The notes under the pieces were generated by a model. It saw only the letters and a program-made list of their open reading frames with translations, ran no database searches and was not told the DNA's origin. The position numbers and the translations under genes were made by a program. This document shows positions 1 to 64,000 of a stretch of 64,000 nucleotides of DNA, in pieces (the first letter of the stretch is position 1; each line of letters starts with the position of its first letter). This DNA is from Bifidobacterium vansinderenii. GTDB lineage: Bacteria > Actinomycetota > Actinomycetes > Actinomycetales > Bifidobacteriaceae. The stretch spans positions 1 to 64,000 of the forward strand of contig NZ_NEWD01000020.1 of NCBI RefSeq assembly GCF_002234915.1, in the 5' to 3' direction.

Positions 1-1
1 G

Positions 2-37
2 TCGGAGATGTACCACCGTCTCAACAACCGCCACTAA
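2..37 (+). CDS. possible 3' end of a gene lying left of the window
   Basis: Frame 2 is open from the left edge to a TAA at 35-37 and would encode a short basic tail ending YHRLNNRH. The stop lies at the base of the long hairpin at 36-146, which is where a gene end would be expected. Too little is visible to name a product, and chance openness over 11 codons cannot be excluded. Confidence 0.2.
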   Translation, partial: SEMYHRLNNRH

Positions 38-146
38 AAATATTGCGGTGATGGAGCGTCATCGGCACAGTGGAAGACTCGACGTACCATTTGTACGCCT
101 TCGCCTTCCACTGCACCGATGCCGCACGCATCACCACAATATTTTT
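36..146 (+). other. long three-helix imperfect hairpin
   Basis: An A-rich 5' arm (36-53) pairs with a T-rich 3' arm (129-146) with one mismatch. Inside it, 60-76 pairs with 105-121 around a 2x2 internal loop, and CGTAC (83-87) pairs with GTACG (93-97). The 3' arm ends in TTTTT, so it could act as an unusually long terminator for the gene to the left. It could also be the first domain of a structured RNA or a miniature inverted-repeat element. Confidence 0.7.
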
Positions 147-393
147 GGGTAACAACTGAATAACGAGTTATTCGGTTGTATTGCCTGATCGGAGATGGAT
201 CGGTTTCTTCGATCGGGCAAAAACCGGATGTCGAAGTCAGTGCTTCGGTGTTCGGATGAATCTGAGACGGTTGCCATTCGGCTGATGACGGATGACGACC
301 GGCAAAGATCTCCTTTGTGGGTGTGCGATGACATTTTGTCGCCGCACACCAAGCAGTAGTTATTCTCTTTCTTTTCTTCTCTCCTTCCTTCCC

Positions 394-432
394 AAAAGGG
401 CCGCTTCCAATCACGGAAGCGGCCCTTTTTTC
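394..432 (+). terminator. intrinsic terminator
   Basis: A perfect 15-bp stem (394-408 with 415-429), a six-base AATCAC loop, GGGCCGCTTCC in the stem and a run of T up to 432. It closes whatever is transcribed rightward through 1-393. Confidence 0.9.
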
Positions 433-731
433 TTTCCGTATGCGTTCCGTCCTCGATCGAACATCGGCCGGGCCCAAGCGAATCGACTGTCAGGCAAACA
501 GTTCGTGATAGTTCGGTGAAACAGGGTGTGATACGGGATTCGTCGAATACATGCGATCCCAATACATCGTCAATATTCAGTGGGTATTTCACCGCGATAG
601 GGGGAGTGTTGCGGGGGCTACAGACCTGCTACACGGTTGGTTAGCGTGATGCATTGAACTATCTCCATAAGACCATCGATATTCCAATGAACTTTCTGGA
701 GATGCAATCGGAGAATCTAGGGAGCATACAC
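433..731 (+). other. intergenic leader of the pilin-like gene
   Basis: About 300 bases without a credible gene. A possible promoter is TTGAAC (654-659), an 18-base spacer and GATATT (678-683), which would place the transcript start near 690 and give a leader of about 40 bases before the ATG at 732. If so, a TTG start at 654 is upstream of the transcript. Nothing else is recognised. Confidence 0.4.
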
Positions 732-3347
732 ATGACAGTCCTGAACAAGGCCGGACTGCGTAAGGTCGTCAAGACGGCCGTCGCCGCGGTCGTCTCGGTC
801 GCCACGTTCGGCACGCTGGCCGTGGCCGGCGCCGGAACCGCCGTGGCCGACGACAGTCTCACCCTGCCGCAGCCCGCAAGCTCGAAAACCGTCACCCACA
901 ACAACGACGGCACCTACACGATGACGCTGAGCGTCACCGGCAAGACAGCGCAGAACAGCACCGTAAAGACCGCGCCGACCGACATCGTGCTCGTCGTCGA
1001 CAAGTCCAACAGCATGAGGGGCGACCGCTTCACCACCGCCAAGAACGCCGCTACCGGCCTGGCGGACAAGCTGCTCACCGCCGACAACGCCAAGTCCGGC
1101 GTGGTGCGCATGTCCGTCGTCACGTTCGACACCAAGGCGCAGAACGCGACGAACTGGACCACCAGCGCCAATGATGTGAACGCCGCCATCGGCGACCAGC
1201 CATACTATGCCGACCGCTACAGGGGTGGCACCAACTGGGATGACGCCCTCGAGAAGGCCAACGCCGCGACCGCCCGCACCAACGCCACCAAGTACATCGT
1301 GTTCCTGTCCGACGGCCTGCCCACCTACCGCAACGACGCCCGTTACGGCATCGCCGGTAACGGTCAGGATGACGAAGACGGCCGCAACTACGCCGCCGCC
1401 CTCGCCGAGGCCAACAAGCGCGGTAACGCCGTGCTGTACTCCGTGAGCGCCGCCAGCGAAGCCAACGACAACATGCGCAGGCTCGCCAACGAGACCAAGC
1501 CGGCCGGCACCTTCTTCGACGGCAGCAACTCCGCCAAGCTCAACGACGCGTTCAACAGCATCTACGACAAGATCACCTCCACCGCCGCCTACAGCAACGT
1601 CGTGGTCAGCGACAAGCTGTCTGACTACGTGACCTTCGCCGAAACCAACGCCGACGGCACGCCCGCCTTCACCGCCACCAAGGGCGGCAAGGCATGGGCC
1701 AACGCGCCCAAGCCCACGGTCGACGGCAAGACCATCACCTGGAACCTCGGCTCCACCGAACTCGAGGCCGTCGAATACCAGCTGTCCGTGAAGCTCAAGC
1801 CCACGCAGGACGCCTACGACCAGGCCGTGAAGAACGGCAAGGAATCCACCCTGCCGTCCAACGACGACGCCACCGTGAACTACAACGTCGTCACCAAGGT
1901 CAACGGCCAGCCTGGCAAGCCGCAGCCCGGCACCCCGGTCAAGCTGCCCGCAGGCACCATCACCGTGCCCGTGTCCAAGGTGACCATCAACAAGGTCTGG
2001 GCCGGCAAGGAGCCCAGCACCAACAGCCTCGACGTGACGCTGCTCAAGGACGGCAAGGACTACCAGACCGTCACCCTCACCAAGGCCGACAACTGGACCA
2101 AGACCGTGATTGTGCCCGCCGGCACCGACTCCCACACGTGGACCGTGGCCGAGCCGAACGTCGCCGAAGGCTACACCGCCGTCATCAGCGGCGACAACGG
2201 CAAGAAGTTCGCCGCCGGTACCGCCGACAGCGCCACCATCACCGTGACCAACACCTACGAGGCCAAGCCCGCCACCCTGAACGGCAAGGACAACCTCAAG
2301 GGCACCAAGGAATTCACCGGCCGCGCCGACAACGCCTGGCTTGAAGGCGACAAGTTCGACTTCGCGCTCGCCGGCGCCGACGACGCCACCAAGGCCGCCG
2401 TCAAGTCCGGAGACGTGAAGCTCGGCAACGACACCGCCAGCGTGACCGGCAAGAACGGCGAATTCAGCTTCGGCGACGTCACCTTCGCCAAGGCCGGCGA
2501 CTACGCCTTCGCGATCACCGAAACCAAGGGCAACATCGCCGGCGTGACCTACGACGGCCACGCCTACACCGTGAAGGTCAAGGTGACCGACAACGGCAAG
2601 GGACAGCTCGAAGCCAAGGTCGACTCCACCAGCGGCAGCAGCACGTTCAAGAACACGTACGCCGCCAAGGCCGTGACCTCCGGCGAACTGACCGCCAAGA
2701 AGACGCTCAAGGGCGGCGACCTCGCCGACCAGCAGTTCACCTTCACCGCCGCTCCGGAAACCGCCAAGGAATCCGAGGCCAAGGATTCCGACGCCAAGAC
2801 CGCTCCGGCGTTCACCAGCGCCACCGCCAAGAACGACGCCAAGGGCGTGGTGAACTTCGGCACCGTCACCTTCGACAAGGCCGGCACCTACGCCTACACG
2901 GTGAGCGAGAAGAACGACGCCCAGAAGAACATCAAGTACGACGACTCCACCTACACCGTGACCTACACGGTGACGGACGACACCAAGGGCTCACTGAAGA
3001 TCGAGAAGACCACGATCGTCAAGAAGACCGCGGACAACACCGCCGAGGCCAAGGAGATCGCCTTCGCCAACCAGCAGGGCATCCCCGCCACGCCGCTCAC
3101 CCCGGCCACCCCGGTGAAGCCCGACGACGGCAACAAGCCGGAGACCAAGCCCTCCACCCCGTCCACCACGGAGCAGAAGACCCAGGCCCCGGCCAAGCAG
3201 CAGGCGCAGCAGGCCAAGAAGGCCCAGCCCAAGCAGCTGAGCCGCACCGGTGCCGCGGTCACCGGCGTGGCGATCGCCGGTCTGATCGTCGCCGTGATCG
3301 GCGGAGCGATGCTCATCGCACGCCGCCGCGAGATCAATTCGCTCTGA
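732..3347 (+). CDS. sortase-anchored pilin-like surface protein with VWA domain
   Basis: This 871-residue cell-wall protein probably acts as a fimbrial or adhesive subunit. The ATG at 732 is preceded by AGGGAG and opens a signal peptide ending near VAGAGTAVADD. A von Willebrand A domain follows, with the MIDAS pattern DKSNS and the strand motif FLSDGLPT. Next come a Cna-B-like segment, then two Spy0128/FctA-type pilin isopeptide domains (tails YDGHAYTVKVKV and YDDSTYTVTYTV), a Pro/Thr stalk, and the C-terminal sorting signal LSRTG, hydrophobic helix and Arg tail. LSRTG is an LPXTG variant. No sortase gene is adjacent in the window, so anchoring must rely on one elsewhere. The pilin family is clear; the ligand is unknown. 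Confidence 0.88.
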   Translation: MTVLNKAGLRKVVKTAVAAVVSVATFGTLAVAGAGTAVADDSLTLPQPASSKTVTHNNDGTYTMTLSVTGKTAQNSTVKTAPTDIVLVVDKSNSMRGDRFTTAKNAATGLADKLLTADNAKSGVVRMSVVTFDTKAQNATNWTTSANDVNAAIGDQPYYADRYRGGTNWDDALEKANAATARTNATKYIVFLSDGLPTYRNDARYGIAGNGQDDEDGRNYAAALAEANKRGNAVLYSVSAASEANDNMRRLANETKPAGTFFDGSNSAKLNDAFNSIYDKITSTAAYSNVVVSDKLSDYVTFAETNADGTPAFTATKGGKAWANAPKPTVDGKTITWNLGSTELEAVEYQLSVKLKPTQDAYDQAVKNGKESTLPSNDDATVNYNVVTKVNGQPGKPQPGTPVKLPAGTITVPVSKVTINKVWAGKEPSTNSLDVTLLKDGKDYQTVTLTKADNWTKTVIVPAGTDSHTWTVAEPNVAEGYTAVISGDNGKKFAAGTADSATITVTNTYEAKPATLNGKDNLKGTKEFTGRADNAWLEGDKFDFALAGADDATKAAVKSGDVKLGNDTASVTGKNGEFSFGDVTFAKAGDYAFAITETKGNIAGVTYDGHAYTVKVKVTDNGKGQLEAKVDSTSGSSTFKNTYAAKAVTSGELTAKKTLKGGDLADQQFTFTAAPETAKESEAKDSDAKTAPAFTSATAKNDAKGVVNFGTVTFDKAGTYAYTVSEKNDAQKNIKYDDSTYTVTYTVTDDTKGSLKIEKTTIVKKTADNTAEAKEIAFANQQGIPATPLTPATPVKPDDGNKPETKPSTPSTTEQKTQAPAKQQAQQAKKAQPKQLSRTGAAVTGVAIAGLIVAVIGGAMLIARRREINSL

Positions 3348-3379
3348 TCCCTGATCTCTGACCGCTGATCACTGAGGAC

Positions 3380-3411
3380 AAAAGGCTTCCCCATACGGGG
3401 AAGCCTTTTTT
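3380..3411 (+). terminator. intrinsic terminator after pilin-like gene
   Basis: AAAAGGCTTCCCC pairs perfectly with GGGGAAGCCTTTT around an ATAC loop and is followed by T's. It ends the monocistronic pilin transcript. Confidence 0.9.
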
Positions 3412-3745
3412 GTACGCCTACACGTCCAATCCTGTTCGCATCATGTTCGCTGTATCCCCCTATATGAACACTTCATTAATTTCTGTCCCCCTTATGGTCA
3501 TGTAGTAATTCTGGGAATTACATGAATAGGGGGTGAAAGTCGTTATCAAAACGTTTGATGCGGGGTAACGCTGTTTCAACGGGGGAATTCTACGGATTTC
3601 GGTACGAGGAAAGTGGGGGATGACACCGGTTCGCTGAGAGAATACTCTTCCACACAGGAATACGAGGCATATGTGATGTGGTGGGCATCAGACGGGTGCA
3701 TGGAGCATATGTGCGTTCCAGTAACCGAGGGGAGTCTCAACAGGA
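3412..3745 (+). other. intergenic leader of the acyl/NRPS-like operon with a hairpin
   Basis: No gene is credible here. The notable structure is a long hairpin at 3487-3533: CCCCCT(T)AT pairs with ATAGGGGG, and TCATGTA(GT)AATTC pairs with GAATTACATGA. It sits about 210 bases ahead of the first operon ATG and may be an operator or a leader-RNA structure. The sequence is AT-richer than its surroundings, which fits a promoter region. Confidence 0.45.
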
Positions 3746-5590
3746 ATGAAGCGGTACTACAGAATTCCCAATCTTTCGAAGATCGAGAATCTTCGAGATG
3801 CCATCAACTATGCCAAGCGTAAATACGCCAGCAAGATCGCCTACCGTCAGATCGAAACGCCGATCTACGAAAGCGCCATCACCTTCCGTGGCTTCGCCGA
3901 CAACATCAACGCGCTCGGAACCGCACTCATGAAGCTGCCCGAACCGTTCGGCGCGGATCCGAAGCCGAAAGACGGTCGTCCTGCCGATACCGATGACGCC
4001 GAACAGGCCGCTCCCACACTGTCCGGTGCACATATCGCACTGATCGGCGGCACGTCCATCGAATGGCTCACCGCCTTCTTCGCCACCGTCAATGGCGTGG
4101 GTTGCGCCGTGCCGATCGACCGGCTGCTCGACCCGGACACCATGGTCGGACAGTTGGACTTCGCCGACGTGGACGCCATCTTCTGCGAGGGATCGTTCCT
4201 CGCCAAGCTCCAGCCGCTGCTCTCCCGTCTGCCGAAGGTGCGTGCCGTTGTCGTGATGCGCGGCACCGGTACAGCCGTCGACCTGCTCAAGCGACTGGCC
4301 GCGGAGGATCACGATCGCGACTACTACGCCTACACCAGGCTCATCGCCCACGGCCGCTCCCTGATGCGCGCGCACGACACCGTGTTCACCAACGCTCCCA
4401 TCGACGCCGACGCCATGAGTCTGCTGGTCTTCACGTCCGGCACCACGGGCGCCAACAAAGGCGTGATGCTCTGCCATCGCAACATCGTCACCGTCATGAA
4501 GGGCGCACGCCAGCTCACCACCTTCCGCCGGACCAATCTTTCCGTGCTGCCCATCAACCACACCTACGAGCTCGTATGCAACATCATCTGCTCGATCTGG
4601 GAGGGCACCACCGTGGCCATCAACGACGACCTGCGTCATGTGGCCCGCAATCTGGAGCACTTCGGCCCGGAGATGTCGAGCATGGTGCCCATGATGCTCG
4701 ACCTGCTCGTGCGCAAGATCACCATCGAATCCAAGCGCAACGGTCTGTGGGACCACCTGCAGTACGGCATCAGGGTGAGCAACGCGCTGCGTCTGATCGG
4801 CATCGATCGCCGGCGCAAGTTCTTCAAGCCGGTGCTCAAGGCGCTGGGCGGCAACCTGTCCATGGTCGTGTCCGGTGGCGCGCCGCTGGCTCACGAGACC
4901 GAATCATTCCTTGACGCCATCGGCATCGACGTAAAGAACGGCTACGGCATCACCGAATGCGCGCCGCTCGTGGCATCGTGCGGCGACTACTTCCGCAAGG
5001 CGGGATCGGTCGGCCATGTGATTCCGAACATCGAGGTGCGCATCGCGAACCCGGACGAGCACGGCAACGGCGAGATCCAGGTGAAGGGCGACAACGTGAT
5101 GCTCGGCTACTACAAGATGCCCGAGGACACGGCCGCCGTGTTCACCGACGACGGCTGGCTGCGCACCGGCGACCTCGGCCACGTGGACAGGGACGGCTAT
5201 ATCTTCCTCACCGGCCGTCTCAAGAACCTCATCATCCTTGCCAACGGCAAGAACGTGAGCCCCGAGGACATCGAGGACCACATCATGCACGATCTCGACT
5301 ATGTGCGCGAATGCGTGGTGTACTCCGACGAGGCCGGCACCGGCATCTACGCCGTATGCTTCCTCGACGACGACGCGTGCGAAAAGCTCGGTCTGCACGA
5401 CGAGAAGTCGCGGCACGACCATCTCATGAACGACATCCGCACGTTCAACAAGTCGATCCCCTCATACAAGCGCATCGCCGACGTAAGCATTGCCGACCAC
5501 GAGTTCGAGAAGACCACCACGCAGAAGATCCGCCGGTTCAAGGTGATCGAAAGCATGCGCAGGAAGCGCCGCGGCCGCAACGACAGCTGA
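3746..5590 (+). CDS. AMP-forming acyl/aminoacyl ligase (adenylation enzyme)
   Basis: A 614-residue ANL-superfamily enzyme that adenylates a carboxylic acid and probably loads it on the carrier protein encoded next. The phosphate-binding loop FTSGTTGANKG lies at about 229-239, followed by GYGITEC, GWLRTGDLG and the C-terminal catalytic lysine region KTTTQKI near residue 594. Residues 68-95 are an Ala/Asp/Pro-rich insert. The C-terminal half resembles acyl-CoA or acyl-ACP ligases more than NRPS A-domains, but the substrate cannot be read with confidence. It begins an operon of seven genes spaced by 0-90 bases, and AGGGGAG lies upstream of the ATG. Confidence 0.8.
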   Translation: MKRYYRIPNLSKIENLRDAINYAKRKYASKIAYRQIETPIYESAITFRGFADNINALGTALMKLPEPFGADPKPKDGRPADTDDAEQAAPTLSGAHIALIGGTSIEWLTAFFATVNGVGCAVPIDRLLDPDTMVGQLDFADVDAIFCEGSFLAKLQPLLSRLPKVRAVVVMRGTGTAVDLLKRLAAEDHDRDYYAYTRLIAHGRSLMRAHDTVFTNAPIDADAMSLLVFTSGTTGANKGVMLCHRNIVTVMKGARQLTTFRRTNLSVLPINHTYELVCNIICSIWEGTTVAINDDLRHVARNLEHFGPEMSSMVPMMLDLLVRKITIESKRNGLWDHLQYGIRVSNALRLIGIDRRRKFFKPVLKALGGNLSMVVSGGAPLAHETESFLDAIGIDVKNGYGITECAPLVASCGDYFRKAGSVGHVIPNIEVRIANPDEHGNGEIQVKGDNVMLGYYKMPEDTAAVFTDDGWLRTGDLGHVDRDGYIFLTGRLKNLIILANGKNVSPEDIEDHIMHDLDYVRECVVYSDEAGTGIYAVCFLDDDACEKLGLHDEKSRHDHLMNDIRTFNKSIPSYKRIADVSIADHEFEKTTTQKIRRFKVIESMRRKRRGRNDS

Positions 5591-5606
5591 GACGACGAGA
5601 CGAACG

Positions 5607-5636
5607 GAACACGGAAGAACACAGAAGAACACAGAA
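5607..5636 (+). repeat. three tandem 10-bp repeats between ligase and carrier genes
   Basis: GAACACGGAA, GAACACAGAA and GAACACAGAA follow directly on each other in the 61-base gap before the carrier-protein ribosome site. Small polymorphic repeats here could tune translation of the carrier protein; no function is shown. Confidence 0.7.
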
Positions 5637-5651
5637 AGAAGGATTCAGACG

Positions 5652-5876
5652 ATGTTTGAGAAAGTACGCACGATGCTGTTGGAATACGTGGACGTCGATC
5701 CCCGGACGATCACGCCGGAGACCGAGTTCCTCAAGGATCTCAAGGTCACTTCGTACGACATCCTGACGATGGTCGGCGAACTGGAGGACGAGTTCGGCAT
5801 CAGCATCGGCGATGACGAGCTCAAGGACATGATCACCGTGGGTGATCTGGCGAAGTACCTGTCGGACAACGTGTGA
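5652..5876 (+). CDS. acyl/peptidyl carrier protein
   Basis: A 74-residue acidic carrier protein. Its length, the four-helix pattern and the segment VTSYDILTMVGELEDEFGI match the family. The phosphopantetheine serine is Ser34, but the usual Asp-Ser-Leu triplet reads Thr-Ser-Tyr. AAGAAGGATT precedes the ATG. It is flanked by an adenylating ligase and, further down the operon, by its likely activating transferase (11844-12455) and a condensation-domain protein. A dedicated carrier separate from fatty-acid ACP is therefore likely. Confidence 0.88.
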   Translation: MFEKVRTMLLEYVDVDPRTITPETEFLKDLKVTSYDILTMVGELEDEFGISIGDDELKDMITVGDLAKYLSDNV

Positions 5877-5966
5877 GCCGACGGCGAGAGAACGAATGAG
5901 ATGATTCCGCGCGGGCATGAGGCTCGCCTGCGGAACCGTGAAATGCGGAGGGCATGAAGGATAACC

Positions 5967-6965
5967 ATGGATACACCGATCGAGGATGTGAATGATCTGG
6001 GAGTGTTCGCCCAGAACGGTGCGAACGCTCCGGCCGGGGAGGCCGGCAAGGGTGGCAGACACCGCCGTCGCACGGCGTCGTCGTCCCGTCCGCACGTGAC
6101 GGTCAGCGACGCGCCGACTGCGATTCCTGTTGTGCCCAAGACCCCGACCGTGCCCGCCGTCGATCCGATCGCCACGACGCGGACGGTCACGGAGCCGATC
6201 GCACGTCCGGAGAACGTCACCGATCCCATTCCCGCAACGACCCCCAATACCGACGGCGACGATCATGCGTTCATCGAGTTCGACCATGTATCGAAGACCT
6301 ACACGATGGGCGAAACCCACATCCAGGCGCTCGATGACGTGAACTTCCGCATCGACAACGGCGAATTCGTGATCGTGGTCGGCGCGTCCGGCGCCGGCAA
6401 GAGCACCATCCTCAACATCCTCGGCGGCATGGATACGCTCACGTCCGGCAAGGTGTTCGTCGACGGCAACGAGGTGAGCACGTACAACGACAAGCAGCTC
6501 GTGCTCTACCGCCGCTACGACGTCGGACTCGTGTTCCAGTTCTACAACCTGGTGCAGAACCTCACCGCGCGAGAGAATGTGGAGCTCGCCACGCAGGTGA
6601 GCCGCGACCCGCTCGACGTGGACGAGGTGATCGACGCCGTGGGACTCAACGACCGCAAGGACAACTTCCCCTCGCAGCTTTCCGGCGGCGAGCAGCAGCG
6701 TGTGGCCATCGCACGAGCCCTGGCCAAGAACCCCAAGCTGCTGCTGTGCGACGAGCCCACGGGTGCGCTCGACTACAACACCGGCAAGCAGATCCTCAAG
6801 CTGCTGCAGGACTATGCGCGCCGCAGCAAGATGACCGTGATCATCATCACGCACAACTATGCGCTCACCAGCATCGGCGACAAGGTGGTGCACGTCAAGA
6901 ACGGCCACATCGAGTCGATCGAGCTCAACGCCCATCCGATGAACATCGCGGACGTGGAGTGGTAG
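5967..6965 (+). CDS. MacB/LolD-type ABC transporter ATPase
   Basis: A 332-residue ATPase that powers the FtsX-like permease encoded eight bases downstream. Walker [10 protein letters not shown] is at 139-147, the signature LSGGE at 238-242, Walker [10 protein letters not shown] at 258-266 and the switch histidine in IIITHNYAL. The first 100 residues are an unusual Pro/Thr/Val-rich cytoplasmic extension not found in ordinary LolD/MacB ATPases; it may dock a partner such as the carrier protein. Given its place in the operon, it probably exports or extracts the product of the ligase-carrier-condensation proteins. Confidence 0.9.
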
Positions 6966-6972
6966 GCCCGAC

Positions 6973-9900
6973 ATGACCAAAGCGCTGCTGCTCGATTTCT
7001 GGCGGGAGATCCGCCATTCGGCGAACAGGTTCTTCTCGATCCTGCTGATCGTCGCCATCGGCGTGGGCTTCTTCGCGGGCCTCAAGTCCGCCGCGCCCGA
7101 CATGAAGCACACGATGGACGGCTACTTCGACCAGTCCAACATCGAGGACATCAACGTGATGTCCACGCTGGGACTGACCGACAAGGACATCAACGCCATC
7201 CGCAAGACCGAAGGCGTTCAGGCTGTCCAGCCCGGCCACTTCACCGACGCGCTCACCAAGGAGAACGGAAGCCAGCTCGTCTTCCGCATCCATGGTCTGC
7301 CCACCGGAACCAGCACCATCAACAAGGTGACCCTGGTCAGCGGACGCATGCCCACCAAGGCCAACGAGATCGTGATCGAGGACAGCGCCAACTACGGCCG
7401 GAGCCTCAAGGTGGGCGACAAGCTCACGTTCACGTCCGGCACATCCAAGAAGCTCACCGACGGCACGCTGTCCACCGACACGTTCACCATCGTGGGCCGT
7501 GCCATCACGCCGTACTATCTGACGGTCGAAAAGGGCACGTCGCAGATCGCGGGCAAGTCGATCAACCTGTTCGCCTACATACCCGACGACACGTTCACGG
7601 TGAAAGACGACAACGGCAACCCGATCTACACTCAGGCGTCCGTGACCGTCAAGGGCGCCCGGGAACTCAACGCCTTCGACTCCAAATACGACAAGCTCGT
7701 GGGCAAGACCGAGGACTCGCTGAACAACATCGGCTCCGACCGTGCCCGCGAGCGCGGCAACGAGGTGCGCAACGCCGCCCAGCAGAAGCTGCAGGAGTCG
7801 CAGGACGAATACAACAAGAAGAAGGCCGAGTACGATCAGCAGATCGCCGACGCACAGAACAAGCTCGACGATGCGAACGCCCAGCTGGCGAGTGGCGACG
7901 CGAAGCTCGACGGTTCCAAGGAGAACTATCAGCTGAAGAAGGAGAACGCGCAGCTGCAGATCCAGAACGGCCAGCAGCAGCTCGACTCCGCCAAACAGCA
8001 GATCGAATCCGGTCAGGCGCAGGTGGATGCCGGCCAGCAGGCGTATGACAGCCTCAAGCAGCAGTACGACAGTCTGAACCAGCAGATGGGCCAGGCCACG
8101 GCCATGACCCAGTGGATGCAGCAGCAGATGGATTCCATGAGCGGCAATCTCAAGGATCTCAACGATCAGATGTCGAAGCTGCCGCCGGATCAGCAGCAGC
8201 AGATGAAGCCGATCATCGACTCGTATCAGAAGATGTATGATCAGCTCTCTCAGCAGAAGTCCGCGCTTGATCAGACCACCAAGGGCGTGCAGCAGCTGCA
8301 GGGCTCGGTGCAGGGCGCGTTCGACTCGGCGGCGGCCCAGCTGCAGGAGGGCAAGGATCAGCTCGCCCAGGCGCAGCAGGAGTACCAGCAGGGTCAGGCG
8401 AAGCTGGAGGCTGCCAAGAAGCAGCTCGCCCAGGCGGATGCGAACGCGAGCAAGCAGTTCGCTGATGCGAAGGCCAAGCTCGATCAGGGCAAGTCCGAAT
8501 ATCAGAAGAGCAAGGCCGACTTCGAGACGCAGAAGGATGACGGCGCGCAGCAGCTCGACGACGCGAAGGAGAAGCTGATCGCCGCCAAGTACCGCATCGA
8601 CACCCTCAACAATCCGAAGTGGTATGTGCTCGACCGCAATGCGAACGCCGGTTTCGTGAGCTACAAGAACACGGTGGATCGTGTGAACGCGATCTCGCAG
8701 ATCATCCCCGTGTTCTTCATTCTGGTGGCCGTGCTGGTGTGCATGACCACGATGGCCCGCATGGTCAGCGAGCAGCGCGGCGTGATCGGCACGTACAAGG
8801 CGCTCGGCTACGAGAACAACGCGATCGCCATGAAGTACGTGCTGTACGTGGTGGCGGCGAGCGCGGTCGGCGGCATCATCGGCGCGATCGTGGGCGCGTG
8901 GACGTTCCCCGAATCGGTGTACAAGGCGTGGGCGGCCATGTATCGCCAGCCGCCGCTGGTGCACGGGTTCCATCCGCTCATCATCCTCACGAGCCTGCTG
9001 ATCACGGTGGGCGCCATGGCGCTGGTGTCGTATCTCACCTGCCGCAAGGAGCTCAACAGCCAGGCGGCCACGCTGATGCGTCCGAAGGCGCCGAAGATCG
9101 GCAAGCGCATTCTGCTCGAACGCATTCCCGCCATCTGGAAGCTTCTCAACTTCTCGCAGAAGGTGACGGTGCGCAACCTGTTCCGTTACAAGCGTCGTCT
9201 GATCATGACGATCGTGGGCATCATGGGCTGTACGGGTCTGCTGGTCGCCGGCCTGGGCATGAACGATACGATCGGTTCGGTCGTGGCCAAGCAGTACGGC
9301 AAGGTGTTCGCCTATGACATGTCGGTGTCGATCGACCAGACGGCGACCGATGCGCAGGTGTCGGCCATCTACGATGCGCTCGACGGCAACGGCGCGGTCA
9401 AGTCGTACACCCGTGCCGGCGTGGGCAGCGTCAGCATCAGCAACGGCGGGGACGACGAGACCCTGGCGCTGTATGCGGTCAACAAGCCCGACTCGTTCGC
9501 CGACTACATCCGTCTTGACGATCCGTCGACCGGCAAGACGATCCATCTGACCGACGATGGCATCGTGCTGACGCAGAAGCTGGCCAAGAATCTCGGCGTG
9601 ACCACGGGCGACACCGTGGCCGTACGTGATCCCGGCGGCATGACCAAGCGCATTCCGGTCACCGGCGTCACCGAGAACTATGTGTTCCACTACGCGTACA
9701 TGAGTCAGAAGTCGTATGCCAAGTACTTCCTCGAACAGCTGCCGCCGAACACGCTGCTCATCAAGTTCAACGACAAGGCGACCGCACGGCAGGAGAGCAA
9801 CCTGACGAAGGCGTTGCAGAACAGCGCCGGCGTGACGTCGGTGACGTCGTACACGAAGGTGGCCGACGAGTTCCGCGATCAGATCAAGGCGATGAACAGC

Positions 9901-10293
9901 ATCGTGCTGCTCATCATCGTGTGCGCGGCCCTGCTGGCGTTCGTGGTGCTGTACAACCTGACGAACATCAACGTGTCGGAGCGCATCCGCGAGATCGCCA
10001 CGATCAAGGTGCTTGGTTTCAAGCGCGGCGAGGTGGCCATGTACATCTACCGCGAGAACCTGCTGCTCACCATCATGGGCGCGGTGCTCGGCCTGCTCAT
10101 CGGCAGTGGCCTGCACCGGCTGATCATGCAATCCATCGAACAGAAGGACGTGACCTTCGGCTATGTGATCTCCCCGTGGAGCTACGTGTGGTCGTTCCTG
10201 CTCACCCTGCTGTTCTCCATCATCGTGATGGCCGTCATGTACCCGAAGCTGGTGCGCATCCCGATGGTCGAATCGCTGAAGAGCGTGGAGTAG
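6973..10293 (+). CDS. FtsX-like ABC permease with long extracellular coiled coil
   Basis: An 1106-residue permease of the MacB/FtsX superfamily. One membrane helix lies near residues 15-35 and an extracellular MacB-PCD-like domain follows. Residues of about 255-540 are a Gln/Ala/Lys-rich coiled coil. Three membrane helices follow (first about 575), then a second extracellular domain and three C-terminal helices. Similar coiled-coil permeases act as mechanotransmission or export machines in Gram-positive bacteria. The coiled coil is long enough to span much of the cell wall, which would suit handing a product to a surface protein such as the one encoded at 12452-13696. That coupling is inference. 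Confidence 0.88.
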   Translation: MTKALLLDFWREIRHSANRFFSILLIVAIGVGFFAGLKSAAPDMKHTMDGYFDQSNIEDINVMSTLGLTDKDINAIRKTEGVQAVQPGHFTDALTKENGSQLVFRIHGLPTGTSTINKVTLVSGRMPTKANEIVIEDSANYGRSLKVGDKLTFTSGTSKKLTDGTLSTDTFTIVGRAITPYYLTVEKGTSQIAGKSINLFAYIPDDTFTVKDDNGNPIYTQASVTVKGARELNAFDSKYDKLVGKTEDSLNNIGSDRARERGNEVRNAAQQKLQESQDEYNKKKAEYDQQIADAQNKLDDANAQLASGDAKLDGSKENYQLKKENAQLQIQNGQQQLDSAKQQIESGQAQVDAGQQAYDSLKQQYDSLNQQMGQATAMTQWMQQQMDSMSGNLKDLNDQMSKLPPDQQQQMKPIIDSYQKMYDQLSQQKSALDQTTKGVQQLQGSVQGAFDSAAAQLQEGKDQLAQAQQEYQQGQAKLEAAKKQLAQADANASKQFADAKAKLDQGKSEYQKSKADFETQKDDGAQQLDDAKEKLIAAKYRIDTLNNPKWYVLDRNANAGFVSYKNTVDRVNAISQIIPVFFILVAVLVCMTTMARMVSEQRGVIGTYKALGYENNAIAMKYVLYVVAASAVGGIIGAIVGAWTFPESVYKAWAAMYRQPPLVHGFHPLIILTSLLITVGAMALVSYLTCRKELNSQAATLMRPKAPKIGKRILLERIPAIWKLLNFSQKVTVRNLFRYKRRLIMTIVGIMGCTGLLVAGLGMNDTIGSVVAKQYGKVFAYDMSVSIDQTATDAQVSAIYDALDGNGAVKSYTRAGVGSVSISNGGDDETLALYAVNKPDSFADYIRLDDPSTGKTIHLTDDGIVLTQKLAKNLGVTTGDTVAVRDPGGMTKRIPVTGVTENYVFHYAYMSQKSYAKYFLEQLPPNTLLIKFNDKATARQESNLTKALQNSAGVTSVTSYTKVADEFRDQIKAMNSIVLLIIVCAALLAFVVLYNLTNINVSERIREIATIKVLGFKRGEVAMYIYRENLLLTIMGAVLGLLIGSGLHRLIMQSIEQKDVTFGYVISPWSYVWSFLLTLLFSIIVMAVMYPKLVRIPMVESLKSVE

Positions 10294-10308
10294 AAGAGAG
10301 GTATCCCA

Positions 10309-11847
10309 ATGACGTCTCCAAATGCAAACGAACACGACGACGGTCTGGAAAGCCGCACCATCGACGGCGTAACGTACTATCCGCTCACGCAGTCGCAGAA
10401 CCTCATGTTCTACAACCTCAAGTACAGCTTCCGCAAGCAGGTCGTGAACATCTGCAGTCTGGTGGATCTGTACGACGAGCTCGACGAGAAGCGTCTCGTG
10501 CAGGCCGTGTATCTGGCCATGATGCGCATCCCGTCGAACTCGGTGCGCATCCATATGATCGACAAGCGTCCGTGGCAGTACTTCGCCGACGACGTGCCGC
10601 ACGACATCGAGATCGTCGACATGAGCGAGCGTACACAGCATGAGGTCGAGGAGTACTGCGACGGCATCGGTTCCAAGCCGTTCCCCGACGGCGGCAACGA
10701 CGTGCAGCTGTACCGTGTGCGGATCATCCGTCGTGCGGGAGGGCTGTTCAGCCTGTACTACTGCGTGAGTCACGTGGTGTTCGACGCCTACTCGCTTATG
10801 AGCTGCCTGACCTACACGTTCGACATCTACCAGTCGCTGTGCGACGGCACGGCCCTGCCGGACGAGCCGTATTCGCCCCTGCCCGCGTACAAGGCCGATT
10901 TCGCGCAGCAGAAGGGCGAGCGCTACCAGCGTCAGGCGCAGTGGTGGAAGAAGCATTTCGCCACGGAACCGCATTTCACGTCGGTCAACGGGCTCAAAGG
11001 CAAGGAGTTCATCAAGGGCGAGCACTACGGCGTGACCCTGCGCCTGTGGCAGACCAAGGGCGGCATGACCGACTATCGCATCGACCGCCGGCTGGTCAAG
11101 GCCCTGCGCGACTACTGCGAGCGTACGCATCTGCCCCTGCAGGTTCCGTATTTCGTTGCGTTGCGCACGTTCCTCGGCCGCATGTCCGGCACCGACGACG
11201 TGATGTTCATGAACGCGGTGGCCCGTCGCGCCACGCTCGCGCAGAAGCGCGCCGGCGGCACGATGGTCAACGCGGTGGCGCTGCGCACCGTGATCCCCGG
11301 CTCCACGCCGTTCGCTGACGCATGCGGGATCTTCCTGCGCGAGCAGATGGACGCCTACCGTAGAGCGAACGTGGCCACAGCCGACATCCTGGAGGCGCTG
11401 CGGCAGAACTTCGACCTCAAGCCGTGCCGTGGATACGCGAGCGTGAGCACCACGTTCCAGCCGTATTTCAACGGAGACCTGCCGGTGCGGTTCCGTTTCC
11501 GCAGGCGGCCGAACGGCGCGAACACCATGCCGCTGTACATAAGCATCATGCCGTTGGACGCCAGCGGCGACCTGTGGGTGAACTACGAGTACATCGTGGG
11601 ATACGTGGAACCGGAATCGATACGTCGACTTCACCGGTTCCTGCTCGCGTTCCTCGACGAGGTGGCGAAGAACCCGGATCGGACGATCGACCAGATCGCC
11701 ACGGTCGCGCACGGTCGCGCGTCGGCCATGCATCTTGAGACGCCCGAGGATCTGCCGTACGAGATCGCCATGCAGGGTGCCGAGTCGGCCGGTGCGGCGG
11801 ATGACGGGCGGATCGCGGAAACCGCCGCGGAGGGCGAGTCCGCATGA
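10309..11847 (+). CDS. condensation-domain-like acyltransferase
   Basis: A 512-residue protein resembling NRPS condensation domains and related CoA-dependent acyltransferases. The catalytic HxxxD motif is visible in VSHVVFDAYS (His155, Asp159), although the usual final Gly is Ala. The second half contains the FVALRTFLGRMSG and FMNAVARR-type segments expected of the second lobe. It is a stand-alone condensation enzyme, which would join the carrier-bound acyl group to an amine or alcohol. GAAGAGAGG precedes the ATG, and the stop overlaps the next start (ATGA). The acceptor is unknown. Confidence 0.7.
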   Translation: MTSPNANEHDDGLESRTIDGVTYYPLTQSQNLMFYNLKYSFRKQVVNICSLVDLYDELDEKRLVQAVYLAMMRIPSNSVRIHMIDKRPWQYFADDVPHDIEIVDMSERTQHEVEEYCDGIGSKPFPDGGNDVQLYRVRIIRRAGGLFSLYYCVSHVVFDAYSLMSCLTYTFDIYQSLCDGTALPDEPYSPLPAYKADFAQQKGERYQRQAQWWKKHFATEPHFTSVNGLKGKEFIKGEHYGVTLRLWQTKGGMTDYRIDRRLVKALRDYCERTHLPLQVPYFVALRTFLGRMSGTDDVMFMNAVARRATLAQKRAGGTMVNAVALRTVIPGSTPFADACGIFLREQMDAYRRANVATADILEALRQNFDLKPCRGYASVSTTFQPYFNGDLPVRFRFRRRPNGANTMPLYISIMPLDASGDLWVNYEYIVGYVEPESIRRLHRFLLAFLDEVAKNPDRTIDQIATVAHGRASAMHLETPEDLPYEIAMQGAESAGAADDGRIAETAAEGESA

Positions 11848-12455
11848 GGACCGCGTTCGAGGCCGTGGGCCTGAGGCAGGGCCGGGACAGCGTCGCCTAC
11901 GGGACGATGCTCTCCCATCGCGCCCATGCGCTGGCTCTGGGACTCGTACGCGCCATGAGCGGCGATGATCACGCCCTGATCCGCAAGGACGGACACGGCC
12001 GGCCGTATGTCGTGGACGGAACCGCGGCGCCGGCCGCTGAATCGCCGGACTGGTCGGTCAGCATCTCGCACGCCGACGGGCTGATCGCCTGCGCCGCGCA
12101 TCAGGGCGGCCGTGTGGGCATTGACGTCGAGGAGGTGCGCCGACCTACCGCCGGCGTGCTTCGACATTGTTTTTCCCCTCGCCAACGCGAGGAACTGCGC
12201 GACATCGCCGGGAACGACGATGCCGATGCGTGCACCGACATGATCGCCGAACGGGCGACCATGCTGTGGACGCTCAAAGAGGCTTACGGCAAATTCACAG
12301 GACTGGGACTCGCGGACTGTGTCGCGATACGCGCGTGCGAGCCTGGGTTCTGCCGATGCCGTGGGCTGGCGGTCGCACAGACACGACACGTGCTGAACGG
12401 CCGCCAGTATTGGTGTTCAGTTGTATTTCCAAGTAAAGAAGGAGAAAGGAAATGA
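11844..12455 (+). CDS. Sfp-type 4'-phosphopantetheinyl transferase
   Basis: A 203-residue enzyme that transfers phosphopantetheine from CoA to the serine of a carrier protein. The motifs are SVSISHADG, the Mg-binding VGIDVEEV (Asp95, Glu97) and W-T-L-K-E-A (142-147), all diagnostic of the Sfp/AcpT group. It overlaps the preceding stop codon by four bases and is itself overlapped by the next gene, so all three are translationally coupled. Its presence argues that the carrier at 5652-5876 is specialised and not served by the housekeeping AcpS. Confidence 0.9.
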   Translation: MRTAFEAVGLRQGRDSVAYGTMLSHRAHALALGLVRAMSGDDHALIRKDGHGRPYVVDGTAAPAAESPDWSVSISHADGLIACAAHQGGRVGIDVEEVRRPTAGVLRHCFSPRQREELRDIAGNDDADACTDMIAERATMLWTLKEAYGKFTGLGLADCVAIRACEPGFCRCRGLAVAQTRHVLNGRQYWCSVVFPSKEGERK

Positions 12456-13696
12456 GCAAGTGGAGCAAGGCCCTCATCGGCTCGATCGCCGGTCTGGCGA
12501 TGCTGGTGCCGGTGAACGGTGCCGCATTCGCCGCCGACGGTGACGCCGCGGCCGATCAGACCCAGACTCAGACGACGGAGCAGTCGAACCAGTACTTCGA
12601 TCTTTCGAAGCTGTTCGACTTCTCCTCCAACAACCAGGATGGCGACACGTCCGTCGCGTCCATCCCCGCCACCAGCGAGGAGCGCGCCCGCCTGCAGGCC
12701 GAGGTTGACAAGGACAAGGCCATCGACCTGTCCAAGTACCAGGACAACCTGCACAAGACGATCTTCCAGCAGCGTCTGGCCCACGCCGAAGAGGTGCTTG
12801 CCGACGCCAACTCCGGCACAGCCCGCGTGAACGTGGCCTACGATCTGCTGTACAAGGCGGCCGACCGTCTCGACCCGATCGCCGGCGAGCCGAGCACCAA
12901 GCCCGACCAGCCCGGCACTCCGGACAAGCCCGGCCACGGCGACTCCGAGTCCTACACCTACACGTTCGTGGTGTACGATCCGGCCACCGGCAAGAAGGTG
13001 CACGAGGAGTCCAAGGACTTCAAGGCCGGCAAGAAGGTCTACGTGCCGTTCAACACCAAGCTGTCCGCGCCGGCCGGCTACGAGATCGTCGGCTGGGCCG
13101 ACGAGTGCGGCCGCAGCTACGACGCCGATCTGACCGGCGTGTTCTCCACCGCCGACACCACGCTCGTCGCCCTGCTCGCCACCATCAACAACAACGGTGG
13201 CAACAACAACGGTAACGGCAATGGCAACGGTAACGGCAATGGCAACGCCAATGGGAATGGCAATGCCAACGGCAATGGCAACGCCAATGGGAATGGCAAT
13301 GCCAACGGCAACGGCAACGCCAATGGAAACGGCAATGGCAACAACAGCGGTAACAACAACGGCAATGGCAACGCCAGCGGCAACACCATCATCGTGAACC
13401 GCGACAACAACGGCAACGTGATCATCCCGTCCTGGTGGACCAAGAACCCGACCACGAACGGCACCAACACCCCGTCCAAGCTTGACAAGACCACCACGCC
13501 GACCAACGGCAAGAAGTCGACCACTCCGTCGTCCTCCACGCCGAGCGCGTCCGAAGGCAGCCAGCTGGCCAGCACCGGCGCCGCCATCGGCACCGTCGTG
13601 ACCGTGATGGTCGTGCTTGCCGCGGCCGCCGGCGCCATGTTCGCCCTGCGTCGCCGCAAGCTCGCCGACTCCCTTCGTGCCGGCGACGAGCACTGA
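12452..13696 (+). CDS. sortase-anchored surface protein with Asn-Gly repeat region
   Basis: A 414-residue exported protein. The ATG at 12452 lies eight bases after AAGGAGAAAGG and overlaps the transferase stop codon. A signal peptide ends near AAFAADG. A helical segment follows (residues about 70-140), then an InlB-like beta-repeat region (about 165-240, ending GWADECGRSYDADL). Next are about 60 residues of Asn/Gly/Ala repeats, a Thr/Ser/Pro spacer, and LASTG with a hydrophobic helix and RRRK tail. As the last gene of the acyl/export operon it is a candidate receiver of the exported acyl or peptidyl group. That role is inferred from position only. Confidence 0.85.
   Translation: MSKWSKALIGSIAGLAMLVPVNGAAFAADGDAAADQTQTQTTEQSNQYFDLSKLFDFSSNNQDGDTSVASIPATSEERARLQAEVDKDKAIDLSKYQDNLHKTIFQQRLAHAEEVLADANSGTARVNVAYDLLYKAADRLDPIAGEPSTKPDQPGTPDKPGHGDSESYTYTFVVYDPATGKKVHEESKDFKAGKKVYVPFNTKLSAPAGYEIVGWADECGRSYDADLTGVFSTADTTLVALLATINNNGGNNNGNGNGNGNGNGNANGNGNANGNGNANGNGNANGNGNANGNGNGNNSGNNNGNGNASGNTIIVNRDNNGNVIIPSWWTKNPTTNGTNTPSKLDKTTTPTNGKKSTTPSSSTPSASEGSQLASTGAAIGTVVTVMVVLAAAAGAMFALRRRKLADSLRAGDEH
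13241..13348 (+). repeat. 36-bp tandem repeat encoding Asn-Gly/Ala units
   Basis: Two near-identical 36-bp units (13241-13276 and 13277-13312) and a diverged third (13313-13348) encode GNANGNGNANGN-type peptide. The identity at the DNA level, beyond what codon bias requires, suggests recent slippage and therefore length variation between strains. Confidence 0.85.
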
Positions 13697-13743
13697 CCGG
13701 TCCGAACGATCGTCATCCTTGAGAAATTGAATCGAGGCATGCA

Positions 13744-14568
13744 ATGAAGAAACCATTCGAAGGACGTTTCGCCGGCAAGGTGATGATCCTCACCGGCGCC
13801 GCGCTGGGCATCGGCGAAGCCACCGCCCTGCGCGCGGCACAGGAAGGAGCCAAGCTCGTCCTTGTCGACAAACTCGAGAAGGAAGGCGAGGACATCCTCC
13901 GCCGCGTCAAGGACCTCGGAGCCGAAGCCGTATTCCTGCATGGCGACGTCTCCGAGGAGAGCACCTGCCGTGAGATGGTGGAACTGGCCGTCAGCACATT
14001 CGGCCGGCTCGACATCGCCATCAACAACGCCGGCATCATGGGCCAGCCAGGCCGCATCGTCGACGTCACCAAGGAGCAGTTGGACCACACCATGGCCAAC
14101 AACTTCTACTCGGTGTTCTTCAGCTGCAAGTACGAGGTCATCGAATTCCTCAAGGAGAACCACGGCGGCGTGATCCTCAACGTCTCGTCGATCGCAGGAC
14201 TGACCGGACTGCCCGGCAATCTGCCGTACAGCGCGTCCAAGCACGCGGTGAACGGCCTGACCAAGAACGTGGCCATCGACTACGCCAGCAAGGGCATCCG
14301 CGTCAATTCGATCAACCCGGCAGGCACCACCACGCCGCTGACCAAGGCCGCCTACGAATACGTCAAGCGGCACCGCGAGCAGGCGATCGCCGCCGGTATG
14401 GACCCCAAGGAGGCCAACTCCATGGCTGGTCTGAAGCGGCGCTCGCTGATCGACCGCGAGGCCGACCCGGACGAGCAGGCATCCGTGATGCTGTTCCTCG
14501 TCTCCGACGACGCCTCGTTCCTCACCGCGGAGACCATAGCCTCCGACGGTGGCTGGACGTCGTTCTGA
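13744..14568 (+). CDS. short-chain dehydrogenase/reductase
   Basis: A 274-residue classical SDR that oxidises or reduces a hydroxyl/carbonyl group with NAD(P). The cofactor motif LTGAALGIGEA is near the N-terminus, NNAGI follows at about residue 100, and the catalytic Tyr-x-x-x-Lys is Tyr162/Lys166 in YSASK. Acidic residues after the second beta strand (LVDKLEKEG) favour NAD(H). It starts 47 bases after the surface-protein gene on the same strand, so it may be cotranscribed with that operon. The substrate is not identifiable. Confidence 0.85.
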   Translation: MKKPFEGRFAGKVMILTGAALGIGEATALRAAQEGAKLVLVDKLEKEGEDILRRVKDLGAEAVFLHGDVSEESTCREMVELAVSTFGRLDIAINNAGIMGQPGRIVDVTKEQLDHTMANNFYSVFFSCKYEVIEFLKENHGGVILNVSSIAGLTGLPGNLPYSASKHAVNGLTKNVAIDYASKGIRVNSINPAGTTTPLTKAAYEYVKRHREQAIAAGMDPKEANSMAGLKRRSLIDREADPDEQASVMLFLVSDDASFLTAETIASDGGWTSF

Positions 14569-14592
14569 CGGATCGGCCGTCATAACAACGCC

Positions 14593-14630
14593 AAGGGGCG
14601 CTCACGAAGTTTTTCGTGAGCGCCCCTTTT
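14593..14630. terminator. bidirectional intrinsic terminator
   Basis: A 14-bp stem (14595-14608 with 14613-14626, core GGGGCGCTCACGAA) is flanked by AA on the left and TTTT on the right. It separates the convergent SDR and acyl-CoA ligase genes and ends rightward transcription; leftward it is weaker. Confidence 0.85.
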
Positions 14631-14680
14631 GCGTATGTTGTGCGTGTCTGCGTGATGAACGTCAACGACGGCGATCGCAA

Positions 14681-16498
14681 CTACCGCTTGCCGGCGTACA
14701 CCTCGTCGTCGATCACGTCGGCGAACACGGCATTGACCTTCGGACGAACCACCTTGAGCGACGGGGTCAGGCAGCCGTTGTCCTGCGTGAAGCGGTCGGG
14801 CAGCACCACGAACTTGCGCACCGACTCGGCGCGCGACACCTGCGAGTTCGCCTTGTCCACGAACACCTGGATCTCGTCGCGCACCGTCTGGTTCTCCGCC
14901 GCCTCATCCAACGGCATGTTCGCCGGCAGACCATGTGCGGGCAGCCACACGGCCAGCCCCTCCGGGTCGAGCGTGATCAGCGCGGCGATGAACGGACGCC
15001 CGTCGCCGATCACCACCGCATGCTCCACGATCGGGCACTCGTTGATCGCGGCCTCCATCGGAATGGGGGAGACGTTCTTGCCTCCGGCCGTGATGATGAT
15101 GTCCTTCGCACGGCCGGTGATGGTCAGCGTGCCGTCGTCGTCGAGCGAGCCAAGATCGCCGGTGCGCAGCCAGCCGTCCTCGGTGAACGCCTCGGCCGTC
15201 TTCTCCGGCAGATTATGGTAGCCGCGGAACACGTTCGCACCCTTGACCTGCACCTCGCCGTCGTCGGAGATTCGCACCGAGGAGCCCGGCGCGCAACGAC
15301 CCACCGTACCGATGCGGTTGTCGTCCACGCGGGTCACGGTGAACGGCGCCGCCGTCTCCGTCATGCCATAGCCCTGAATCATCGGCAGGCCGATGCCGGC
15401 GAAGAAGTGCGCTAGATCGGGGTTGAGCGGTGCGCCACCGCACGCCACGTACTTGATATTCGGGCCGAGAGCGCCGCGAACCGTGCGGTACACGGCCGAC
15501 TCGTACATCGCATGCTCGGAGATCTGCTTCAGCGTGTGCCGACGACCCTCCTGCGAGGTGCGTGACCAGTCGCGCGCGGCCTCGGCGGCCTTGGCGAACA
15601 GCCGGCCCTTCATGCCCATGCCGGCCTTGCGCGAGGCCGCGTTGTACACCTTCTCGAACACGCGCGGCACGCCCAGCAGATACGTGGGCTTGAAGCTGCG
15701 CAGGTCGGGCAGCAGCGAGCGCGTGTCCGGCAGGTAGCCGACCACGCCGTCATCGGAGCCGATCGAGCAGTACTGGATGTAGCGGGCGAAGCAGTGGGCG
15801 AGCGGCAGGAACAGCAGCAGTCGCGGATGACCGTCGCAGATCATCTCCTTCATGCACACGAATCCGGCGCGCACGATGCTCAGGAAGTTGCGATGCGTGA
15901 GCTCCGCACCCTTCGGAGCGCCCGTGGAACCCGACGTGTATACGATCGTGGCGAGATCGTCGGCGCCCACCGAGTCGATGCGGTCGTCGAGATCCTCGTC
16001 GCTCACGGTGACGCCCAGGCCCTCGAGCGCACCCAGCGCGTTTGCGTCGAGCATGAGGATATGGTCCAGCTTCGGGCAGTCGTCCACCACCGACTGCAGA
16101 CGGTCGAAGCGCTCCTGATCGTCGGCGATGGCGATCCGCACGTCGGAGTCGTTGAGAATGCGCTTGGCTTGTGCGGCGGAGTCGGTGTCGTAGATAGGCA
16201 CGTTCACCGCACCGATGGCGGCCAGCGCGAAGTCGAGTACGCCCCACTCGTAGCGCGTGGAGGAGAACAGGGTCACCGCGTCGCCCTTGCGGACGCCGAA
16301 CGCCATGAATCCCTTGGCACAGGCGCGCACCAGACGGTGGAACTCGCCGGTGGTGATGTCGGCCCAGGCGCCCGGACCGGTCTTGCGGCTGGCGATCACC
16401 GTGTCCTCGCCCGTGCGTTCGATGCGCTCGGTGAGCAGCGAGTACAGGGTCTCGTCGTTGCGAACCTCGATGGTTCCCGGTTCCGTATATTCCTTCAT
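14681..16498 (-). CDS. long-chain fatty-acid--CoA ligase
   Basis: A 605-residue AMP-forming ligase of the FadD15/long-chain group that activates fatty acids to acyl-CoA. The AMP loop YTSGSTGAPKG is at about 187-197, followed by GYGMTET, GWLRTGDLG and GKNVSPIPME. Bifidobacteria lack beta-oxidation, so it more likely feeds exogenous fatty acids into phospholipids. GAGGATCG lies ahead of the ATG. It is a monocistronic minus-strand gene and differs clearly from the ligase at 3746-5590, which lies in a carrier-protein operon. Confidence 0.88.
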   Translation of the reverse strand: MKEYTEPGTIEVRNDETLYSLLTERIERTGEDTVIASRKTGPGAWADITTGEFHRLVRACAKGFMAFGVRKGDAVTLFSSTRYEWGVLDFALAAIGAVNVPIYDTDSAAQAKRILNDSDVRIAIADDQERFDRLQSVVDDCPKLDHILMLDANALGALEGLGVTVSDEDLDDRIDSVGADDLATIVYTSGSTGAPKGAELTHRNFLSIVRAGFVCMKEMICDGHPRLLLFLPLAHCFARYIQYCSIGSDDGVVGYLPDTRSLLPDLRSFKPTYLLGVPRVFEKVYNAASRKAGMGMKGRLFAKAAEAARDWSRTSQEGRRHTLKQISEHAMYESAVYRTVRGALGPNIKYVACGGAPLNPDLAHFFAGIGLPMIQGYGMTETAAPFTVTRVDDNRIGTVGRCAPGSSVRISDDGEVQVKGANVFRGYHNLPEKTAEAFTEDGWLRTGDLGSLDDDGTLTITGRAKDIIITAGGKNVSPIPMEAAINECPIVEHAVVIGDGRPFIAALITLDPEGLAVWLPAHGLPANMPLDEAAENQTVRDEIQVFVDKANSQVSRAESVRKFVVLPDRFTQDNGCLTPSLKVVRPKVNAVFADVIDDEVYAGKR

Positions 16499-16611
16499 CG
16501 ATCCTCGATCCGTTCCATAGCAGTCAAATCCTTTTCCATGCTACGTTCCGGATGCGGTTTCGGCATTGTCCTATGACATCAACTTCCGCACGCAACCTTG
16601 TGTAGGAATAC

Positions 16612-16660
16612 AAAAGCGTGCGCGGGATCACACGGCGAATCTTCGTGATCCTGTGCACGC
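16612..16660 (-). terminator. terminator of the C26 hydrolase gene
   Basis: A 16-bp stem with two G-T pairs (16616-16631 with 16645-16660). On the minus strand it is followed by TTTT, the complement of AAAA at 16612-16615. Confidence 0.75.
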
Positions 16661-16681
16661 CGCTGCGCGATCAGCCGGCCG

Positions 16682-17410
16682 TCATTTGGCATGATCGCGG
16701 CGATAGTCGGCACACGCCTGTGCGAACGCGTGTGCCAGACGCCGGCTCGGCTCGTCGTCCGGCGTCTGCTCGGGATGCCACTGCACGGCCATGAAGAACG
16801 CGCGATCGGGACGATACGCGGCCTCGATCACGCCGTCCGGCGCGGTCGCCTGCACCTCCACGCCATCGCCCGGCCGATGCACGGCCTGATGGTGCACGCT
16901 GTTGACCGGCATCGAATCACGTTCGAGAATGCGGTGCAGGGGAGTGCCGGGCGCAATACGCACCTCATGCGACGGTTCGGCGAACGGCTGGGTCTGCCAG
17001 TGGTTCAGCGCGCCGGGAATCTCGTCGGCGATCTGCTGGTATAGGTCGCCACCCGCCAGCACGCACATCATCTGCAGTCCGCGGCATACGCCCAGATACG
17101 GCATGCCGCGGTCGTAGGCGGCGCGCAGCAGGAACGCCTCGGCATGATCGCGCAACGGCACCGGCTCGTCCATGCCGGGCAGTGTCCTGCCGCCGTACAG
17201 CGTCGGATCGATGTCGTTGCCGCCGGGAATAAGCAGTCCGTCCGCACGGTCGAGCATGGCCGTCAGATAGTCGTCGTCCTCGGACGGGTCCACGGTCAGC
17301 ACGTTCGCGCCCGAGAACTCCAGCAGCCGAAGATATCCGGGATCGATGTCGAACGCGCCGTCCACGGTCTCCGAATACTGCATCATCAACGCCACCACGG
17401 GCTTCATCAT
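16682..17410 (-). CDS. gamma-glutamyl-gamma-aminobutyrate hydrolase family protein (C26)
   Basis: A 242-residue class I glutamine-amidotransferase-like hydrolase. The nucleophile is Cys109 in GVCRGLQMM, and the partner His212/Glu214 lie in QWHPEQ. The early PGGNDIDP motif is typical of the PuuD/peptidase C26 group, which cleaves gamma-glutamyl amides such as gamma-glutamyl-GABA. No polyamine pathway genes are adjacent, so the natural gamma-glutamyl substrate is uncertain. GGGAAAGG precedes tandem ATG codons. It is divergent from 17488 across a 77-base shared promoter region. Confidence 0.82.
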   Translation of the reverse strand: MMKPVVALMMQYSETVDGAFDIDPGYLRLLEFSGANVLTVDPSEDDDYLTAMLDRADGLLIPGGNDIDPTLYGGRTLPGMDEPVPLRDHAEAFLLRAAYDRGMPYLGVCRGLQMMCVLAGGDLYQQIADEIPGALNHWQTQPFAEPSHEVRIAPGTPLHRILERDSMPVNSVHHQAVHRPGDGVEVQATAPDGVIEAAYRPDRAFFMAVQWHPEQTPDDEPSRRLAHAFAQACADYRRDHAK

Positions 17411-17487
17411 CGTCGCCTTTCCCTATGCCGCGCGCGGCGGCGATACACTGAATGTCAATTGCGATTATATGAGTGGAGGTCCTCCCC

Positions 17488-18786
17488 ATGGCTGACGAAC
17501 GTCGTGATGACGCGACCGCGTTCCCCGGCGCCGACGCGCTGCTCGGTGAGCTCGCACGATCCGAGTTTCCGGTGTCCGACGACGTCATCGAACGGCTGCG
17601 TCCCATCTACGCGCATCTCGCCGGCGTCTCGCCCGACGACCCCGAATTCGAACGCTACCTGCGCGAGGACGTGATCGAACACGAGACGTTCGACCGTGCC
17701 GACGCCATCGACATCAGCGACTCCGTGCTGGACGTGAGCGCCAGGCACAAGAACGATCCCGCGCTGCTGCCCGTGTTCTTCATCGCTTTCGAATGGTTCC
17801 ACCGCTGCGAATTCGACGCCGAACGACGACTGCGATACTGGGGACGGTTCGTGCCATTGATGAACGTCTGCCTCGGCGCGTTCTCGCTGTACCAGTACGC
17901 GCTGTCCATGTTCCACCTGTACGGCGGCGACGAACGGCGCGCCGAGATCGCATCGCGCAAGGCGCTGGACATCGCCCCCGACCACATCGGATTCCTCAAC
18001 ACCTACACCGAGCAGATCCTGGACCGCGTGGAGCGTGAGCTCATCTCCACCGGGCGGCAGATGCCCGAGGACGACGACGAACGATCGCTCACCGAACTGC
18101 TGACGATGTTCGACAAGCGCCCGCGCGAGGGATGGCATCCGATCTTCCACGTGAGCTATGGCAGGATCCTCGCCTGTCTCGGTCGGTACGGCGAGGCCCA
18201 GAGCGAATTCTCCCAGGCCGTCGACATCGAAAACGCGCGCTACAACGCATGGCGCGAGTCGCGCGACGATTCCGGCGACGGCGCCGGCAAGGGCAAGACC
18301 ATCAAGGAAAGCACGTATGTGACCGAGATGAACGAGATCTTCGACGCGCGCAACACGTGCAACATGCTGTCGAACATGCGCTCGCTGTCGTCGGTCATCG
18401 ACGATGCGCAGTCGGCGCAGCGGGATCGTGCCCGCGAACTCGACGACAAGATGGACGAGCTGGGCCGTCGGTTCGACAACGAACGTATTGACATGCTCGA
18501 ATTCATCGGCTTCTTCGCCGGCATCATCTCGTTCGTCATCGCGTCGATCCAGCTGGGCGACGGACTGGAGTTCCCCACGCGCGCCCTCATGGTGCTGTTG
18601 CTCATGGGATCGCTGCTCGTGGCGTTCGGTTCCTTCTCCGCGCTGCTGGAAAGCGGGCGCGCCGTGGATCCGCGAGAGTCGAAACGCGGACACGTGTTCG
18701 GATTGCGTGCCGGACTGGTGACGGTGATCGCCCTGGGGCTTATCGTGATCGTCGTCGCACTACTGCTGTATCTGGTCATACGGTGA
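17488..18786 (+). CDS. uncharacterised TPR-like membrane protein
   Basis: A 432-residue protein I do not recognise. GGAGGT seven bases upstream fixes the ATG at 17488 over an earlier GTG. Residues of about 95-260 are helical and TPR-like (FEWFHRCEFDAERRLRYWG, then the segment with SRKALDIAPDHIGFL). Acidic loops follow, then a short coiled coil (about 315-345) and three C-terminal membrane helices with a very short tail. The soluble part is therefore cytosolic or membrane-peripheral. A sensor, scaffold or stress-related role is possible; nothing in the neighbours decides. Confidence 0.75.
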   Translation: MADERRDDATAFPGADALLGELARSEFPVSDDVIERLRPIYAHLAGVSPDDPEFERYLREDVIEHETFDRADAIDISDSVLDVSARHKNDPALLPVFFIAFEWFHRCEFDAERRLRYWGRFVPLMNVCLGAFSLYQYALSMFHLYGGDERRAEIASRKALDIAPDHIGFLNTYTEQILDRVERELISTGRQMPEDDDERSLTELLTMFDKRPREGWHPIFHVSYGRILACLGRYGEAQSEFSQAVDIENARYNAWRESRDDSGDGAGKGKTIKESTYVTEMNEIFDARNTCNMLSNMRSLSSVIDDAQSAQRDRARELDDKMDELGRRFDNERIDMLEFIGFFAGIISFVIASIQLGDGLEFPTRALMVLLLMGSLLVAFGSFSALLESGRAVDPRESKRGHVFGLRAGLVTVIALGLIVIVVALLLYLVIR

Positions 18787-18792
18787 TCGAAC

Positions 18793-18829
18793 GCAGGAGT
18801 CAAGCAATGACGCTTGTCTCCTGCATTTT
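18793..18829 (+). terminator. intrinsic terminator after the membrane protein gene
   Basis: GCAGGAGTCAAGC (18793-18805) pairs with GCTTGTCTCCTGC (18812-18824) with one mismatch, followed by ATTTT. Confidence 0.75.
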
Positions 18830-18979
18830 CGTGCCGCTCGTCCGCGATTTCGGTATTCGCTGCCGGATTTTCCATACTCGGCGGAGCAGGGCGGCGGTTT
18901 GTATCTTGGCATGATGATGTGCCTTTTGCTTATCCTCTGATGTGCAAAAAAGTATCAATTCTTTACCGTGGGCAGCCAT

Positions 18980-18993
18980 AAAACCATGGTTTT
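18980..18993. promoter_or_regulatory. 14-bp palindrome upstream of polyol permease gene
   Basis: AAAACCATGGTTTT is a perfect palindrome about 75 bases ahead of the permease ATG, in an AT-rich stretch likely to hold the promoter. It is a candidate operator for the catabolic locus. The regulator is not known, and an AraC-type protein such as the one at 21735 would usually prefer direct repeats. Confidence 0.5.
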
Positions 18994-19065
18994 TCGGAAC
19001 GAAACTTGTATTAACGCTTCAAAGACGGGCGGATGACAACGAAGTTCCACGGTAAGGAGACGAGC

Positions 19066-20406
19066 ATGGCGCAGGGGCTGATGCGAAGGCTGTTGCCAGG
19101 ATTCCTGGCAATCGGCGTATTCATGACGGGTGACGGATTCGAACTGACGTTCCTCTCGAAGTACGTGGTCGATCAGGGATTCAGCTCGGCGCAGGCGTCG
19201 ATGCTGTTTACCATGTACGGACTGGTGGCGGCCTTGGCCGGATGGGCGTCGGGAGTGCTGGCCGAACTCTTCGGCGCCAAGCGCATCATGCTCATTGGCG
19301 CCATCTCGTGGATCGGACTGCATCTGGTGTTCATTGGCGTGGCGCTCCCCAGTCACATGTATCCGCTGATGCTGCTGGTGTATGCGTTGCGAGGCATGGG
19401 CTACCCGCTGTTCATCTACTCGTTCGTGGTGCTGCTGGCGCAGACCGTGGACCCCGGCAAGCTGGCCTCGGCGATGGGATGGTTCTGGACGGCCTACTCG
19501 TTCGGCATCGGCGTGTTCGGCGCCTACCTGCCGGCGTTCATCACCCCGGTGATCGGCGAATACTACTCGCTGTGGGTGTCGCTGCCGTTCTCCATCGCCG
19601 GCATGCTCATCTGTCTGTTCTTCGTGCCGAAGACCGCCAACGAGAATCTCGATGCCATGAGCACCACGGAGAAGCTGCAGGAGCTCTCCCGTGGCGTGAC
19701 CATCCTTGGCCAGAACCGGCAGATCGCCCTCGCGGCGGTGTTGCGCGTCATCTGCAACCTTACGCTGTATGGCTTCCCGGTCATTATGCCGCTGTACCTC
19801 GCTACGCACAACAATGGCGGTGGCGCATGGTTCCGGGTCACCGAATGGTCCACCATCTGGGGATTGCTCTTCGTCGTCACCGTGTTCGGCAACGTGTTCT
19901 GGGGTCGCATGGGAGACCGTTTTGGATGGATGCGTCAGATGCGCTGGTGGGGCTGCTGGCTCTCCGCGCTCGGCACGCTCGCCATGTACTACGTGCCGCA
20001 GTTCCTCGGCCATAATCTGCCGGCCATGTACGTGTGCGCCGTGGTGCTGGGCATGGGAATCTCCGCGTTCGTGCCGATGGGCGCCATCTTCCCCGCCTTG
20101 GAGCCCGAACATAAGGGTGCGGCGGTCTCGGCCCACAATCTCGCCTCCGGACTGACCACGTTCTGTGGTCCCTTCATCGCGACCATCCTGCTCGAGACGG
20201 TCGGGTTCGCCGGCGTGTGTTGGGCCTATGCGATCTGCTACATTGGCGGCTCCGCCATCTCGATCTTCATCCGGCCGAAGCAGCCCGGCTTCGACGGGCA
20301 TGGTCGTCGAATCGCAGCCACCGAGCTTGACAAGACGAGCGGACGAGTCGTTTCCATCGGCGGCGACGACTCGATGACGGCCACGGCCGTAGCCACGGTC
20401 ACCTGA
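19066..20406 (+). CDS. MFS polyol permease
   Basis: A 446-residue major-facilitator protein with about 12 membrane helices, related to the bacterial ribitol/arabitol/sorbitol permeases. The opening GDGFELTFLSKYVVDQGF is shared almost word for word with the second permease at 23105-24511, so they are paralogues. AAGGAG stands ahead of the ATG at 19066, which makes the in-frame start at 19033 unlikely. The sorbitol/xylitol-type dehydrogenase gene follows about 100 bases downstream on the same strand. The pair probably imports a sugar alcohol and oxidises it. Confidence 0.85.
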   Translation: MAQGLMRRLLPGFLAIGVFMTGDGFELTFLSKYVVDQGFSSAQASMLFTMYGLVAALAGWASGVLAELFGAKRIMLIGAISWIGLHLVFIGVALPSHMYPLMLLVYALRGMGYPLFIYSFVVLLAQTVDPGKLASAMGWFWTAYSFGIGVFGAYLPAFITPVIGEYYSLWVSLPFSIAGMLICLFFVPKTANENLDAMSTTEKLQELSRGVTILGQNRQIALAAVLRVICNLTLYGFPVIMPLYLATHNNGGGAWFRVTEWSTIWGLLFVVTVFGNVFWGRMGDRFGWMRQMRWWGCWLSALGTLAMYYVPQFLGHNLPAMYVCAVVLGMGISAFVPMGAIFPALEPEHKGAAVSAHNLASGLTTFCGPFIATILLETVGFAGVCWAYAICYIGGSAISIFIRPKQPGFDGHGRRIAATELDKTSGRVVSIGGDDSMTATAVATVT

Positions 20407-20507
20407 GCCCTGCGATACATAGACGCATCCGACACCGCCAGACAAGCGAAAATCCAATAAACCAAACCAACCGACAACAATCAAACCAACAGCAAAAGGA
20501 GATCACC

Positions 20508-21548
20508 ATGAAGGCAGTAGTTCTCGAGAAGCAGGGCGTCATCAACGTGCGCGAGGTTCCGGATGCTCCGGCCCTCGGCCCTGGTGAATTGCGTATCGCT
20601 CCGCACACCGTGGGCGTCTGCGGTTCCGACCTGCACTACTACACGCACGGACGTGTCGGCAAGTACGTGGTCGAGCAGCCGATGATCCTCGGCCACGAGG
20701 CCGCCGGCACCGTGCTTGAAGTCGGCGAAGGCGTCACCGGTTTCAAGCCCGGCGACCGCGTGGCCCTCGAACCCGGCATCCCCGACATGTCGTCCCGCGC
20801 AAGCCGTCTCGGCATGTACAACGTCGATCCGGCCGTCCGCTTCTTCGCCACCCCGCCGATCGACGGCTGCCTGTGCGAGGAAGTCGTCCACCCGGCCGCC
20901 TTCACCTACCACCTGCCCGACAACATGAGCTTCGGCGAGGGCGCGCTGCTCGAACCCACCGCCGTGGGTATGTGGGCCGCCACCAAGGCGCGCATCAAGC
21001 CCGGTGACGTGTGCGTGGTCACCGGCTCCGGCACCGTGGGCATGCTCACCGCCTCCGCCGCGCTCGCCGGCGGTTCCTCCAAAGTCATCGTCTCCGATGT
21101 CTCCGACGTCAAGCTCGGCATCATCGGCCAGATTCCCGGCATCATCCCCGTGGACCTCACCAAGGAGGACCTGGTCGAGCGGGTCCGTGAGGAGACCGGT
21201 GGTTGGGGCGCCGACGTGGCGTTCGAATGCTCTGGCGCCCCCAAAGCGTTCGAGACCTTCTGGAAGCTCATCGCCCCCGGCGGCTGCGCGGTGCTCGTCG
21301 GCATCCCCGTGAACCCGGTGTCCATCGACATCACCGAGCTGCAGGCCACCGAGGTCCGCATCGAGAATGTGTTCCGCTACGCCAACGTGTATCAGAAGGC
21401 CATCGACCTGGTCGCCAGCGGCAAGCTCAACCTCAAGCCCTTCATCACCGACACGTACGCGATGAAGGACGCCAAGGCCGCCTTCGACCGCATGGACGAG
21501 GGACGCCCCGGCGACATCAAGCTGCAGATCACCGTCGATCGTGACTGA
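20508..21548 (+). CDS. zinc-dependent polyol (sorbitol/xylitol-type) dehydrogenase
   Basis: A 346-residue medium-chain dehydrogenase that converts a polyol to a ketose with NAD. The catalytic zinc region is VGVCGSDLHYY plus GHEAAG. The structural-zinc cysteine cluster is absent: in its place is the segment LEPGIPDMSSRASRLGMYN, followed by FFATPPIDGCL, as in sorbitol and xylitol dehydrogenases. A Rossmann segment TGSGTVGML follows. A strong AAAAGGAG precedes the ATG. Its partner permease lies upstream and its likely activator, the AraC gene, downstream. The exact polyol cannot be read from sequence. Confidence 0.87.
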   Translation: MKAVVLEKQGVINVREVPDAPALGPGELRIAPHTVGVCGSDLHYYTHGRVGKYVVEQPMILGHEAAGTVLEVGEGVTGFKPGDRVALEPGIPDMSSRASRLGMYNVDPAVRFFATPPIDGCLCEEVVHPAAFTYHLPDNMSFGEGALLEPTAVGMWAATKARIKPGDVCVVTGSGTVGMLTASAALAGGSSKVIVSDVSDVKLGIIGQIPGIIPVDLTKEDLVERVREETGGWGADVAFECSGAPKAFETFWKLIAPGGCAVLVGIPVNPVSIDITELQATEVRIENVFRYANVYQKAIDLVASGKLNLKPFITDTYAMKDAKAAFDRMDEGRPGDIKLQITVDRD

Positions 21549-21594
21549 CTCTCAATCGTCTATGACGCCAGAGTCGTGAGGACATGAATATACA

Positions 21595-21632
21595 GCGAGA
21601 GGCCATCGATGTTTTTGTCGATGGCCTCTCGC
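21595..21632 (+). terminator. 15-bp perfect hairpin after the polyol dehydrogenase
   Basis: GCGAGAGGCCATCGA pairs perfectly with its complement around a T-rich eight-base loop. No T-run follows the stem, so it may slow or protect transcripts more than terminate them. It lies before the AraC gene and contains the misleading in-frame start at 21609. Confidence 0.65.
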
Positions 21633-21734
21633 CGTATGATGCGAATGGAGACAGGAATAATGACGTTGCCGTCGACTGCGGTAACGCAGGCCAGACCGCA
21701 CAGACGGCGGTATCGCAGACAAGGAGCGGCTGAA

Positions 21735-22655
21735 ATGAACGCATGGCCGGTGAACACGGTGATTGGGGGATTCCCCGATGGAGCCCATGCCGGTTCGGGC
21801 GCATTGGAAGTGATTGTTCCCGACGCCGACGCCTCGATCAGATGGGCATGCCATGGATATCCGAATTCTCTGGCCAAATGGCATTACCATCCGCAGATCG
21901 AATTCCACCTCATTCGCGAAGGCAGCGGACAGTTCATGGCGGGGGACGGATTGATGCCGTTCGAGGCCGGGCATGTGGCGATGGTTGGATCGAACCTTCC
22001 CCACAACTGGCTGTCCGACATCATTCCCGGGGAACGGCTACCGCATCGCGATGTGCTGTGCCATGTTCGTCCCCAGATCATTCGCAGACTGATCGGCATC
22101 TTCCCTGAGACGGCGGGTTTCGAACGGGTGCTGCGACGCTCGCAGCAGGCCATTGTGCTTTCCGGCGAGGCAGCTCGGGTCGCGGGCGAGCTGCTGGTCG
22201 CCATGGGCGAACATACTCCGGAATGGAGAGTCGCCGATCTCATCGCCCTACTTGCGGTGTTCGAACAAGCCTCTCCGGATGAAACCCGTACGGTGGTTAC
22301 TCCGGATTACAATCCCGACATCGCGGTCGGTGCCGAAACCGCCATCAACTCGACGATCGCCTATATCTCCGCGCATCTCGACGACGCCAGTCTCGAGCAG
22401 GCCGCGAAATCCGCGTCGATGAGCGTATCGACGTTCTCTCGGTTCTTCAAGAACGTGGCCGGCATAGGATTCTCGGATTTCGTCTGTCAGCTGCGAATCA
22501 GCCGCGCATGCCGCCTGCTGACCACCACGACGATGACCATCGCTGAGATTCGTCGGCTGAGCGGATACGCCAACACCTCTAATTTCAATCGTCGGTTTCT
22601 CGATAAGACCGGCATGACACCCTCCCAATATCGTAGGACACACACCAATCGGTAA
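21735..22655 (+). CDS. AraC-family transcriptional regulator
   Basis: A 306-residue regulator. AAGGAG at 21721 fixes the ATG at 21735 rather than 21609. An N-terminal cupin sensor domain (HYHPQIEFHLIREGSGQFMAGD, about residues 50-75) is followed by a C-terminal pair of helix-turn-helix motifs. The second ends RLSGYANTSNFNRRFLDKTGMTPSQYRR, the AraC signature. Next to two polyol permeases and dehydrogenases, it is the obvious local regulator, probably activated by the imported sugar alcohol. Its binding sites are not identified. Confidence 0.9.
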   Translation: MNAWPVNTVIGGFPDGAHAGSGALEVIVPDADASIRWACHGYPNSLAKWHYHPQIEFHLIREGSGQFMAGDGLMPFEAGHVAMVGSNLPHNWLSDIIPGERLPHRDVLCHVRPQIIRRLIGIFPETAGFERVLRRSQQAIVLSGEAARVAGELLVAMGEHTPEWRVADLIALLAVFEQASPDETRTVVTPDYNPDIAVGAETAINSTIAYISAHLDDASLEQAAKSASMSVSTFSRFFKNVAGIGFSDFVCQLRISRACRLLTTTTMTIAEIRRLSGYANTSNFNRRFLDKTGMTPSQYRRTHTNR

Positions 22656-22690
22656 TAGCTCCGGCGTCGTCTGACAGACGACAATAGAAA

Positions 22691-22723
22691 CGGCGGACGA
22701 TCGTTGTGCGCGACCGTCCGCCG
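22691..22723. terminator. hairpin between AraC gene and VOC remnant
   Basis: CGGCGGACG (22691-22699) pairs with CGTCCGCCG (22715-22723). It lies between convergent genes. No clear T-run follows on either strand, so terminator strength is uncertain. Confidence 0.5.
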
Positions 22724-22758
22724 GTGACGACGAGGACGAATGCTGCTAGCTCACCCGA

Positions 22759-22956
22759 TCACACGATCTGGCAGAATTCGATGGTTTCGCCGTTCGGGCC
22801 ATAGACGTTGAAGAAGCGGATGCCGTTGTCCCAGAACGAGGGGATGGACTGGAGCTCGGTGTCCTTGAAGTTCAGTCCGAGCTCCTTGGCGTTGGCGAAC
22901 GCGGCCTCGATGTCCGGGGTGTCGAATGCCCAGTGGTTGATCGCGCCGGTGGTCAT
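22759..22956 (-). pseudogene. truncated VOC/glyoxalase-family gene (C-terminal half)
   Basis: The 65-residue open frame (AINHWAFDTPDIEAAFANAK, then NGIRFFNVYGPNGETIEFCQIV) matches only the C-terminal beta-alpha-beta-beta-beta module of vicinal-oxygen-chelate proteins, which are normally about 120-130 residues. No ribosome site precedes its ATG. The missing 5' half is replaced by the inverted-repeat element starting at 22962, so I read it as a decayed gene cut by that element. Expression as a half-size VOC module is the alternative. Confidence 0.6.
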
Positions 22957-22961
22957 CGGCG

Positions 22962-23077
22962 CGGGTATTGGTCACTCGGCTCGGGCGATCCCAGTGATCG
23001 GGTTTGTAAAACGTTGAAATTGCAACGATCGTATGATGTGATCACGCGGGCCGGGCGAGCCGAGTGACCAATACCCG
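22962..23077. repeat. 116-bp element with 22-bp perfect terminal inverted repeats
   Basis: The arms at 22962-22983 and 23056-23077 are perfectly complementary over 22 bases and are separated by 72 bases that include GTGATCAC and GTTG/CAAC dyads. It lies exactly between the cut end of the VOC remnant and the stop of the second permease. It may be a miniature mobile-element remnant or an unusually long terminator hairpin for the permease gene. Confidence 0.75.
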
Positions 23078-23104
23078 GCCCACGTGACTGTTTATGTTGG
23101 ACGA

Positions 23105-24511
23105 TCAAGCCTTGGCTGTGGCGATCATGGGCGAAGGCGAGGCGGCGGGGGAGTTGGCCACGAGAGCCACGTCGCGCTTCTCCTCCTGCTCGCGCTCGGC
23201 CTGCTCCTGCTCCTCCATGAGAGCGTCGCCGAGAGTCTTCGCGCCGGGGATGCGGTGGCCCTTCTCGTCGAAGCCGGGCTGATGCGGGTGCAGGGTTAGG
23301 GTGAGCAGGAACGCCACCACGTACAGTGCTGCGTACGTCCAGCAGATGCCCTCGATGCCAACGGCCGGCAGCAGCAGCGTTGCGATGCCGGGGCCGACGA
23401 ACGTGGTCAGGCCGGCGGCCAGATTGTAGGCGGAGAGTGCGGCGCCCTGCTTGTCGGGCGCCTCAAGCGTCATGATGGTCGGCAGGCAGGAGAACGCGCA
23501 GGTGCCGATGCCCACCACGATCGAGGCGATGATCATCATCAGCGCGTTCGGGCCGAACCAGCGCGGCATGTAGTAGAAGAGCACGGAGCCCACGGCCAGC
23601 ACGCCGCAGCCGAACCAGCGCATCGGCCAGACCCAGCCGAAGCGGTCCATGAACCAGCCCCAGAAGGTGTTGAAGATCAGCGTGACGACGAACACGAAGC
23701 CCCAGATGCGCATCCACTCCTCGGTCTTGAAGATGTTGATGCCTCCGTACTTCGTGGTGCACAGATACAGCGGCATGATGACCGGGAAGCCATACAGCAG
23801 CAGGTTGTTGATGATGCGGATAATCGCGCAGATGGCGATCTTGCGGTTGGTGAACAGGATGGTGGCGCCGTCGGTGAGCTCCTTGAGCTGTTCCCTGCGG
23901 CTCAGCCCCTCGCCTTTGACGACCTTGTTCTTCGGTACGCAGAAGAAGCACATGATCGTGCCGACGATCGAGAACGGCAGTGCGAACCAGAACGTCTTGT
24001 ACTCGCCGAAGTGCGGCATGATGAAGCTCGGCAGGTAGGCGCCGAACACGCCGATGCCCAGCGAGAAGCAGGTCCAGAAGAAACCGGTGGCGCTGGCCAG
24101 GCGGGCGGGGGTGATGTACTGGGCCATGAGCACTACGAAGCTGTAGATGAACAGCGGGTAGCCAATGCCGCGCACCGCGTATACGGCGAGGATGAACGGA
24201 TAGATGCCGCTGGGCAGTGCGACGGCGAGGAAGACCAGATGCACGCCGATCCACCAACAGGCGCCGAACATCATGACGCGACGGGCGCCGAACATTTCGG
24301 CGAGAACGCCTGCCGTCCAGCCGCCGAGCGCGGCGAACAGTCCGTAGACGGTGACCAGGCCGGACGCCTGTGCGGCGGTGAAGCCTTGGTCGACCATGTA
24401 CTTCGACAGGAAGGTGAGCTCGAAGCCGTCGCCGGTCATGAAGATGGCCACGGCGAGGAATCCCAGCAGCAGCGTGCGCGGGATGCCGAATTTCTCAATC
24501 ATCTTGAGCAT
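23105..24511 (-). CDS. second MFS polyol permease
   Basis: A 468-residue major-facilitator protein, a paralogue of the permease at 19066-20406: GDGFELTFLSKYMVDQGF is nearly identical and the helix pattern matches over the full length. AAGAGAG five bases upstream supports the ATG at 24511 over the in-frame start at 24535. The C-terminal cytoplasmic tail is Glu/Gln-rich. It lies on the opposite strand to its paralogue. The second dehydrogenase gene (25085-26098) lies upstream in the same direction but is separated by about 570 bases of repeats. A different sugar alcohol is plausible for this pair. Confidence 0.85.
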   Translation of the reverse strand: MLKMIEKFGIPRTLLLGFLAVAIFMTGDGFELTFLSKYMVDQGFTAAQASGLVTVYGLFAALGGWTAGVLAEMFGARRVMMFGACWWIGVHLVFLAVALPSGIYPFILAVYAVRGIGYPLFIYSFVVLMAQYITPARLASATGFFWTCFSLGIGVFGAYLPSFIMPHFGEYKTFWFALPFSIVGTIMCFFCVPKNKVVKGEGLSRREQLKELTDGATILFTNRKIAICAIIRIINNLLLYGFPVIMPLYLCTTKYGGINIFKTEEWMRIWGFVFVVTLIFNTFWGWFMDRFGWVWPMRWFGCGVLAVGSVLFYYMPRWFGPNALMMIIASIVVGIGTCAFSCLPTIMTLEAPDKQGAALSAYNLAAGLTTFVGPGIATLLLPAVGIEGICWTYAALYVVAFLLTLTLHPHQPGFDEKGHRIPGAKTLGDALMEEQEQAEREQEEKRDVALVANSPAASPSPMIATAKA

Positions 24512-24565
24512 GATGTCTCTCTTACATAAGTCCAATTTCCCGCATCATCGCGGAACGAATATTGT

Positions 24566-24613
24566 CCTTCCCCTTGAGGGGAAGGTGGCACGCGAAGCGT
24601 GACGGATGAGGTG
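24566..24613. repeat. dispersed hairpin repeat, family A
   Basis: CCTTCCCC-TTGA-GGGGAAGG stem, a small ACGC/GCGT stem and a GATGAGGTG end. The same modules recur at 26637-26682, 30705-30824, 35876-36101 and 52471-52518, always outside genes. Confidence 0.85.
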
Positions 24614-24672
24614 AAGCGCGCTGAAGCACCGAAAGGATCCGCATCCTTGTAGCTTCTCCCGCTGCGCGGGCC

Positions 24673-24776
24673 GGCGTGTGGGGTTCGACACACTCGGGCC
24701 GTTTGGCCTCGCTCCGGCGATGTGATCGCGAAGCGTATCACATCGCCTCCGCTGATACAGTCGACCCCCACACGCC
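24673..24776 (-). repeat. nested-hairpin element, family C copy 1
   Basis: An outer 17-bp stem (24673-24689 with 24760-24776, one mismatch) encloses a 14-bp stem (24716-24729 with 24733-24747) with a single bulged base and a GAA/TTC loop. It also encloses a short GGCC...GGCC stem. On the minus strand its unpaired segments (CAGCGGAGG, CCGGAGCGAGGCC, GAGTGT) are the same as in copy 2 although both main stems differ in sequence. Confidence 0.85.
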
Positions 24777-24932
24777 GCCCCACTCCGCTAGACCCCGAGT
24801 CTCTTGATCGAGTACTTCCCGGTTAGTTCGAAAGAGAACGCCCGAAATCCATCCGGTTCTATTGCCCAGATAGAGGCCATTCCCCGACCGAAGGACCTTA
24901 TGCCCTCGAGGTCAAGTATTCGCTCAACCTGA

Positions 24933-25060
24933 GCGGAGGGGAGGGGCATGCGTTTTGCGAGCGTAGGCAGCGGAGGGATTTGTTATGCTTCGCAAACAAA
25001 TCCCGGAGCGAGGCCGAACGGCCTTGAGTGTCTCGCGAAACGCATGCCCCTCCCCTCCGC
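24933..25060 (+). repeat. nested-hairpin element, family C copy 2
   Basis: The outer stem 24933-24961 pairs with 25032-25060 (28 of 29). The inner stem 24975-24984 plus 24986-24988 pairs with 24992-25004 around a TTC loop with a bulged A. A GGCCGAACGGCC mini-hairpin follows. It is the inverted counterpart of copy 1, with compensatory base changes in the stems. Between the copies (24777-24932) I see no gene. Confidence 0.85.
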
Positions 25061-25084
25061 GGCCAAAGGGGAAAGAGCCGAACC

Positions 25085-26098
25085 TTACTTGCCGACCTTG
25101 CCGACCTTCACCACGGCCTTGGACACCCCACTGATCCTGCCGTCGAGGAAGTCCTGCACCTGTTCGAGCTCGAGCTCGTGGCTGATCAGACCGCCGATGT
25201 TCATCTTGCCGGTGGAGACGAGGGCGATGGCGTCCTTGAAGGTGAGCGGGTTGATGAAGGAGCCCTGGATGGTCAGCTGCTTCTTGTAGATGTCGTAGGT
25301 GTTCATCTCGAAGTGGGCCTCCTGCGGTCCGACGCCGAACATGAGCACCTGGGCTCCCTTCTTGGTGGCGGCCACGGCCTGGGCCTGGGTGGCGGGCAGG
25401 CCGACGGCTTCGATGACCACGTCGTAGGCGTCGGCGGGGATCTGCTCGCGGGTGGTGTTGAACGTCTCGGTGACGCCGAACTGCTCCTTGTTGCGGGCCA
25501 GTTTGTCGTCGAAGATGCCGGCGAGGTCCACCTGGTGCACGCCGTAGGCCTGGAGCAGCTGGGCGAAGATCTGTCCCATGAAGCCGTCGCCGATCACGAG
25601 GGCCTTCTGGTAGGGGTGCAGGTCGAGCAGGTCGAGGCCGTGCACGCCGCAGGAGACGGGCTCGATGGCGGCGGCGTCGCGCAGGCTGACGTTGTCGGGC
25701 AGCTTGTAGACCACGGAGGCCGGGGCGGTGAACTGTTCGGCGAGGCCGCCGTCACGGGTCACGCCGACGGCGCTGAGGTGGTCGCACAGTTCGGGACGCT
25801 GGGTGAGGCAGAACTCGCACTGGCCGCAGTAGATGTTCGGGTCGACGGCTACGCGGTCGCCGGGCTTGACGTTGGTGACTTCGGCGCCGATGGCTTCGAC
25901 GATGCCGGAGTTCTCGTGGCCGAGCACGATCGGCGGAACGGCGGCGGCGGAACCGGGGCGGCCGGCGTACAGGTCGTGGTCGGTGCCGCACACACCGGCG
26001 TATGCGGTGTTGATGAGCACTTCGTTCGGTGCGATTTCGGGGGTGGGGAGGTTCTGGATTTCGAACTGCTTGACACCGGTGAGAACGAGAGCCTTCAT
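25085..26098 (-). CDS. zinc-dependent alcohol/polyol dehydrogenase
   Basis: A 337-residue medium-chain dehydrogenase. Catalytic zinc residues lie in GVCGTDHDLY and GHENSG. Unlike its neighbour at 20508, it keeps the structural-zinc cluster, CGQCEFCLTQRPELC. The NAD segment is VIGDGFMGQIFAQLL. The start at 26098 is fixed by AGAAAGG; an upstream extension to 26206 has no ribosome site. It probably oxidises the sugar alcohol imported by the permease at 23105, although a role on an unrelated secondary alcohol cannot be excluded. Confidence 0.85.
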   Translation of the reverse strand: MKALVLTGVKQFEIQNLPTPEIAPNEVLINTAYAGVCGTDHDLYAGRPGSAAAVPPIVLGHENSGIVEAIGAEVTNVKPGDRVAVDPNIYCGQCEFCLTQRPELCDHLSAVGVTRDGGLAEQFTAPASVVYKLPDNVSLRDAAAIEPVSCGVHGLDLLDLHPYQKALVIGDGFMGQIFAQLLQAYGVHQVDLAGIFDDKLARNKEQFGVTETFNTTREQIPADAYDVVIEAVGLPATQAQAVAATKKGAQVLMFGVGPQEAHFEMNTYDIYKKQLTIQGSFINPLTFKDAIALVSTGKMNIGGLISHELELEQVQDFLDGRISGVSKAVVKVGKVGK

Positions 26099-26245
26099 GA
26101 TAAATGCCTTTCTGTTGTTCCTCGCGTTTGCGCCCGCGGGAGGGCGTTGGCTTCTATGCCGTGATCGGGTGAATGATGACCATATGGTCGGAGTCCGTGG
26201 ATTCATGGGTTGGCTTGTGATCGGGTATGAATCGGGGACTGTGCT

Positions 26246-26261
26246 TGTTTCACGTGAAACG
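26246..26261. promoter_or_regulatory. parS: parS-like ParB binding site
   Basis: The 14-bp core GTTTCACGTGAAAC at 26247-26260 is a perfect palindrome and is the canonical parS core of actinomycetes and Bacillus. The flanking T at 26246 fits the 16-base consensus and the G at 26261 is the only deviation. ParB spreads from such sites for chromosome segregation, and they usually cluster near oriC. No second copy was found in the window. Confidence 0.75.
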
Positions 26262-26318
26262 ACGTGAGTGCGCTGGAACGATCATCGTCAATGCTGATCG
26301 TCGCTATGGAAAGGCGGT

Positions 26319-26408
26319 TTACATGTGGGTCAGGCGACGGACGAGGCGCTCGTGGCGATGGCGGAACTGCACCGCCATCAGAGCGGCATCGTCAAAGAAC
26401 TTCATCAT
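26319..26408 (-). CDS. 29-residue mini-protein with an optimal ribosome site
   Basis: An AGGAGGTGAT ribosome site, complementary to the 16S rRNA tail over nine bases or more, lies eight bases before ATG-ATG. The frame encodes a basic peptide beginning MMKFFDDAALMAV and ending RRLTHM, with many His/Arg residues and no obvious membrane helix. It lies 220 bases upstream of the dehydrogenase gene in the same direction, behind a plausible promoter. It may be a leader peptide for the locus or an independent small protein. I do not recognise the family. Confidence 0.6.
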   Translation of the reverse strand: MMKFFDDAALMAVQFRHRHERLVRRLTHM

Positions 26409-26525
26409 GGCGGGAATCACCTCCTGTCGCGTCGTTGCTGATGGCTGCCGTGGAACATCGGCCGGGCATTGTGGCTGGCTGCAATGCCGTCGGACTTGAT
26501 GCCCTTGGCTGTGTTGTTGACACTT

Positions 26526-26554
26526 ACTTTATCTTATGGAAAAAACTTTTGCAA
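26526..26554 (-). promoter_or_regulatory. candidate leftward promoter for mini-gene and dehydrogenase
   Basis: On the minus strand TTGCAA (26549-26554), a 17-base spacer and TAAAGT (26526-26531) lie in the most AT-rich stretch nearby. A transcript from here would have a leader of about 110 bases before the mini-gene and would include the parS-like site before the dehydrogenase. Confidence 0.4.
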
Positions 26555-26636
26555 ATCATATTGATAAAACATGCGACACGCCTCGGATTTCAATAGTTTC
26601 AGAGGTATCTGTTTGACGGCGAGATTGCCTTGGTGT

Positions 26637-26682
26637 CACCTCATCCGTCGGCTTCGCCGACACCTTCCCCTCGAGGGGAAGG
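26637..26682. repeat. dispersed hairpin repeat, family A
   Basis: CACCTCATCC, then GTCGGC-TTC-GCCGAC and CCTTCCCC-TCGA-GGGGAAGG stems. This is the 5' half-unit of the family. The rest of 26409-26861 holds no gene that I can support; ACATATATATAGG near 26830-26844 is a likely -10 region for the ABC gene. Confidence 0.85.
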
Positions 26683-26861
26683 CGGCATATTGCCGGGCTG
26701 CCTTGCCTGCATGCCATCGCTTTTTTCGCCATCCCCGCGCAGGGCTGAAAACGAACCCTTCCCTAAACCTGCGAATCACGCTACCGTGGTAGGGCTGTAC
26801 GAACGCATGCGCCGGTACGCGCATGGCGACACATATATATAGGGGAGGCCCAAGGGGAAGT

Positions 26862-29800
26862 ATGTTCGATAAACGACTGTTTGCCGTGGTTCCGGGCGTC
26901 GGCCGGCTTGTCGCCGGCAAGGCGGCGCTGCTCTGGGTCACACTCGTGGCGAATATCGCATTCGCCATAACGCTGGTGATGTTCCTCTATGATCTGCTCA
27001 ACGCCGCAGATCCGCACCGTCCGGTGGCGGCGATCTGCCAGATCACCCCGAATGGAGGCTGTGCGCCGGCCCCCGGCCTCGCCGACATCCACATCGCCAT
27101 GACGCCGGGCGAGGCCGTCCCCTACATCATCGCCTTCGTCGTCATTGCGGCCATCCGATATGCGGCCACGCGCGGCGCCACGCATCTGGGATTCCTCGCC
27201 GCCGAAAAGGTCAAGCTCGCCCTGAGGCAGCGGATGATCCGCAAGATGCACGCCCTCGGCCCCGCCTACTCCAACGCCGTGCGCACCTCCAGCGTGGTGC
27301 AGCTCGCCGGCGAAGGCGTGGAACAGGTGCAGACCTTCTTCGACCTGTTCCTGCCGCAGCTGTTCTACAGCGTGCTCGCCCCCGTCACCCTGTTCGTCGT
27401 GCTGCTGCCCGTGAACCTGCCGGCCGCCGTCACGCTGCTGGTCTGCGCGCCGCTCATCGTACTCATCGTCGGCATGGTCGCCATGAGTGCGGCCCGCGTC
27501 TTCAAAAAATACTGGGGCAAGTACACCGACCTCGGTGCCACGTTCCTCGACGACCTGCAGGGCCTCGAGACCTTGAAGAACTTCGACGCCGACGAACGTG
27601 CGCACGCCACCATGAACCGGCGTGCCGAGGAGTTCCGCGTCATGACCATGAACGTGCTGCAGATCCAGCTGCGCTCGCTGTCGGTCATGGACCTGGTCGC
27701 CTACGGCGGCGCGGCTGCAGGCATCGGCGTAGCCCTGTGGCAGTATGCCTCGTATGGCGTGAGCCTGCCCGGCGTGCTGCTCATCGTGCTGCTGTCCGCC
27801 GACTTCTTCATTCCGCTGCGTCAGCTCGGCTCCTACTTCCACGTGGCGATGAACGGCATGACCTCCAGCCGCAAGATCCTCGACCTGCTCGACACGCCCG
27901 AACCCGAGCACGGCAGCGCGTCCATGCCCGACACCGACGTGACCGTGCGCTTCGACGGCGTCGGATTCCGCTACACTGATACGGCCGATGACGGCAAGCC
28001 CACGACGAGCGGCAATGCTTCGTCCACAACGACCGTGGAAACCGCGAACAAGTCTGGGGATTCCGAAATCGCCAAGACCCCCGATACCGGCGAGACCGAA
28101 CAACACTACGCCCTGCATGGCGCGTCGTTTGTCGCGCGTCCCGGCGAGCTCACTGCAATCGTGGGCGTGAGTGGGTCCGGCAAGTCTACGGCTGCCGGAC
28201 TGATCGCCGGACGACTGATCGGGTATACCGGATCCATCACGTTCTCCGATGTGGATTCTTCCCTCAGTCCGGCTGCGTCGTCCAGCTCCCTCCCCGGGAG
28301 GGAGCACGCAGAGGTCGTGGAGCTGCGCGACGCGTCCCTTGATTCGTTGCTCGCCGGAGTGACCATCGTCTCCGCCACCAGCCACCTGTTCCACGACACA
28401 CTGCGCGCCAACCTGCTCATGGCCAAACCCGACGCCACCGACGACGACCTGTGGCACGCCCTCGAACTGGCGCGCATCGCCGACTTCGTGCACGCACAGC
28501 CGAACGGGCTTGACATGCCCATCGACGAGGGTGCATCCAACCTGTCCGGCGGTCAGAAGCAGCGCATCGCACTGGCGCGCGGACTGCTGCACGACTCCGC
28601 CGTCGTCGTGTTCGACGAGGCCACCAGCAACGTGGATGCCGAAAGCGAGCGTCTGATCCTCGACGCGATCCACGATCTCGCAGCCTCCGGCAAGACCGTG
28701 ATCATGATCACCCACCGCATGGCCAACGCCGTGGACGCCGATCATGTGGTCGTGTTCGACCACGGCACCGTGACCGAAAGCGGCACGCATGACGAACTCA
28801 TGGCCGCCGGCGGCGAGTACGCGCGACTGTTCCGCACGCAGAGCGCGGTGGAGGAGTTCGGGAAGCGTCCGGTTGGCTTCACGCCGGATGCGGATGATCG
28901 CGGCGTGAACGGTGCGTTGACGTTCGGCTCCCCTCAGCCGGAGGAAAACGAGGTCATCGATGTCGCGGACTCCGCTGTAGCGGGGGAGCCGGAGAACAAG
29001 GCGCCGATGTCCACGATTGCGCTGATCCGGCGACTGGTCGGGCAGGCGCGTCCATTGGCCGGATTCATGACCGCGGCCGTCGTCTGTGGCGTGATCGGTC
29101 ACCTGTCCGCCACGCTGCTGCCCACGTTCGGCGTGATCGGCCTGTTCGCGCTCGCCGGACACCCCGTGTGGGGCATCGGCGTCGTGCCGGCCGCGACCGG
29201 TCTGGCGGTCTGCGCCGTGATCCGCGGCGTGATGCGCTACGTGGAACAGTTCATGAACCATAATGTGGCGTTCCGTCTGCTCGCCCTGTTCCGTGACAAG
29301 GCGTTTGGCGCGTTGCGTCGTCTCGCGCCGGCCAGGCTCGCCGGCCGAGGCAAGGGCGATCTGGTGGCCCTGATCACCACCGACGTGGAACTGCTCGAGA
29401 TCTTCTTCGCCCACACCATCTCCCCGGTGGTCATCGCCGTCGTCACGTCGGTCGTGTTCGCCGGTCTGCTGGCCGGACTTAACCCGTGGTTCGCGCTGCT
29501 GCTCATCGTCGCCCATCTGACGGTCGGCGTGGCATTGCCGCGACTGTTCGCCGCCCGCGTGACCCCGCTGGGCGCGCAGATCCGCAAGAAGTCCGCCGAA
29601 CTCGACGACTACGTGCTCGACGGCATGCGCGGCATGGACGAGACCATTCGCTTCAACCAAGGTGAGCGTCGCGTGGCGTCGGTCACCGAACGCACCATGG
29701 CCCTGTGGGATCGACGTGGCCGGCTCAGCCGCGCCAACGGCGTGTTCGCCGGACTCGGCGGCATGCTGGTCGAACTGTTCACCGTGATCGCCGCCGCCAT

Positions 29801-30686
29801 CGCGCTGTCTCTGGCGTTCGCCGACTCGCTCAGCGTGCCGAACTCGATCGTCGCGGTCACGCTGATCTCCAGTTCGTTCGGTCCCACGCTCGCATTGAGC
29901 GCGCTGCCGGCCAGCCTGACGCAGACGTTCGCGTCTGCCCGCCGACTGTTCGCGCTCATGGACGAGACCCCGGCCGTGGACGAGCGCGGCACCGCCACGC
30001 CCGACTACGACGGCATGACGCTCGACCACGTCACCTTCGCCTACCCCGGCACGGCCTCGCCGATCCTGAACGACGCGTCGCTGGACGTGCCGCGCACGGG
30101 CGTGCTCGGTGTGCAGGGCCGTTCCGGCGCCGGCAAGTCCACCATGCTCAAGCTGCTCATGCGCTACTGGGATCCGAACACCGGCACGGTGCGCATGTCC
30201 GGCACGGATCTGCGTGACGTGGACGCGCATCACCGCCGCCGGGTGCAGACCATGCTTGCGCAGGAGACCTATCTGTTCGACGGCACGATCCGCGAGAACC
30301 TGCTGCTTGCCGATCCGGATGCCACCGACGCCGATCTGGCCGACGCCTGCCGCCGCGCCAGCGTGACCGACCTGATCGATTCGCTGCCGGACGGGCTCGA
30401 CACCGCCGTGGGCGAACTGGGCGACAGGCTGTCCGAGGGCGAGCGCCAGCGCATCGGCCTGGCACGCGTGTTCCTGCGCCGCGCCGACCTGGTGCTGTTC
30501 GACGAGCCGACGAGCCGTCTCGATGCGCTCAACGAGGCCGTGATCCTGCGCTCCATCGACGCGCTCGCCACGGGTACGACTGGCGGGACCGATTCCGGGA
30601 ACGCCGCCGGCCCCGCCGTGATGCTGGTCTCGCATCGCGAGTCTGCCATGCGCGTCGCCGACCGCATCGTGCACGTCGGGCGCTGA
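26862..30686 (+). CDS. fused CydDC-like heterodimeric ABC exporter
   Basis: A 1274-residue single chain with two membrane-plus-ATPase halves, as in CydD and CydC (cysteine/glutathione or haem-linked export) joined head to tail. GGGG-AAG precedes ATG 26862; the earlier ATG 26823 overlaps a likely -10 region. ATPase 1 has GVSGSGKST (about residue 435) and LSGGQ (about 560), but its Q-loop reads VSATSHLF with Ala replacing Gln. ATPase 2 has GRSGAGKST, an intact Q-loop LAQETYLF and a degenerate signature LSEGE. The halves are thus functionally asymmetric. Residues of about 466-484 are encoded by a dispersed family-B repeat, and a low-complexity linker (about 672-718) joins the halves. The substrate is unknown, and no cytochrome bd genes are seen here. 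Confidence 0.85.
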   Translation: MFDKRLFAVVPGVGRLVAGKAALLWVTLVANIAFAITLVMFLYDLLNAADPHRPVAAICQITPNGGCAPAPGLADIHIAMTPGEAVPYIIAFVVIAAIRYAATRGATHLGFLAAEKVKLALRQRMIRKMHALGPAYSNAVRTSSVVQLAGEGVEQVQTFFDLFLPQLFYSVLAPVTLFVVLLPVNLPAAVTLLVCAPLIVLIVGMVAMSAARVFKKYWGKYTDLGATFLDDLQGLETLKNFDADERAHATMNRRAEEFRVMTMNVLQIQLRSLSVMDLVAYGGAAAGIGVALWQYASYGVSLPGVLLIVLLSADFFIPLRQLGSYFHVAMNGMTSSRKILDLLDTPEPEHGSASMPDTDVTVRFDGVGFRYTDTADDGKPTTSGNASSTTTVETANKSGDSEIAKTPDTGETEQHYALHGASFVARPGELTAIVGVSGSGKSTAAGLIAGRLIGYTGSITFSDVDSSLSPAASSSSLPGREHAEVVELRDASLDSLLAGVTIVSATSHLFHDTLRANLLMAKPDATDDDLWHALELARIADFVHAQPNGLDMPIDEGASNLSGGQKQRIALARGLLHDSAVVVFDEATSNVDAESERLILDAIHDLAASGKTVIMITHRMANAVDADHVVVFDHGTVTESGTHDELMAAGGEYARLFRTQSAVEEFGKRPVGFTPDADDRGVNGALTFGSPQPEENEVIDVADSAVAGEPENKAPMSTIALIRRLVGQARPLAGFMTAAVVCGVIGHLSATLLPTFGVIGLFALAGHPVWGIGVVPAATGLAVCAVIRGVMRYVEQFMNHNVAFRLLALFRDKAFGALRRLAPARLAGRGKGDLVALITTDVELLEIFFAHTISPVVIAVVTSVVFAGLLAGLNPWFALLLIVAHLTVGVALPRLFAARVTPLGAQIRKKSAELDDYVLDGMRGMDETIRFNQGERRVASVTERTMALWDRRGRLSRANGVFAGLGGMLVELFTVIAAAIALSLAFADSLSVPNSIVAVTLISSSFGPTLALSALPASLTQTFASARRLFALMDETPAVDERGTATPDYDGMTLDHVTFAYPGTASPILNDASLDVPRTGVLGVQGRSGAGKSTMLKLLMRYWDPNTGTVRMSGTDLRDVDAHHRRRVQTMLAQETYLFDGTIRENLLLADPDATDADLADACRRASVTDLIDSLPDGLDTAVGELGDRLSEGERQRIGLARVFLRRADLVLFDEPTSRLDALNEAVILRSIDALATGTTGGTDSGNAAGPAVMLVSHRESAMRVADRIVHVGR
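28259..28311 (+). repeat. family-B hairpin repeat inside the ABC exporter gene
   Basis: CCCTCAG, then AGCTCCCTCC-CCGG-GAGGGAGCAC: the same modules as the intergenic copies at 32633-32753 and 46172-46230. Read in frame it encodes about 18 Ser/Pro/Ala-rich residues between Walker A and the Q-loop of the first ATPase domain, without stop or frameshift. Confidence 0.75.
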
Positions 30687-30704
30687 GCGGGGCATAGGCG
30701 CTGC

Positions 30705-30824
30705 GGTCGGGCACCTCATCCGTCAGCCTACGGCTGCCACCTTCCCCTCAAGGGGAAGGAGTACTACGTCGGCTTCCCCTCGAGGGGAAGCTGTCGGCGA
30801 AGCCGACTGATGAGGTGCCCGACC
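30705..30824. repeat. complete two-armed family-A repeat
   Basis: Perfect 16-bp terminal inverted repeats (GGTCGGGCACCTCATC at 30705-30720 and its complement at 30809-30824) enclose two CCTTCCCC/GGGGAAGG-type stems and two GTCGGC-type stems. It is the most complete copy and shows the unit to be a mirror-image pair of half-elements. Confidence 0.85.
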
Positions 30825-30905
30825 ATTCCGATCAACCCGGCGATCAGACCCCAGCCGCATCCCTGCGTATCATGGCAGAAGGCAAACGAGAACTAAGGAG
30901 CTTCC

Positions 30906-31760
30906 ATGGGTTTCGGACCAATCCCCAACATTGAGCTGTCCAACGGCGCCGCCATCCCGCAGATCGGCCTGGGCGTGCTGCGTATCGACGACGACGCCAC
31001 CGCGCCGGTGGTCGAGTCCGCACTCGAGGTCGGCTACCGTCACATCGACACCGCCGCCGGCTACGGCAACGAGGGCGGCGTGGGCCAGGCGTTGGAAGCC
31101 AGCGGCTACGCGCACGGTGCCAAGCGCGAGCAGGTGTGGGTCACCACCAAGCTGCGCGACTCCGAACAGGGCTACGATTCCGCGCTCAAGGCGTTCGATC
31201 GTCAGCTCGGTCTGCTGCGCACCGATTACGTGGACATGTACATGATCCACTGGCCCACGCCGTTCGACTGGCGCAGCGACGACGTGTGGCGCGCGTTCAC
31301 GCGTCTGCGCGACGAGGGCCGCGTGCGCACGCTCGGCGTGTGCAACTTCCTGCCCGAGCATCTGGAGCGTCTGCACGACGAGACGGGGGAGTGGCCGGCC
31401 GTCGACCAGATCGAGCTGCACCCCACTTGGCAGCAGCGCGAGGTGACCGAGTTCTGCAAGGCGCACGGCATCGCCGTGGAGGCCTACTCGCCGATCGCCC
31501 GCGGCGCCGATCTCAACGCCGGCGACGGCGTGATCGCGCGCATCGCCGAGGCACACGGCGTCAGCCACGCTCAGGTGATCCTGCGCTGGCACATCGAGAA
31601 CGGCACGATCATCATTCCCAAGTCCGCGCATCGGGAGCGTCAGATCGAGAACGGTTCGCTGTTCGACTTCGCGCTCACTGCCGAGGAGCATGCGGCCATC
31701 GACGCGCTCGACGGACCGACCCGCGCAGGCCACGATCCGCGCACCTTCTCCTACAGCTGA
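30906..31760 (+). CDS. aldo/keto reductase
   Basis: A 284-residue NADPH-dependent carbonyl reductase of the AKR5-like bacterial group (2,5-diketogluconate reductase type). The full catalytic tetrad is present: Asp48, Tyr53, Lys82 and His115, with the family motif GYRHIDTAAGYGNE. The C-terminal cofactor segment IIIPKSAHRERQIENG is intact. AAGGAG precedes the ATG. It starts about 220 bases after the ABC gene with a repeat between, so separate transcription is likely. The substrate range of this group is broad, so none is assigned. Confidence 0.9.
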   Translation: MGFGPIPNIELSNGAAIPQIGLGVLRIDDDATAPVVESALEVGYRHIDTAAGYGNEGGVGQALEASGYAHGAKREQVWVTTKLRDSEQGYDSALKAFDRQLGLLRTDYVDMYMIHWPTPFDWRSDDVWRAFTRLRDEGRVRTLGVCNFLPEHLERLHDETGEWPAVDQIELHPTWQQREVTEFCKAHGIAVEAYSPIARGADLNAGDGVIARIAEAHGVSHAQVILRWHIENGTIIIPKSAHRERQIENGSLFDFALTAEEHAAIDALDGPTRAGHDPRTFSYS

Positions 31761-31797
31761 TCGCACGACCGATCGAAAAAACAGGACCAGTCAGGTC

Positions 31798-32532
31798 ATG
31801 ACCAGACGTCGTAGACGCGCATTCCGAGGATCGTCGCCGCTCGAACGGCTGGCGATCCTCGTGGTGCTGGCCGTCGTGGCCGGAGTGACCGCCGGACTGC
31901 TGCTGCCGCAAGTGAGCGTGACCGTTGGCAAGGCCACCGGCGAATACACGGCGACCGGCAGCGCCGCCGACACACTGGCCACGCTCGCCGTGGTCGACGA
32001 CCGCAAACCGTCGAGCACCTACCAGCGCGACGCATTCGGCTTCCGCGAATACGATCCCGACGGCAACGGCTGCGATTCGCGCAACGATACGCTCGCCCGC
32101 GATCTCAAGAACGTCACCTACGCGAACGCCGAACGGTGCAAGGTCGAATCGGGCACGCTCGACGATCCGTACACCGGCAAGACGATCTCTTTCAAGCGCG
32201 GGCAGACCACCAGCGCCGCCGTGCAGATCGACCACGTCGTGGCGCTCAACAACGCGTGGAAGTCCGGCGCCGACTCGTGGGATACAAGGAAACGCTACGA
32301 ATTCAGCAACGATCCATACAATCTGCTGGCCGTGGACGGACCTGCGAACGTGGAGAAGGGCGACGCCGACGCGTCCGTATGGCTGCCGCCGAACACGAGC
32401 TACGACTGCGCGTACGTGGCGCGGCAGATCGGAGTGAAGGCCAAGTACGGGTTGAGCGTCACCTCCGCCGAAAAGGAGGCCATGCTCAAGACCCTCGCCG
32501 ACTGCCCGGGGCAGGCCGTGCCGGAAAGCTGA
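31798..32532 (+). CDS. secreted or membrane-anchored HNH-nuclease-like protein (DUF1524)
   Basis: A 244-residue protein with an N-terminal Arg-rich patch and one hydrophobic helix (about 18-40), so it is exported or anchored. The body is a DUF1524/HNH-like domain: QIDHVVALNNAW carries the Asp-His metal/catalytic pair, and SNDPYNLLAV and KGDASVW-type segments follow. Such actinobacterial proteins are presumed extracellular nucleases, which could serve nutrient recovery or competition. The start at 31798 is chosen because the hydrophobic helix follows directly. No strong ribosome site is seen, and it may be coupled to the reductase gene 37 bases upstream. Confidence 0.75.
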   Translation: MTRRRRRAFRGSSPLERLAILVVLAVVAGVTAGLLLPQVSVTVGKATGEYTATGSAADTLATLAVVDDRKPSSTYQRDAFGFREYDPDGNGCDSRNDTLARDLKNVTYANAERCKVESGTLDDPYTGKTISFKRGQTTSAAVQIDHVVALNNAWKSGADSWDTRKRYEFSNDPYNLLAVDGPANVEKGDADASVWLPPNTSYDCAYVARQIGVKAKYGLSVTSAEKEAMLKTLADCPGQAVPES

Positions 32533-32632
32533 GAGGGTTATGTCGGATTCCCTTGCCTCGCGGTGAGCCGGATTCCCTGACTTCTCCCTGTGGATGTTGG
32601 TATTGCATATTCCTTGCTTTGCGGTGGTGGAT

Positions 32633-32753
32633 CCCTCCCTCAGCCTCACTGCGTTCGGCAGCTCCCTCCCACGGAGGGAGCACGTAGGCACAATAGCTTT
32701 GTGCTCCCTCCGAGGGAGGGAGCTGGCCGCCAAAGGCGGACTGAGGGAGGGGC
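32633..32753. repeat. complete two-armed family-B repeat
   Basis: CCCTCCCTCAG at the left and CTGAGGGAGGG at the right enclose two CTCCCTCC/GGAGGGAG stems and two small GC stems. It lies between the nuclease-like gene and the Nramp gene. Confidence 0.85.
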
Positions 32754-32837
32754 CTAACACCAAAAACCTCAGCAATTCGCCGAGGGGGCGGCCCTTCCCT
32801 CACCCCGCCCGATACGCAATGGTGCTATAACGGCGGT

Positions 32838-34274
32838 GTGACTATGCAAGGGGAAAATGCAAATCTGAACAATCGCAACGATCACAACGAACGGTCCGGC
32901 GTCGGGGAAGTGGGGGAGTCCCGGATCGGTGCCGTCAGGGGCGAGGCAGGGGACAAGCCTCTGGAGCATATCGACCCCCGTGAGGCCGCCGCGCTCGCGG
33001 CCAGCGGCAAGCCGCACCGCCAGCACATGCGCAGCGTGCCGAAGCTGGCCGCCCCGCATACCGGCGCCAAGACCAAACTGTCCGCCATCATCGGCCCTGC
33101 GTTCGTGGCGGCCGTGGCCTACGTGGATCCGGGCAACGTGGCCGCCAACATCACCTCCGGCGCCCGGTACGGCTTCCTACTGGTCTGGGTGCTGGTGCTC
33201 GCCAATGCGATGAGCGTGCTCATCCAATACCAGTCTGCCAAGCTCGGCATCGTCACCGGCCAGTCGCTGCCCGCACTGCTCGGCAACCGCATGAACCCGG
33301 GCGGCCGTCTGCTGTTCTTCGCCCAGGCCGAGGTGATCGCCATCGCCACCGATCTGGCCGAGGTGATCGGCGGTGCCATCGCGCTCAACCTGCTGTTCGG
33401 CCTGCCGCTATTCATCGGAGGATGCGTGATCGGCGCTGTCTCCACTGTTCTTCTGCTCTTCCAGGGCAAGCGTCAGAGCCTGTTCGAAAAGCTCATTGTG
33501 GCGCTGCTGCTTGTCATCACGTTCGGGTTTATCGCCGGACTGTTCATCGCGCCGCCGGATCCCGGCAAGGTGCTCGGCGGTCTGGTGCCGCACTTCAACG
33601 GCGCGGACTCGGTGCTCATGGCCAGCTCCATACTGGGCGCCACCGTGATGCCGCACGCCATCTACCTGCATTCCACGCTGGTCAACGACCATTACGAGGG
33701 CCGTACCGAGCGCCCCGACATCAAGCGCGAACTGTTCGGCACCAAGATCGACGTGGTGTGGGCGCTGCTGCTGGCCGGCACCGTGAATCTGGCGCTGCTG
33801 CTGCTCGCCGCGAACAGCCTGCATGGCATGACCGGCACTGACACGATCGAGGGTGCGCAGCATGCGGTGGTGCAGGTGCTCGGCCCGGTCATCGGCACGA
33901 TCTTCTCGATCGGCCTGCTCGCGTCCAGCCTGTCGAGCACGTCGGTGGGCACCTACGCCGGTCAGGAGATCATGCACGGACTACTGCACGTCGAGGCGCC
34001 GATGTGGGCGTGCCGCATCATCACGCTCGTACCGGCCCTGATCGTGCTGTGGTTCAGCACCAATCCCACGTTCGTGCTGGTCGTGGGTCAAGTGATCCTC
34101 TCGATCGGCATCCCGTTCGCCATCATCCCGCTCATGCGGTACACGCACGACCGCACGCTCATGGGCGAATGGGCGGACGGTACGGTCAAGCACGTGATCT
34201 TCCTGATCGTGGCCGCGCTGATCATCGTGCTCAACGTGACGTTGGTCGTGCTGACGTTCATGGGACAGAGCTGA
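32838..34274 (+). CDS. mntH: Nramp-family Mn2+/Fe2+ transporter (MntH-like)
   Basis: Proton-coupled divalent-metal importer of 478 residues with about 11 membrane helices. The metal-site motifs AYVDPGNVAAN in helix 1 and GATVMPHAIYLHS in helix 6 are intact. The first 70 residues are a hydrophilic extension. TATAAC at 32826-32831 sits seven bases before the GTG at 32838 and no ribosome site is visible, so a leaderless transcript starting at GTG 32838 (or ATG 32844) is likely. No MntR- or Fur-type operator was recognised. Confidence 0.9.
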   Translation: MTMQGENANLNNRNDHNERSGVGEVGESRIGAVRGEAGDKPLEHIDPREAAALAASGKPHRQHMRSVPKLAAPHTGAKTKLSAIIGPAFVAAVAYVDPGNVAANITSGARYGFLLVWVLVLANAMSVLIQYQSAKLGIVTGQSLPALLGNRMNPGGRLLFFAQAEVIAIATDLAEVIGGAIALNLLFGLPLFIGGCVIGAVSTVLLLFQGKRQSLFEKLIVALLLVITFGFIAGLFIAPPDPGKVLGGLVPHFNGADSVLMASSILGATVMPHAIYLHSTLVNDHYEGRTERPDIKRELFGTKIDVVWALLLAGTVNLALLLLAANSLHGMTGTDTIEGAQHAVVQVLGPVIGTIFSIGLLASSLSSTSVGTYAGQEIMHGLLHVEAPMWACRIITLVPALIVLWFSTNPTFVLVVGQVILSIGIPFAIIPLMRYTHDRTLMGEWADGTVKHVIFLIVAALIIVLNVTLVVLTFMGQS

Positions 34275-34345
34275 CCGCTTGCCAGTGAGCGATCACATCG
34301 GCGACGTCCCAACGACACGCCGATATCGCCGAGGAATTCACCGGA

Positions 34346-34380
34346 CGGTCATCTGCCATACCCCGATCGGTCATCTGCCA
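34346..34380 (+). promoter_or_regulatory. PHO-box-like direct repeats before the phosphate sensor kinase gene
   Basis: CGGTCATCTGCCA occurs twice, at 34346-34358 and 34368-34380, exactly 22 bp (two 11-bp units) apart. GGTCATCTGCC fits the actinomycete PHO-box pattern G(G/T)TCAYYYR(G/C)G at ten of eleven positions. It lies about 100 bases before the kinase ATG, which suggests autoregulation. Confidence 0.6.
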
Positions 34381-34475
34381 AATTGTGTCGTCCGCGGCCC
34401 CTCCATAATGTGGATAACGGAAAAATCGATTGACGACAGGCGAGAGAATGCCTGCACGAGTGGACGGGGCAAAAG

Positions 34476-35789
34476 ATGTCGGAATCCATGACCGCGATGG
34501 TGATCGCAGTGGGGATCGTATCCGTGATCGCGATCGTGCTCATCGGCCTGGCTTGGCGATACGGCGTGATGGCCGGCGAGGAGCACGCCAAGACGCGCCA
34601 CGCCGACGAACGGAACGCGACCCCACAGTCGATCTACGGCAAGGGGGTGTCCGCCGACGAGGCGTCGCGCAATCTGCTGCAGACGCTGCGCAGCGGCACC
34701 ATCATCGTCGACGGGCTTGGCGACGTACGCTATTCCAGCCCGCGACTGGACGATCTCGGCGTGGTGAACGACGGCCATCTGGTATCCGACGAGATCCGCG
34801 ACATCCTCGCCCAGGTGGCATCCGACGGAGAGATCCGCGACCGGGAGATCGAAATGACCATGCAGTCGCCGTCCGGACGGATCACCGAACAGTCGGACGT
34901 GTACCTGCAGGTGCGCATCGGACACATCGCCACGATCGAGACGTTGCCCGTCACGTTCGGCAGCGAGATCGCCAACGCCGGGGGAGCCGACGAACTCTAC
35001 GTGATCTTCCTTGAGGACATCAGCGAGAAACATCACTTCGAACAGATGCGCCGCGACTTCGTGACCAATGTGTCGCACGAGCTCAAGACGCCGGCCGGCG
35101 CGATCTCACTGCTCGCCGAGACCGTCTCCAGCGCGGCCGACGACCCGGACGCCGTACGCTACTTCTCCGGCAGGATCTCCAAGGAGTCCGCACGACTGAC
35201 CGAACTCGTGCAGAAGCTTATCGCCCTGCAGAAGGTGCAGGACGAGGACGGGCTCACCGCCACCGACAGCAAACCGGTGTCCATCCCGAGAATCGTGCGC
35301 GAGGCCGTGGCCGAAAACGAGGTGCAGGCCGCAGCCAAGCATATCGAGATTCGCATGTACTTCGGCGACGACACCGAGGGCGTGACCGCCGAAACTGCCG
35401 AAAACGGCAAACCCGACACGTCGCTCGACGACGAGATCATCGTCAACGGCGACGCCGACTCGCTCAAGACCGCGGTGAAGAACCTCGTGGAGAATGCCAT
35501 CCACTACTCGCCGGAGAACACGCACGTGGGCGTGAGCGTCCGCAAGAACGGACGCGTGCAGATCCGAGTGGTCGACCAGGGCATTGGCATTCCCGCCGAC
35601 GCGCAGAAGCGCATCTTCGAACGCTTCTACCGTGTGGACCCGGCACGCTCGCGGGCCACCGGCGGCACCGGTCTGGGACTGGCGATCACCAAGCACATCG
35701 TGCAGGACGCCGGCGGCACGATCTCCGTCTGGTCCAGGCCGGGGGAGGGCTCCACCTTCACCATCGACCTGCCCAAGGCGGAGCAGTGA
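34476..35789 (+). CDS. senX3: SenX3/PhoR-like phosphate sensor histidine kinase
   Basis: A 437-residue membrane kinase with one N-terminal helix (about 6-26), a PAS-like domain, then the DHp domain with His201 in NVSHELKTPAG. The ATP-binding domain shows ENAIHYSPEN (N box), VDQGIGIP, the F box RFYRVD and GGTGLGLAI. This single-helix layout is that of the actinomycete SenX3/PhoR kinases that work with Pst. The cognate regulator lies 395 bases further on but in convergent orientation, unlike the usual senX3-regX3 operon. Confidence 0.88.
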   Translation: MSESMTAMVIAVGIVSVIAIVLIGLAWRYGVMAGEEHAKTRHADERNATPQSIYGKGVSADEASRNLLQTLRSGTIIVDGLGDVRYSSPRLDDLGVVNDGHLVSDEIRDILAQVASDGEIRDREIEMTMQSPSGRITEQSDVYLQVRIGHIATIETLPVTFGSEIANAGGADELYVIFLEDISEKHHFEQMRRDFVTNVSHELKTPAGAISLLAETVSSAADDPDAVRYFSGRISKESARLTELVQKLIALQKVQDEDGLTATDSKPVSIPRIVREAVAENEVQAAAKHIEIRMYFGDDTEGVTAETAENGKPDTSLDDEIIVNGDADSLKTAVKNLVENAIHYSPENTHVGVSVRKNGRVQIRVVDQGIGIPADAQKRIFERFYRVDPARSRATGGTGLGLAITKHIVQDAGGTISVWSRPGEGSTFTIDLPKAEQ

Positions 35790-35829
35790 AGGCTTGGGCA
35801 GACGGGGCCGCTAGCACACATTGGTATCG

Positions 35830-36147
35830 GCCTGCGGCCGATACTGTGTTTTCTTCCCGCTGCCGCGGGAATTCCCACCTCATCCGTCGGCTTCGCCGAC
35901 ACCTTCCCCTCAAGGGGAAGGCGGCATCACGGCGGATAGTTCTATCAGGTCATACGTTGCCTTCCCCTCAGGCTGAGGCCGTAAAGCAAACGCCGGAGGC
36001 GTTTGTAGGGCTCAGACGAGCCGACAGGCGAGTGAGAAACGCCGGACGAAGTCCGTCAATTCTTGCCGAAGAAGGTGTCGGCGAAGCCGACGGATGAGGT
36101 GACGCTTTCCGAGACATCGGAAAGAAGATGCAGTATCGGCCGCAGGC
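35830..36147. repeat. composite repeat between convergent kinase and regulator genes
   Basis: 17-bp perfect inverted repeats (35830-35846 and 36131-36147) enclose a family-A pair: CACCTCATCC... at 35876 and GGATGAGGTG ending at 36101. A further GCAAACGCC/GGCGTTTG stem lies inside. The left arm is itself a hairpin, GTATCGGCC-TGC-GGCCGATAC. It fills the 395-base gap; no gene is present. Confidence 0.8.
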
Positions 36148-36184
36148 TGATTCCGGTTCCACCGCCCGCTACATTTCCGCCGAA

Positions 36185-36889
36185 CTACTCGGCAGGCTCG
36201 TCGATTTTGTAGCCGAGACCGCGCACGGTGGTGATGTAGTGCGGGTGGGCCGGATCCTCCTCGATCTTGGAACGCACACGCTTGATGTGCACGTCCAGCG
36301 TCTTGGTGTCGCCGACGTAGTCCGAGCCCCACACGCGGTCGATCAGCTGATGACGGGTGAGCACACGGCCCTTGTTTTGCATCAGATACTCAAGCAGCTC
36401 GAACTCCTTAAGCGGGAAGAACACGCTCTCGCCGTGCACGGTCACCGCATGCTGCCCCACCAGCATGCGGATCGGGCCGCACACCAGCGGAATGTCGTCG
36501 TCGCCGGAATCGGAGCCGTCGCCGCCGCCGGAACCGCGACGCAGCACCGCACGCACGCGGGCCAGCAGCTCACGGAACGAATACGGCTTGGTCACGTAGT
36601 CGTCCGCACCGATCTCCAGACCTACGACCTTGTCGATCTCCGAGCTCTTGGCCGTGAGCATGATGATCGGCACACGGCTCTGCTCGCGGATGCGGCGACA
36701 CAGTGACGTGCCATCCAGACCGGGAAGCATCAGATCAAGCAGAACCAGATCCACGCCACCCTTGGTAAACAGCTCAAGGCCCTCCTCGCCGGTGGCCGCG
36801 GCCACTACGTCATAGCCTTCATGGGTGAACTGGTAGACCAGCGGTTCCCTGTAGGATTCCTCGTCCTCAACGACCAGTATGCGGGTCAT
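36185..36889 (-). CDS. regX3: RegX3/PhoP-like phosphate response regulator
   Basis: A 234-residue OmpR-family regulator. The receiver has acidic residues at VVEDEE, the phospho-acceptor Asp52 in LLDLMLPGLDG, and Lys81 in LTAKS. The C-terminal winged helix ends TVRGLGYKID. An Asp/Gly-rich linker (about 120-135) joins the domains. It is divergent from pstS and preceded by tandem 11-bp repeats, so it probably binds the shared control region and activates the pst operon during phosphate limitation. Confidence 0.9.
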   Translation of the reverse strand: MTRILVVEDEESYREPLVYQFTHEGYDVVAAATGEEGLELFTKGGVDLVLLDLMLPGLDGTSLCRRIREQSRVPIIMLTAKSSEIDKVVGLEIGADDYVTKPYSFRELLARVRAVLRRGSGGGDGSDSGDDDIPLVCGPIRMLVGQHAVTVHGESVFFPLKEFELLEYLMQNKGRVLTRHQLIDRVWGSDYVGDTKTLDVHIKRVRSKIEEDPAHPHYITTVRGLGYKIDEPAE

Positions 36890-36908
36890 ACGATTGACTC
36901 CCCCTTGT

Positions 36909-36948
36909 GTGACTTACTCGTGACTTACTCAGGCACGGTGACTTACTC
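36909..36948 (-). promoter_or_regulatory. triple 11-bp repeat before the response regulator gene
   Basis: GTGACTTACTC occurs at 36909-36919, 36920-36930 and 36938-36948; the first two abut with an 11-bp period. On the minus strand each unit contains AGTCAC, close to the PHO-box core (G/T)TCAC. It lies 20-60 bases upstream of the regulator ATG and suits autoregulation by a dimer binding direct repeats. Confidence 0.55.
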
Positions 36949-36986
36949 AGGCACAGACAGCATACATCGCCATGCTGATACCTAGG

Positions 36987-37122
36987 ATTCACCATACAAA
37001 CGTTCAGACTTCACCTACCGTACGCCATCGAAAGCTACACAATCTACATCTGATCGATGTAGAAAGCAGATATCAGCACAAGTTCACTTTCCGTTCACCC
37101 ACAATGGTCATGGTCACCCCCA
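36987..37122 (+). promoter_or_regulatory. PHO-box cluster upstream of pstS
   Basis: GTTCACTTTCC (37082-37092) and GTTCACCCACA (37093-37103) are adjacent 11-bp units, followed by GGTCATGGTCACC (37106-37118). Further upstream ATTCACCATAC (36987) and CTTCACCTACC (37009) are 22 bp apart. These are the expected RegX3/PhoP operator form. The whole gap 36890-37252 is regulatory and holds no gene. Confidence 0.7.
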
Positions 37123-37252
37123 AGCTCCCATAATCTTGAATTGTCATAAAAAAGCGTGCTCGGCCAATGACAGCAACCTGAAGGCGGCACGCGGTCGTAA
37201 ACGTTGATTTTTCAGCGGTTTGCGGCGGAAAAGGATATAAGAGGGAATAGTT

Positions 37253-38380
37253 ATGCGAAAGAACATTCTTATGCGCTCCGTGGCCGTCATGTCCGGTCTG
37301 GCCATGCTCGCCTCCCTGGCGGCCTGCGGCGACAACACCTCCAGCTCCAGCAACGGCTCCAGCTCCAGCGCCTCCGCCGAGAAGATCTCCGGTGACTTCC
37401 AGGGCGCTGGCGCCTCCTCCCAGCAGAGCGCCGTTGAGGCCTGGATCGCTTCCTACCAGGCCACCAACCCCGACGCCAAGATCGCCTACAACCCCACCGG
37501 TTCCGGCGCTGGCGTCACCACCTTCCTCACCGGCGCTACCGCATGGGCCGGCTCCGACGCCTCCCTGACCAACGATCAGGTCAGCCAGTCCAAGGACGTG
37601 TGCGCCGACGGCACCACCGCCTTCGACATCCCGGCCTACGTCTCCCCGATCGCCGTGGTCTTCAACCTCAAGGACGTCTCCGGTCAGGGCAAGCACCTGA
37701 ACATGGACGCCGACACCATCGCCAAGATCTTCGACGGCAAGATCACCAAGTGGAACGACGAGGCCATCGCCAAGCAGAACCCGAAGGTCACCCTGCCCGA
37801 CACCGCCATCACCGTGGTGCACCGTTCCGATAAGTCCGGCACCACCCAGAACTTCGTCAGCTACCTCAAGGACGCCGCTCCGAGCTCCTGGACCTACGAC
37901 CTGAGCGAGAACTGGCCGAACGAAGTCGGCCAGGGCGGCAAGGGCACCTCCGGCGTGATCAGCACCGTCAAGCAGGCCGACGGCACCATCGGCTACGCCG
38001 ACGCCTCCCAGGCCGGCGATCTCGGCACCGTCGCCCTGAAGGTCGGCGAGAAGTACGTGCCGTACTCGGCCGAGGCCGCCTCCAAGGTCGTCGACGCCTC
38101 CCCGCTCGATGACTCCGCTCAGGGCGACAACCGCGTGGTCGTCAAGCTCGACCACAACACCACCGCCGACGGCGCCTACCCGCTGGTCCTCGTCTCCTAC
38201 GACATCGCCTGCCCGGCCTACAAGGACGCCAACACCGCCAAGTTCGTGAAGTCCTGGCTGACCTACGTGGTGAGCAAGGACGGTCAGGACGTGGCCGCCA
38301 AGAACGCCGGTTCCGCCCCGCTGTCCGACACGATGCGCGCCAAGATCACCAAGTCCATCGACGCCATCAAGACCGAGTGA
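37253..38380 (+). CDS. pstS: phosphate ABC transporter substrate-binding lipoprotein PstS
   Basis: A 375-residue lipoprotein that captures phosphate outside the membrane. The signal peptide ends in the lipobox LAAC, followed by a Ser/Asn spacer. The PstS core shows GAGASSQQ, YNPTGSGAG and VVHRSDKSGTTQNF, which carry the usual phosphate ligands. AGAGGG precedes the ATG. It heads the pstSCAB operon behind a PHO-box cluster. A hairpin follows the gene, consistent with more PstS than membrane components being made. Confidence 0.95.
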   Translation: MRKNILMRSVAVMSGLAMLASLAACGDNTSSSSNGSSSSASAEKISGDFQGAGASSQQSAVEAWIASYQATNPDAKIAYNPTGSGAGVTTFLTGATAWAGSDASLTNDQVSQSKDVCADGTTAFDIPAYVSPIAVVFNLKDVSGQGKHLNMDADTIAKIFDGKITKWNDEAIAKQNPKVTLPDTAITVVHRSDKSGTTQNFVSYLKDAAPSSWTYDLSENWPNEVGQGGKGTSGVISTVKQADGTIGYADASQAGDLGTVALKVGEKYVPYSAEAASKVVDASPLDDSAQGDNRVVVKLDHNTTADGAYPLVLVSYDIACPAYKDANTAKFVKSWLTYVVSKDGQDVAAKNAGSAPLSDTMRAKITKSIDAIKTE

Positions 38381-38424
38381 TCCGAGCGATTCGGTAGCTG
38401 AGTCCAGGAATCGAAAATTCGATC

Positions 38425-38466
38425 AGGCCGCAGTGCTTCCGCCTGAAGCGAGAGACACTGCGGCCT
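38425..38466 (+). terminator. intercistronic hairpin between pstS and pstC
   Basis: AGGCCGCAGTG (38425-38435) pairs perfectly with CACTGCGGCCT (38456-38466), with an inner GCTTC/GAAGC helix. There is no T-run. Such elements after binding-protein genes protect the upstream message or attenuate downstream reading. Confidence 0.7.
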
Positions 38467-38509
38467 CATCGGGTTTCAATCCGATCATCAATTCGTGTAA
38501 GGAGAACCC

Positions 38510-39463
38510 GTGAGTTCGCAAGACAAAGCGGCAGTTCAGGAGAATACCGGAAAGACCGCGGATAAGGTCTTCAAGGTCATCGCCTACGCCGCTGGCATTC
38601 TGATCCTCGTCGCGCTCGCAGCAGTGTTCCTGTTCCTGCTGTTCCGTGCGTGGCCCCTCATCGGCGGAGACCAGTCCGCCAACGCCGCCACCGTGGAATC
38701 CTTCACCGGTGGCAAGGCGCACAACTTCTGGCAGTACGTCGGACCGCTCGTGTTCGGCACCGTGCTCGTCGCAGCCCTGGCACTGATCATCGCCTTCTTC
38801 ATCGCCGTGGGCATCGCGCTGTTCATCTCGCACTACGCGCCCAAGCAGCTGGCCGTGGTGCTGAGCTCCGTCGTGGACCTGCTGGCCGCCATCCCCTCCG
38901 TTATCTACGGTCTGTGGGGCGGTCTGATCCTGGTTCCGGCCATCGGTCCGTTCTGGAACTGGGTGGCCACCTACCTCGGTTGGATCCCGATCTTCAAGGG
39001 ACCTGCCGCCAGCCCGGCCCGTACGGTCGCCACGGTCGCCGTGGTGCTCGCCGTCATGATCCTGCCGATCATCACCTCCGTGTCTCGCGATATCTTCCAG
39101 CAGGCCCCGCGTCTGCAGCAGGAGGCCGCGCTCGGCCTCGGCGCCACCAAGTGGGAGATGATCAAGCTGGCCGTGATCCCGTTCGGCAAGTCCGGCGTCA
39201 TCTCCGCCTCCATGCTCGGCCTTGGTCGTGCACTCGGTGAGACGATGGCCGTCCTCATGATCCTGTCCCCGGGCCTCACCTACTCGGTCAAGCTTCTTCA
39301 GGCTTCGCAGAGCCAGACGATCGCCGCGAACATCGCCGCGCAGTATCCTGAAGCCAACGATTTGGGCGTTTCCACGCTGATTGGAACCGGTCTGGTGCTG
39401 TTCATCATCACCTTCCTGGTCAACTTCATCGCCCGCAAGATCACTGAGAAAGCGAGCGTGTGA
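38510..39463 (+). CDS. pstC: phosphate ABC permease PstC
   Basis: A 317-residue inner permease with six membrane helices. The EAA-type loop EAALGLGATKWEMIKLAVIP contacts the PstB ATPase. The start is GTG at 38510 behind AAGGAG. Its TGA overlaps the pstA ATG by one base (TGATG), indicating translational coupling. Confidence 0.95.
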   Translation: MSSQDKAAVQENTGKTADKVFKVIAYAAGILILVALAAVFLFLLFRAWPLIGGDQSANAATVESFTGGKAHNFWQYVGPLVFGTVLVAALALIIAFFIAVGIALFISHYAPKQLAVVLSSVVDLLAAIPSVIYGLWGGLILVPAIGPFWNWVATYLGWIPIFKGPAASPARTVATVAVVLAVMILPIITSVSRDIFQQAPRLQQEAALGLGATKWEMIKLAVIPFGKSGVISASMLGLGRALGETMAVLMILSPGLTYSVKLLQASQSQTIAANIAAQYPEANDLGVSTLIGTGLVLFIITFLVNFIARKITEKASV

Positions 39464-40449
39464 TGACTTCCGCAAACACCTCCGTCAAGGTTCCCCAGCC
39501 TGACTTCGACAAGCTGGCACCCACTCGTTCCTTCATCCAGGCGCGCAAGCGCAAGGACGCGATCATGCGAGGCCTCATCTATGTGGCCTTCATCATCGCT
39601 CTGATCCCGCTGATCTCCGTGCTGTGGGCCACATTGGTCAACGGTCTCAAGCGCCTGAACCTGAACTTCCTCTCCTACAACATGACCGGCGTCATCGGCG
39701 GCAACCCGACCCCGTCCGGTGGTTACGGCGGCGTGCTCCACGCCATCATCGGTACGCTCGAGATCACCTTCGGCGCCATGGTCATCTCCATCCCGATCGG
39801 TCTGATGTGCGCCGTGTACCTTGTGGAGTATGCGAACCGCAAGGACAAGCTCGCCAAGTCGGTCTCCCTGCTCGTCGACGTGATGAGCGGTATTCCGTCC
39901 ATCGTCGCAGGTCTGTTCGCCTACTCGATGTTCACGATCTTCTTCGGACCGGGTACCATCAACGGTTTCGAAGGCTCTGTTGCACTGTCTCTGCTGATGA
40001 TCCCGACCGTCGTCAAGACCAGTGAGGAAATGCTCAAGATCGTGCCTCACGATCTTCGCGAGGCCTCCTACGCGCTGGGCGTCACCAAGCAGCGTACGAT
40101 CACCAAGATCGTGCTGCGCACCGCACTGCCGGGCATTGTCTCCGGTGTGATTCTGGCAATTGCGCGAGTCATCGGCGAGACCGCCCCGCTGCTTATGACC
40201 GCAGGCTTCATCTCCAGCACCAACGTCAACCTGTTCAGCGGACAGATGACTACGCTTCCGGTGTACGTCTACCAGGAGTACAGCAAGCTCTCCGTGACCT
40301 GCCCTGCCGCCGCCGACGCCAGCTGCGTGCCCACCATCCCGATGGAGCGCGCATGGGCCGCCGCCCTCGTGCTGATCGTGGTCGTGCTGCTGCTGAACCT
40401 GCTCGGACGCTGGGTCGCCAAGGTCTTCGCCGTGAAGTCGGAACAGTAA
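39463..40449 (+). CDS. pstA: phosphate ABC permease PstA
   Basis: A 328-residue partner permease with six helices and the loop EASYALGVTKQRTITKIVL for PstB. I choose ATG 39463, which overlaps the pstC stop, over the GTG three bases earlier. A hydrophilic N-terminal tail of about 40 residues precedes the first helix. The last extracellular loop contains two Cys residues (TCPAAADASCVP), possibly a disulphide. Confidence 0.95.
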   Translation: MTSANTSVKVPQPDFDKLAPTRSFIQARKRKDAIMRGLIYVAFIIALIPLISVLWATLVNGLKRLNLNFLSYNMTGVIGGNPTPSGGYGGVLHAIIGTLEITFGAMVISIPIGLMCAVYLVEYANRKDKLAKSVSLLVDVMSGIPSIVAGLFAYSMFTIFFGPGTINGFEGSVALSLLMIPTVVKTSEEMLKIVPHDLREASYALGVTKQRTITKIVLRTALPGIVSGVILAIARVIGETAPLLMTAGFISSTNVNLFSGQMTTLPVYVYQEYSKLSVTCPAAADASCVPTIPMERAWAAALVLIVVVLLLNLLGRWVAKVFAVKSEQ

Positions 40450-40485
40450 GTCGCCGCATAGAACGAATCAAGTTAAGGAAAACAA

Positions 40486-41265
40486 ATGGGACAGCGAATT
40501 GATGTCAACCATCTGAACGTCTACTACGGCAACTTCCTCGCCGTCGAAGACGTCAACATGAAGATCGAACCGAACAAGGTCACCGCGTTCATCGGACCTT
40601 CCGGTTGCGGTAAGTCCACCGTGCTGCGCACGCTCGACCGCATGCACGAGATCATCCCCGGTGCTCACTGCAAGGGCGAGGTCCTGCTCGAAGGCAAGAA
40701 CCTCTACGCTCCTGACGTCGACCCCGTGGAAGTGCGCCGCGACGTCGGCATGGTGTTCCAGCGCCCGAACCCGTTCCCCACGATGTCCATCCGTGAGAAC
40801 GTGCTCGCCGGTGCGAAGCTGAACAACCGCAAGATCAGCAAGTCCGACGCCGACGATCTGGTCGAATGGGCTCTGCGTGGCGCCAACCTGTGGGAAGAGG
40901 TCAAGGATCGTCTTGACAACCCCGGCATCGGCCTGTCCGGTGGTCAGCAGCAGCGTCTGTGCATCGCCCGCGCCGTGGCCGTGCACCCGCAGGTGCTGCT
41001 CATGGACGAGCCCTGCTCCGCTCTGGACCCGATCTCGACGCTGGCCGTCGAGGATCTGATCAACGAGCTCAAGGGCGACTACACGATCGTGATCGTGACC
41101 CACAACATGCAGCAGGCAGCTCGTATCGCCGACTACACCGGCTTCTTCAACCTGAAGGCCGTCGGCCAGCCTGGCCACCTCGAGTACTTCGCCGACACGA
41201 GCACCATGTTCAACAATCCTCAGAACGAAGAGGCCGAGCGTTACATCTCCGGCCGCTTCGGCTGA
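40486..41265 (+). CDS. pstB: phosphate ABC ATPase PstB
   Basis: A 259-residue ATPase of the phosphate importer. Walker [11 protein letters not shown]-loop VFQRPNPFP, signature LSGGQQQR and Walker [14 protein letters not shown] (the Cys variant is typical of PstB) are all intact. AAGGA precedes the ATG, 36 bases after pstA. No phoU follows, unlike many pst operons; it must be elsewhere or absent. Confidence 0.96.
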
Positions 41266-41461
41266 TCCACTCCGCCGGGAGAACTTTCGCATAGTCGCGC
41301 TCGCACGGGTCATGTGCGGTCGGTGTGCGTGGAGGCCGTATGGTTGCACGCGGCTTCCATACCGCCGTCGGCGGCGCGTGGCCTGATGCTCGCGACATTC
41401 CCTCCTCCCGGCGGTTTTATTCTTCCCCTGTGTTTTTCTTCTCTCCACTGGGGATGCCAAG

Positions 41462-41498
41462 GGCTCCTGCACTGCCTCCGGGCAGACAGGAGCCTTTT
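41462..41498 (+). terminator. terminator of the pst operon
   Basis: GGCTCCTG pairs with CAGGAGCC around an inner CTGCC/GGCAG helix, followed by TTTT. The stretch 41266-41461 before it contains no gene that I can support. Confidence 0.8.
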
Positions 41499-41513
41499 GT
41501 ATATCTGCATACG

Positions 41514-41551
41514 AAAAATCCCCGCATCGGACAAACCAGATGCGGGGATTT
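41514..41551 (-). terminator. terminator of the lytic transglycosylase gene
   Basis: AAATCCCCGCATC (41516-41528) pairs perfectly with GATGCGGGGATTT (41539-41551). On the minus strand the stem is followed by TTTTT. It works in both directions and separates the convergent genes. Confidence 0.9.
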
Positions 41552-41572
41552 CTGTGTGTGAGAATTGATCGA

Positions 41573-42616
41573 TCAGTAGCTGTGGTGCGACAGCCAGTAC
41601 GTGTAGGCCTGCTGGATTCCGCCGTAGCGGTCGTTGCAGTAGCCGATGAACCACTTGAGCTGCGTCTGGTAGTTGGTCTTCCAGTCGGAGCCTGCGGACG
41701 CCATCTTGCTGCCGGGCAGGGCCTGCGGCAGGCCGTATGCGCCGGAGGAGGCGTTGGTGGCCGTCACGTTCCAGCCGGACTCGTGGTTGATGATGTACAC
41801 CATGCCGGTGAAATCGGCCTCGGAGTAGCCGTTGGCGAGCAGGTAGTCGTGCGCCCACTGCTGCATGTCGCTGGCCGGGATGGTGGTGCCGATGTCGGAG
41901 GACGACGAATCGGACGAATTCGAATTCGACGAAGACGAGGAGGAGGAAGAGGACGACGTGCTGCCGGTGCCGATGAGCACCACCTTGTTCACAGGCGCCT
42001 TCTTCACGTAGGAGCTGATCGTGTTGCTGGAGACGACGTTGCCGCCGGACTTGGTGACCAGATTCGTGGCCTCCATCACACCGGCCTCGCCTTCGGTCTT
42101 CACCTTGGTGGTGCCGGCCGGCAGGGAGTCGGTCTTCTCCTCGACCGTGTTGAACGGGATCTCGGTGTCGGCGGTTTCGATGGTGCTGCCCGCGCGCTCG
42201 ATGGTGATGGTCGTGGACTCGGTCACCTTGGTGTCGAGGCTGGGGGAGACGGAATCCTCCGGCTCCAGCGTGATGCTGCCCTGATCGAGCACGGACTTGA
42301 CATCGGTGAAGTCGGTGCCCAGCACGAGACGGGATTCGCCGTTGATGACGACCTTCACATAGGAGGTGTTGGCGTCGGATCCACGGGCGTCGCCACGGGA
42401 TGCGGCCTTGAACGCACTGACCTCGTCGCTCTTGGTGGCGGAATACGAGGAGATGCTGTGCTGCGAGTGGTTGGTGTTCGTCTGATAGAAGTCACGGGAG
42501 ACGATGCCGCCACCGATCAGTAGTGCCGCCGCGGCGCTTCCAGCCGCGATGCGCATCCACTGACGCTTGGTAAGACGCTTGAGGATGAATTCCTTCGGTT
42601 TGCGATGACTCGCCAT
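41573..42616 (-). CDS. G5-domain cell-wall lytic transglycosylase-like protein
   Basis: A 347-residue secreted or anchored peptidoglycan enzyme. An N-terminal signal anchor (about 22-42) is followed by one DUF348 unit (VLDQGSITLEPEDSVSP), a G5 domain (TEIPFNTVEEKTDSLPAGTT to KAPVNKVVLIGT), a long Ser/Asn linker and a C-terminal SLT/Apf-like domain with the catalytic Glu in INHESGWN. The order DUF348-G5-lytic domain matches RpfB of other actinomycetes, though the last domain is of the Apf/SLT type and not classical Rpf. It probably remodels the septal wall. AAGGAG lies ahead of the ATG. Confidence 0.87.
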   Translation of the reverse strand: MASHRKPKEFILKRLTKRQWMRIAAGSAAAALLIGGGIVSRDFYQTNTNHSQHSISSYSATKSDEVSAFKAASRGDARGSDANTSYVKVVINGESRLVLGTDFTDVKSVLDQGSITLEPEDSVSPSLDTKVTESTTITIERAGSTIETADTEIPFNTVEEKTDSLPAGTTKVKTEGEAGVMEATNLVTKSGGNVVSSNTISSYVKKAPVNKVVLIGTGSTSSSSSSSSSSNSNSSDSSSSDIGTTIPASDMQQWAHDYLLANGYSEADFTGMVYIINHESGWNVTATNASSGAYGLPQALPGSKMASAGSDWKTNYQTQLKWFIGYCNDRYGGIQQAYTYWLSHHSY

Positions 42617-42683
42617 GAAGCTCCTTAGATCGACCGATAAGGCTCACACTGCCTCCATATTCTACCGATCGGTTATGACGAAG

Positions 42684-42724
42684 AAAAAAATTCCGGTGTG
42701 CCGTACACCGTGTCGGCACACCGG
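42684..42724 (-). terminator. terminator of the thioredoxin gene
   Basis: CCGGTGTGCC (42693-42702) pairs with GGCACACCGG (42715-42724). On the minus strand the stem is followed by AATTTTTTT. Confidence 0.9.
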
Positions 42725-42751
42725 ACGTGATATATTAGCGGATTTTTGCGA

Positions 42752-43108
42752 TTATTCGGCCTCGACGGTGCTTGTCTTCGGCTCGTCCTCGGTCTCCTTG
42801 ACCTTGCCGATCAGCGTCTCGAGATCGGAGGGGCGCAGTGCGCCGGCCTGCTTGAACACCACTTCGCCGTTGCGAATCGCGATCAGCGTGGGTACTGCGG
42901 AGATGCCTGCGGCCTGTGCCAGACCCTGCTGCTGGTCGATGTCCACCTTGGCGAAGTACACGTCATCGTGCGCTTCCGAAGCCTTCTCGAAGGTCGGGCC
43001 GAACGCGCGGCACGGTCCGCACCACGTGGCCCAGAAATCGATGAACACGATCGGGTTCTTGGTGATCGTCTCTTCGAAGTTCTCGGTGGTCAGCTCGTGG
43101 GTAGCCAT
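42752..43108 (-). CDS. trx: thioredoxin
   Basis: A 118-residue thioredoxin with the active site WATWCGPCRAF (Cys30, Cys33) and the cis-proline segment ISAVPTLIAI. AGAGGAGAG precedes the ATG. It reduces protein disulphides in the cytosol and is electron donor for peroxiredoxins and reductases. No thioredoxin reductase gene is adjacent. The upstream gap of 275 bases to the next gene holds both promoters. Confidence 0.95.
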   Translation of the reverse strand: MATHELTTENFEETITKNPIVFIDFWATWCGPCRAFGPTFEKASEAHDDVYFAKVDIDQQQGLAQAAGISAVPTLIAIRNGEVVFKQAGALRPSDLETLIGKVKETEDEPKTSTVEAE

Positions 43109-43383
43109 AATCGCTCTCCTCTGCGTCTTGTATGCGTTCTGCTTTGCGGCGTGCGGATGTTCGCGGCCGCATATACGGTGATTGCACTCCTCTTATATAG
43201 GCGTGATCCTACATATGGGTTGAGCCGCTATAAGCATCTCACAGCATGGCGCGACACGACAGTGCGTAAGCTCTTGGCGCAGTGCGTCGCTGCACGTGCG
43301 TGGCGTTGCTTCCCACGATGTATTTCGGGAACGTACAGATCGTCGTCATGAAAAGGTCATGTGGCGGGCCGATAATGGGGATC

Positions 43384-44007
43384 ATGCCGGTTCTTAATGA
43401 CGAAGTGCCCGACGAGGGCGATTACGACGCCTCGCGTCGTCGTGGCGAGTTCGACAACATCACTCCCGACGATTTCATCCGCGGCTCCGATGGCAGCAAT
43501 CCTCCGGGATGGCTGGATTCCTCGGAGATCGACGATCTGCGTCGCAAGTTGCCGATCGTCTACGTGGAGGTGGTGCCGGTGCGCGCCGACGACTTCGGTC
43601 GTATCTCCAAGGTGGGCACATTGCTGCATATGGGCCCCGACGGCATGATCGAACGTACGCTGATCTGCGGCCGCGTGCTGTTCCATGAATCGTTGCGTGA
43701 GGCCGTGGCCCGCAACATTTCCAAGGATCTTGGCGACATCGCGCTGCCGTTGCTGCCGTTGAGCCTGCAGCCGTTCACCGTGGCCGAGTTCTTCCCCACG
43801 CCCGGCGTCTCGGAATTCTACGATCCCCGTCAGCATGCGGTGACGTTGTGCTATGTGGTGCCGATCGCCGGCGACTGCAAGCCGCAGGACGAGACGCTTG
43901 ACGTGGAATGGGTGGACCCCGCTGAGGTGCGCCGCCCCGACTTCATGGCGCAGATGGCCGGAGGCCATGGCGAGATCCTGCGTCGTGCCATCGGCTGGGC
44001 CGGTTGA
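43384..44007 (+). CDS. NUDIX-like protein (DUF4916 type)
   Basis: A 207-residue actinobacterial NUDIX-fold protein. The central part (IVYVEVVPVRADDFGRISKV...RTLICGRVLFHESLREAVARN) follows the fold, but the NUDIX box GxxxxxExxxxxxxREUxEExGU is degenerate, so catalytic activity is doubtful. GATAAT at 43371-43376 lies seven bases before ATG 43384 and no ribosome site separates them, so the message is probably leaderless. Upstream ATG codons in frame (43282, 43375) would precede the transcript start. It begins a run of three plus-strand genes that includes another NUDIX enzyme. Confidence 0.75.
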   Translation: MPVLNDEVPDEGDYDASRRRGEFDNITPDDFIRGSDGSNPPGWLDSSEIDDLRRKLPIVYVEVVPVRADDFGRISKVGTLLHMGPDGMIERTLICGRVLFHESLREAVARNISKDLGDIALPLLPLSLQPFTVAEFFPTPGVSEFYDPRQHAVTLCYVVPIAGDCKPQDETLDVEWVDPAEVRRPDFMAQMAGGHGEILRRAIGWAG

Positions 44008-44086
44008 TCGCCGCCGATATGATGCGCTGAACCTATATTCACCGGACGAGCCGAACGGTCCGGACAAAGGAAGGAACCGAACGATC

Positions 44087-44953
44087 ATGACTATGACGAT
44101 TCTGCGCACCGCGTACCGCGAACCCGATCAGAGCGTGGATCAGGGCGTGCCGGTGGTGCTGGTGCACGCATTCCCGATCGACCATCGCGTGTGGGACGAG
44201 TGCGCGTCGGTGCTGTGCACGATCAGCGAGGGCGAGGATGATCGTCCGTTCGCCGTATACGGACTGGAAATGCCCGGTGCCGGCGAGTGCCCGGTGCCCA
44301 CCGCCGAACAGACCGGCCCGGTGGCCAGCGACGGCGCCTACCCGGAGGCCATGGACCGCATGGCGGAATCGTTCGTGTCGGAATTCCTCGCCACCGGTCA
44401 CACCAAGGCCGTGTGGGTGGGCATCTCCATGGGCGGCTACCTCACGCTCGCCGTGCACCGTCTGCACCCCGAGGTGGTGGCCGGCGTGGTGCTGTGCGAC
44501 ACCAAGTCCGAAGGCGACGGCCCCGAGGCCCGTGCCAACCGTCTGCGCATTGCCAACGTTTGCGAAAGCGAGCATACCGTGGAGCCGGTCATGCATTTCG
44601 CCCAGCCACAGCCGGACGACTCCGATTTCAAGAAGTCTCCCGCGTTCGTTGATCTGTTTACGCGTTGGATCAACGAGCAGCATCCCGAAGGCGTGGCGTG
44701 GCGTCAGCGCATGGCCGCGGGCCGTCCCGATGAGACGCCACAGCTTGCGAAGATCACCGTGCCGGCCGGACTGGTCTCCGGCACGCTCGACCCGTCCAGC
44801 GATCCCGACCGCATGCGTCCGATGCTGGAGAGGATGACCGGCACCGAATGCGCGTTCACCGTGGTGCACGACGCCGGCCATTTCACCTGCGTGGAGAAGC
44901 CCGACGTGGTGGCCCGCGCCATCCTCGACGTACAGCATCAGGCCTCGCTCTGA
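44087..44953 (+). CDS. alpha/beta hydrolase
   Basis: A 288-residue alpha/beta-hydrolase-fold esterase or lactonase. The nucleophile is Ser114 in VGISMGG, the acid lies in SGTLDPSSD and the base is His265 in DAGHF. The oxyanion strand VVLVHAFPIDHRVWDE is typical. AAAGGAAGG lies about 13 bases ahead of ATG 44087; the second ATG at 44093 is an alternative. It sits between two NUDIX-type genes, with no clear shared pathway. The substrate cannot be assigned. Confidence 0.85.
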   Translation: MTMTILRTAYREPDQSVDQGVPVVLVHAFPIDHRVWDECASVLCTISEGEDDRPFAVYGLEMPGAGECPVPTAEQTGPVASDGAYPEAMDRMAESFVSEFLATGHTKAVWVGISMGGYLTLAVHRLHPEVVAGVVLCDTKSEGDGPEARANRLRIANVCESEHTVEPVMHFAQPQPDDSDFKKSPAFVDLFTRWINEQHPEGVAWRQRMAAGRPDETPQLAKITVPAGLVSGTLDPSSDPDRMRPMLERMTGTECAFTVVHDAGHFTCVEKPDVVARAILDVQHQASL

Positions 44954-45055
44954 CGAGGAAGACGGCCGGCGACGGCCGGAGGCAGAGACCGGATTCCTCG
45001 TACGCGGCGCTTCATTCCGCAAACCAGGAATCCAAGAAAGGAATATACGACAATC

Positions 45056-46126
45056 ATGGCTGATTTTTCGGCGTTCTCGCCGCTGGCGCTCACGCAGACG
45101 CTGCCGTTCCTGCCGCTGGCGCAGGGCACCATCGACTATGAGGTGAACCGCCGCGGCGAGGAGGGACTGATCGACACGCTGCTGGCCGACCCGACCACGC
45201 GCGTGATGCTCGTCAACCATGGACTGATCGCCGTGCCGAAGGGGCAGGGCGCCAAGGTGGACTTCGATTCGGCGAAGATCCGTCCCGCGACCGTTCCCGG
45301 AGCGTACGTGCGTGACGACGTGCACGGCAACGCCGGCATCGTGGCGATATTCCTCGGCACCGATCGCACCGAATCGGCGGCCGGCACGCATTACGTGGCG
45401 TTGGACATCACCCGCGCCGTACAGTCCGTGCCTGATGACGCGCATATCGGCGCCGACCACGCCTTCGACGGGTCGAACGGCTCGCCCGTTGCCCGCGCTG
45501 CCGAAATCTTCGACTGGGTGGACCTGCGTGGATTCGCGCCGCATGCCAGTGCGCGTGAGGCCGGACTGGCCACCAGTGCCGTCACCGTGGGCATCTGGCA
45601 TGATCGTCAGCGATTCTGCCCCTGCTGTGGTTCTCCCGTACGCCCGGCGCTCGGCGGCTGGGCGCAGCGCTGCACCAGCTCGTCCGACGGCAACCGCATC
45701 CTGTTCCCGCGTATCGAGCCGGCCGTGATCACCCTGATCGTCGACGGTAACAACCGCGTGCTGCTGCAACACAACACCGCGTGGCGCAACAACCTGTACT
45801 CGGCGTCTGCGGGATTCGTGGAGGCCGGCGAGAATCTGGAACACGCCGCCCGGCGCGAGGCCAAGGAGGAGACCGGCATCACGCTCGGCGAGGTGAAGTA
45901 TCTCGGCTCGCAGCCGTGGCCGTTCCCTTCGTCGCTCATGATGGCGTTCAAGGCGCGGGCGCTGAGCACCGAGATCAGCGTGGACCATCAGGAGACCAGC
46001 GAGGCGCGCTGGTTCACCCACGACGAGTTCACCAACGCCATGATCACCGGCGAGATCGAAGTGCCTGGCAAGGCTACCATCGCCCGCTACATGATCGAGG
46101 AATGGTACGGCCAGCCACTGAGCTGA
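45056..46126 (+). CDS. nudC: NAD(+)/NADH pyrophosphatase NudC
   Basis: A 356-residue NUDIX enzyme that hydrolyses NADH and may decap NAD-RNA. The NUDIX box GFVEAGENLEHAARREAKEETGI is perfect and is followed by the NudC-specific SQPWPFPSSLM. The zinc-ribbon is altered: the first pair CPCC is present, but the second reads RCTSSS where C-x-x-C is usual, so the fourth ligand is lost. AAGAAAGGAA precedes the ATG. Confidence 0.92.
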   Translation: MADFSAFSPLALTQTLPFLPLAQGTIDYEVNRRGEEGLIDTLLADPTTRVMLVNHGLIAVPKGQGAKVDFDSAKIRPATVPGAYVRDDVHGNAGIVAIFLGTDRTESAAGTHYVALDITRAVQSVPDDAHIGADHAFDGSNGSPVARAAEIFDWVDLRGFAPHASAREAGLATSAVTVGIWHDRQRFCPCCGSPVRPALGGWAQRCTSSSDGNRILFPRIEPAVITLIVDGNNRVLLQHNTAWRNNLYSASAGFVEAGENLEHAARREAKEETGITLGEVKYLGSQPWPFPSSLMMAFKARALSTEISVDHQETSEARWFTHDEFTNAMITGEIEVPGKATIARYMIEEWYGQPLS

Positions 46127-46171
46127 GTGCGGAGGAGCCGGTGGCTCCGATTGTCTTGGCCGAGTCGGTGC

Positions 46172-46230
46172 GGATCCCTCCCTTAGCCCGACCTGACGGT
46201 CGGGCAGCTCCCTCCCCGTGAGGGAGCACA
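46172..46230. repeat. half-unit of dispersed family-B repeat
   Basis: GGATCCCTCCC, a CCCGACC/GGTCGGG stem and an AGCTCCCTCC-CCGT-GAGGGAGCAC stem. It matches the left half of the copy at 32633-32753. Confidence 0.85.
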
Positions 46231-46373
46231 CAGCTTCGGAACCAGCGTTCTCCCTGGCCATACAGTCCTGTTCACTGCAGGGTGACTGTGGGATTGTTCA
46301 TAACAACGTTGTCACTTCCACGGGTATAGTGGACACCGTTGCAAGACGCGAAAATCGCGAGAAATGGAAGATT

Positions 46374-48164
46374 ATGACTGACGACAAGGACTTCGGATAC
46401 ACAGGGTCCGCCGGGGACTCGGCCTTCGATTTCCCCACCGCCGCGGCCCCGTCGCCCGACGAGGCGCAGACCGTCACCATGATGCCGCTCGGCAACCCCG
46501 GCGTATCCACGGCGTCCGGTGACTCCGCCGCGGCGTCCACCGTGGCATTCACCCCCCTGAACTTCGGCAGCGCGCCCGCCCCGGCGGCAACGGCATCCGG
46601 CACGGCGGCAGCCGCCATCTCGACGCCGCTCACGCCTTCGAACGGCGGCGTGGTGCCTCCCACGTTCGACAACGGCTCCACCGCCTTCGCCTCCGCGGAC
46701 GATCCCGACGACGCCGTCATCGCCGTGAAGCGCAAGAAGCCGGTCGCACTCATCGTGGTGCTGTCGATCCTCGCCGCACTCGTCGTGCTCTTCGCCGGTT
46801 ACGTGTTCGGCGGCCAGTACTACTTCAGCGACAAGGCGGCCCCCGGCGTGAGCATCGGCGGCGTGTCCGTCATGGGACAGAACGCCAGCGAATTGAAGAC
46901 CACGGTGAACAACGCCGTGAAGAATTCCTCCGTGAAGGTGACCACCGAGAACGGCGCCTCCACCACCGCCTCGCTGGCCGACCTCGGCGTGACCGTCGAT
47001 GTGGACAAGACCGTCGACAACCTGCTCGCCGCCACCAAGAGCAACGTGCTCTCCACCGTGAACCCGCTCTCCAAGAGCGATGTGAGCCTGGTCACCACCA
47101 CCGACAAGCTCGCCATGAGCACCTATCTGTCCGACAAGCTCATCGGCGATGACGCCCGCGTGATCAACGCGAACGTGGAGTACAACGCCGACAGCAACCA
47201 GTTCGTTGCCACCGAGTCGCGCGACGGCGAATCGCCCACCATCGACGGCGTGGTCAAGGCCGTCAACGCGCTTGCCGCCGAACCGGGCACCACCAAGGCC
47301 GTGACCATCAGCACCGAGACCGTGGCCGCCCCGATCAGCGACGAGACCGCCGCCACTGCCGCGGCCGATGCGAACAAGCGCATCGACTCCGACATCGTCA
47401 TCTCCAACGGCGCATCCAAGAGCTTCACCATCCCGTCCTCCGAGATCGCCAAGTGGATCAAGACCACCGGCGACCCGACCAAGGGCACCATCGAACTCAC
47501 CTATGACGAGAACGCGATCAAGTCCTATCTGGCCGGCACCCTGCCCGACAAGCTCAAGCAGGATGCCGTGACCGAGGAGAACGTCGTCAACTCCAAGGGC
47601 ACGGTGATCACTACCAGCGTCAAGGGTGTGGATGGCGTCGAAGTGACCGGCACCGACAACACCGCCGCCCAGGTGCTCACCGCACTGCAGAATGGCACCG
47701 GTAGCGAGATCAAGGCCGAGGTCAAGACCACCCAGCACGAGACCAAGTCCCGTCAGGTGAACTACGACGTCGAGAACGGCGATCCGCACATGGTGATCAA
47801 CCTGAGCGAGCAGAAGGCCTACGCCTACAACGGCACCACGCTCGTCAAGACGTTCAACGTGTCGACCGGCAAGACCAGCACGCCTACCGACACGGGCACG
47901 TTCTTCGCCACGCTCAAGTACCAGACGCAGACCATGCGCGGCGAGGACTACGTGACCCCGAACGTGCAGTGGGTCACCTACTACAACGGCGGTGAGGGCT
48001 TCCATGCTGCACCGTGGAACGTCGCCGGCATCGCCAGCGGCACGCCCAAGTCCCACGGCTGCACCAACATGAACCCCGACGACGCCAAGTGGGTGTATGA
48101 CTTTCTGCCGATCGGCGGCATGGTCGAGGTTGTGGGCAGCACCCCCTCCTCCGCCGTCCGCTAA
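46374..48164 (+). CDS. L,D-transpeptidase with peptidoglycan-binding domains
   Basis: A 596-residue type II membrane protein that makes or edits peptidoglycan cross-links. A Pro/Ala-rich cytoplasmic segment of about 115 residues precedes one helix (KKPVALIVVLSILAALVVLF). Two PG-binding-4-like domains follow (about 160-450), then a C-terminal YkuD domain with MVINLSEQKAYAYN and the catalytic KSHGCTNM. The ATG at 46374 is chosen for GGAAG close upstream and because the preceding frame overlaps a repeat. TATAGT at 46326 is a likely -10 region. Confidence 0.9.
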   Translation: MTDDKDFGYTGSAGDSAFDFPTAAAPSPDEAQTVTMMPLGNPGVSTASGDSAAASTVAFTPLNFGSAPAPAATASGTAAAAISTPLTPSNGGVVPPTFDNGSTAFASADDPDDAVIAVKRKKPVALIVVLSILAALVVLFAGYVFGGQYYFSDKAAPGVSIGGVSVMGQNASELKTTVNNAVKNSSVKVTTENGASTTASLADLGVTVDVDKTVDNLLAATKSNVLSTVNPLSKSDVSLVTTTDKLAMSTYLSDKLIGDDARVINANVEYNADSNQFVATESRDGESPTIDGVVKAVNALAAEPGTTKAVTISTETVAAPISDETAATAAADANKRIDSDIVISNGASKSFTIPSSEIAKWIKTTGDPTKGTIELTYDENAIKSYLAGTLPDKLKQDAVTEENVVNSKGTVITTSVKGVDGVEVTGTDNTAAQVLTALQNGTGSEIKAEVKTTQHETKSRQVNYDVENGDPHMVINLSEQKAYAYNGTTLVKTFNVSTGKTSTPTDTGTFFATLKYQTQTMRGEDYVTPNVQWVTYYNGGEGFHAAPWNVAGIASGTPKSHGCTNMNPDDAKWVYDFLPIGGMVEVVGSTPSSAVR

Positions 48165-48185
48165 ACCGTCGGCAGCCGTCGCTTC

Positions 48186-48216
48186 AAGGACCTTCCCCTC
48201 CGGGAAGGTCCTTTTT
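48186..48216 (+). terminator. intrinsic terminator after the L,D-transpeptidase
   Basis: AAGGACCTTCCC pairs perfectly with GGGAAGGTCCTT around CTCC and is followed by T's. Confidence 0.92.
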
Positions 48217-48275
48217 CGTTTTCTGTTTCGCTCGGGATTCCCCATCGGTAACCGCCTGACGGTAGGCTTGGGGGT

Positions 48276-48701
48276 ATGACAGACGAACAGAATACTGAAA
48301 TGACCGCAAGCGACATCGCCGCGGACATCGCCGTTCCGGAACATCTGCTCTATTCCGACGACCACGTGTGGGTCGACGACTCCGTGGACCCGGCCGTGCT
48401 CGGCATCACCGAGTTCGCCACCGGTCAGCTTGGCGATCTCGTGTTCGTGGATCTGCCCGAGGTCGGCACCCGTGTGGAGGCCGGCGACGAGATCGTACAG
48501 CTGGAGTCCTCCAAGGCCGTCTCGCCGATGATCAGCCCGGTGGCCGGCGTGGTGAAGTACGTCAATCGTGAGGCCTACGACGATCCGAGCGTGGTGGACA
48601 CCGACCCGTACGGCGAGGGTTGGCTCGTCAAGATCGAGCTTGACGACGACGAACCCGATCTGCTCAGCGCCGACGAATACGCCAAGGTGGCCCATGACTG
48701 A
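48276..48701 (+). CDS. gcvH: glycine-cleavage H-like lipoyl protein
   Basis: A 141-residue lipoyl carrier. The lipoylation lysine is Lys80 in QLESSKAVSPM, and the hybrid-motif strands GDLVFVDLPEVG and EGWLVKIEL are intact. No gcvP, gcvT or lpd lies nearby. The protein could therefore serve as a lipoyl relay or in another lipoate-dependent process instead of glycine cleavage. The ATG follows GGGGG directly. Its last codons overlap the start of the phosphatase gene by eight bases, so the two are cotranslated. Confidence 0.92.
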   Translation: MTDEQNTEMTASDIAADIAVPEHLLYSDDHVWVDDSVDPAVLGITEFATGQLGDLVFVDLPEVGTRVEAGDEIVQLESSKAVSPMISPVAGVVKYVNREAYDDPSVVDTDPYGEGWLVKIELDDDEPDLLSADEYAKVAHD

Positions 48702-49923
48702 CGTCACCGACGACGAGGTCAGGGAGCCCGGACAGGCCGGGCACTCCGATCCCGAAGAACCGATCATCGCGCAGCCGGCCAGCTCGAACTTCGACGCGGC
48801 CGGCCGCTATGAGCGCATCGACATCAAACCATTCGCCGTGCGCGTCACCCGTCGCGCCATCACACGCACGTTCGGTCTATGGAGTCGCATCTCCACGGCC
48901 ATCGTCAAACGCATGGGATGGTTCCCGCGCGTGGAACCCTACGTGGGCTATGGCACCGGCGCCTACTCGCGTCTCATCTGCCGCACCGTCTACGCGCCGC
49001 TCAATCGTGCGGCCGGCTTGGTGCAGCGAGGTATCCGCAACGCATTCATGGTGCCGGCCGCCGGTATCCGCGTACGCATCAGCATCGACGACATCGAACT
49101 GCGCACCGTGCAGGTGGGGGCCTCCGAATCGTATGACGCCGTGGACAGAACGCGCGCCAAAAGCAGCGAATACGCCATCTCCGACGTGCAGGGCTACCTC
49201 GATCTGGTCACCGAACGCGAACTGACGCCCGGCGTGCACGACGTCTCATACGTGGTCGATGGCCGTCACGCCTGCCATGCACCGCTATACACGTTCCCCG
49301 CCGACGCCGAAGTGGGCATCATCTCCGACGTGGACGACACGGTACTGGTCACGCAGGTCCCCAAACTGTGGCGCGCCGTCTACAACATGCTGTTCCTGAG
49401 CCCGAGCAAACGCATGTCCGTGCCATCGATGTCGGTCTTCTATTCGAAGCTGAGCGAACAGTTCCCGGACGCGCCGTTCTTCTACCTGTCAACGTCGCCG
49501 TGGAACGTGGAGAGCTCGATCAGGCATTTCATCGACGAGCATGGCTTCCCCGAAGGCCCGCTGCTGCTGCGCGATCTGGATCCGCGGCCCAAGACGTTCA
49601 TTCCTTCCGGTGTGCAGCACAAGCTCGAGTTCGTCGAGCAGCTGATGGCCGACTTCCCCCGCATGCGCTTCATCCTGATCGGCGACGACGGGCAGAAGGA
49701 TCCGACCACATACACGACGATCGCCCGACGCTATCCGGGGCGCGTGATCGCGATCGGCATCCGGCAGCTGTCGCCCGGCGAATCGGGCCGTCCGTTGCAG
49801 CGCATGACCGGCGTGACGGCGACGCAGCCGGCCCCGGTGACTGATGTGCCGGTGTTCTACGGCGTCAACGGCGTCAATCTGATGAACACGATGATGCCGT
49901 ATCTGCGCAACCTGTTCAAGTAG
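48694..49923 (+). CDS. App1-family (DUF2183) phosphatidate-phosphatase-like protein
   Basis: A 409-residue protein. The C-terminal HAD-like catalytic domain has the Asp-x-Asp-x-Thr motif in ISDVDDTVLVT (212-216). It is followed by YLSTSPWN, LRDLDPRPKTF and LIGDDGQKDP, all diagnostic of App1/DUF2183 phosphatases that act on phosphatidate at membranes in yeast. The N-terminal 200 residues are a C2-like or beta-rich module. There is no signal peptide. The start overlaps gcvH (ATGACTGA); the functional link between a lipoyl protein and a lipid phosphatase is unexplained. Confidence 0.85.
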   Translation: MTDVTDDEVREPGQAGHSDPEEPIIAQPASSNFDAAGRYERIDIKPFAVRVTRRAITRTFGLWSRISTAIVKRMGWFPRVEPYVGYGTGAYSRLICRTVYAPLNRAAGLVQRGIRNAFMVPAAGIRVRISIDDIELRTVQVGASESYDAVDRTRAKSSEYAISDVQGYLDLVTERELTPGVHDVSYVVDGRHACHAPLYTFPADAEVGIISDVDDTVLVTQVPKLWRAVYNMLFLSPSKRMSVPSMSVFYSKLSEQFPDAPFFYLSTSPWNVESSIRHFIDEHGFPEGPLLLRDLDPRPKTFIPSGVQHKLEFVEQLMADFPRMRFILIGDDGQKDPTTYTTIARRYPGRVIAIGIRQLSPGESGRPLQRMTGVTATQPAPVTDVPVFYGVNGVNLMNTMMPYLRNLFK

Positions 49924-49969
49924 TCGCCCGCGTGCATGATCGCCGTGGTCGTAATTTCCGGGCGTGAAG

Positions 49970-49998
49970 TTATCAATCCCTAAGATAAGTGAGATACT
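49970..49998 (+). promoter_or_regulatory. promoter of the S9 peptidase gene
   Basis: TTATCA (49970-49975), a 17-base spacer and GATACT (49993-49998). The transcript would start at or within a base or two of ATG 50006, so the message is probably leaderless. Confidence 0.45.
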
Positions 49999-50005
49999 GA
50001 AATCT

Positions 50006-52453
50006 ATGACTGTTGACAATGTATGGTCGGACATCGCCGGACTGATGCCTCCCAAGGCCGAGAGGGAACCGAAACGACGCAGTGCGCAGGGGGACACGTT
50101 CCTCGATCCGTACGAGTGGATGCGCGACAAGGAATCCGATCGCGTGCAGAAGTTCGTCGCCGACGAGAACGAATACTGCGAGCGCCGCATGACCGGACTG
50201 AAAACGCTGCGCGGCACGCTGTTCGAGGAGATCAAGGCTCGCGTGCAGCAGACGGACATGTCGGTGCCCACCCGCATGAACGACTACTGGTATTTCACGC
50301 GTACCGAGGAGGGCAAGCAGTATGGCATCCAGTGCAGGGTGCCGATTCGCGACGAGAACGACTGGGATCCGCCGTCGATCAGCGCTGCCGCCGCACAGGG
50401 CGATGCGCTGGGCAACGAGGAGGTCGTGTTCGACTGCAACAAGGAGGCCGAGGGCCATGACTTCTTCAGCGTGGGCGGTCTTGATCTGAGCCATGACGGC
50501 CGGTATGTCGCGTACAGCGTGGATACGGCAGGCAACGAGCGCTACGATCTGCGCATCCGTGATCTGAAGACGGGGGAGGATTTCCCCGAGGTGATCAGGG
50601 AAGTGTCGGGCGGCGGCTGCATCACGCCGGACGGCAAGTGGGTGTTCTACACGCGTGTGGATGACGCGTGGCGCCCGTACTGCGTGTGGCGTCACCGTGT
50701 GGGTACGCCCGCCGATCAGGACGTGCAGGTGTACCACGAGCCGGACGAGCGGTTCTGGGTTGGTGTGGGCACGTCGTTCGACGAGAAGCAGATCATCATC
50801 GAGTCGAGTTCCAAGACCACGTCCGAGGTGCTGATGCTGCCGGTGACCGATCCGGAGGGCACGTTTAGCCCGTTCATCGAGCGTATGCCCGGTGTGGAAT
50901 ACGATGTGAGCTTCGCCCGCTTCGAGGACGAGGACGGCGACATTCCGGTGGCGCTGGTGATCCACAACGTGAAGAACCCGAACTTCGAGATCGACGTGAT
51001 CGACATGCGCTCGCACAAGCCGCCGTACACGCTTGGCGAGGGCGTGTGCGTGGCGCAGGGTTCGCCGTCGGGCTGCGAGCCGCCGCAGGGCCGCAAGTTC
51101 ACGCCGGCCACGCGTGCGATCCGCTACGAGTCGGTCAATTCGCTCAGCGAGATCTCGAACAATCCGGAGATTCTGCAGGGCGTGCAGGGTCTGCGCATCG
51201 AGGGCATTGCCATGTATCGCAACTTCGTGGCGCTGTCGTACCGTGCGAACAGCCTGCCGCAGCTGGCGGTGATGCCCAAGTATGCGGCCAAGGAGGACTT
51301 CCTCGCCGGACGCCCGTGGGGATTCGGCGGCATCGTGCCGCGTGTGGACGGCAAGCTGTATTCGATCGGCATGAGCAGCAATCCTTCGTATGATGCGCCG
51401 CGTATCCGCTACACCACGGTGAGCTACACGCAGCCGGGCGAGCTGCACGAGTACGATCCCGAGACCGACACCGACGTGCTGCTCAAGCGCGCGAACGTGC
51501 TGGGCGACTTCGATCCGGCGGATTACGCGGAGAAGCGCATGTGGGTGCGTGTGCGCGACGGCGAGCATGTGCCGGTGTCGCTGGTGTGGCGCCGCGGACT
51601 GGTGCCGGCGCTGGAGGGCGCCAAGGAGGGTCTGACCGACGAGCTGATCGAGGCTCCTCGCGAGCTGACGTTGTCGCTCGAGGACATGTCGGCGCGCTAT
51701 GACCGTCGTGAGGCTCCCATGTTCATCACCGGCTACGGCGCGTACGAGATCAGCTCCGACCCGGGCTTCTCGGTGCCGAGGCTGAGTCTGCTTGACCGCG
51801 GCGTGCTGTATGCGGTGCCGCACGTGCGCGGCGGCGGCGAGATGGGCCGCGCCTGGTACGAGCAGGGCCGCAAGCTCAACAAGATGAACACGTTCATCGA
51901 TTTCGTGGACGTGACGGCCGCGCTGCAGCGCAACGGCATCGCCGATCCGAAGCGTACGGTGGCGAACGGCGGTTCGGCCGGCGGTCTGCTCATGGGTGCG
52001 GTGGCGAACATGGCGCCGCAGCTGTATGCGGGCATCGAGGCGGACGTGCCGTTCGTTGACGCGCTCACGTCGATCCTCGACACGTCGCTGCCATTGACGG
52101 TGACCGAGTGGGACGAGTGGGGTGATCCGCTGCACAACGCCGAGGTCTACCGTTACATGAAGCAGTATTCCCCGTACGAGAATGTGAAGAACGCCGACGA
52201 TCGCGAGCAGGAGTTCGGCACCCGTCACTTCCCGGCCATGTTCATTACCACGTCGATGAACGACACGCGCGTGCTGTATGTGGAGCCGCTCAAGTGGCTG
52301 GCCCGCCTGCAGGAGCCCGAGGTGGAGGTCGACGCGGTGGCGAAGATTGAGGTGGAGGCCGGTCACGGCGGCGTCACCGGACGCTACAAGCGCTGGCAGG
52401 AGATCGCCTACGAGAACGCCTGGTGCCTCGCCGCCATGGGCATCGAGGAGTAA
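50006..52453 (+). CDS. ptrB: S9 prolyl-oligopeptidase-family peptidase (oligopeptidase B-like)
   Basis: An 815-residue cytosolic serine peptidase. The N-terminal beta-propeller (VFDCNKEAEGHDFFSVGGLD...YVAYSVDTAGNERYDLRIRD) gates a C-terminal alpha/beta-hydrolase domain. That domain has Ser657 in GGSAGGLLMG, the Asp in STSMNDTRVLY and the His in EAGHGG. It trims oligopeptides, probably after basic residues in this subfamily. ATG 50006 is preferred to GTG 49964 because a -10 box ends eight bases before it. Confidence 0.9.
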   Translation: MTVDNVWSDIAGLMPPKAEREPKRRSAQGDTFLDPYEWMRDKESDRVQKFVADENEYCERRMTGLKTLRGTLFEEIKARVQQTDMSVPTRMNDYWYFTRTEEGKQYGIQCRVPIRDENDWDPPSISAAAAQGDALGNEEVVFDCNKEAEGHDFFSVGGLDLSHDGRYVAYSVDTAGNERYDLRIRDLKTGEDFPEVIREVSGGGCITPDGKWVFYTRVDDAWRPYCVWRHRVGTPADQDVQVYHEPDERFWVGVGTSFDEKQIIIESSSKTTSEVLMLPVTDPEGTFSPFIERMPGVEYDVSFARFEDEDGDIPVALVIHNVKNPNFEIDVIDMRSHKPPYTLGEGVCVAQGSPSGCEPPQGRKFTPATRAIRYESVNSLSEISNNPEILQGVQGLRIEGIAMYRNFVALSYRANSLPQLAVMPKYAAKEDFLAGRPWGFGGIVPRVDGKLYSIGMSSNPSYDAPRIRYTTVSYTQPGELHEYDPETDTDVLLKRANVLGDFDPADYAEKRMWVRVRDGEHVPVSLVWRRGLVPALEGAKEGLTDELIEAPRELTLSLEDMSARYDRREAPMFITGYGAYEISSDPGFSVPRLSLLDRGVLYAVPHVRGGGEMGRAWYEQGRKLNKMNTFIDFVDVTAALQRNGIADPKRTVANGGSAGGLLMGAVANMAPQLYAGIEADVPFVDALTSILDTSLPLTVTEWDEWGDPLHNAEVYRYMKQYSPYENVKNADDREQEFGTRHFPAMFITTSMNDTRVLYVEPLKWLARLQEPEVEVDAVAKIEVEAGHGGVTGRYKRWQEIAYENAWCLAAMGIEE

Positions 52454-52470
52454 CGGGCGATCCTCCTCCC

Positions 52471-52518
52471 CGGCTTCCCCTTGAAGGGAAGCTGTCGGCG
52501 CAGCCGACTGATGAGGTG
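52471..52518. repeat. half-unit of dispersed family-A repeat
   Basis: GGCTTCCCC-TTGA-AGGGAAGC stem, GTCGGC/GCCGAC stem and a GATGAGGTG end. It marks the boundary between the housekeeping genes and the caspase island. Confidence 0.85.
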
Positions 52519-52585
52519 GCCGTCATGGAGTGGTGTGAGGCCATCCATGACGGCTGACAGTGCGAGCGCAGTCGGGTGCATGCCC

Positions 52586-54952
52586 CTACCTCAGATCGTC
52601 GTCGTGCACGCCTACGGACGCGAAGGTGTACCGTCCCTTCGCGTCCTCGTAGTAGTGCAGTCGCCGGGCGGAATGCCCCTGATCCAGATAGATGCGCCAC
52701 ACCTTCTCGCCGTGCGGTCCCACACGGAACGCCTCCTCGGCGCCCGAACCGGTGCGCAGACGATGGCATCGGCGTGACTTCGACTGCTGCGCGATGCCGG
52801 TGAGCACCTCCAGCGCGGCGTCGACCACGCGCTGACGGTTGATCTGCGTTTTCTCCAGCGAATCGAAGAACTCCGACGTGTAGTCCCAATGCTCCGGCAG
52901 CGGGCGATGCTTCTTGTCGGCGGCGGGGAAACGCAGCGCCCACGCCTCGCGAATCCACATGTCGAACCGGTCGCGTTCAAACAGCAGTCGTTCCTTGTCG
53001 TTGCGAAACAGGCCGCGCAGCGTCCGGTATTGCTGGCCCTGGTAGATGCGGGCACGGCGCTGGCTCATCGCATCCTCGCGCAGTGATCCGTTCTGTCGTT
53101 GCAGGGCGTCAAGTTCGGCGTGCATTTTCTCGTTCGCACGCTGCTCCTCGCCGATCTGCGCGGCCAGTGTCATGATCATCTCCGCCGCATCCTCGCCGGC
53201 GTCATCGGGAATCAGATCGCGCACATCGGTGTCCGCGTCGATCACGATGGCACGCTGACGATCGTCGGCGTTGGACTTCAGCACACCCTGATCGGCCGGC
53301 TGCAGCCACGCGGGCCCGCCGTCGATCAATGCGGGCGCGGGTTTGATATGGTCCTTGTCCGCCTCCACGAACGAGACGAGCCAATCGTTCTGTTCGGTGC
53401 CGCGCGCCACGATCAGCATGGGCAGCACGGTGCCCGCGTCGAGCAGCAGACGCAGATCCTCGTGCTCGCCGAACGCGTCGCCCAACGCGTCGGCGGCGTA
53501 CACCATGATCTTCACACCCGGGTAGAACGTCACCATGCAGTAGTCCATGCGCACGGCGTCGATACGGCCAAGCACGGTGTCGCCTTCCGCATAGCCGGCG
53601 ATCGCATCCGTGCCGGCGCGCACCGCAAGTCCCGTGATCATCCGATCGCGTGAACTGAACTGGCCGCGGATCACCTGACCTTGGGCCAGCACATGATCGG
53701 CGGGAATGCCGTCCGTCTCCGACGGCAGGGTCACCGAGGCCATCGAACCCGACACCAGTCTGGCGATGCCACGCTGCGGATACACGCCGACCACCGTGGC
53801 CGTGACCGGCACCGTCCGATCGGGCGTGGCGGGAACGATCGTCGAATAGGCACGGGCCACCATGCCCTCGGTGTCGTCGATGAGCTGTCGGCGCTGGATC
53901 TTGCGCCGCTCCTCGGTGAAGCCGCCATACGGTCCGCCGAGCAGTCTGGGGTTGTCCACCCATTCGAGATTCGGCGGGTATGCGCGCAGCATGCCGCCAT
54001 ACACCTGCGCGTCGGCGGGCAGCGCGGCGGTGAGGTTCCATGCGGTCTTGGCGCTGTCCAATTCGAAGACGATGGCCGTGGATTCGAGATCCCTGGCCAG
54101 CTGTTCGGAATCGAATACGGGTTTGTGTGTGCTCGACGTGCGTGTGGCCACCACCACGGGAATGCGCCGCTCGGGATCGGTGAGGTATTCGGCCAGCTCC
54201 TCGGCCTGATCCTCGCGCACCAGATGCACCGTGCCGTCGGCCTTGTCCCGGATGGCGGCGGTGACCAGGGTGGCTTCCGGCTCGGTGGTCGATTCGGAAG
54301 CCGGGGAGGTCGTGTCGTTTTCGGAATCGTTGGCAATGGCGGATATGGGTGTGGACGTTGTTGTGGACGACGTGGAAACGTTGGGGGATATGGCGTTCAC
54401 GGCGGTCTGGGTCGTGGCGTCGGTGACGGTTGCGCCGGCCGTTGTCGTTGTACCGACCGTCGCCGTTGTGCCGGCCGGTGCGGTGTCCGTTATCAGCCGG
54501 CTCTGTTGGATCTTGTGCTCCTGCCGTTCAAGCGCTACCTGCCGGCTGATTGCGTCGCGTACGTCGTACTCGAACGCTCTGGCGCTGATGCGCTTGTCGA
54601 GTACCAGTTTCGATGCGCGGAAATTATCGGGCTTCCACCATCGCGAGGTGCTGGGATATACACGCACCGCCCCGCCGAACACCGATCGTTCTTTGCCGAT
54701 GCGGGAGGTGAGCTGCCGGCAGACGTCCATGGTGTCGATGATCGCGACGTCGATGTCGAAATCATTGAACAGGGACAAGGGATCGATGTCGAGCGTATCG
54801 CCATCCTTCTTATGGGTCATGACCACCAGTGGACGTTCCCGTCGTGATCGACGCAGATACCGCTCCAATGCGATCACGTCGTCCAGCGAACGGACGTGGA
54901 CGGGACAGTCCGCAGGGAATCGTGAACTATACGGATCTCGTGTTGTACTCAT
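52586..54952 (-). CDS. multidomain putative RNA-targeting effector (duplicated N-domain, S1-like, RelE-like)
   Basis: A 788-residue protein of no family I can name. Residues 17-150 and 240-357 are diverged copies of one alpha/beta domain, each with the signature V(F/Y)GG(A/M)xRxYP (91-100, 317-326). A Thr/Ser-rich linker (155-225) separates them. Two S1-like OB domains follow (about 380-445 and 456-530), then a coiled coil (580-645). The C-terminal alpha+beta domain (655-788) contains GEKVWRIYL, RRLHYY and VGVHDD, resembling RelE/ParE ribonuclease or gyrase toxins. AAAGGA precedes the ATG. It is the last gene of the minus-strand cluster. A cytosolic effector acting on RNA or ribosomes is my inference. 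Confidence 0.6.
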   Translation of the reverse strand: MSTTRDPYSSRFPADCPVHVRSLDDVIALERYLRRSRRERPLVVMTHKKDGDTLDIDPLSLFNDFDIDVAIIDTMDVCRQLTSRIGKERSVFGGAVRVYPSTSRWWKPDNFRASKLVLDKRISARAFEYDVRDAISRQVALERQEHKIQQSRLITDTAPAGTTATVGTTTTAGATVTDATTQTAVNAISPNVSTSSTTTSTPISAIANDSENDTTSPASESTTEPEATLVTAAIRDKADGTVHLVREDQAEELAEYLTDPERRIPVVVATRTSSTHKPVFDSEQLARDLESTAIVFELDSAKTAWNLTAALPADAQVYGGMLRAYPPNLEWVDNPRLLGGPYGGFTEERRKIQRRQLIDDTEGMVARAYSTIVPATPDRTVPVTATVVGVYPQRGIARLVSGSMASVTLPSETDGIPADHVLAQGQVIRGQFSSRDRMITGLAVRAGTDAIAGYAEGDTVLGRIDAVRMDYCMVTFYPGVKIMVYAADALGDAFGEHEDLRLLLDAGTVLPMLIVARGTEQNDWLVSFVEADKDHIKPAPALIDGGPAWLQPADQGVLKSNADDRQRAIVIDADTDVRDLIPDDAGEDAAEMIMTLAAQIGEEQRANEKMHAELDALQRQNGSLREDAMSQRRARIYQGQQYRTLRGLFRNDKERLLFERDRFDMWIREAWALRFPAADKKHRPLPEHWDYTSEFFDSLEKTQINRQRVVDAALEVLTGIAQQSKSRRCHRLRTGSGAEEAFRVGPHGEKVWRIYLDQGHSARRLHYYEDAKGRYTFASVGVHDDDLR

Positions 54953-55069
54953 AGCGCCATCCTTTACGTAGTTCGATTGTACGTGGCGGCGTGCGGCATG
55001 GTTGTCGGTTCGACAGCCGGGTCACACGCCGCCATATCGGACAATGCCGAGGGATGCCTGAGACGGAAT

Positions 55070-57508
55070 CTACCTGTCGGCATGAAGGGCATCAATGAAT
55101 CGCGAGACCGTGTGCGGCGTGGGCACGTTGAGGTTCCTCGCGAGCTGGGTGTAGGGGCTGACGCCGAGCAGATGCCGCAGATGCTCGGACTGGTCGCCCA
55201 GATCCCTGGGCGGGTCCACCTCCAGCGTGAACGGCTCGGTCGGCACGCCATCACGCGTGATCATCGCCGCACCGCGGAAGGTCGGCATGTGCATGAGCTC
55301 GTCCTCCGGCCATCCCCCCAGCTGTGCGCTGGCACGGGATGCGTCGCGCAGACCGGCGCGCAGCGCGATGAACGAGCCTGCGTCGGCCTCCAGCGCATCG
55401 GCCAGATGAGAATTCAGCTGCCCGATGCGCTGGTGGGCCACCACCACGCATACGCCGAACTTCCTGGCCTCGTCCAGCATCGAGGTGAGCGGGCCGAACG
55501 CCGCGGCGTGCGCCTCGTCGACCACCACCACGAACGGCTTGTCCGTGTGCTGGCGCTGGAGCATGGCGCTCTTGACCTGAATCAGCCAGCAGGCCAGCAG
55601 GAACTGCGCCGCCGATTGTCCTAGCTCGCTGCCGGCAAGGTTCACGGCGAGCCCGACCCCACGGTCCATGCAGTCGACCAGGTCGATCGCGTTTATACCG
55701 CTGCCGAGAATGTTCATGAGCATCGGCGACGAATGCAGCACATTGAATCGCGAACCCAGCCATGAGAACATATCCTTGCCATCTGAACTGGAAAGACCGG
55801 ACAGCTCGTGGCGGATGTGCAGCGCGGTCTGCATGTCGACGTCGCGCATCTTCACGGCAAGCTTCTCGCACAGATCCTGCCGCACCAGCGTGCTCGTGAC
55901 CATCGGGATCGATGCGGTTCCCAGCATGCGGTACGTCTGCGCGATGAGCGAGAACGCCGAGGATGCGCGCTCGCCGAACATGCCCTGATTGGTAGGGTCG
56001 ATGTACTCCTTGAGCGCATTGGTGATCTCGTTCACCTTCATCGCGAACGTGTTGTCGTCATTGTCGCCGCTCAGCGGATTGAGCGGTGTCACATTCACCT
56101 TGTCGGCGTGGTCCACGCCGAAGGTGCGGAATCCGGCGGTCTGCCGCACGTTGAGCATGATCCGGTCCATCAGGTCGCGGTGCGTGGACAGGAAGATGAA
56201 CCCCACGCCCTGATCGGCCAGCTCGCACGCCAGATCCACGAGGAACGTGGTCTTGCCGGAGCCGGGCGCGCCCAGCACATGCAGGTGCCGGGTCAGATCG
56301 GTCGCCTCGAGCGTCACATCCACATGCTCCCCCTCGGCGGTCACGGCCGATCCGATGCGAATGGGCATGGTCGTGGCGGGCTCGGGCATCGGGTCCAGCA
56401 CATGCGGCTCGATCGGCATCCGTTCGCTGCGCATGCCGGGGAAGGGTTTCGTGCCGGCCACGGGCAGACGGAGGAATGCGCTCGCGCCGGCGGCCGGCAT
56501 CAGGCTGCCGCGCAGCGTCACTGAATCGGGGTCGCATGAATCCAGATGGTCCTGCATGGTCAGATGACGGAAATCGGCGCTGGTCAGCGTTTTGAATTCG
56601 CTGAGCACCGCCCTGCTCACCATGACGGGGGCGCTGATCGTTGCATGGAACCGGATCGGCGGCGTGTTCGGCAGGTCAGACAACTTGCTGAAATCCCGGT
56701 TGGCATCATACAGCTGTGTGATCGTGGTCTGTGCGGTCGGATCGGCGCGATGCATCATATAGGTGATCGTCGTGTCGTCATGCTGGAGCATGGTGTCGAA
56801 CAACGAGGCCACGTCCTTGGTATGCAAGGCATCGATGGGACTGGGCATGCCGTTGGAGAAGCCGTGGGGGCTGTACTGCAGATCATCGTTCATGATCGTG
56901 AAGAACCGGTCGTCAAGCGACGGCTCGTCCGGCATATCGAATCCGATCGGGACCATGGGCTGCGTTGCGGGACGGTCATTGACCGCCCATGACAGCGGTA
57001 TGGTCGCCTCGTAGGCATCCCGTTCGTACACGGGATCGAGCAGTACACGCGTCTCGTCGGCGAAGTTGAGGATGCCGTCGAACACGTAGCGCATATCGTC
57101 CGCCCATGCGGCGAAGATGCGCTCGTCACGGGGCGTCGGGCATTCGATGGATTCCACGGCGTCGGGGGAGGCCGCCACGGTGACGTTCAGCCGTCCGCTG
57201 CTGCTACCGATGCGGATCATCATGGTGGCGGAGCTCATGTTCACGATGTCGATGAGTCGGCGGGTCATGGTGACGATTCGGCTCTGACGATCCTTGCCCT
57301 GTTGGAGCGACAATACCGGCAGAGCAATCCACGAATGCGTGACGATCGGTTTGGCGGAACGGACGCCGGATGCCGGCCGCGCTGTCTGCCTCGTCTGCGT
57401 GGTCCTGCTCCGTACGGTCTTCGTCCTTGCGCGACGCGTCCGACGCGTCGTCGTTGCGGAGGCGTTGTCACTGATGGAGCCATTTCGCTTGGAGATTTCG
57501 TTGGCCAT
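55070..57508 (-). CDS. HerA/VirD4-like ATPase of the caspase island
   Basis: An 812-residue P-loop ATPase of the FtsK-HerA superfamily. Walker A is GAPGSGKTT (413-421), Walker B VVVVDEAH (660-667), followed by VVVAHQRIGQLNSHL with a likely sensor Gln, as in VirD4/HerA. The first 50 residues are Arg/Thr-rich; about 50-400 are an uncharacterised alpha/beta region. No membrane helix is seen, which favours HerA-type soluble hexamers over a conjugation coupling protein. GGAAAGG sets ATG 57508. In bacterial immunity HerA-type ATPases team with nuclease or NADase effectors; here the candidates are the flanking genes. Confidence 0.8.
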   Translation of the reverse strand: MANEISKRNGSISDNASATTTRRTRRARTKTVRSRTTQTRQTARPASGVRSAKPIVTHSWIALPVLSLQQGKDRQSRIVTMTRRLIDIVNMSSATMMIRIGSSSGRLNVTVAASPDAVESIECPTPRDERIFAAWADDMRYVFDGILNFADETRVLLDPVYERDAYEATIPLSWAVNDRPATQPMVPIGFDMPDEPSLDDRFFTIMNDDLQYSPHGFSNGMPSPIDALHTKDVASLFDTMLQHDDTTITYMMHRADPTAQTTITQLYDANRDFSKLSDLPNTPPIRFHATISAPVMVSRAVLSEFKTLTSADFRHLTMQDHLDSCDPDSVTLRGSLMPAAGASAFLRLPVAGTKPFPGMRSERMPIEPHVLDPMPEPATTMPIRIGSAVTAEGEHVDVTLEATDLTRHLHVLGAPGSGKTTFLVDLACELADQGVGFIFLSTHRDLMDRIMLNVRQTAGFRTFGVDHADKVNVTPLNPLSGDNDDNTFAMKVNEITNALKEYIDPTNQGMFGERASSAFSLIAQTYRMLGTASIPMVTSTLVRQDLCEKLAVKMRDVDMQTALHIRHELSGLSSSDGKDMFSWLGSRFNVLHSSPMLMNILGSGINAIDLVDCMDRGVGLAVNLAGSELGQSAAQFLLACWLIQVKSAMLQRQHTDKPFVVVVDEAHAAAFGPLTSMLDEARKFGVCVVVAHQRIGQLNSHLADALEADAGSFIALRAGLRDASRASAQLGGWPEDELMHMPTFRGAAMITRDGVPTEPFTLEVDPPRDLGDQSEHLRHLLGVSPYTQLARNLNVPTPHTVSRFIDALHADR

Positions 57509-57666
57509 TGCCGTACCTTTCCTATGTGTCGGATGACAACGACCGGTTGGCCGTGTCACCTATCACAGGCGCAACCGCATGGCCCCGATTCCTACGACAC
57601 GCCGATGGTCACGAAATCGACGGTGACGTTCGATATCCGTCACCGACGTCGACGTCGACATCGACG

Positions 57667-58482
57667 TCAGCGGACGCTGATGCGTACGGGCAGATCTCCG
57701 TCGGGAGAAGGAATGTCGTCGAATCGTGCCGGTGGCATGTCCCGACCGGCGTTCGTCGGGTCGAGTGCCGTCTGAGTGCCGTCCTTCCAGTGGAGAGTGA
57801 GTCTGTAGGATCGGGTGCGGGACTGCGAGCGCAACTCGATGGTGATCCGATCGTGGGAGCCTCTCCGATGACGAGCCAGAATCAACAATCCTCCTCCGCG
57901 GAATTGCGTCTCCCACGATTCCTCCGTGCCGGTCTCCGTCGGGATGCTGGTCGGGCCGGAGTCCGAGGACCCTCGAGCCAGCGCGGTATCCAGCAACGCC
58001 GATTCGAATGGCGTCGCCGACAGCTCCAGACTGAGCAGATCCGCTTCGAGATCCAGATCGGACCATCCGTATCCGGCCATGTGCGCGATATCCAGATTCG
58101 GATGATCCTCGCCGCCGTACTCGCGCTCGTGGTCCAGCGCATTCTGAAATCCCATGGGCAGCGCATCGAGTCCGGTGGCGTTGCCGAGTCCCATCGATCG
58201 TCGGTAGGTCTCCCACACATCATTGACATGTGCGACGAGTGCGGGGTCGTCCAGCACCATGTATCCCAGTGCCGTGCCGAATCCGTGCATGGCGCCTGCG
58301 TGGAGGGTCCAGGCATCCACTGTCGCAGCCGGTCCGTCGCCCCAGACGTCATGTGCCGCCCGCAGACTGTCCCGACTGAACAGCAGGTCCTCGACGGGCC
58401 ACGTCGTGGCGGTGCCCGTCGGGTCGTCCCATTCCGTTCCGTTCCGGTTGTCACCGGACGTGTCCGTGAAGTCGTCACTCAT
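57667..58482 (-). CDS. uncharacterised protein coupled to the 828-residue partner
   Basis: A 271-residue acidic protein without recognised motifs. The N-terminal 160 residues appear helical with conserved-looking Trp/His/Asp patches (PVEDLLFSRDSLRAAHDVWG). The C-terminal 80 are beta-rich with a strongly charged strand pair (SHDRITIELRSQSRTRSYRL). There is no signal peptide or membrane helix. Its ATG overlaps the end of the upstream 828-residue gene by eight bases, so the two are made together and probably interact. Gene context makes it part of the island's core. Confidence 0.6.
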   Translation of the reverse strand: MSDDFTDTSGDNRNGTEWDDPTGTATTWPVEDLLFSRDSLRAAHDVWGDGPAATVDAWTLHAGAMHGFGTALGYMVLDDPALVAHVNDVWETYRRSMGLGNATGLDALPMGFQNALDHEREYGGEDHPNLDIAHMAGYGWSDLDLEADLLSLELSATPFESALLDTALARGSSDSGPTSIPTETGTEESWETQFRGGGLLILARHRRGSHDRITIELRSQSRTRSYRLTLHWKDGTQTALDPTNAGRDMPPARFDDIPSPDGDLPVRISVR

Positions 58483-60961
58483 AGTTGCATACCTTTCCGT
58501 TCAGGCTGCCGATGCAGTAGGGTTTGCGTTCGTGCATGCCGGCCAGATAGTCGTCGGTGCTCATGTCGTGTCCGCTCCATTCGTCCGGCCCGCCGGGAAT
58601 GTCGACGCTGGCCGCGTATCGTGCCGCGTTCCAGAGATTGGCGCGCTGTGCGTCGCAGATCACGTGCTCCGCTGCATGCAGGGCGAGATCTCGTCTGAGT
58701 TGCAGGATACGACGATGCCGCTGTTCCCCAGACTCTTCGGTCTCCTTGGAATTCTTGACCGATGGTTTGGCCGGCGACGTTCCGGAGGCCGCGTCGGTGT
58801 CGGCCTGATTCACCCTGACCAGGGTGGTTGCCGCATAGGTCAGTGGATCCCGCTTTCTGCCATTGATGATCCTCACCGCGCGGTCCACGTCCTCGACCCC
58901 CTTGAGATCGGCGGTGCTCGGCAGGATCTTCGCGTCCGATACGTCGTCCGTGTCGATGTCTTGGGGATCGAGGTAGTGATGCCAGAGGCCGGGACGGACC
59001 CGGCCGACCACGCTGCCCCACGGATCATGGGTCCAGCCTGTGGCGAGCGCGGCGAACAGCACGGTCTTCAGACTGGCGTCGATTCGCCCCTTGACATTGA
59101 CGCTGGCCGGATGTTCGATGGCGTCGATGTGCACGTCGATCATGGCGATCGAGTCGAACGTGCATCCGCCGAGCCCCCCGAGCATGTACAACATGCGCAT
59201 CATGGCCTTGGCCGCCTTGATGTAGCTGTTGACCACGGTCCGCTTGGGATTGGACAGCGTTTGCAGTCTGGGATCGACGGCGGTGAAGGCGTAGTACCGG
59301 TAGAGTGACTCGTTGAATGCCGGAGTCTTAGGGTCCACGCCTCGATCCAGTGTCGCGAACGCCGCCTGCAACGCCCTGCAGCCACGCCAATCTGGCGCGA
59401 AGATCGTTGACGGATGCGCCGGTACGCCGATATCCGGATGCTGCGATTGCATCCACGCGTAGATGACCCGCATCGTATCGTAGATGGTCGAGCGGGTGTA
59501 CGAGCCGGATGAGACGTTGTCTTCCGCCTTGTCGTAGGCAGGCGTGGCATCGTCGTCGCTGGTGTCGTCGTCGGCTCCGTCCTGCTGCGGCGTGTCTTCG
59601 TCGCCAGCGACATCCGGGAAGCGGTATCGCGTGGTGTATCTGACCTTGCCATCGTCATTGGTGACGATCTTGCCATCCTCGTCCTTCAGGGGGACCTTTT
59701 CGCGGATCGCACCGTGGAGGTTGAGCCATGCCAGAACCAGCTGCGGACGTGCTGGCACGTCGCCGCCGACCAGGTTTCTGTTGTGCTCGTCGGGTTTGAT
59801 CGCATATCGTACGATCGACGAAACGACGGCGGTCTGCGTGAGGTCCCCATGTTGATCGAGGAAGACGGCCGCCGCACGCTTGCCGTTCGGCGCGACCGAC
59901 GTATTGCATAACGGTGTGATCGAGGCGACCATCGCGCTGTAGGCCACGGACATGGTGTCCCGTTCCATGTTCCGGGACGTGGAGTCGTCGGGGTCGTCGC
60001 CCGTCTCCTCCTGCCCCCGTCCGGGGAAGCGTTTCCGCATCGTACTGCAGACGTCCCGGGTCTTGCTCAGCAGAATCCGCCAGTCGGATCCGTTGCGCTC
60101 GATCTCCTGATGGGTCGCCTCCAGTGCCAGCGCGTAGTTGCGGATCCACACGCGTACCTTGGCGCGGGCGCGGGGCGTGCCGCGAAGCGCGAAATGCCGG
60201 TCATCCCCTGTAGATTCCCTTTTCTCTTTCGGCTTTGCGTCGTCTCCGGCCGAACCATCGGTGATGGTTCCCGCCAGAAAGTTGTGCCGCAGGTTCCTGC
60301 TGATCGCGTCCATCCATGCCGTACGTGCCCTGTTCAGCAGGTCATCGATCCGAGCATCGGTCGGTCGGTGTCCCCATGATCCGATGATCGACCGCACCTC
60401 CTCGGCCAGTCCTTCGGTCGCGCTGTCGGCGAGCTCACCGGCGATCGATCGATACCAGCGTTCCGTGATGTCGCAGGCGATGGTTCTGGGATCGCCATAC
60501 ACCGGATCGCCGTAATTGTAATGTACGGCAGCCTGGTAGGCCTTCTTGTCCTCACGATCATCGGGATGCTCGGCGGCATGGACGATTCCGGGGAACTCGT
60601 CATGTGCCCACTGCCGTTGCGCCTCGGCCAGACGATTCTCCGCCTCGTTGAGAATGTTCAGCGCATGATCCATGGGAATGCCGGATCTCTCCTTGAGATA
60701 CGAGCTGATGCTGAACGACGGCTCCTCGACGTTCGGTGGATCGATCTCCTGATCGAGCAGCAGGCATCCGTTCTTGAAGATCGTATTGCGTTTGCGCTGA
60801 CTGGGCTTGGTCAATGACTGCACGGCGGAGAATACCTTGAATCTGAAGTTCAGAGCGGGCTTCGACAGCTCCGGGGAGCCGGCCATGGGAGTGAACTTCG
60901 CATCGCTGAAGAACTCTTTCGCCCGCTTCTTTCGATCGGCCTGAAAATCGTACTGGTCCAT
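58475..60961 (-). CDS. large uncharacterised protein of the caspase island
   Basis: An 828-residue, mostly helical protein that matches no family I know. GGAAGGGG supports ATG 60961. A central acidic insert (about residues 445-480, many Asp/Glu/Thr) divides it into two lobes. The C-terminal lobe contains HVICDAQRANLWNAARYAA and two late Cys residues. No membrane or secretion signal is seen. It is the first gene of the minus-strand run ending with the HerA-like and effector genes and shares a 143-base divergent promoter region with the caspase gene. It may be a sensor or scaffold, or a caspase substrate; the flexible acidic insert would suit cleavage. Confidence 0.6.
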   Translation of the reverse strand: MDQYDFQADRKKRAKEFFSDAKFTPMAGSPELSKPALNFRFKVFSAVQSLTKPSQRKRNTIFKNGCLLLDQEIDPPNVEEPSFSISSYLKERSGIPMDHALNILNEAENRLAEAQRQWAHDEFPGIVHAAEHPDDREDKKAYQAAVHYNYGDPVYGDPRTIACDITERWYRSIAGELADSATEGLAEEVRSIIGSWGHRPTDARIDDLLNRARTAWMDAISRNLRHNFLAGTITDGSAGDDAKPKEKRESTGDDRHFALRGTPRARAKVRVWIRNYALALEATHQEIERNGSDWRILLSKTRDVCSTMRKRFPGRGQEETGDDPDDSTSRNMERDTMSVAYSAMVASITPLCNTSVAPNGKRAAAVFLDQHGDLTQTAVVSSIVRYAIKPDEHNRNLVGGDVPARPQLVLAWLNLHGAIREKVPLKDEDGKIVTNDDGKVRYTTRYRFPDVAGDEDTPQQDGADDDTSDDDATPAYDKAEDNVSSGSYTRSTIYDTMRVIYAWMQSQHPDIGVPAHPSTIFAPDWRGCRALQAAFATLDRGVDPKTPAFNESLYRYYAFTAVDPRLQTLSNPKRTVVNSYIKAAKAMMRMLYMLGGLGGCTFDSIAMIDVHIDAIEHPASVNVKGRIDASLKTVLFAALATGWTHDPWGSVVGRVRPGLWHHYLDPQDIDTDDVSDAKILPSTADLKGVEDVDRAVRIINGRKRDPLTYAATTLVRVNQADTDAASGTSPAKPSVKNSKETEESGEQRHRRILQLRRDLALHAAEHVICDAQRANLWNAARYAASVDIPGGPDEWSGHDMSTDDYLAGMHERKPYCIGSLNGKVCNYE

Positions 60962-61039
60962 TGACGCCCCTTCCATTCCCCGATCACGATATCGGAGAAT
61001 CAACGTCGCGCTTGTGTATACCGGACAACAACTGTCGAT

Positions 61040-61067
61040 GTGACCTCAGTCTACTCCTGCATATAAT
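61040..61067 (+). promoter_or_regulatory. promoter of the caspase-like gene
   Basis: GTGACC (61040-61045), a 16-base spacer and a perfect TATAAT (61062-61067). The -10 box overlaps an in-frame ATG at 61066, which therefore cannot be the start. Confidence 0.6.
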
Positions 61068-61104
61068 GGCCAAGCCGGTGCCGTGGAGTGATGAGGGGTG
61101 TTCG

Positions 61105-62163
61105 ATGGCTGATCTGCGAGAAGCCCTGTATGTGGGAATCAACGAGTACGAACACAGGCCGTCCCTGCGCGCGTGCGAGGCCGATGCTCGTGCCATGGCC
61201 GAGGCTCTGGAGGTCGAATTCGGAGGCAAGTCGAACTGGACCCCGGCCTCGTCCGCATTGCTGCTGGGCGCGCGTGCCACCGAGCGCGAGCTGCTGTTAC
61301 GCACCGAGAACCTGCTGCAAGCCGGTGCCTATGATCACGGTGACGTATTGTTCTACTTCTCCGGTCATGCCGACCGACTCGATGACGGCGATCTGCTGCT
61401 CGCCAGTGTGGATGACGACCCGAACGATTCGGATTCTCGCCACGGTCTGCGGTTCTCCCGGCTGGTGCGGTACATTCGCGAAGCGTCGGGAGTCAACAGC
61501 GTGACCATCATCCTTGACTGCTGCCATGCCGGCGCAATCAAGAACATCGACGTTCCCGTGAACGTGACCGTACTGGCCGCGTCGAGGGATAATCAGCAGG
61601 CCATCGAGAATGATGGCCGAGGCCGATTCACCGGCATTCTTCTCGCCGGTCTGAACGGCGAGTCGGTGGGCAGCGCCGATCTGTTTGGCGGTGTGACCGC
61701 GGTGTCGCTGTATGCGGATGCGAACGCCATGCTCAACTATCGGCGTGACCGCCAGCAGCCGATGCTCAAGGCCTGTCTGGAGAAGATCGTCGTGCTCAAG
61801 CATGTGCAGCCGAGTCTTGACATCCAATGTCTGCGCCGTCTCGGGGGAGACGATCCACGACCGGGGCGGGGACGCATATTCGACAGCGCAGCATCCGTGT
61901 TCGAGGCCTATCCGGAGATGGAGGCGCCGAACGCGGCCCACGGCGAATACCGGACCGGTGACGAGCGGGAACGGGATCTGACCGATTCCCAGCGACTGAT
62001 GAACGACTTCAAATACTGGCGGAACGTGCATCTCATCGAACTGTACGACGAGTACGGGGAACCGTCGGACGATCTGTTCTTCGTCTGCCTGCATCGCGGA
62101 ACCATCCGCCTGACCGCGCGTGGACGGTATTACTGGAATCTCGTCACTCAGGGGCGTCTCTAG
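61105..62163 (+). CDS. caspase-like (C14) cysteine protease
   Basis: A 352-residue prokaryotic caspase/metacaspase-type protease. The fold opens ALYVGINEYEHRPSLRACEADA; the catalytic His88 is in YFSGHAD and the nucleophile Cys140 in ILDCCHAG. An acidic S1 pocket residue is suggested by LAASRDNQQA. A C-terminal segment (about 280-352), ending LTARGRYYWNLVTQGRL, looks like a winged helix and may be an adaptor or sensor. GAGGGG six bases upstream fixes ATG 61105. It is the only plus-strand gene in the island, with its own perfect -10 box. Bacterial caspases usually act as proteolytic switches in immune or cell-death systems. Confidence 0.85.
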   Translation: MADLREALYVGINEYEHRPSLRACEADARAMAEALEVEFGGKSNWTPASSALLLGARATERELLLRTENLLQAGAYDHGDVLFYFSGHADRLDDGDLLLASVDDDPNDSDSRHGLRFSRLVRYIREASGVNSVTIILDCCHAGAIKNIDVPVNVTVLAASRDNQQAIENDGRGRFTGILLAGLNGESVGSADLFGGVTAVSLYADANAMLNYRRDRQQPMLKACLEKIVVLKHVQPSLDIQCLRRLGGDDPRPGRGRIFDSAASVFEAYPEMEAPNAAHGEYRTGDERERDLTDSQRLMNDFKYWRNVHLIELYDEYGEPSDDLFFVCLHRGTIRLTARGRYYWNLVTQGRL

Positions 62164-62219
62164 GCCGTTGGCCTCCGGCGGTGTCGTCGCGTGACTCTCC
62201 GAATCGAGAACTCGCCTGA

Positions 62220-63287
62220 CTACCTGATCGTGCAGTCCCTCACCAGCGCCTTCAACGCCTGACGGTCCGTATCCGTCAGCTGCGGCGTGGAGTCGGCCAC
62301 CGGGTTCATGAACGAACCGGGGGAGTCGGAGTGATCCAGGCCCAGCGCGTGCGCCGTCTCGTGCTCGATCACTTCGACCGCCACCGGCTGCCCGCCTTGC
62401 GCGCCGTCGCCTCCCGTGCGGAAGTAGTCCTCGTTCAGCTTGATGTCCGCGTAGTAGATGATCGGCGCCTCGTTGTTGCGTGAGATGCCGCGTGGCTGCG
62501 CCTTGCCGAGCGTGCGCTGCGTGCGGTTCATGTCGAAATCCGGGTACTGTGCAGCCGTGAGGAACTCGAACCTGAACTCGGTGTGCGTGGGCAGGGCTCC
62601 GTTCGACTGGAACGAGCCGTCGCCCACCTGCTGCACCTCCTGGAAGCGCAGTCCGTTCACTGACGTGATCGTGTCCAGCGCCTGCTTCACCATCGCGCGT
62701 TCGTTCTCGCTCACCGAACCGCTGAATGCGTACCGGATGGGTTCGCAGGAGATCGCCAGTGCGGGCTGATCGTTGCCTTCGGAGAACAGCATGTATGAGT
62801 ATCCGCTCGGCATGGGCGTCTGGATGCCGCCGAACTGCTGCGACCGCTGGGATTGTCCGCTATTCGGCGAAGCGGACTGGCCGTTGATGCTGCCGCCGGC
62901 GTCGGACGAGCCACTATCGTCGCTGCCATTGCTATCGCCGCTCCGTCCGTTGGCGTCGGCGGTGCCGGCATCGGGGTCACCGCCCAGCAGGCCATTGAGC
63001 CAGTCCGTGATTCCATTGCCGTCCGACGACCCGTCATCGCCGAACAGGCCGTTCACATGGTCGTTCCACCACTGTGAGACGGAATCCTTGACCTCGCCGG
63101 CCTTGTCATCCAGCTCGGTGCCCCAATCCTTGGCCGACTGCGGCATGTCACGCACCGACTGAGGGATCTCGACGCCGCAGCCGGAAGCGCCCAGCAGCAA
63201 TGCGATCACCGTCGCCGAAGCGCACACGGTCCTGCCGATGATCCCGCCGATCCGGCGCCATTCATCGCCGTTGTCGTTGCCGTTCAT
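62220..63287 (-). CDS. matrixin-like zinc metalloprotease lipoprotein
   Basis: A 355-residue exported lipoprotein. The lipobox GASGC follows a helix at about 15-33. A Gly/Ser/Asp-rich spacer (about 75-140) would reach through the wall. The C-terminal domain carries HETAHALGLDH, the HExxHxxGxxH zinc site of metzincins, and a Met-turn SFMNP, placing it near matrixins. GAAGGAA supports ATG 63287. It is convergent with the caspase gene and may be unrelated cargo or a surface component of the island. Confidence 0.82.
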   Translation of the reverse strand: MNGNDNGDEWRRIGGIIGRTVCASATVIALLLGASGCGVEIPQSVRDMPQSAKDWGTELDDKAGEVKDSVSQWWNDHVNGLFGDDGSSDGNGITDWLNGLLGGDPDAGTADANGRSGDSNGSDDSGSSDAGGSINGQSASPNSGQSQRSQQFGGIQTPMPSGYSYMLFSEGNDQPALAISCEPIRYAFSGSVSENERAMVKQALDTITSVNGLRFQEVQQVGDGSFQSNGALPTHTEFRFEFLTAAQYPDFDMNRTQRTLGKAQPRGISRNNEAPIIYYADIKLNEDYFRTGGDGAQGGQPVAVEVIEHETAHALGLDHSDSPGSFMNPVADSTPQLTDTDRQALKALVRDCTIR

Positions 63288-63307
63288 GATGATTCCTTCG
63301 TTTGGGG

Positions 63308-63352
63308 AGCGCACCCGCATCCGAGTCTACCGGCATCGGATGCGGGTGCGCT
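63308..63352. terminator. 17-bp perfect hairpin between effector paralogue and metalloprotease genes
   Basis: 63308-63324 pairs fully with 63336-63352 around 11 bases (core GCGCACCCGCATCCG). No T-run follows on the minus strand. It may terminate or process the transcript of the upstream paralogue. Confidence 0.65.
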
Positions 63353-63380
63353 TTGGGAAGAATGACGGAGCGAGGCAGTG

Positions 63381-64000
63381 CTAGTCGCTGAACTTGTCGT
63401 CATGCAGTCCGACGAAGGTGAACGTGATCAGTCCGTTGTCTCCGTCGTAGTAGTGCATGCGACGCGCTGCCGACGTATCGTTGGTGAGATACAGACGCCA
63501 GACCCGTTCGCCGTTCGGTCCCTTGCGGTACGGGGCGCCTTTATGCTCGCTGACCTTCAGACGGTGCAGCTGATAGCTCTTCAGGGAGGCCGCGCGTCCG
63601 ATCAGCACATCAACGGCGGCCTGCACCACCAGATTGCGATCCACGGGAGTGTTCGCCAGCGTATCGAAGAACCCTTCGGTGTAATGCCAGACGGCCGGCA
63701 GCGGCATCCGCCTCTTGTCGTCGACGGAAAGCCCCAACGCCCATGCCTCGCGGATCCAGGCGTCGAAACGGTCCGCCTCACAGCGCATGCGCTCCGCGTC
63801 ATCGGCAAACAGCCTCACGCCGTGACCATCCTTTCGCATGGTGTGATACTGCCCGCTCAGATGGGCGATCCTCAGACGAAGATCATTCATCTTCCGCTTG
63901 TCATTCTTCCGCTGCCGACTGAGCCTGGCCTTGCTGCGCGTCAGCGCGTCGCTGCGATCCTGCAGGTCGCGGATCTGCGTGGCGAGGGTCATGATCATAT
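63381..64000 (-). CDS. partial paralogue of the RelE-like effector (C-terminal 205 residues)
   Basis: The gene runs off the right edge, so its start is not visible. The visible part aligns over its whole length with residues of about 592-788 of the protein at 52586-54952. Shared features include MIMTLA at the coiled coil, RFDxWIREAWAL, then GPxGExVWRxYL, ARRxHYY and VGxHDD at the end. A coiled coil (RDLQDRSDALTRSKARLSRQ) again precedes the toxin-like domain. It shows that the module is duplicated at both ends of the island and that the system continues beyond the window. Confidence 0.7.
   Translation of the reverse strand, partial: MIMTLATQIRDLQDRSDALTRSKARLSRQRKNDKRKMNDLRLRIAHLSGQYHTMRKDGHGVRLFADDAERMRCEADRFDAWIREAWALGLSVDDKRRMPLPAVWHYTEGFFDTLANTPVDRNLVVQAAVDVLIGRAASLKSYQLHRLKVSEHKGAPYRKGPNGERVWRLYLTNDTSAARRMHYYDGDNGLITFTFVGLHDDKFSD

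Follow-up and report, generated by a model that had tools for sequence, protein, structure and literature searches.

A family of structured interspersed repeats with a conserved head on a stem of nearly free sequence in Bifidobacterium

The intergenic pair and its counterparts in related species

The window analysed here is a stretch of 64,000 nucleotides of Bifidobacterium vansinderenii (genome G000, 3.1 Mb). In the intergenic gap between a dehydrogenase gene and a transporter gene it contains two long hairpin elements, copies A and B, which lie in divergent orientation 144 nt apart (Table 1). Between copy B and the dehydrogenase stop codon there are 24 nt. An earlier note on this DNA, made from the sequence alone, placed an inverted pair of nested hairpins at 24673–25060; both copies are present, though copy A starts 12 nt earlier, at 24661.

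Table 1. Coordinates of the two elements, their parts and the flanking genes in the window
Feature	Position	Strand	Basis
Flanking gene, RbtT/DalT/CsbX-type MFS transporter	23105–24535	-	TIGR00897, 468 bits
Copy A, long (A-type) element	24661–24788	-	Model R1 match 24663–24786 (copy A is one of the sequences used to build R1)
Copy A 3' outer arm	24661–24689	-	Inverted repeat I2
Copy A GGAGCGA, GGCC-AAAC-GGCC mini-hairpin, CGAGTGT	24690–24715	-	Invariant blocks; loop-to-3'-strand covariation
Copy A inner hairpin: 11 bp, bulged A, 3 bp, TTC loop	24716–24747	-	Fold
Copy A unpaired strand TGTATCAGCGGA	24748–24759	-	Near-invariant in A2
Copy A 5' outer arm, 29 nt	24760–24788	-	Inverted repeat I2
Spacer between divergent elements A and B, 144 nt	24789–24932		Divergent layout typical of the family
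Copy B, long (B-type) element	24933–25060	+	R1, 104.8 bits; site also occupied in compared relatives
Copy B 5' outer arm	24933–24961	+	Inverted repeat I1, 97%
Copy B unpaired strand CGTAGGCAGCGGA	24962–24974	+	Conserved in orthologs
Copy B inner hairpin	24975–25004	+	Replaced by a different hairpin in the B. callimiconis ortholog
Copy B GGAGCGA, GGCC-GAAC-GGCC mini-hairpin, TTGAGTGT	25005–25031	+	Invariant blocks
Copy B 3' outer arm	25032–25060	+	Inverted repeat I1
Flanking gene, zinc-dependent alcohol/polyol dehydrogenase family	25085–26206	-	NCBIfam matches, all below equivalog cut-offs

Each copy has the same order of parts: an outer arm, an unpaired strand ending in CAGCGGA, an inner hairpin, GGAGCGA, a GGCC-N4-GGCC mini-hairpin and GAGTGT, followed by the second arm. 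The blocks that the earlier note described as shared (CAGCGGA, GGAGCGAGGCC and GAGTGT) are found in both copies, and so are the mini-hairpin, the apical loop of 3 nt and the one bulged A that it reported. The head is conserved between A and B, while their 29-bp outer stems are unrelated to each other in sequence and yet pair, as had also been noted – the arms are 83% complementary over 29 nt in copy A and 97% in copy B. Folding was much more stable than that of dinucleotide shuffles on both strands (z −6.7 to −11.6). A search of the window with Rfam 15 gave no matches; the long hairpin produced only sub-threshold hits to microRNAs.

The window also carries a second repeat, the palindrome CCCCTTGAGGGGAAGG, with 11 matches on the two strands at up to 2 mismatches against 0.07 expected. 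These include 24566–24585, 26663–26682, 30740–30791, 35902–35921 and 52477–52492; one match sits between copy A and the transporter gene.

All six relatives compared have an element corresponding to copy B at the site of the A/B pair, in rearranged form in two of them (G002 and G004). In the Bifidobacterium callimiconis ortholog (G001) the outer stem is approximately the same as in B. vansinderenii, and the inner hairpin is different. The inner, or extra, hairpin is optional within the family, and its exchange can leave the outer stem in place. No counterpart of copy A was found at this site in B. callimiconis, B. tissieri (G008) or G006, and the aligned sites in the relatives have diverged too far to provide a clean empty site for comparison of target-site duplications.

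At loci L118 and L120, one element in G004 is fused at the mini-hairpin to the 3' half of another, and B. primatium (G005) has a second element with a ca. 90-nt insertion inside the mini-hairpin. In G002 (L119), several different hairpin repeats have accumulated successively in the same intergenic region.

Distribution and structure of the family

Seven copies were found in the B. vansinderenii genome with a pattern of the shared blocks, and more in its relatives; model R1 gave 10 matches in the same genome. A covariance model of the A-type had matches in 69 of 189 Bifidobacteriaceae genomes, and these led to a short form of ca. 83 nt, whose outer stem is of the same kind and whose head, GACCGTAGGCTTGGCCGAACGGCCTTGAGTGTGTC, lacks the inner hairpin. 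The short-form model matched in 81 of the 189 genomes and in none of 394 other genomes of the class. Covariance-model searches of the kind that the earlier note had proposed as a check returned many further copies across the Bifidobacteriaceae with stems still paired, and not the lack of copies and decay of stems that the note had set against its own reading. Because MAFFT shifted A-type against B-type heads, the models were built from sets of equal length (short form ca. 83 nt, long form ca. 124 nt); the elements themselves range from 83 to 128 nt.

Copies were counted by model and pattern searches of genome assemblies, and the counts are approximate, as in a few cases the model matched both strands of one element. 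Eight deeply scored genomes had 8–42 matches each, G109 had 28 and G094 had 66, or roughly 8 to 66 copies per genome in the ten counted more deeply. A strict head pattern occurred up to 51 times per genome, and the reversed control pattern matched in no genome. G003 (L076) is the sole genome of the window's genus without elements, and the sole one there with a Y1 transposase. The A/B pair is a member of an old family of interspersed structured elements that spans the genus Bifidobacterium. The open literature yielded no description of a bifidobacterial intergenic repeat or structured RNA of this kind, and the family is apparently undescribed.

The basic head is 35–36 nt long and consists of CGTAGGCTT, a GGCC-GAAC-GGCC mini-hairpin and TTGAGTGT. 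It is carried on a rod of ca. 28–29 bp that is nearly fixed in length and nearly free in sequence; long forms have one additional, exchangeable hairpin in the head. The helix still includes pairs 28 and 29, and its end is frequently an A-G mismatch.

The pairing is maintained through extensive sequence change. Changes on both sides were seen at 25 of 45 pairs in 11 close A-type copies, at 39 of 45 pairs in 59 long copies (97% of cells paired in each set) and at 25 of 31 pairs in 19 short copies; within the A-type inner hairpin they affected 6 of 14 pairs. None of 500 shuffles reached the values observed for the A-type and long sets, which strongly supports the selection for structure proposed in the earlier note. 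The p-values here and below are indicative only, as the copies are related by descent and the p-values overstate their independence. In the 175 distinct copies together, 95% of the outer-stem cells (4497 of 4725) were Watson-Crick, with arms unrelated between loci.

The remaining mismatches are not symmetrical between the strands. Read on the strand of the head, the outer stems of the 175 copies have 106 G-T against 29 A-C mismatches, and 75 elements have more G-T while 16 have more A-C. On the opposite strand the excess is reversed, which indicates that one particular strand is kept paired. On this sequence evidence, selection keeps that strand folded, as RNA or as single-stranded DNA. The earlier note had offered a structured RNA or a cruciform-forming mobile element; RNA or one DNA strand fits the bias, which disfavours a two-stranded cruciform.

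A base in the mini-hairpin loop covaries with a base of the 3' strand: the two are A-T in 102 copies, G-C in 72 and A-C in 1, so that 174 of 175 copies could pair. Since the two bases switch together and each head type includes copies in either state, a tertiary pair between the loop and the 3' strand is likely from the alignment.

Neighbouring elements have a marked preference for the arrangement seen in the window – 33 of 35 close neighbours are divergent, with spacers of 34–410 nt. The 58 element sites lie between tandem (38), convergent (16) and divergent (4) genes, whereas 58 gene pairs without an element in these loci gave 37, 8 and 13; the shortage between divergent genes (4/58 vs 13/58) gave a p value of 0.03. 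The nearest stop codon is often 15–55 nt away, although individual distances may be off because genes were called with a simple ORF script. Between convergent genes, the hairpin frequently fills most of the gap. Taken with the covariation, this placement suggests selection on the folded shape in the vicinity of gene ends.

Several species have elements in shared intergenic slots (rpsA-folD, terC-uvrB, phnW-phnX and the dehydrogenase-transporter gap of the window), which suggests old positions and not recent spread. At terC-uvrB and rpsA-folD, a divergent pair is found in some species and one member only in others; the single members would fit loss from an ancestral pair. Within G094, the arms of paralogs have a mean identity of 44%, and nearly all best matches are at or below 17 of 21, so there are no clear recent duplicates of whole elements.

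Comparison with known interspersed repeats

The REP, BIME and REPIN elements of the GTAG and CGTC families are palindromes of 20–50 nt with a GTAG or CGTC tag, and the GTAG family is associated with a RAYT transposase (PMC3733652, PMC8266576, PMC3116915). The Bifidobacterium elements resemble them in being intergenic, multicopy hairpins that frequently occur as closely spaced units of opposite orientation and for the most part follow coding regions, in gaps between tandem or convergent genes. They differ in having 83–128 nt with a structured head. They also lack a constant tag: before pair 28, the 175 copies have CGAG (27), GGAG (24), TGAG (13), AGAG (10) or GTAG (5), among others. Unlike RAYT-linked REPs, most carrier genomes have no Y1 transposase.

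BOX elements of Streptococcus pneumoniae have end modules that form a structure and an optional inner module; they are interspersed, and are predicted to act as RNA when co-transcribed (PMC3049150). The Bifidobacterium elements are similarly modular, with outer arms and an optional inner module (the short and long heads, and the swapped inner hairpin in B. callimiconis). By description, BOX elements have modules of conserved sequence and differ in how many boxB they carry, whereas the outer arms here are nearly free in sequence; divergent doublets also predominate in the Bifidobacterium family, unlike in BOX.

Correia/NEMIS elements and other MITEs are likewise short, intergenic and able to fold through their inverted repeats, but MITE ends are shared between copies, while the Bifidobacterium arms differ from locus to locus, as in G094. 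The attC sites of integrons, which also fold with conserved unpaired bases, were considered as a further candidate. ERIC is a 127-bp imperfect palindrome of enterobacteria, intergenic and conserved in sequence. Compared by description, the Bifidobacterium elements are of similar length and are also intergenic palindromes, but only their structure and head are conserved. In sum, these are a new family of structured interspersed repeats, with a layout like that of REP/BIME/REPIN and a modularity like that of BOX, and they differ from REPs in size, tag and transposase and from MITEs in lacking shared ends.

Possible function and alternative explanations

It is somewhat better than an even chance that the family consists of REP/BIME/BOX-like structured elements that are read through in transcripts and act at gene ends. 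The element would act as RNA, transcribed by read-through and not from a promoter of its own. At a divergent pair, a transcript entering from either side would run first through a complement hairpin and next through an element in the correct orientation, so that the pair could serve as a two-way 3'-end or intercistronic device. The head is likely a recognition site. It would bind a host factor that helps to form, process or protect the RNA 3' end, which would also insulate neighbouring genes from read-through; this step of host-factor binding with its consequences is a guess, in which we have limited confidence. More doubtful still is a new functional class of structured RNA, with the head presented on a double-stranded RNA rod of fixed length and recognised across the genome by a dedicated Bifidobacterium factor at gene 3' ends, and the swappable hairpins serving as specificity modules.

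The main rival reading, which we consider unlikely, is a non-autonomous mobile repeat of REPIN or MITE type with a single-stranded, strand-specific intermediate and an enzyme that is lost or yet to be found. The selection on one strand would also fit a single-stranded DNA intermediate; the structure would be kept for transposition, and the position after genes would be insertion tolerance. The divergent doublets (a feature of REPINs), the depletion between divergent genes and excess between convergent genes, the failure to find copy A at the site in three relatives, the near-identical A-type cores at several loci and the swap of the inner hairpin are all consistent with mobility, which the earlier note had also suggested. 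Against it, the arms of paralogs are unrelated, with no clear recent whole-element duplicates, and slots are common to many species. The Y1 transposase (PF01797) is found in 11 of the 189 Bifidobacteriaceae genomes and in 5 of the 81 carriers; it was not found in the other 76, and a REP transposase was rejected as the mobiliser because hardly any carriers have one. Viral contigs and plasmid collections gave no copies, and a phage or plasmid origin was rejected, as the lone hit in a phage collection resembles a fragment of a bacterial chromosome. This record, L256 (MT837054.1, 1–9190, 'UNVERIFIED Bacteriophage sp.' from human faeces), encodes two proteins that were named by eye, a long membrane protein resembling MurJ and one resembling thioredoxin reductase; a short element (9065–9147, 93.9 bits) follows these two genes.

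Template switching during DNA synthesis is known to create and maintain hairpins (PMC8794818), and the paired arms could be a by-product of arm-to-arm copying in long inverted repeats, without structural selection. It could quickly produce double changes, and may have supplied them. As a full explanation it is improbable: it does not account for the G-T bias of one strand, the invariant head with its tertiary covariation or the near-constant stem length.

It is at least as improbable that the elements are individual small-RNA genes, each driven by a promoter of its own, with a promoter region shared within divergent pairs. The strict divergent pairing and the strand bias would fit, but some spacers are just 34–45 nt, and promoter-like scoring found no enrichment upstream of elements (mean 2.65, vs 2.30 on the mirror side and 2.85 in shuffles), and the idea was rejected on this basis. 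A classical intrinsic terminator is least probable and was rejected, since the strong hairpin past stop codons and the filled convergent gaps come with no U-tract (in the 12 nt downstream, mean T is 1.3 for the + form and 3.5 for the complement, with at least 6 T in 0 and 9 of 175 copies) and with a conserved head that termination does not require. By hand count, single copies in tandem context near a stop codon oppose the upstream gene in ca. 12 cases and follow it in 3, which does not fit a simple terminator for that gene.

If the elements do act in read-through transcripts at gene ends, they bear on a little-described aspect of a major group of gut bacteria, the post-transcriptional control of bifidobacteria. 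A dispersed set of roughly 8 to 66 elements in each genome, subject to strand-specific selection and adjoining genes such as rpsA, uvrB and sufC-sufS, would amount to an extensive layer that genome annotation lacks. The family is also a natural case for weighing template switching against selection in the upkeep of long RNA stems, and a clean one, because the arms are free in sequence while their length and the head are fixed.
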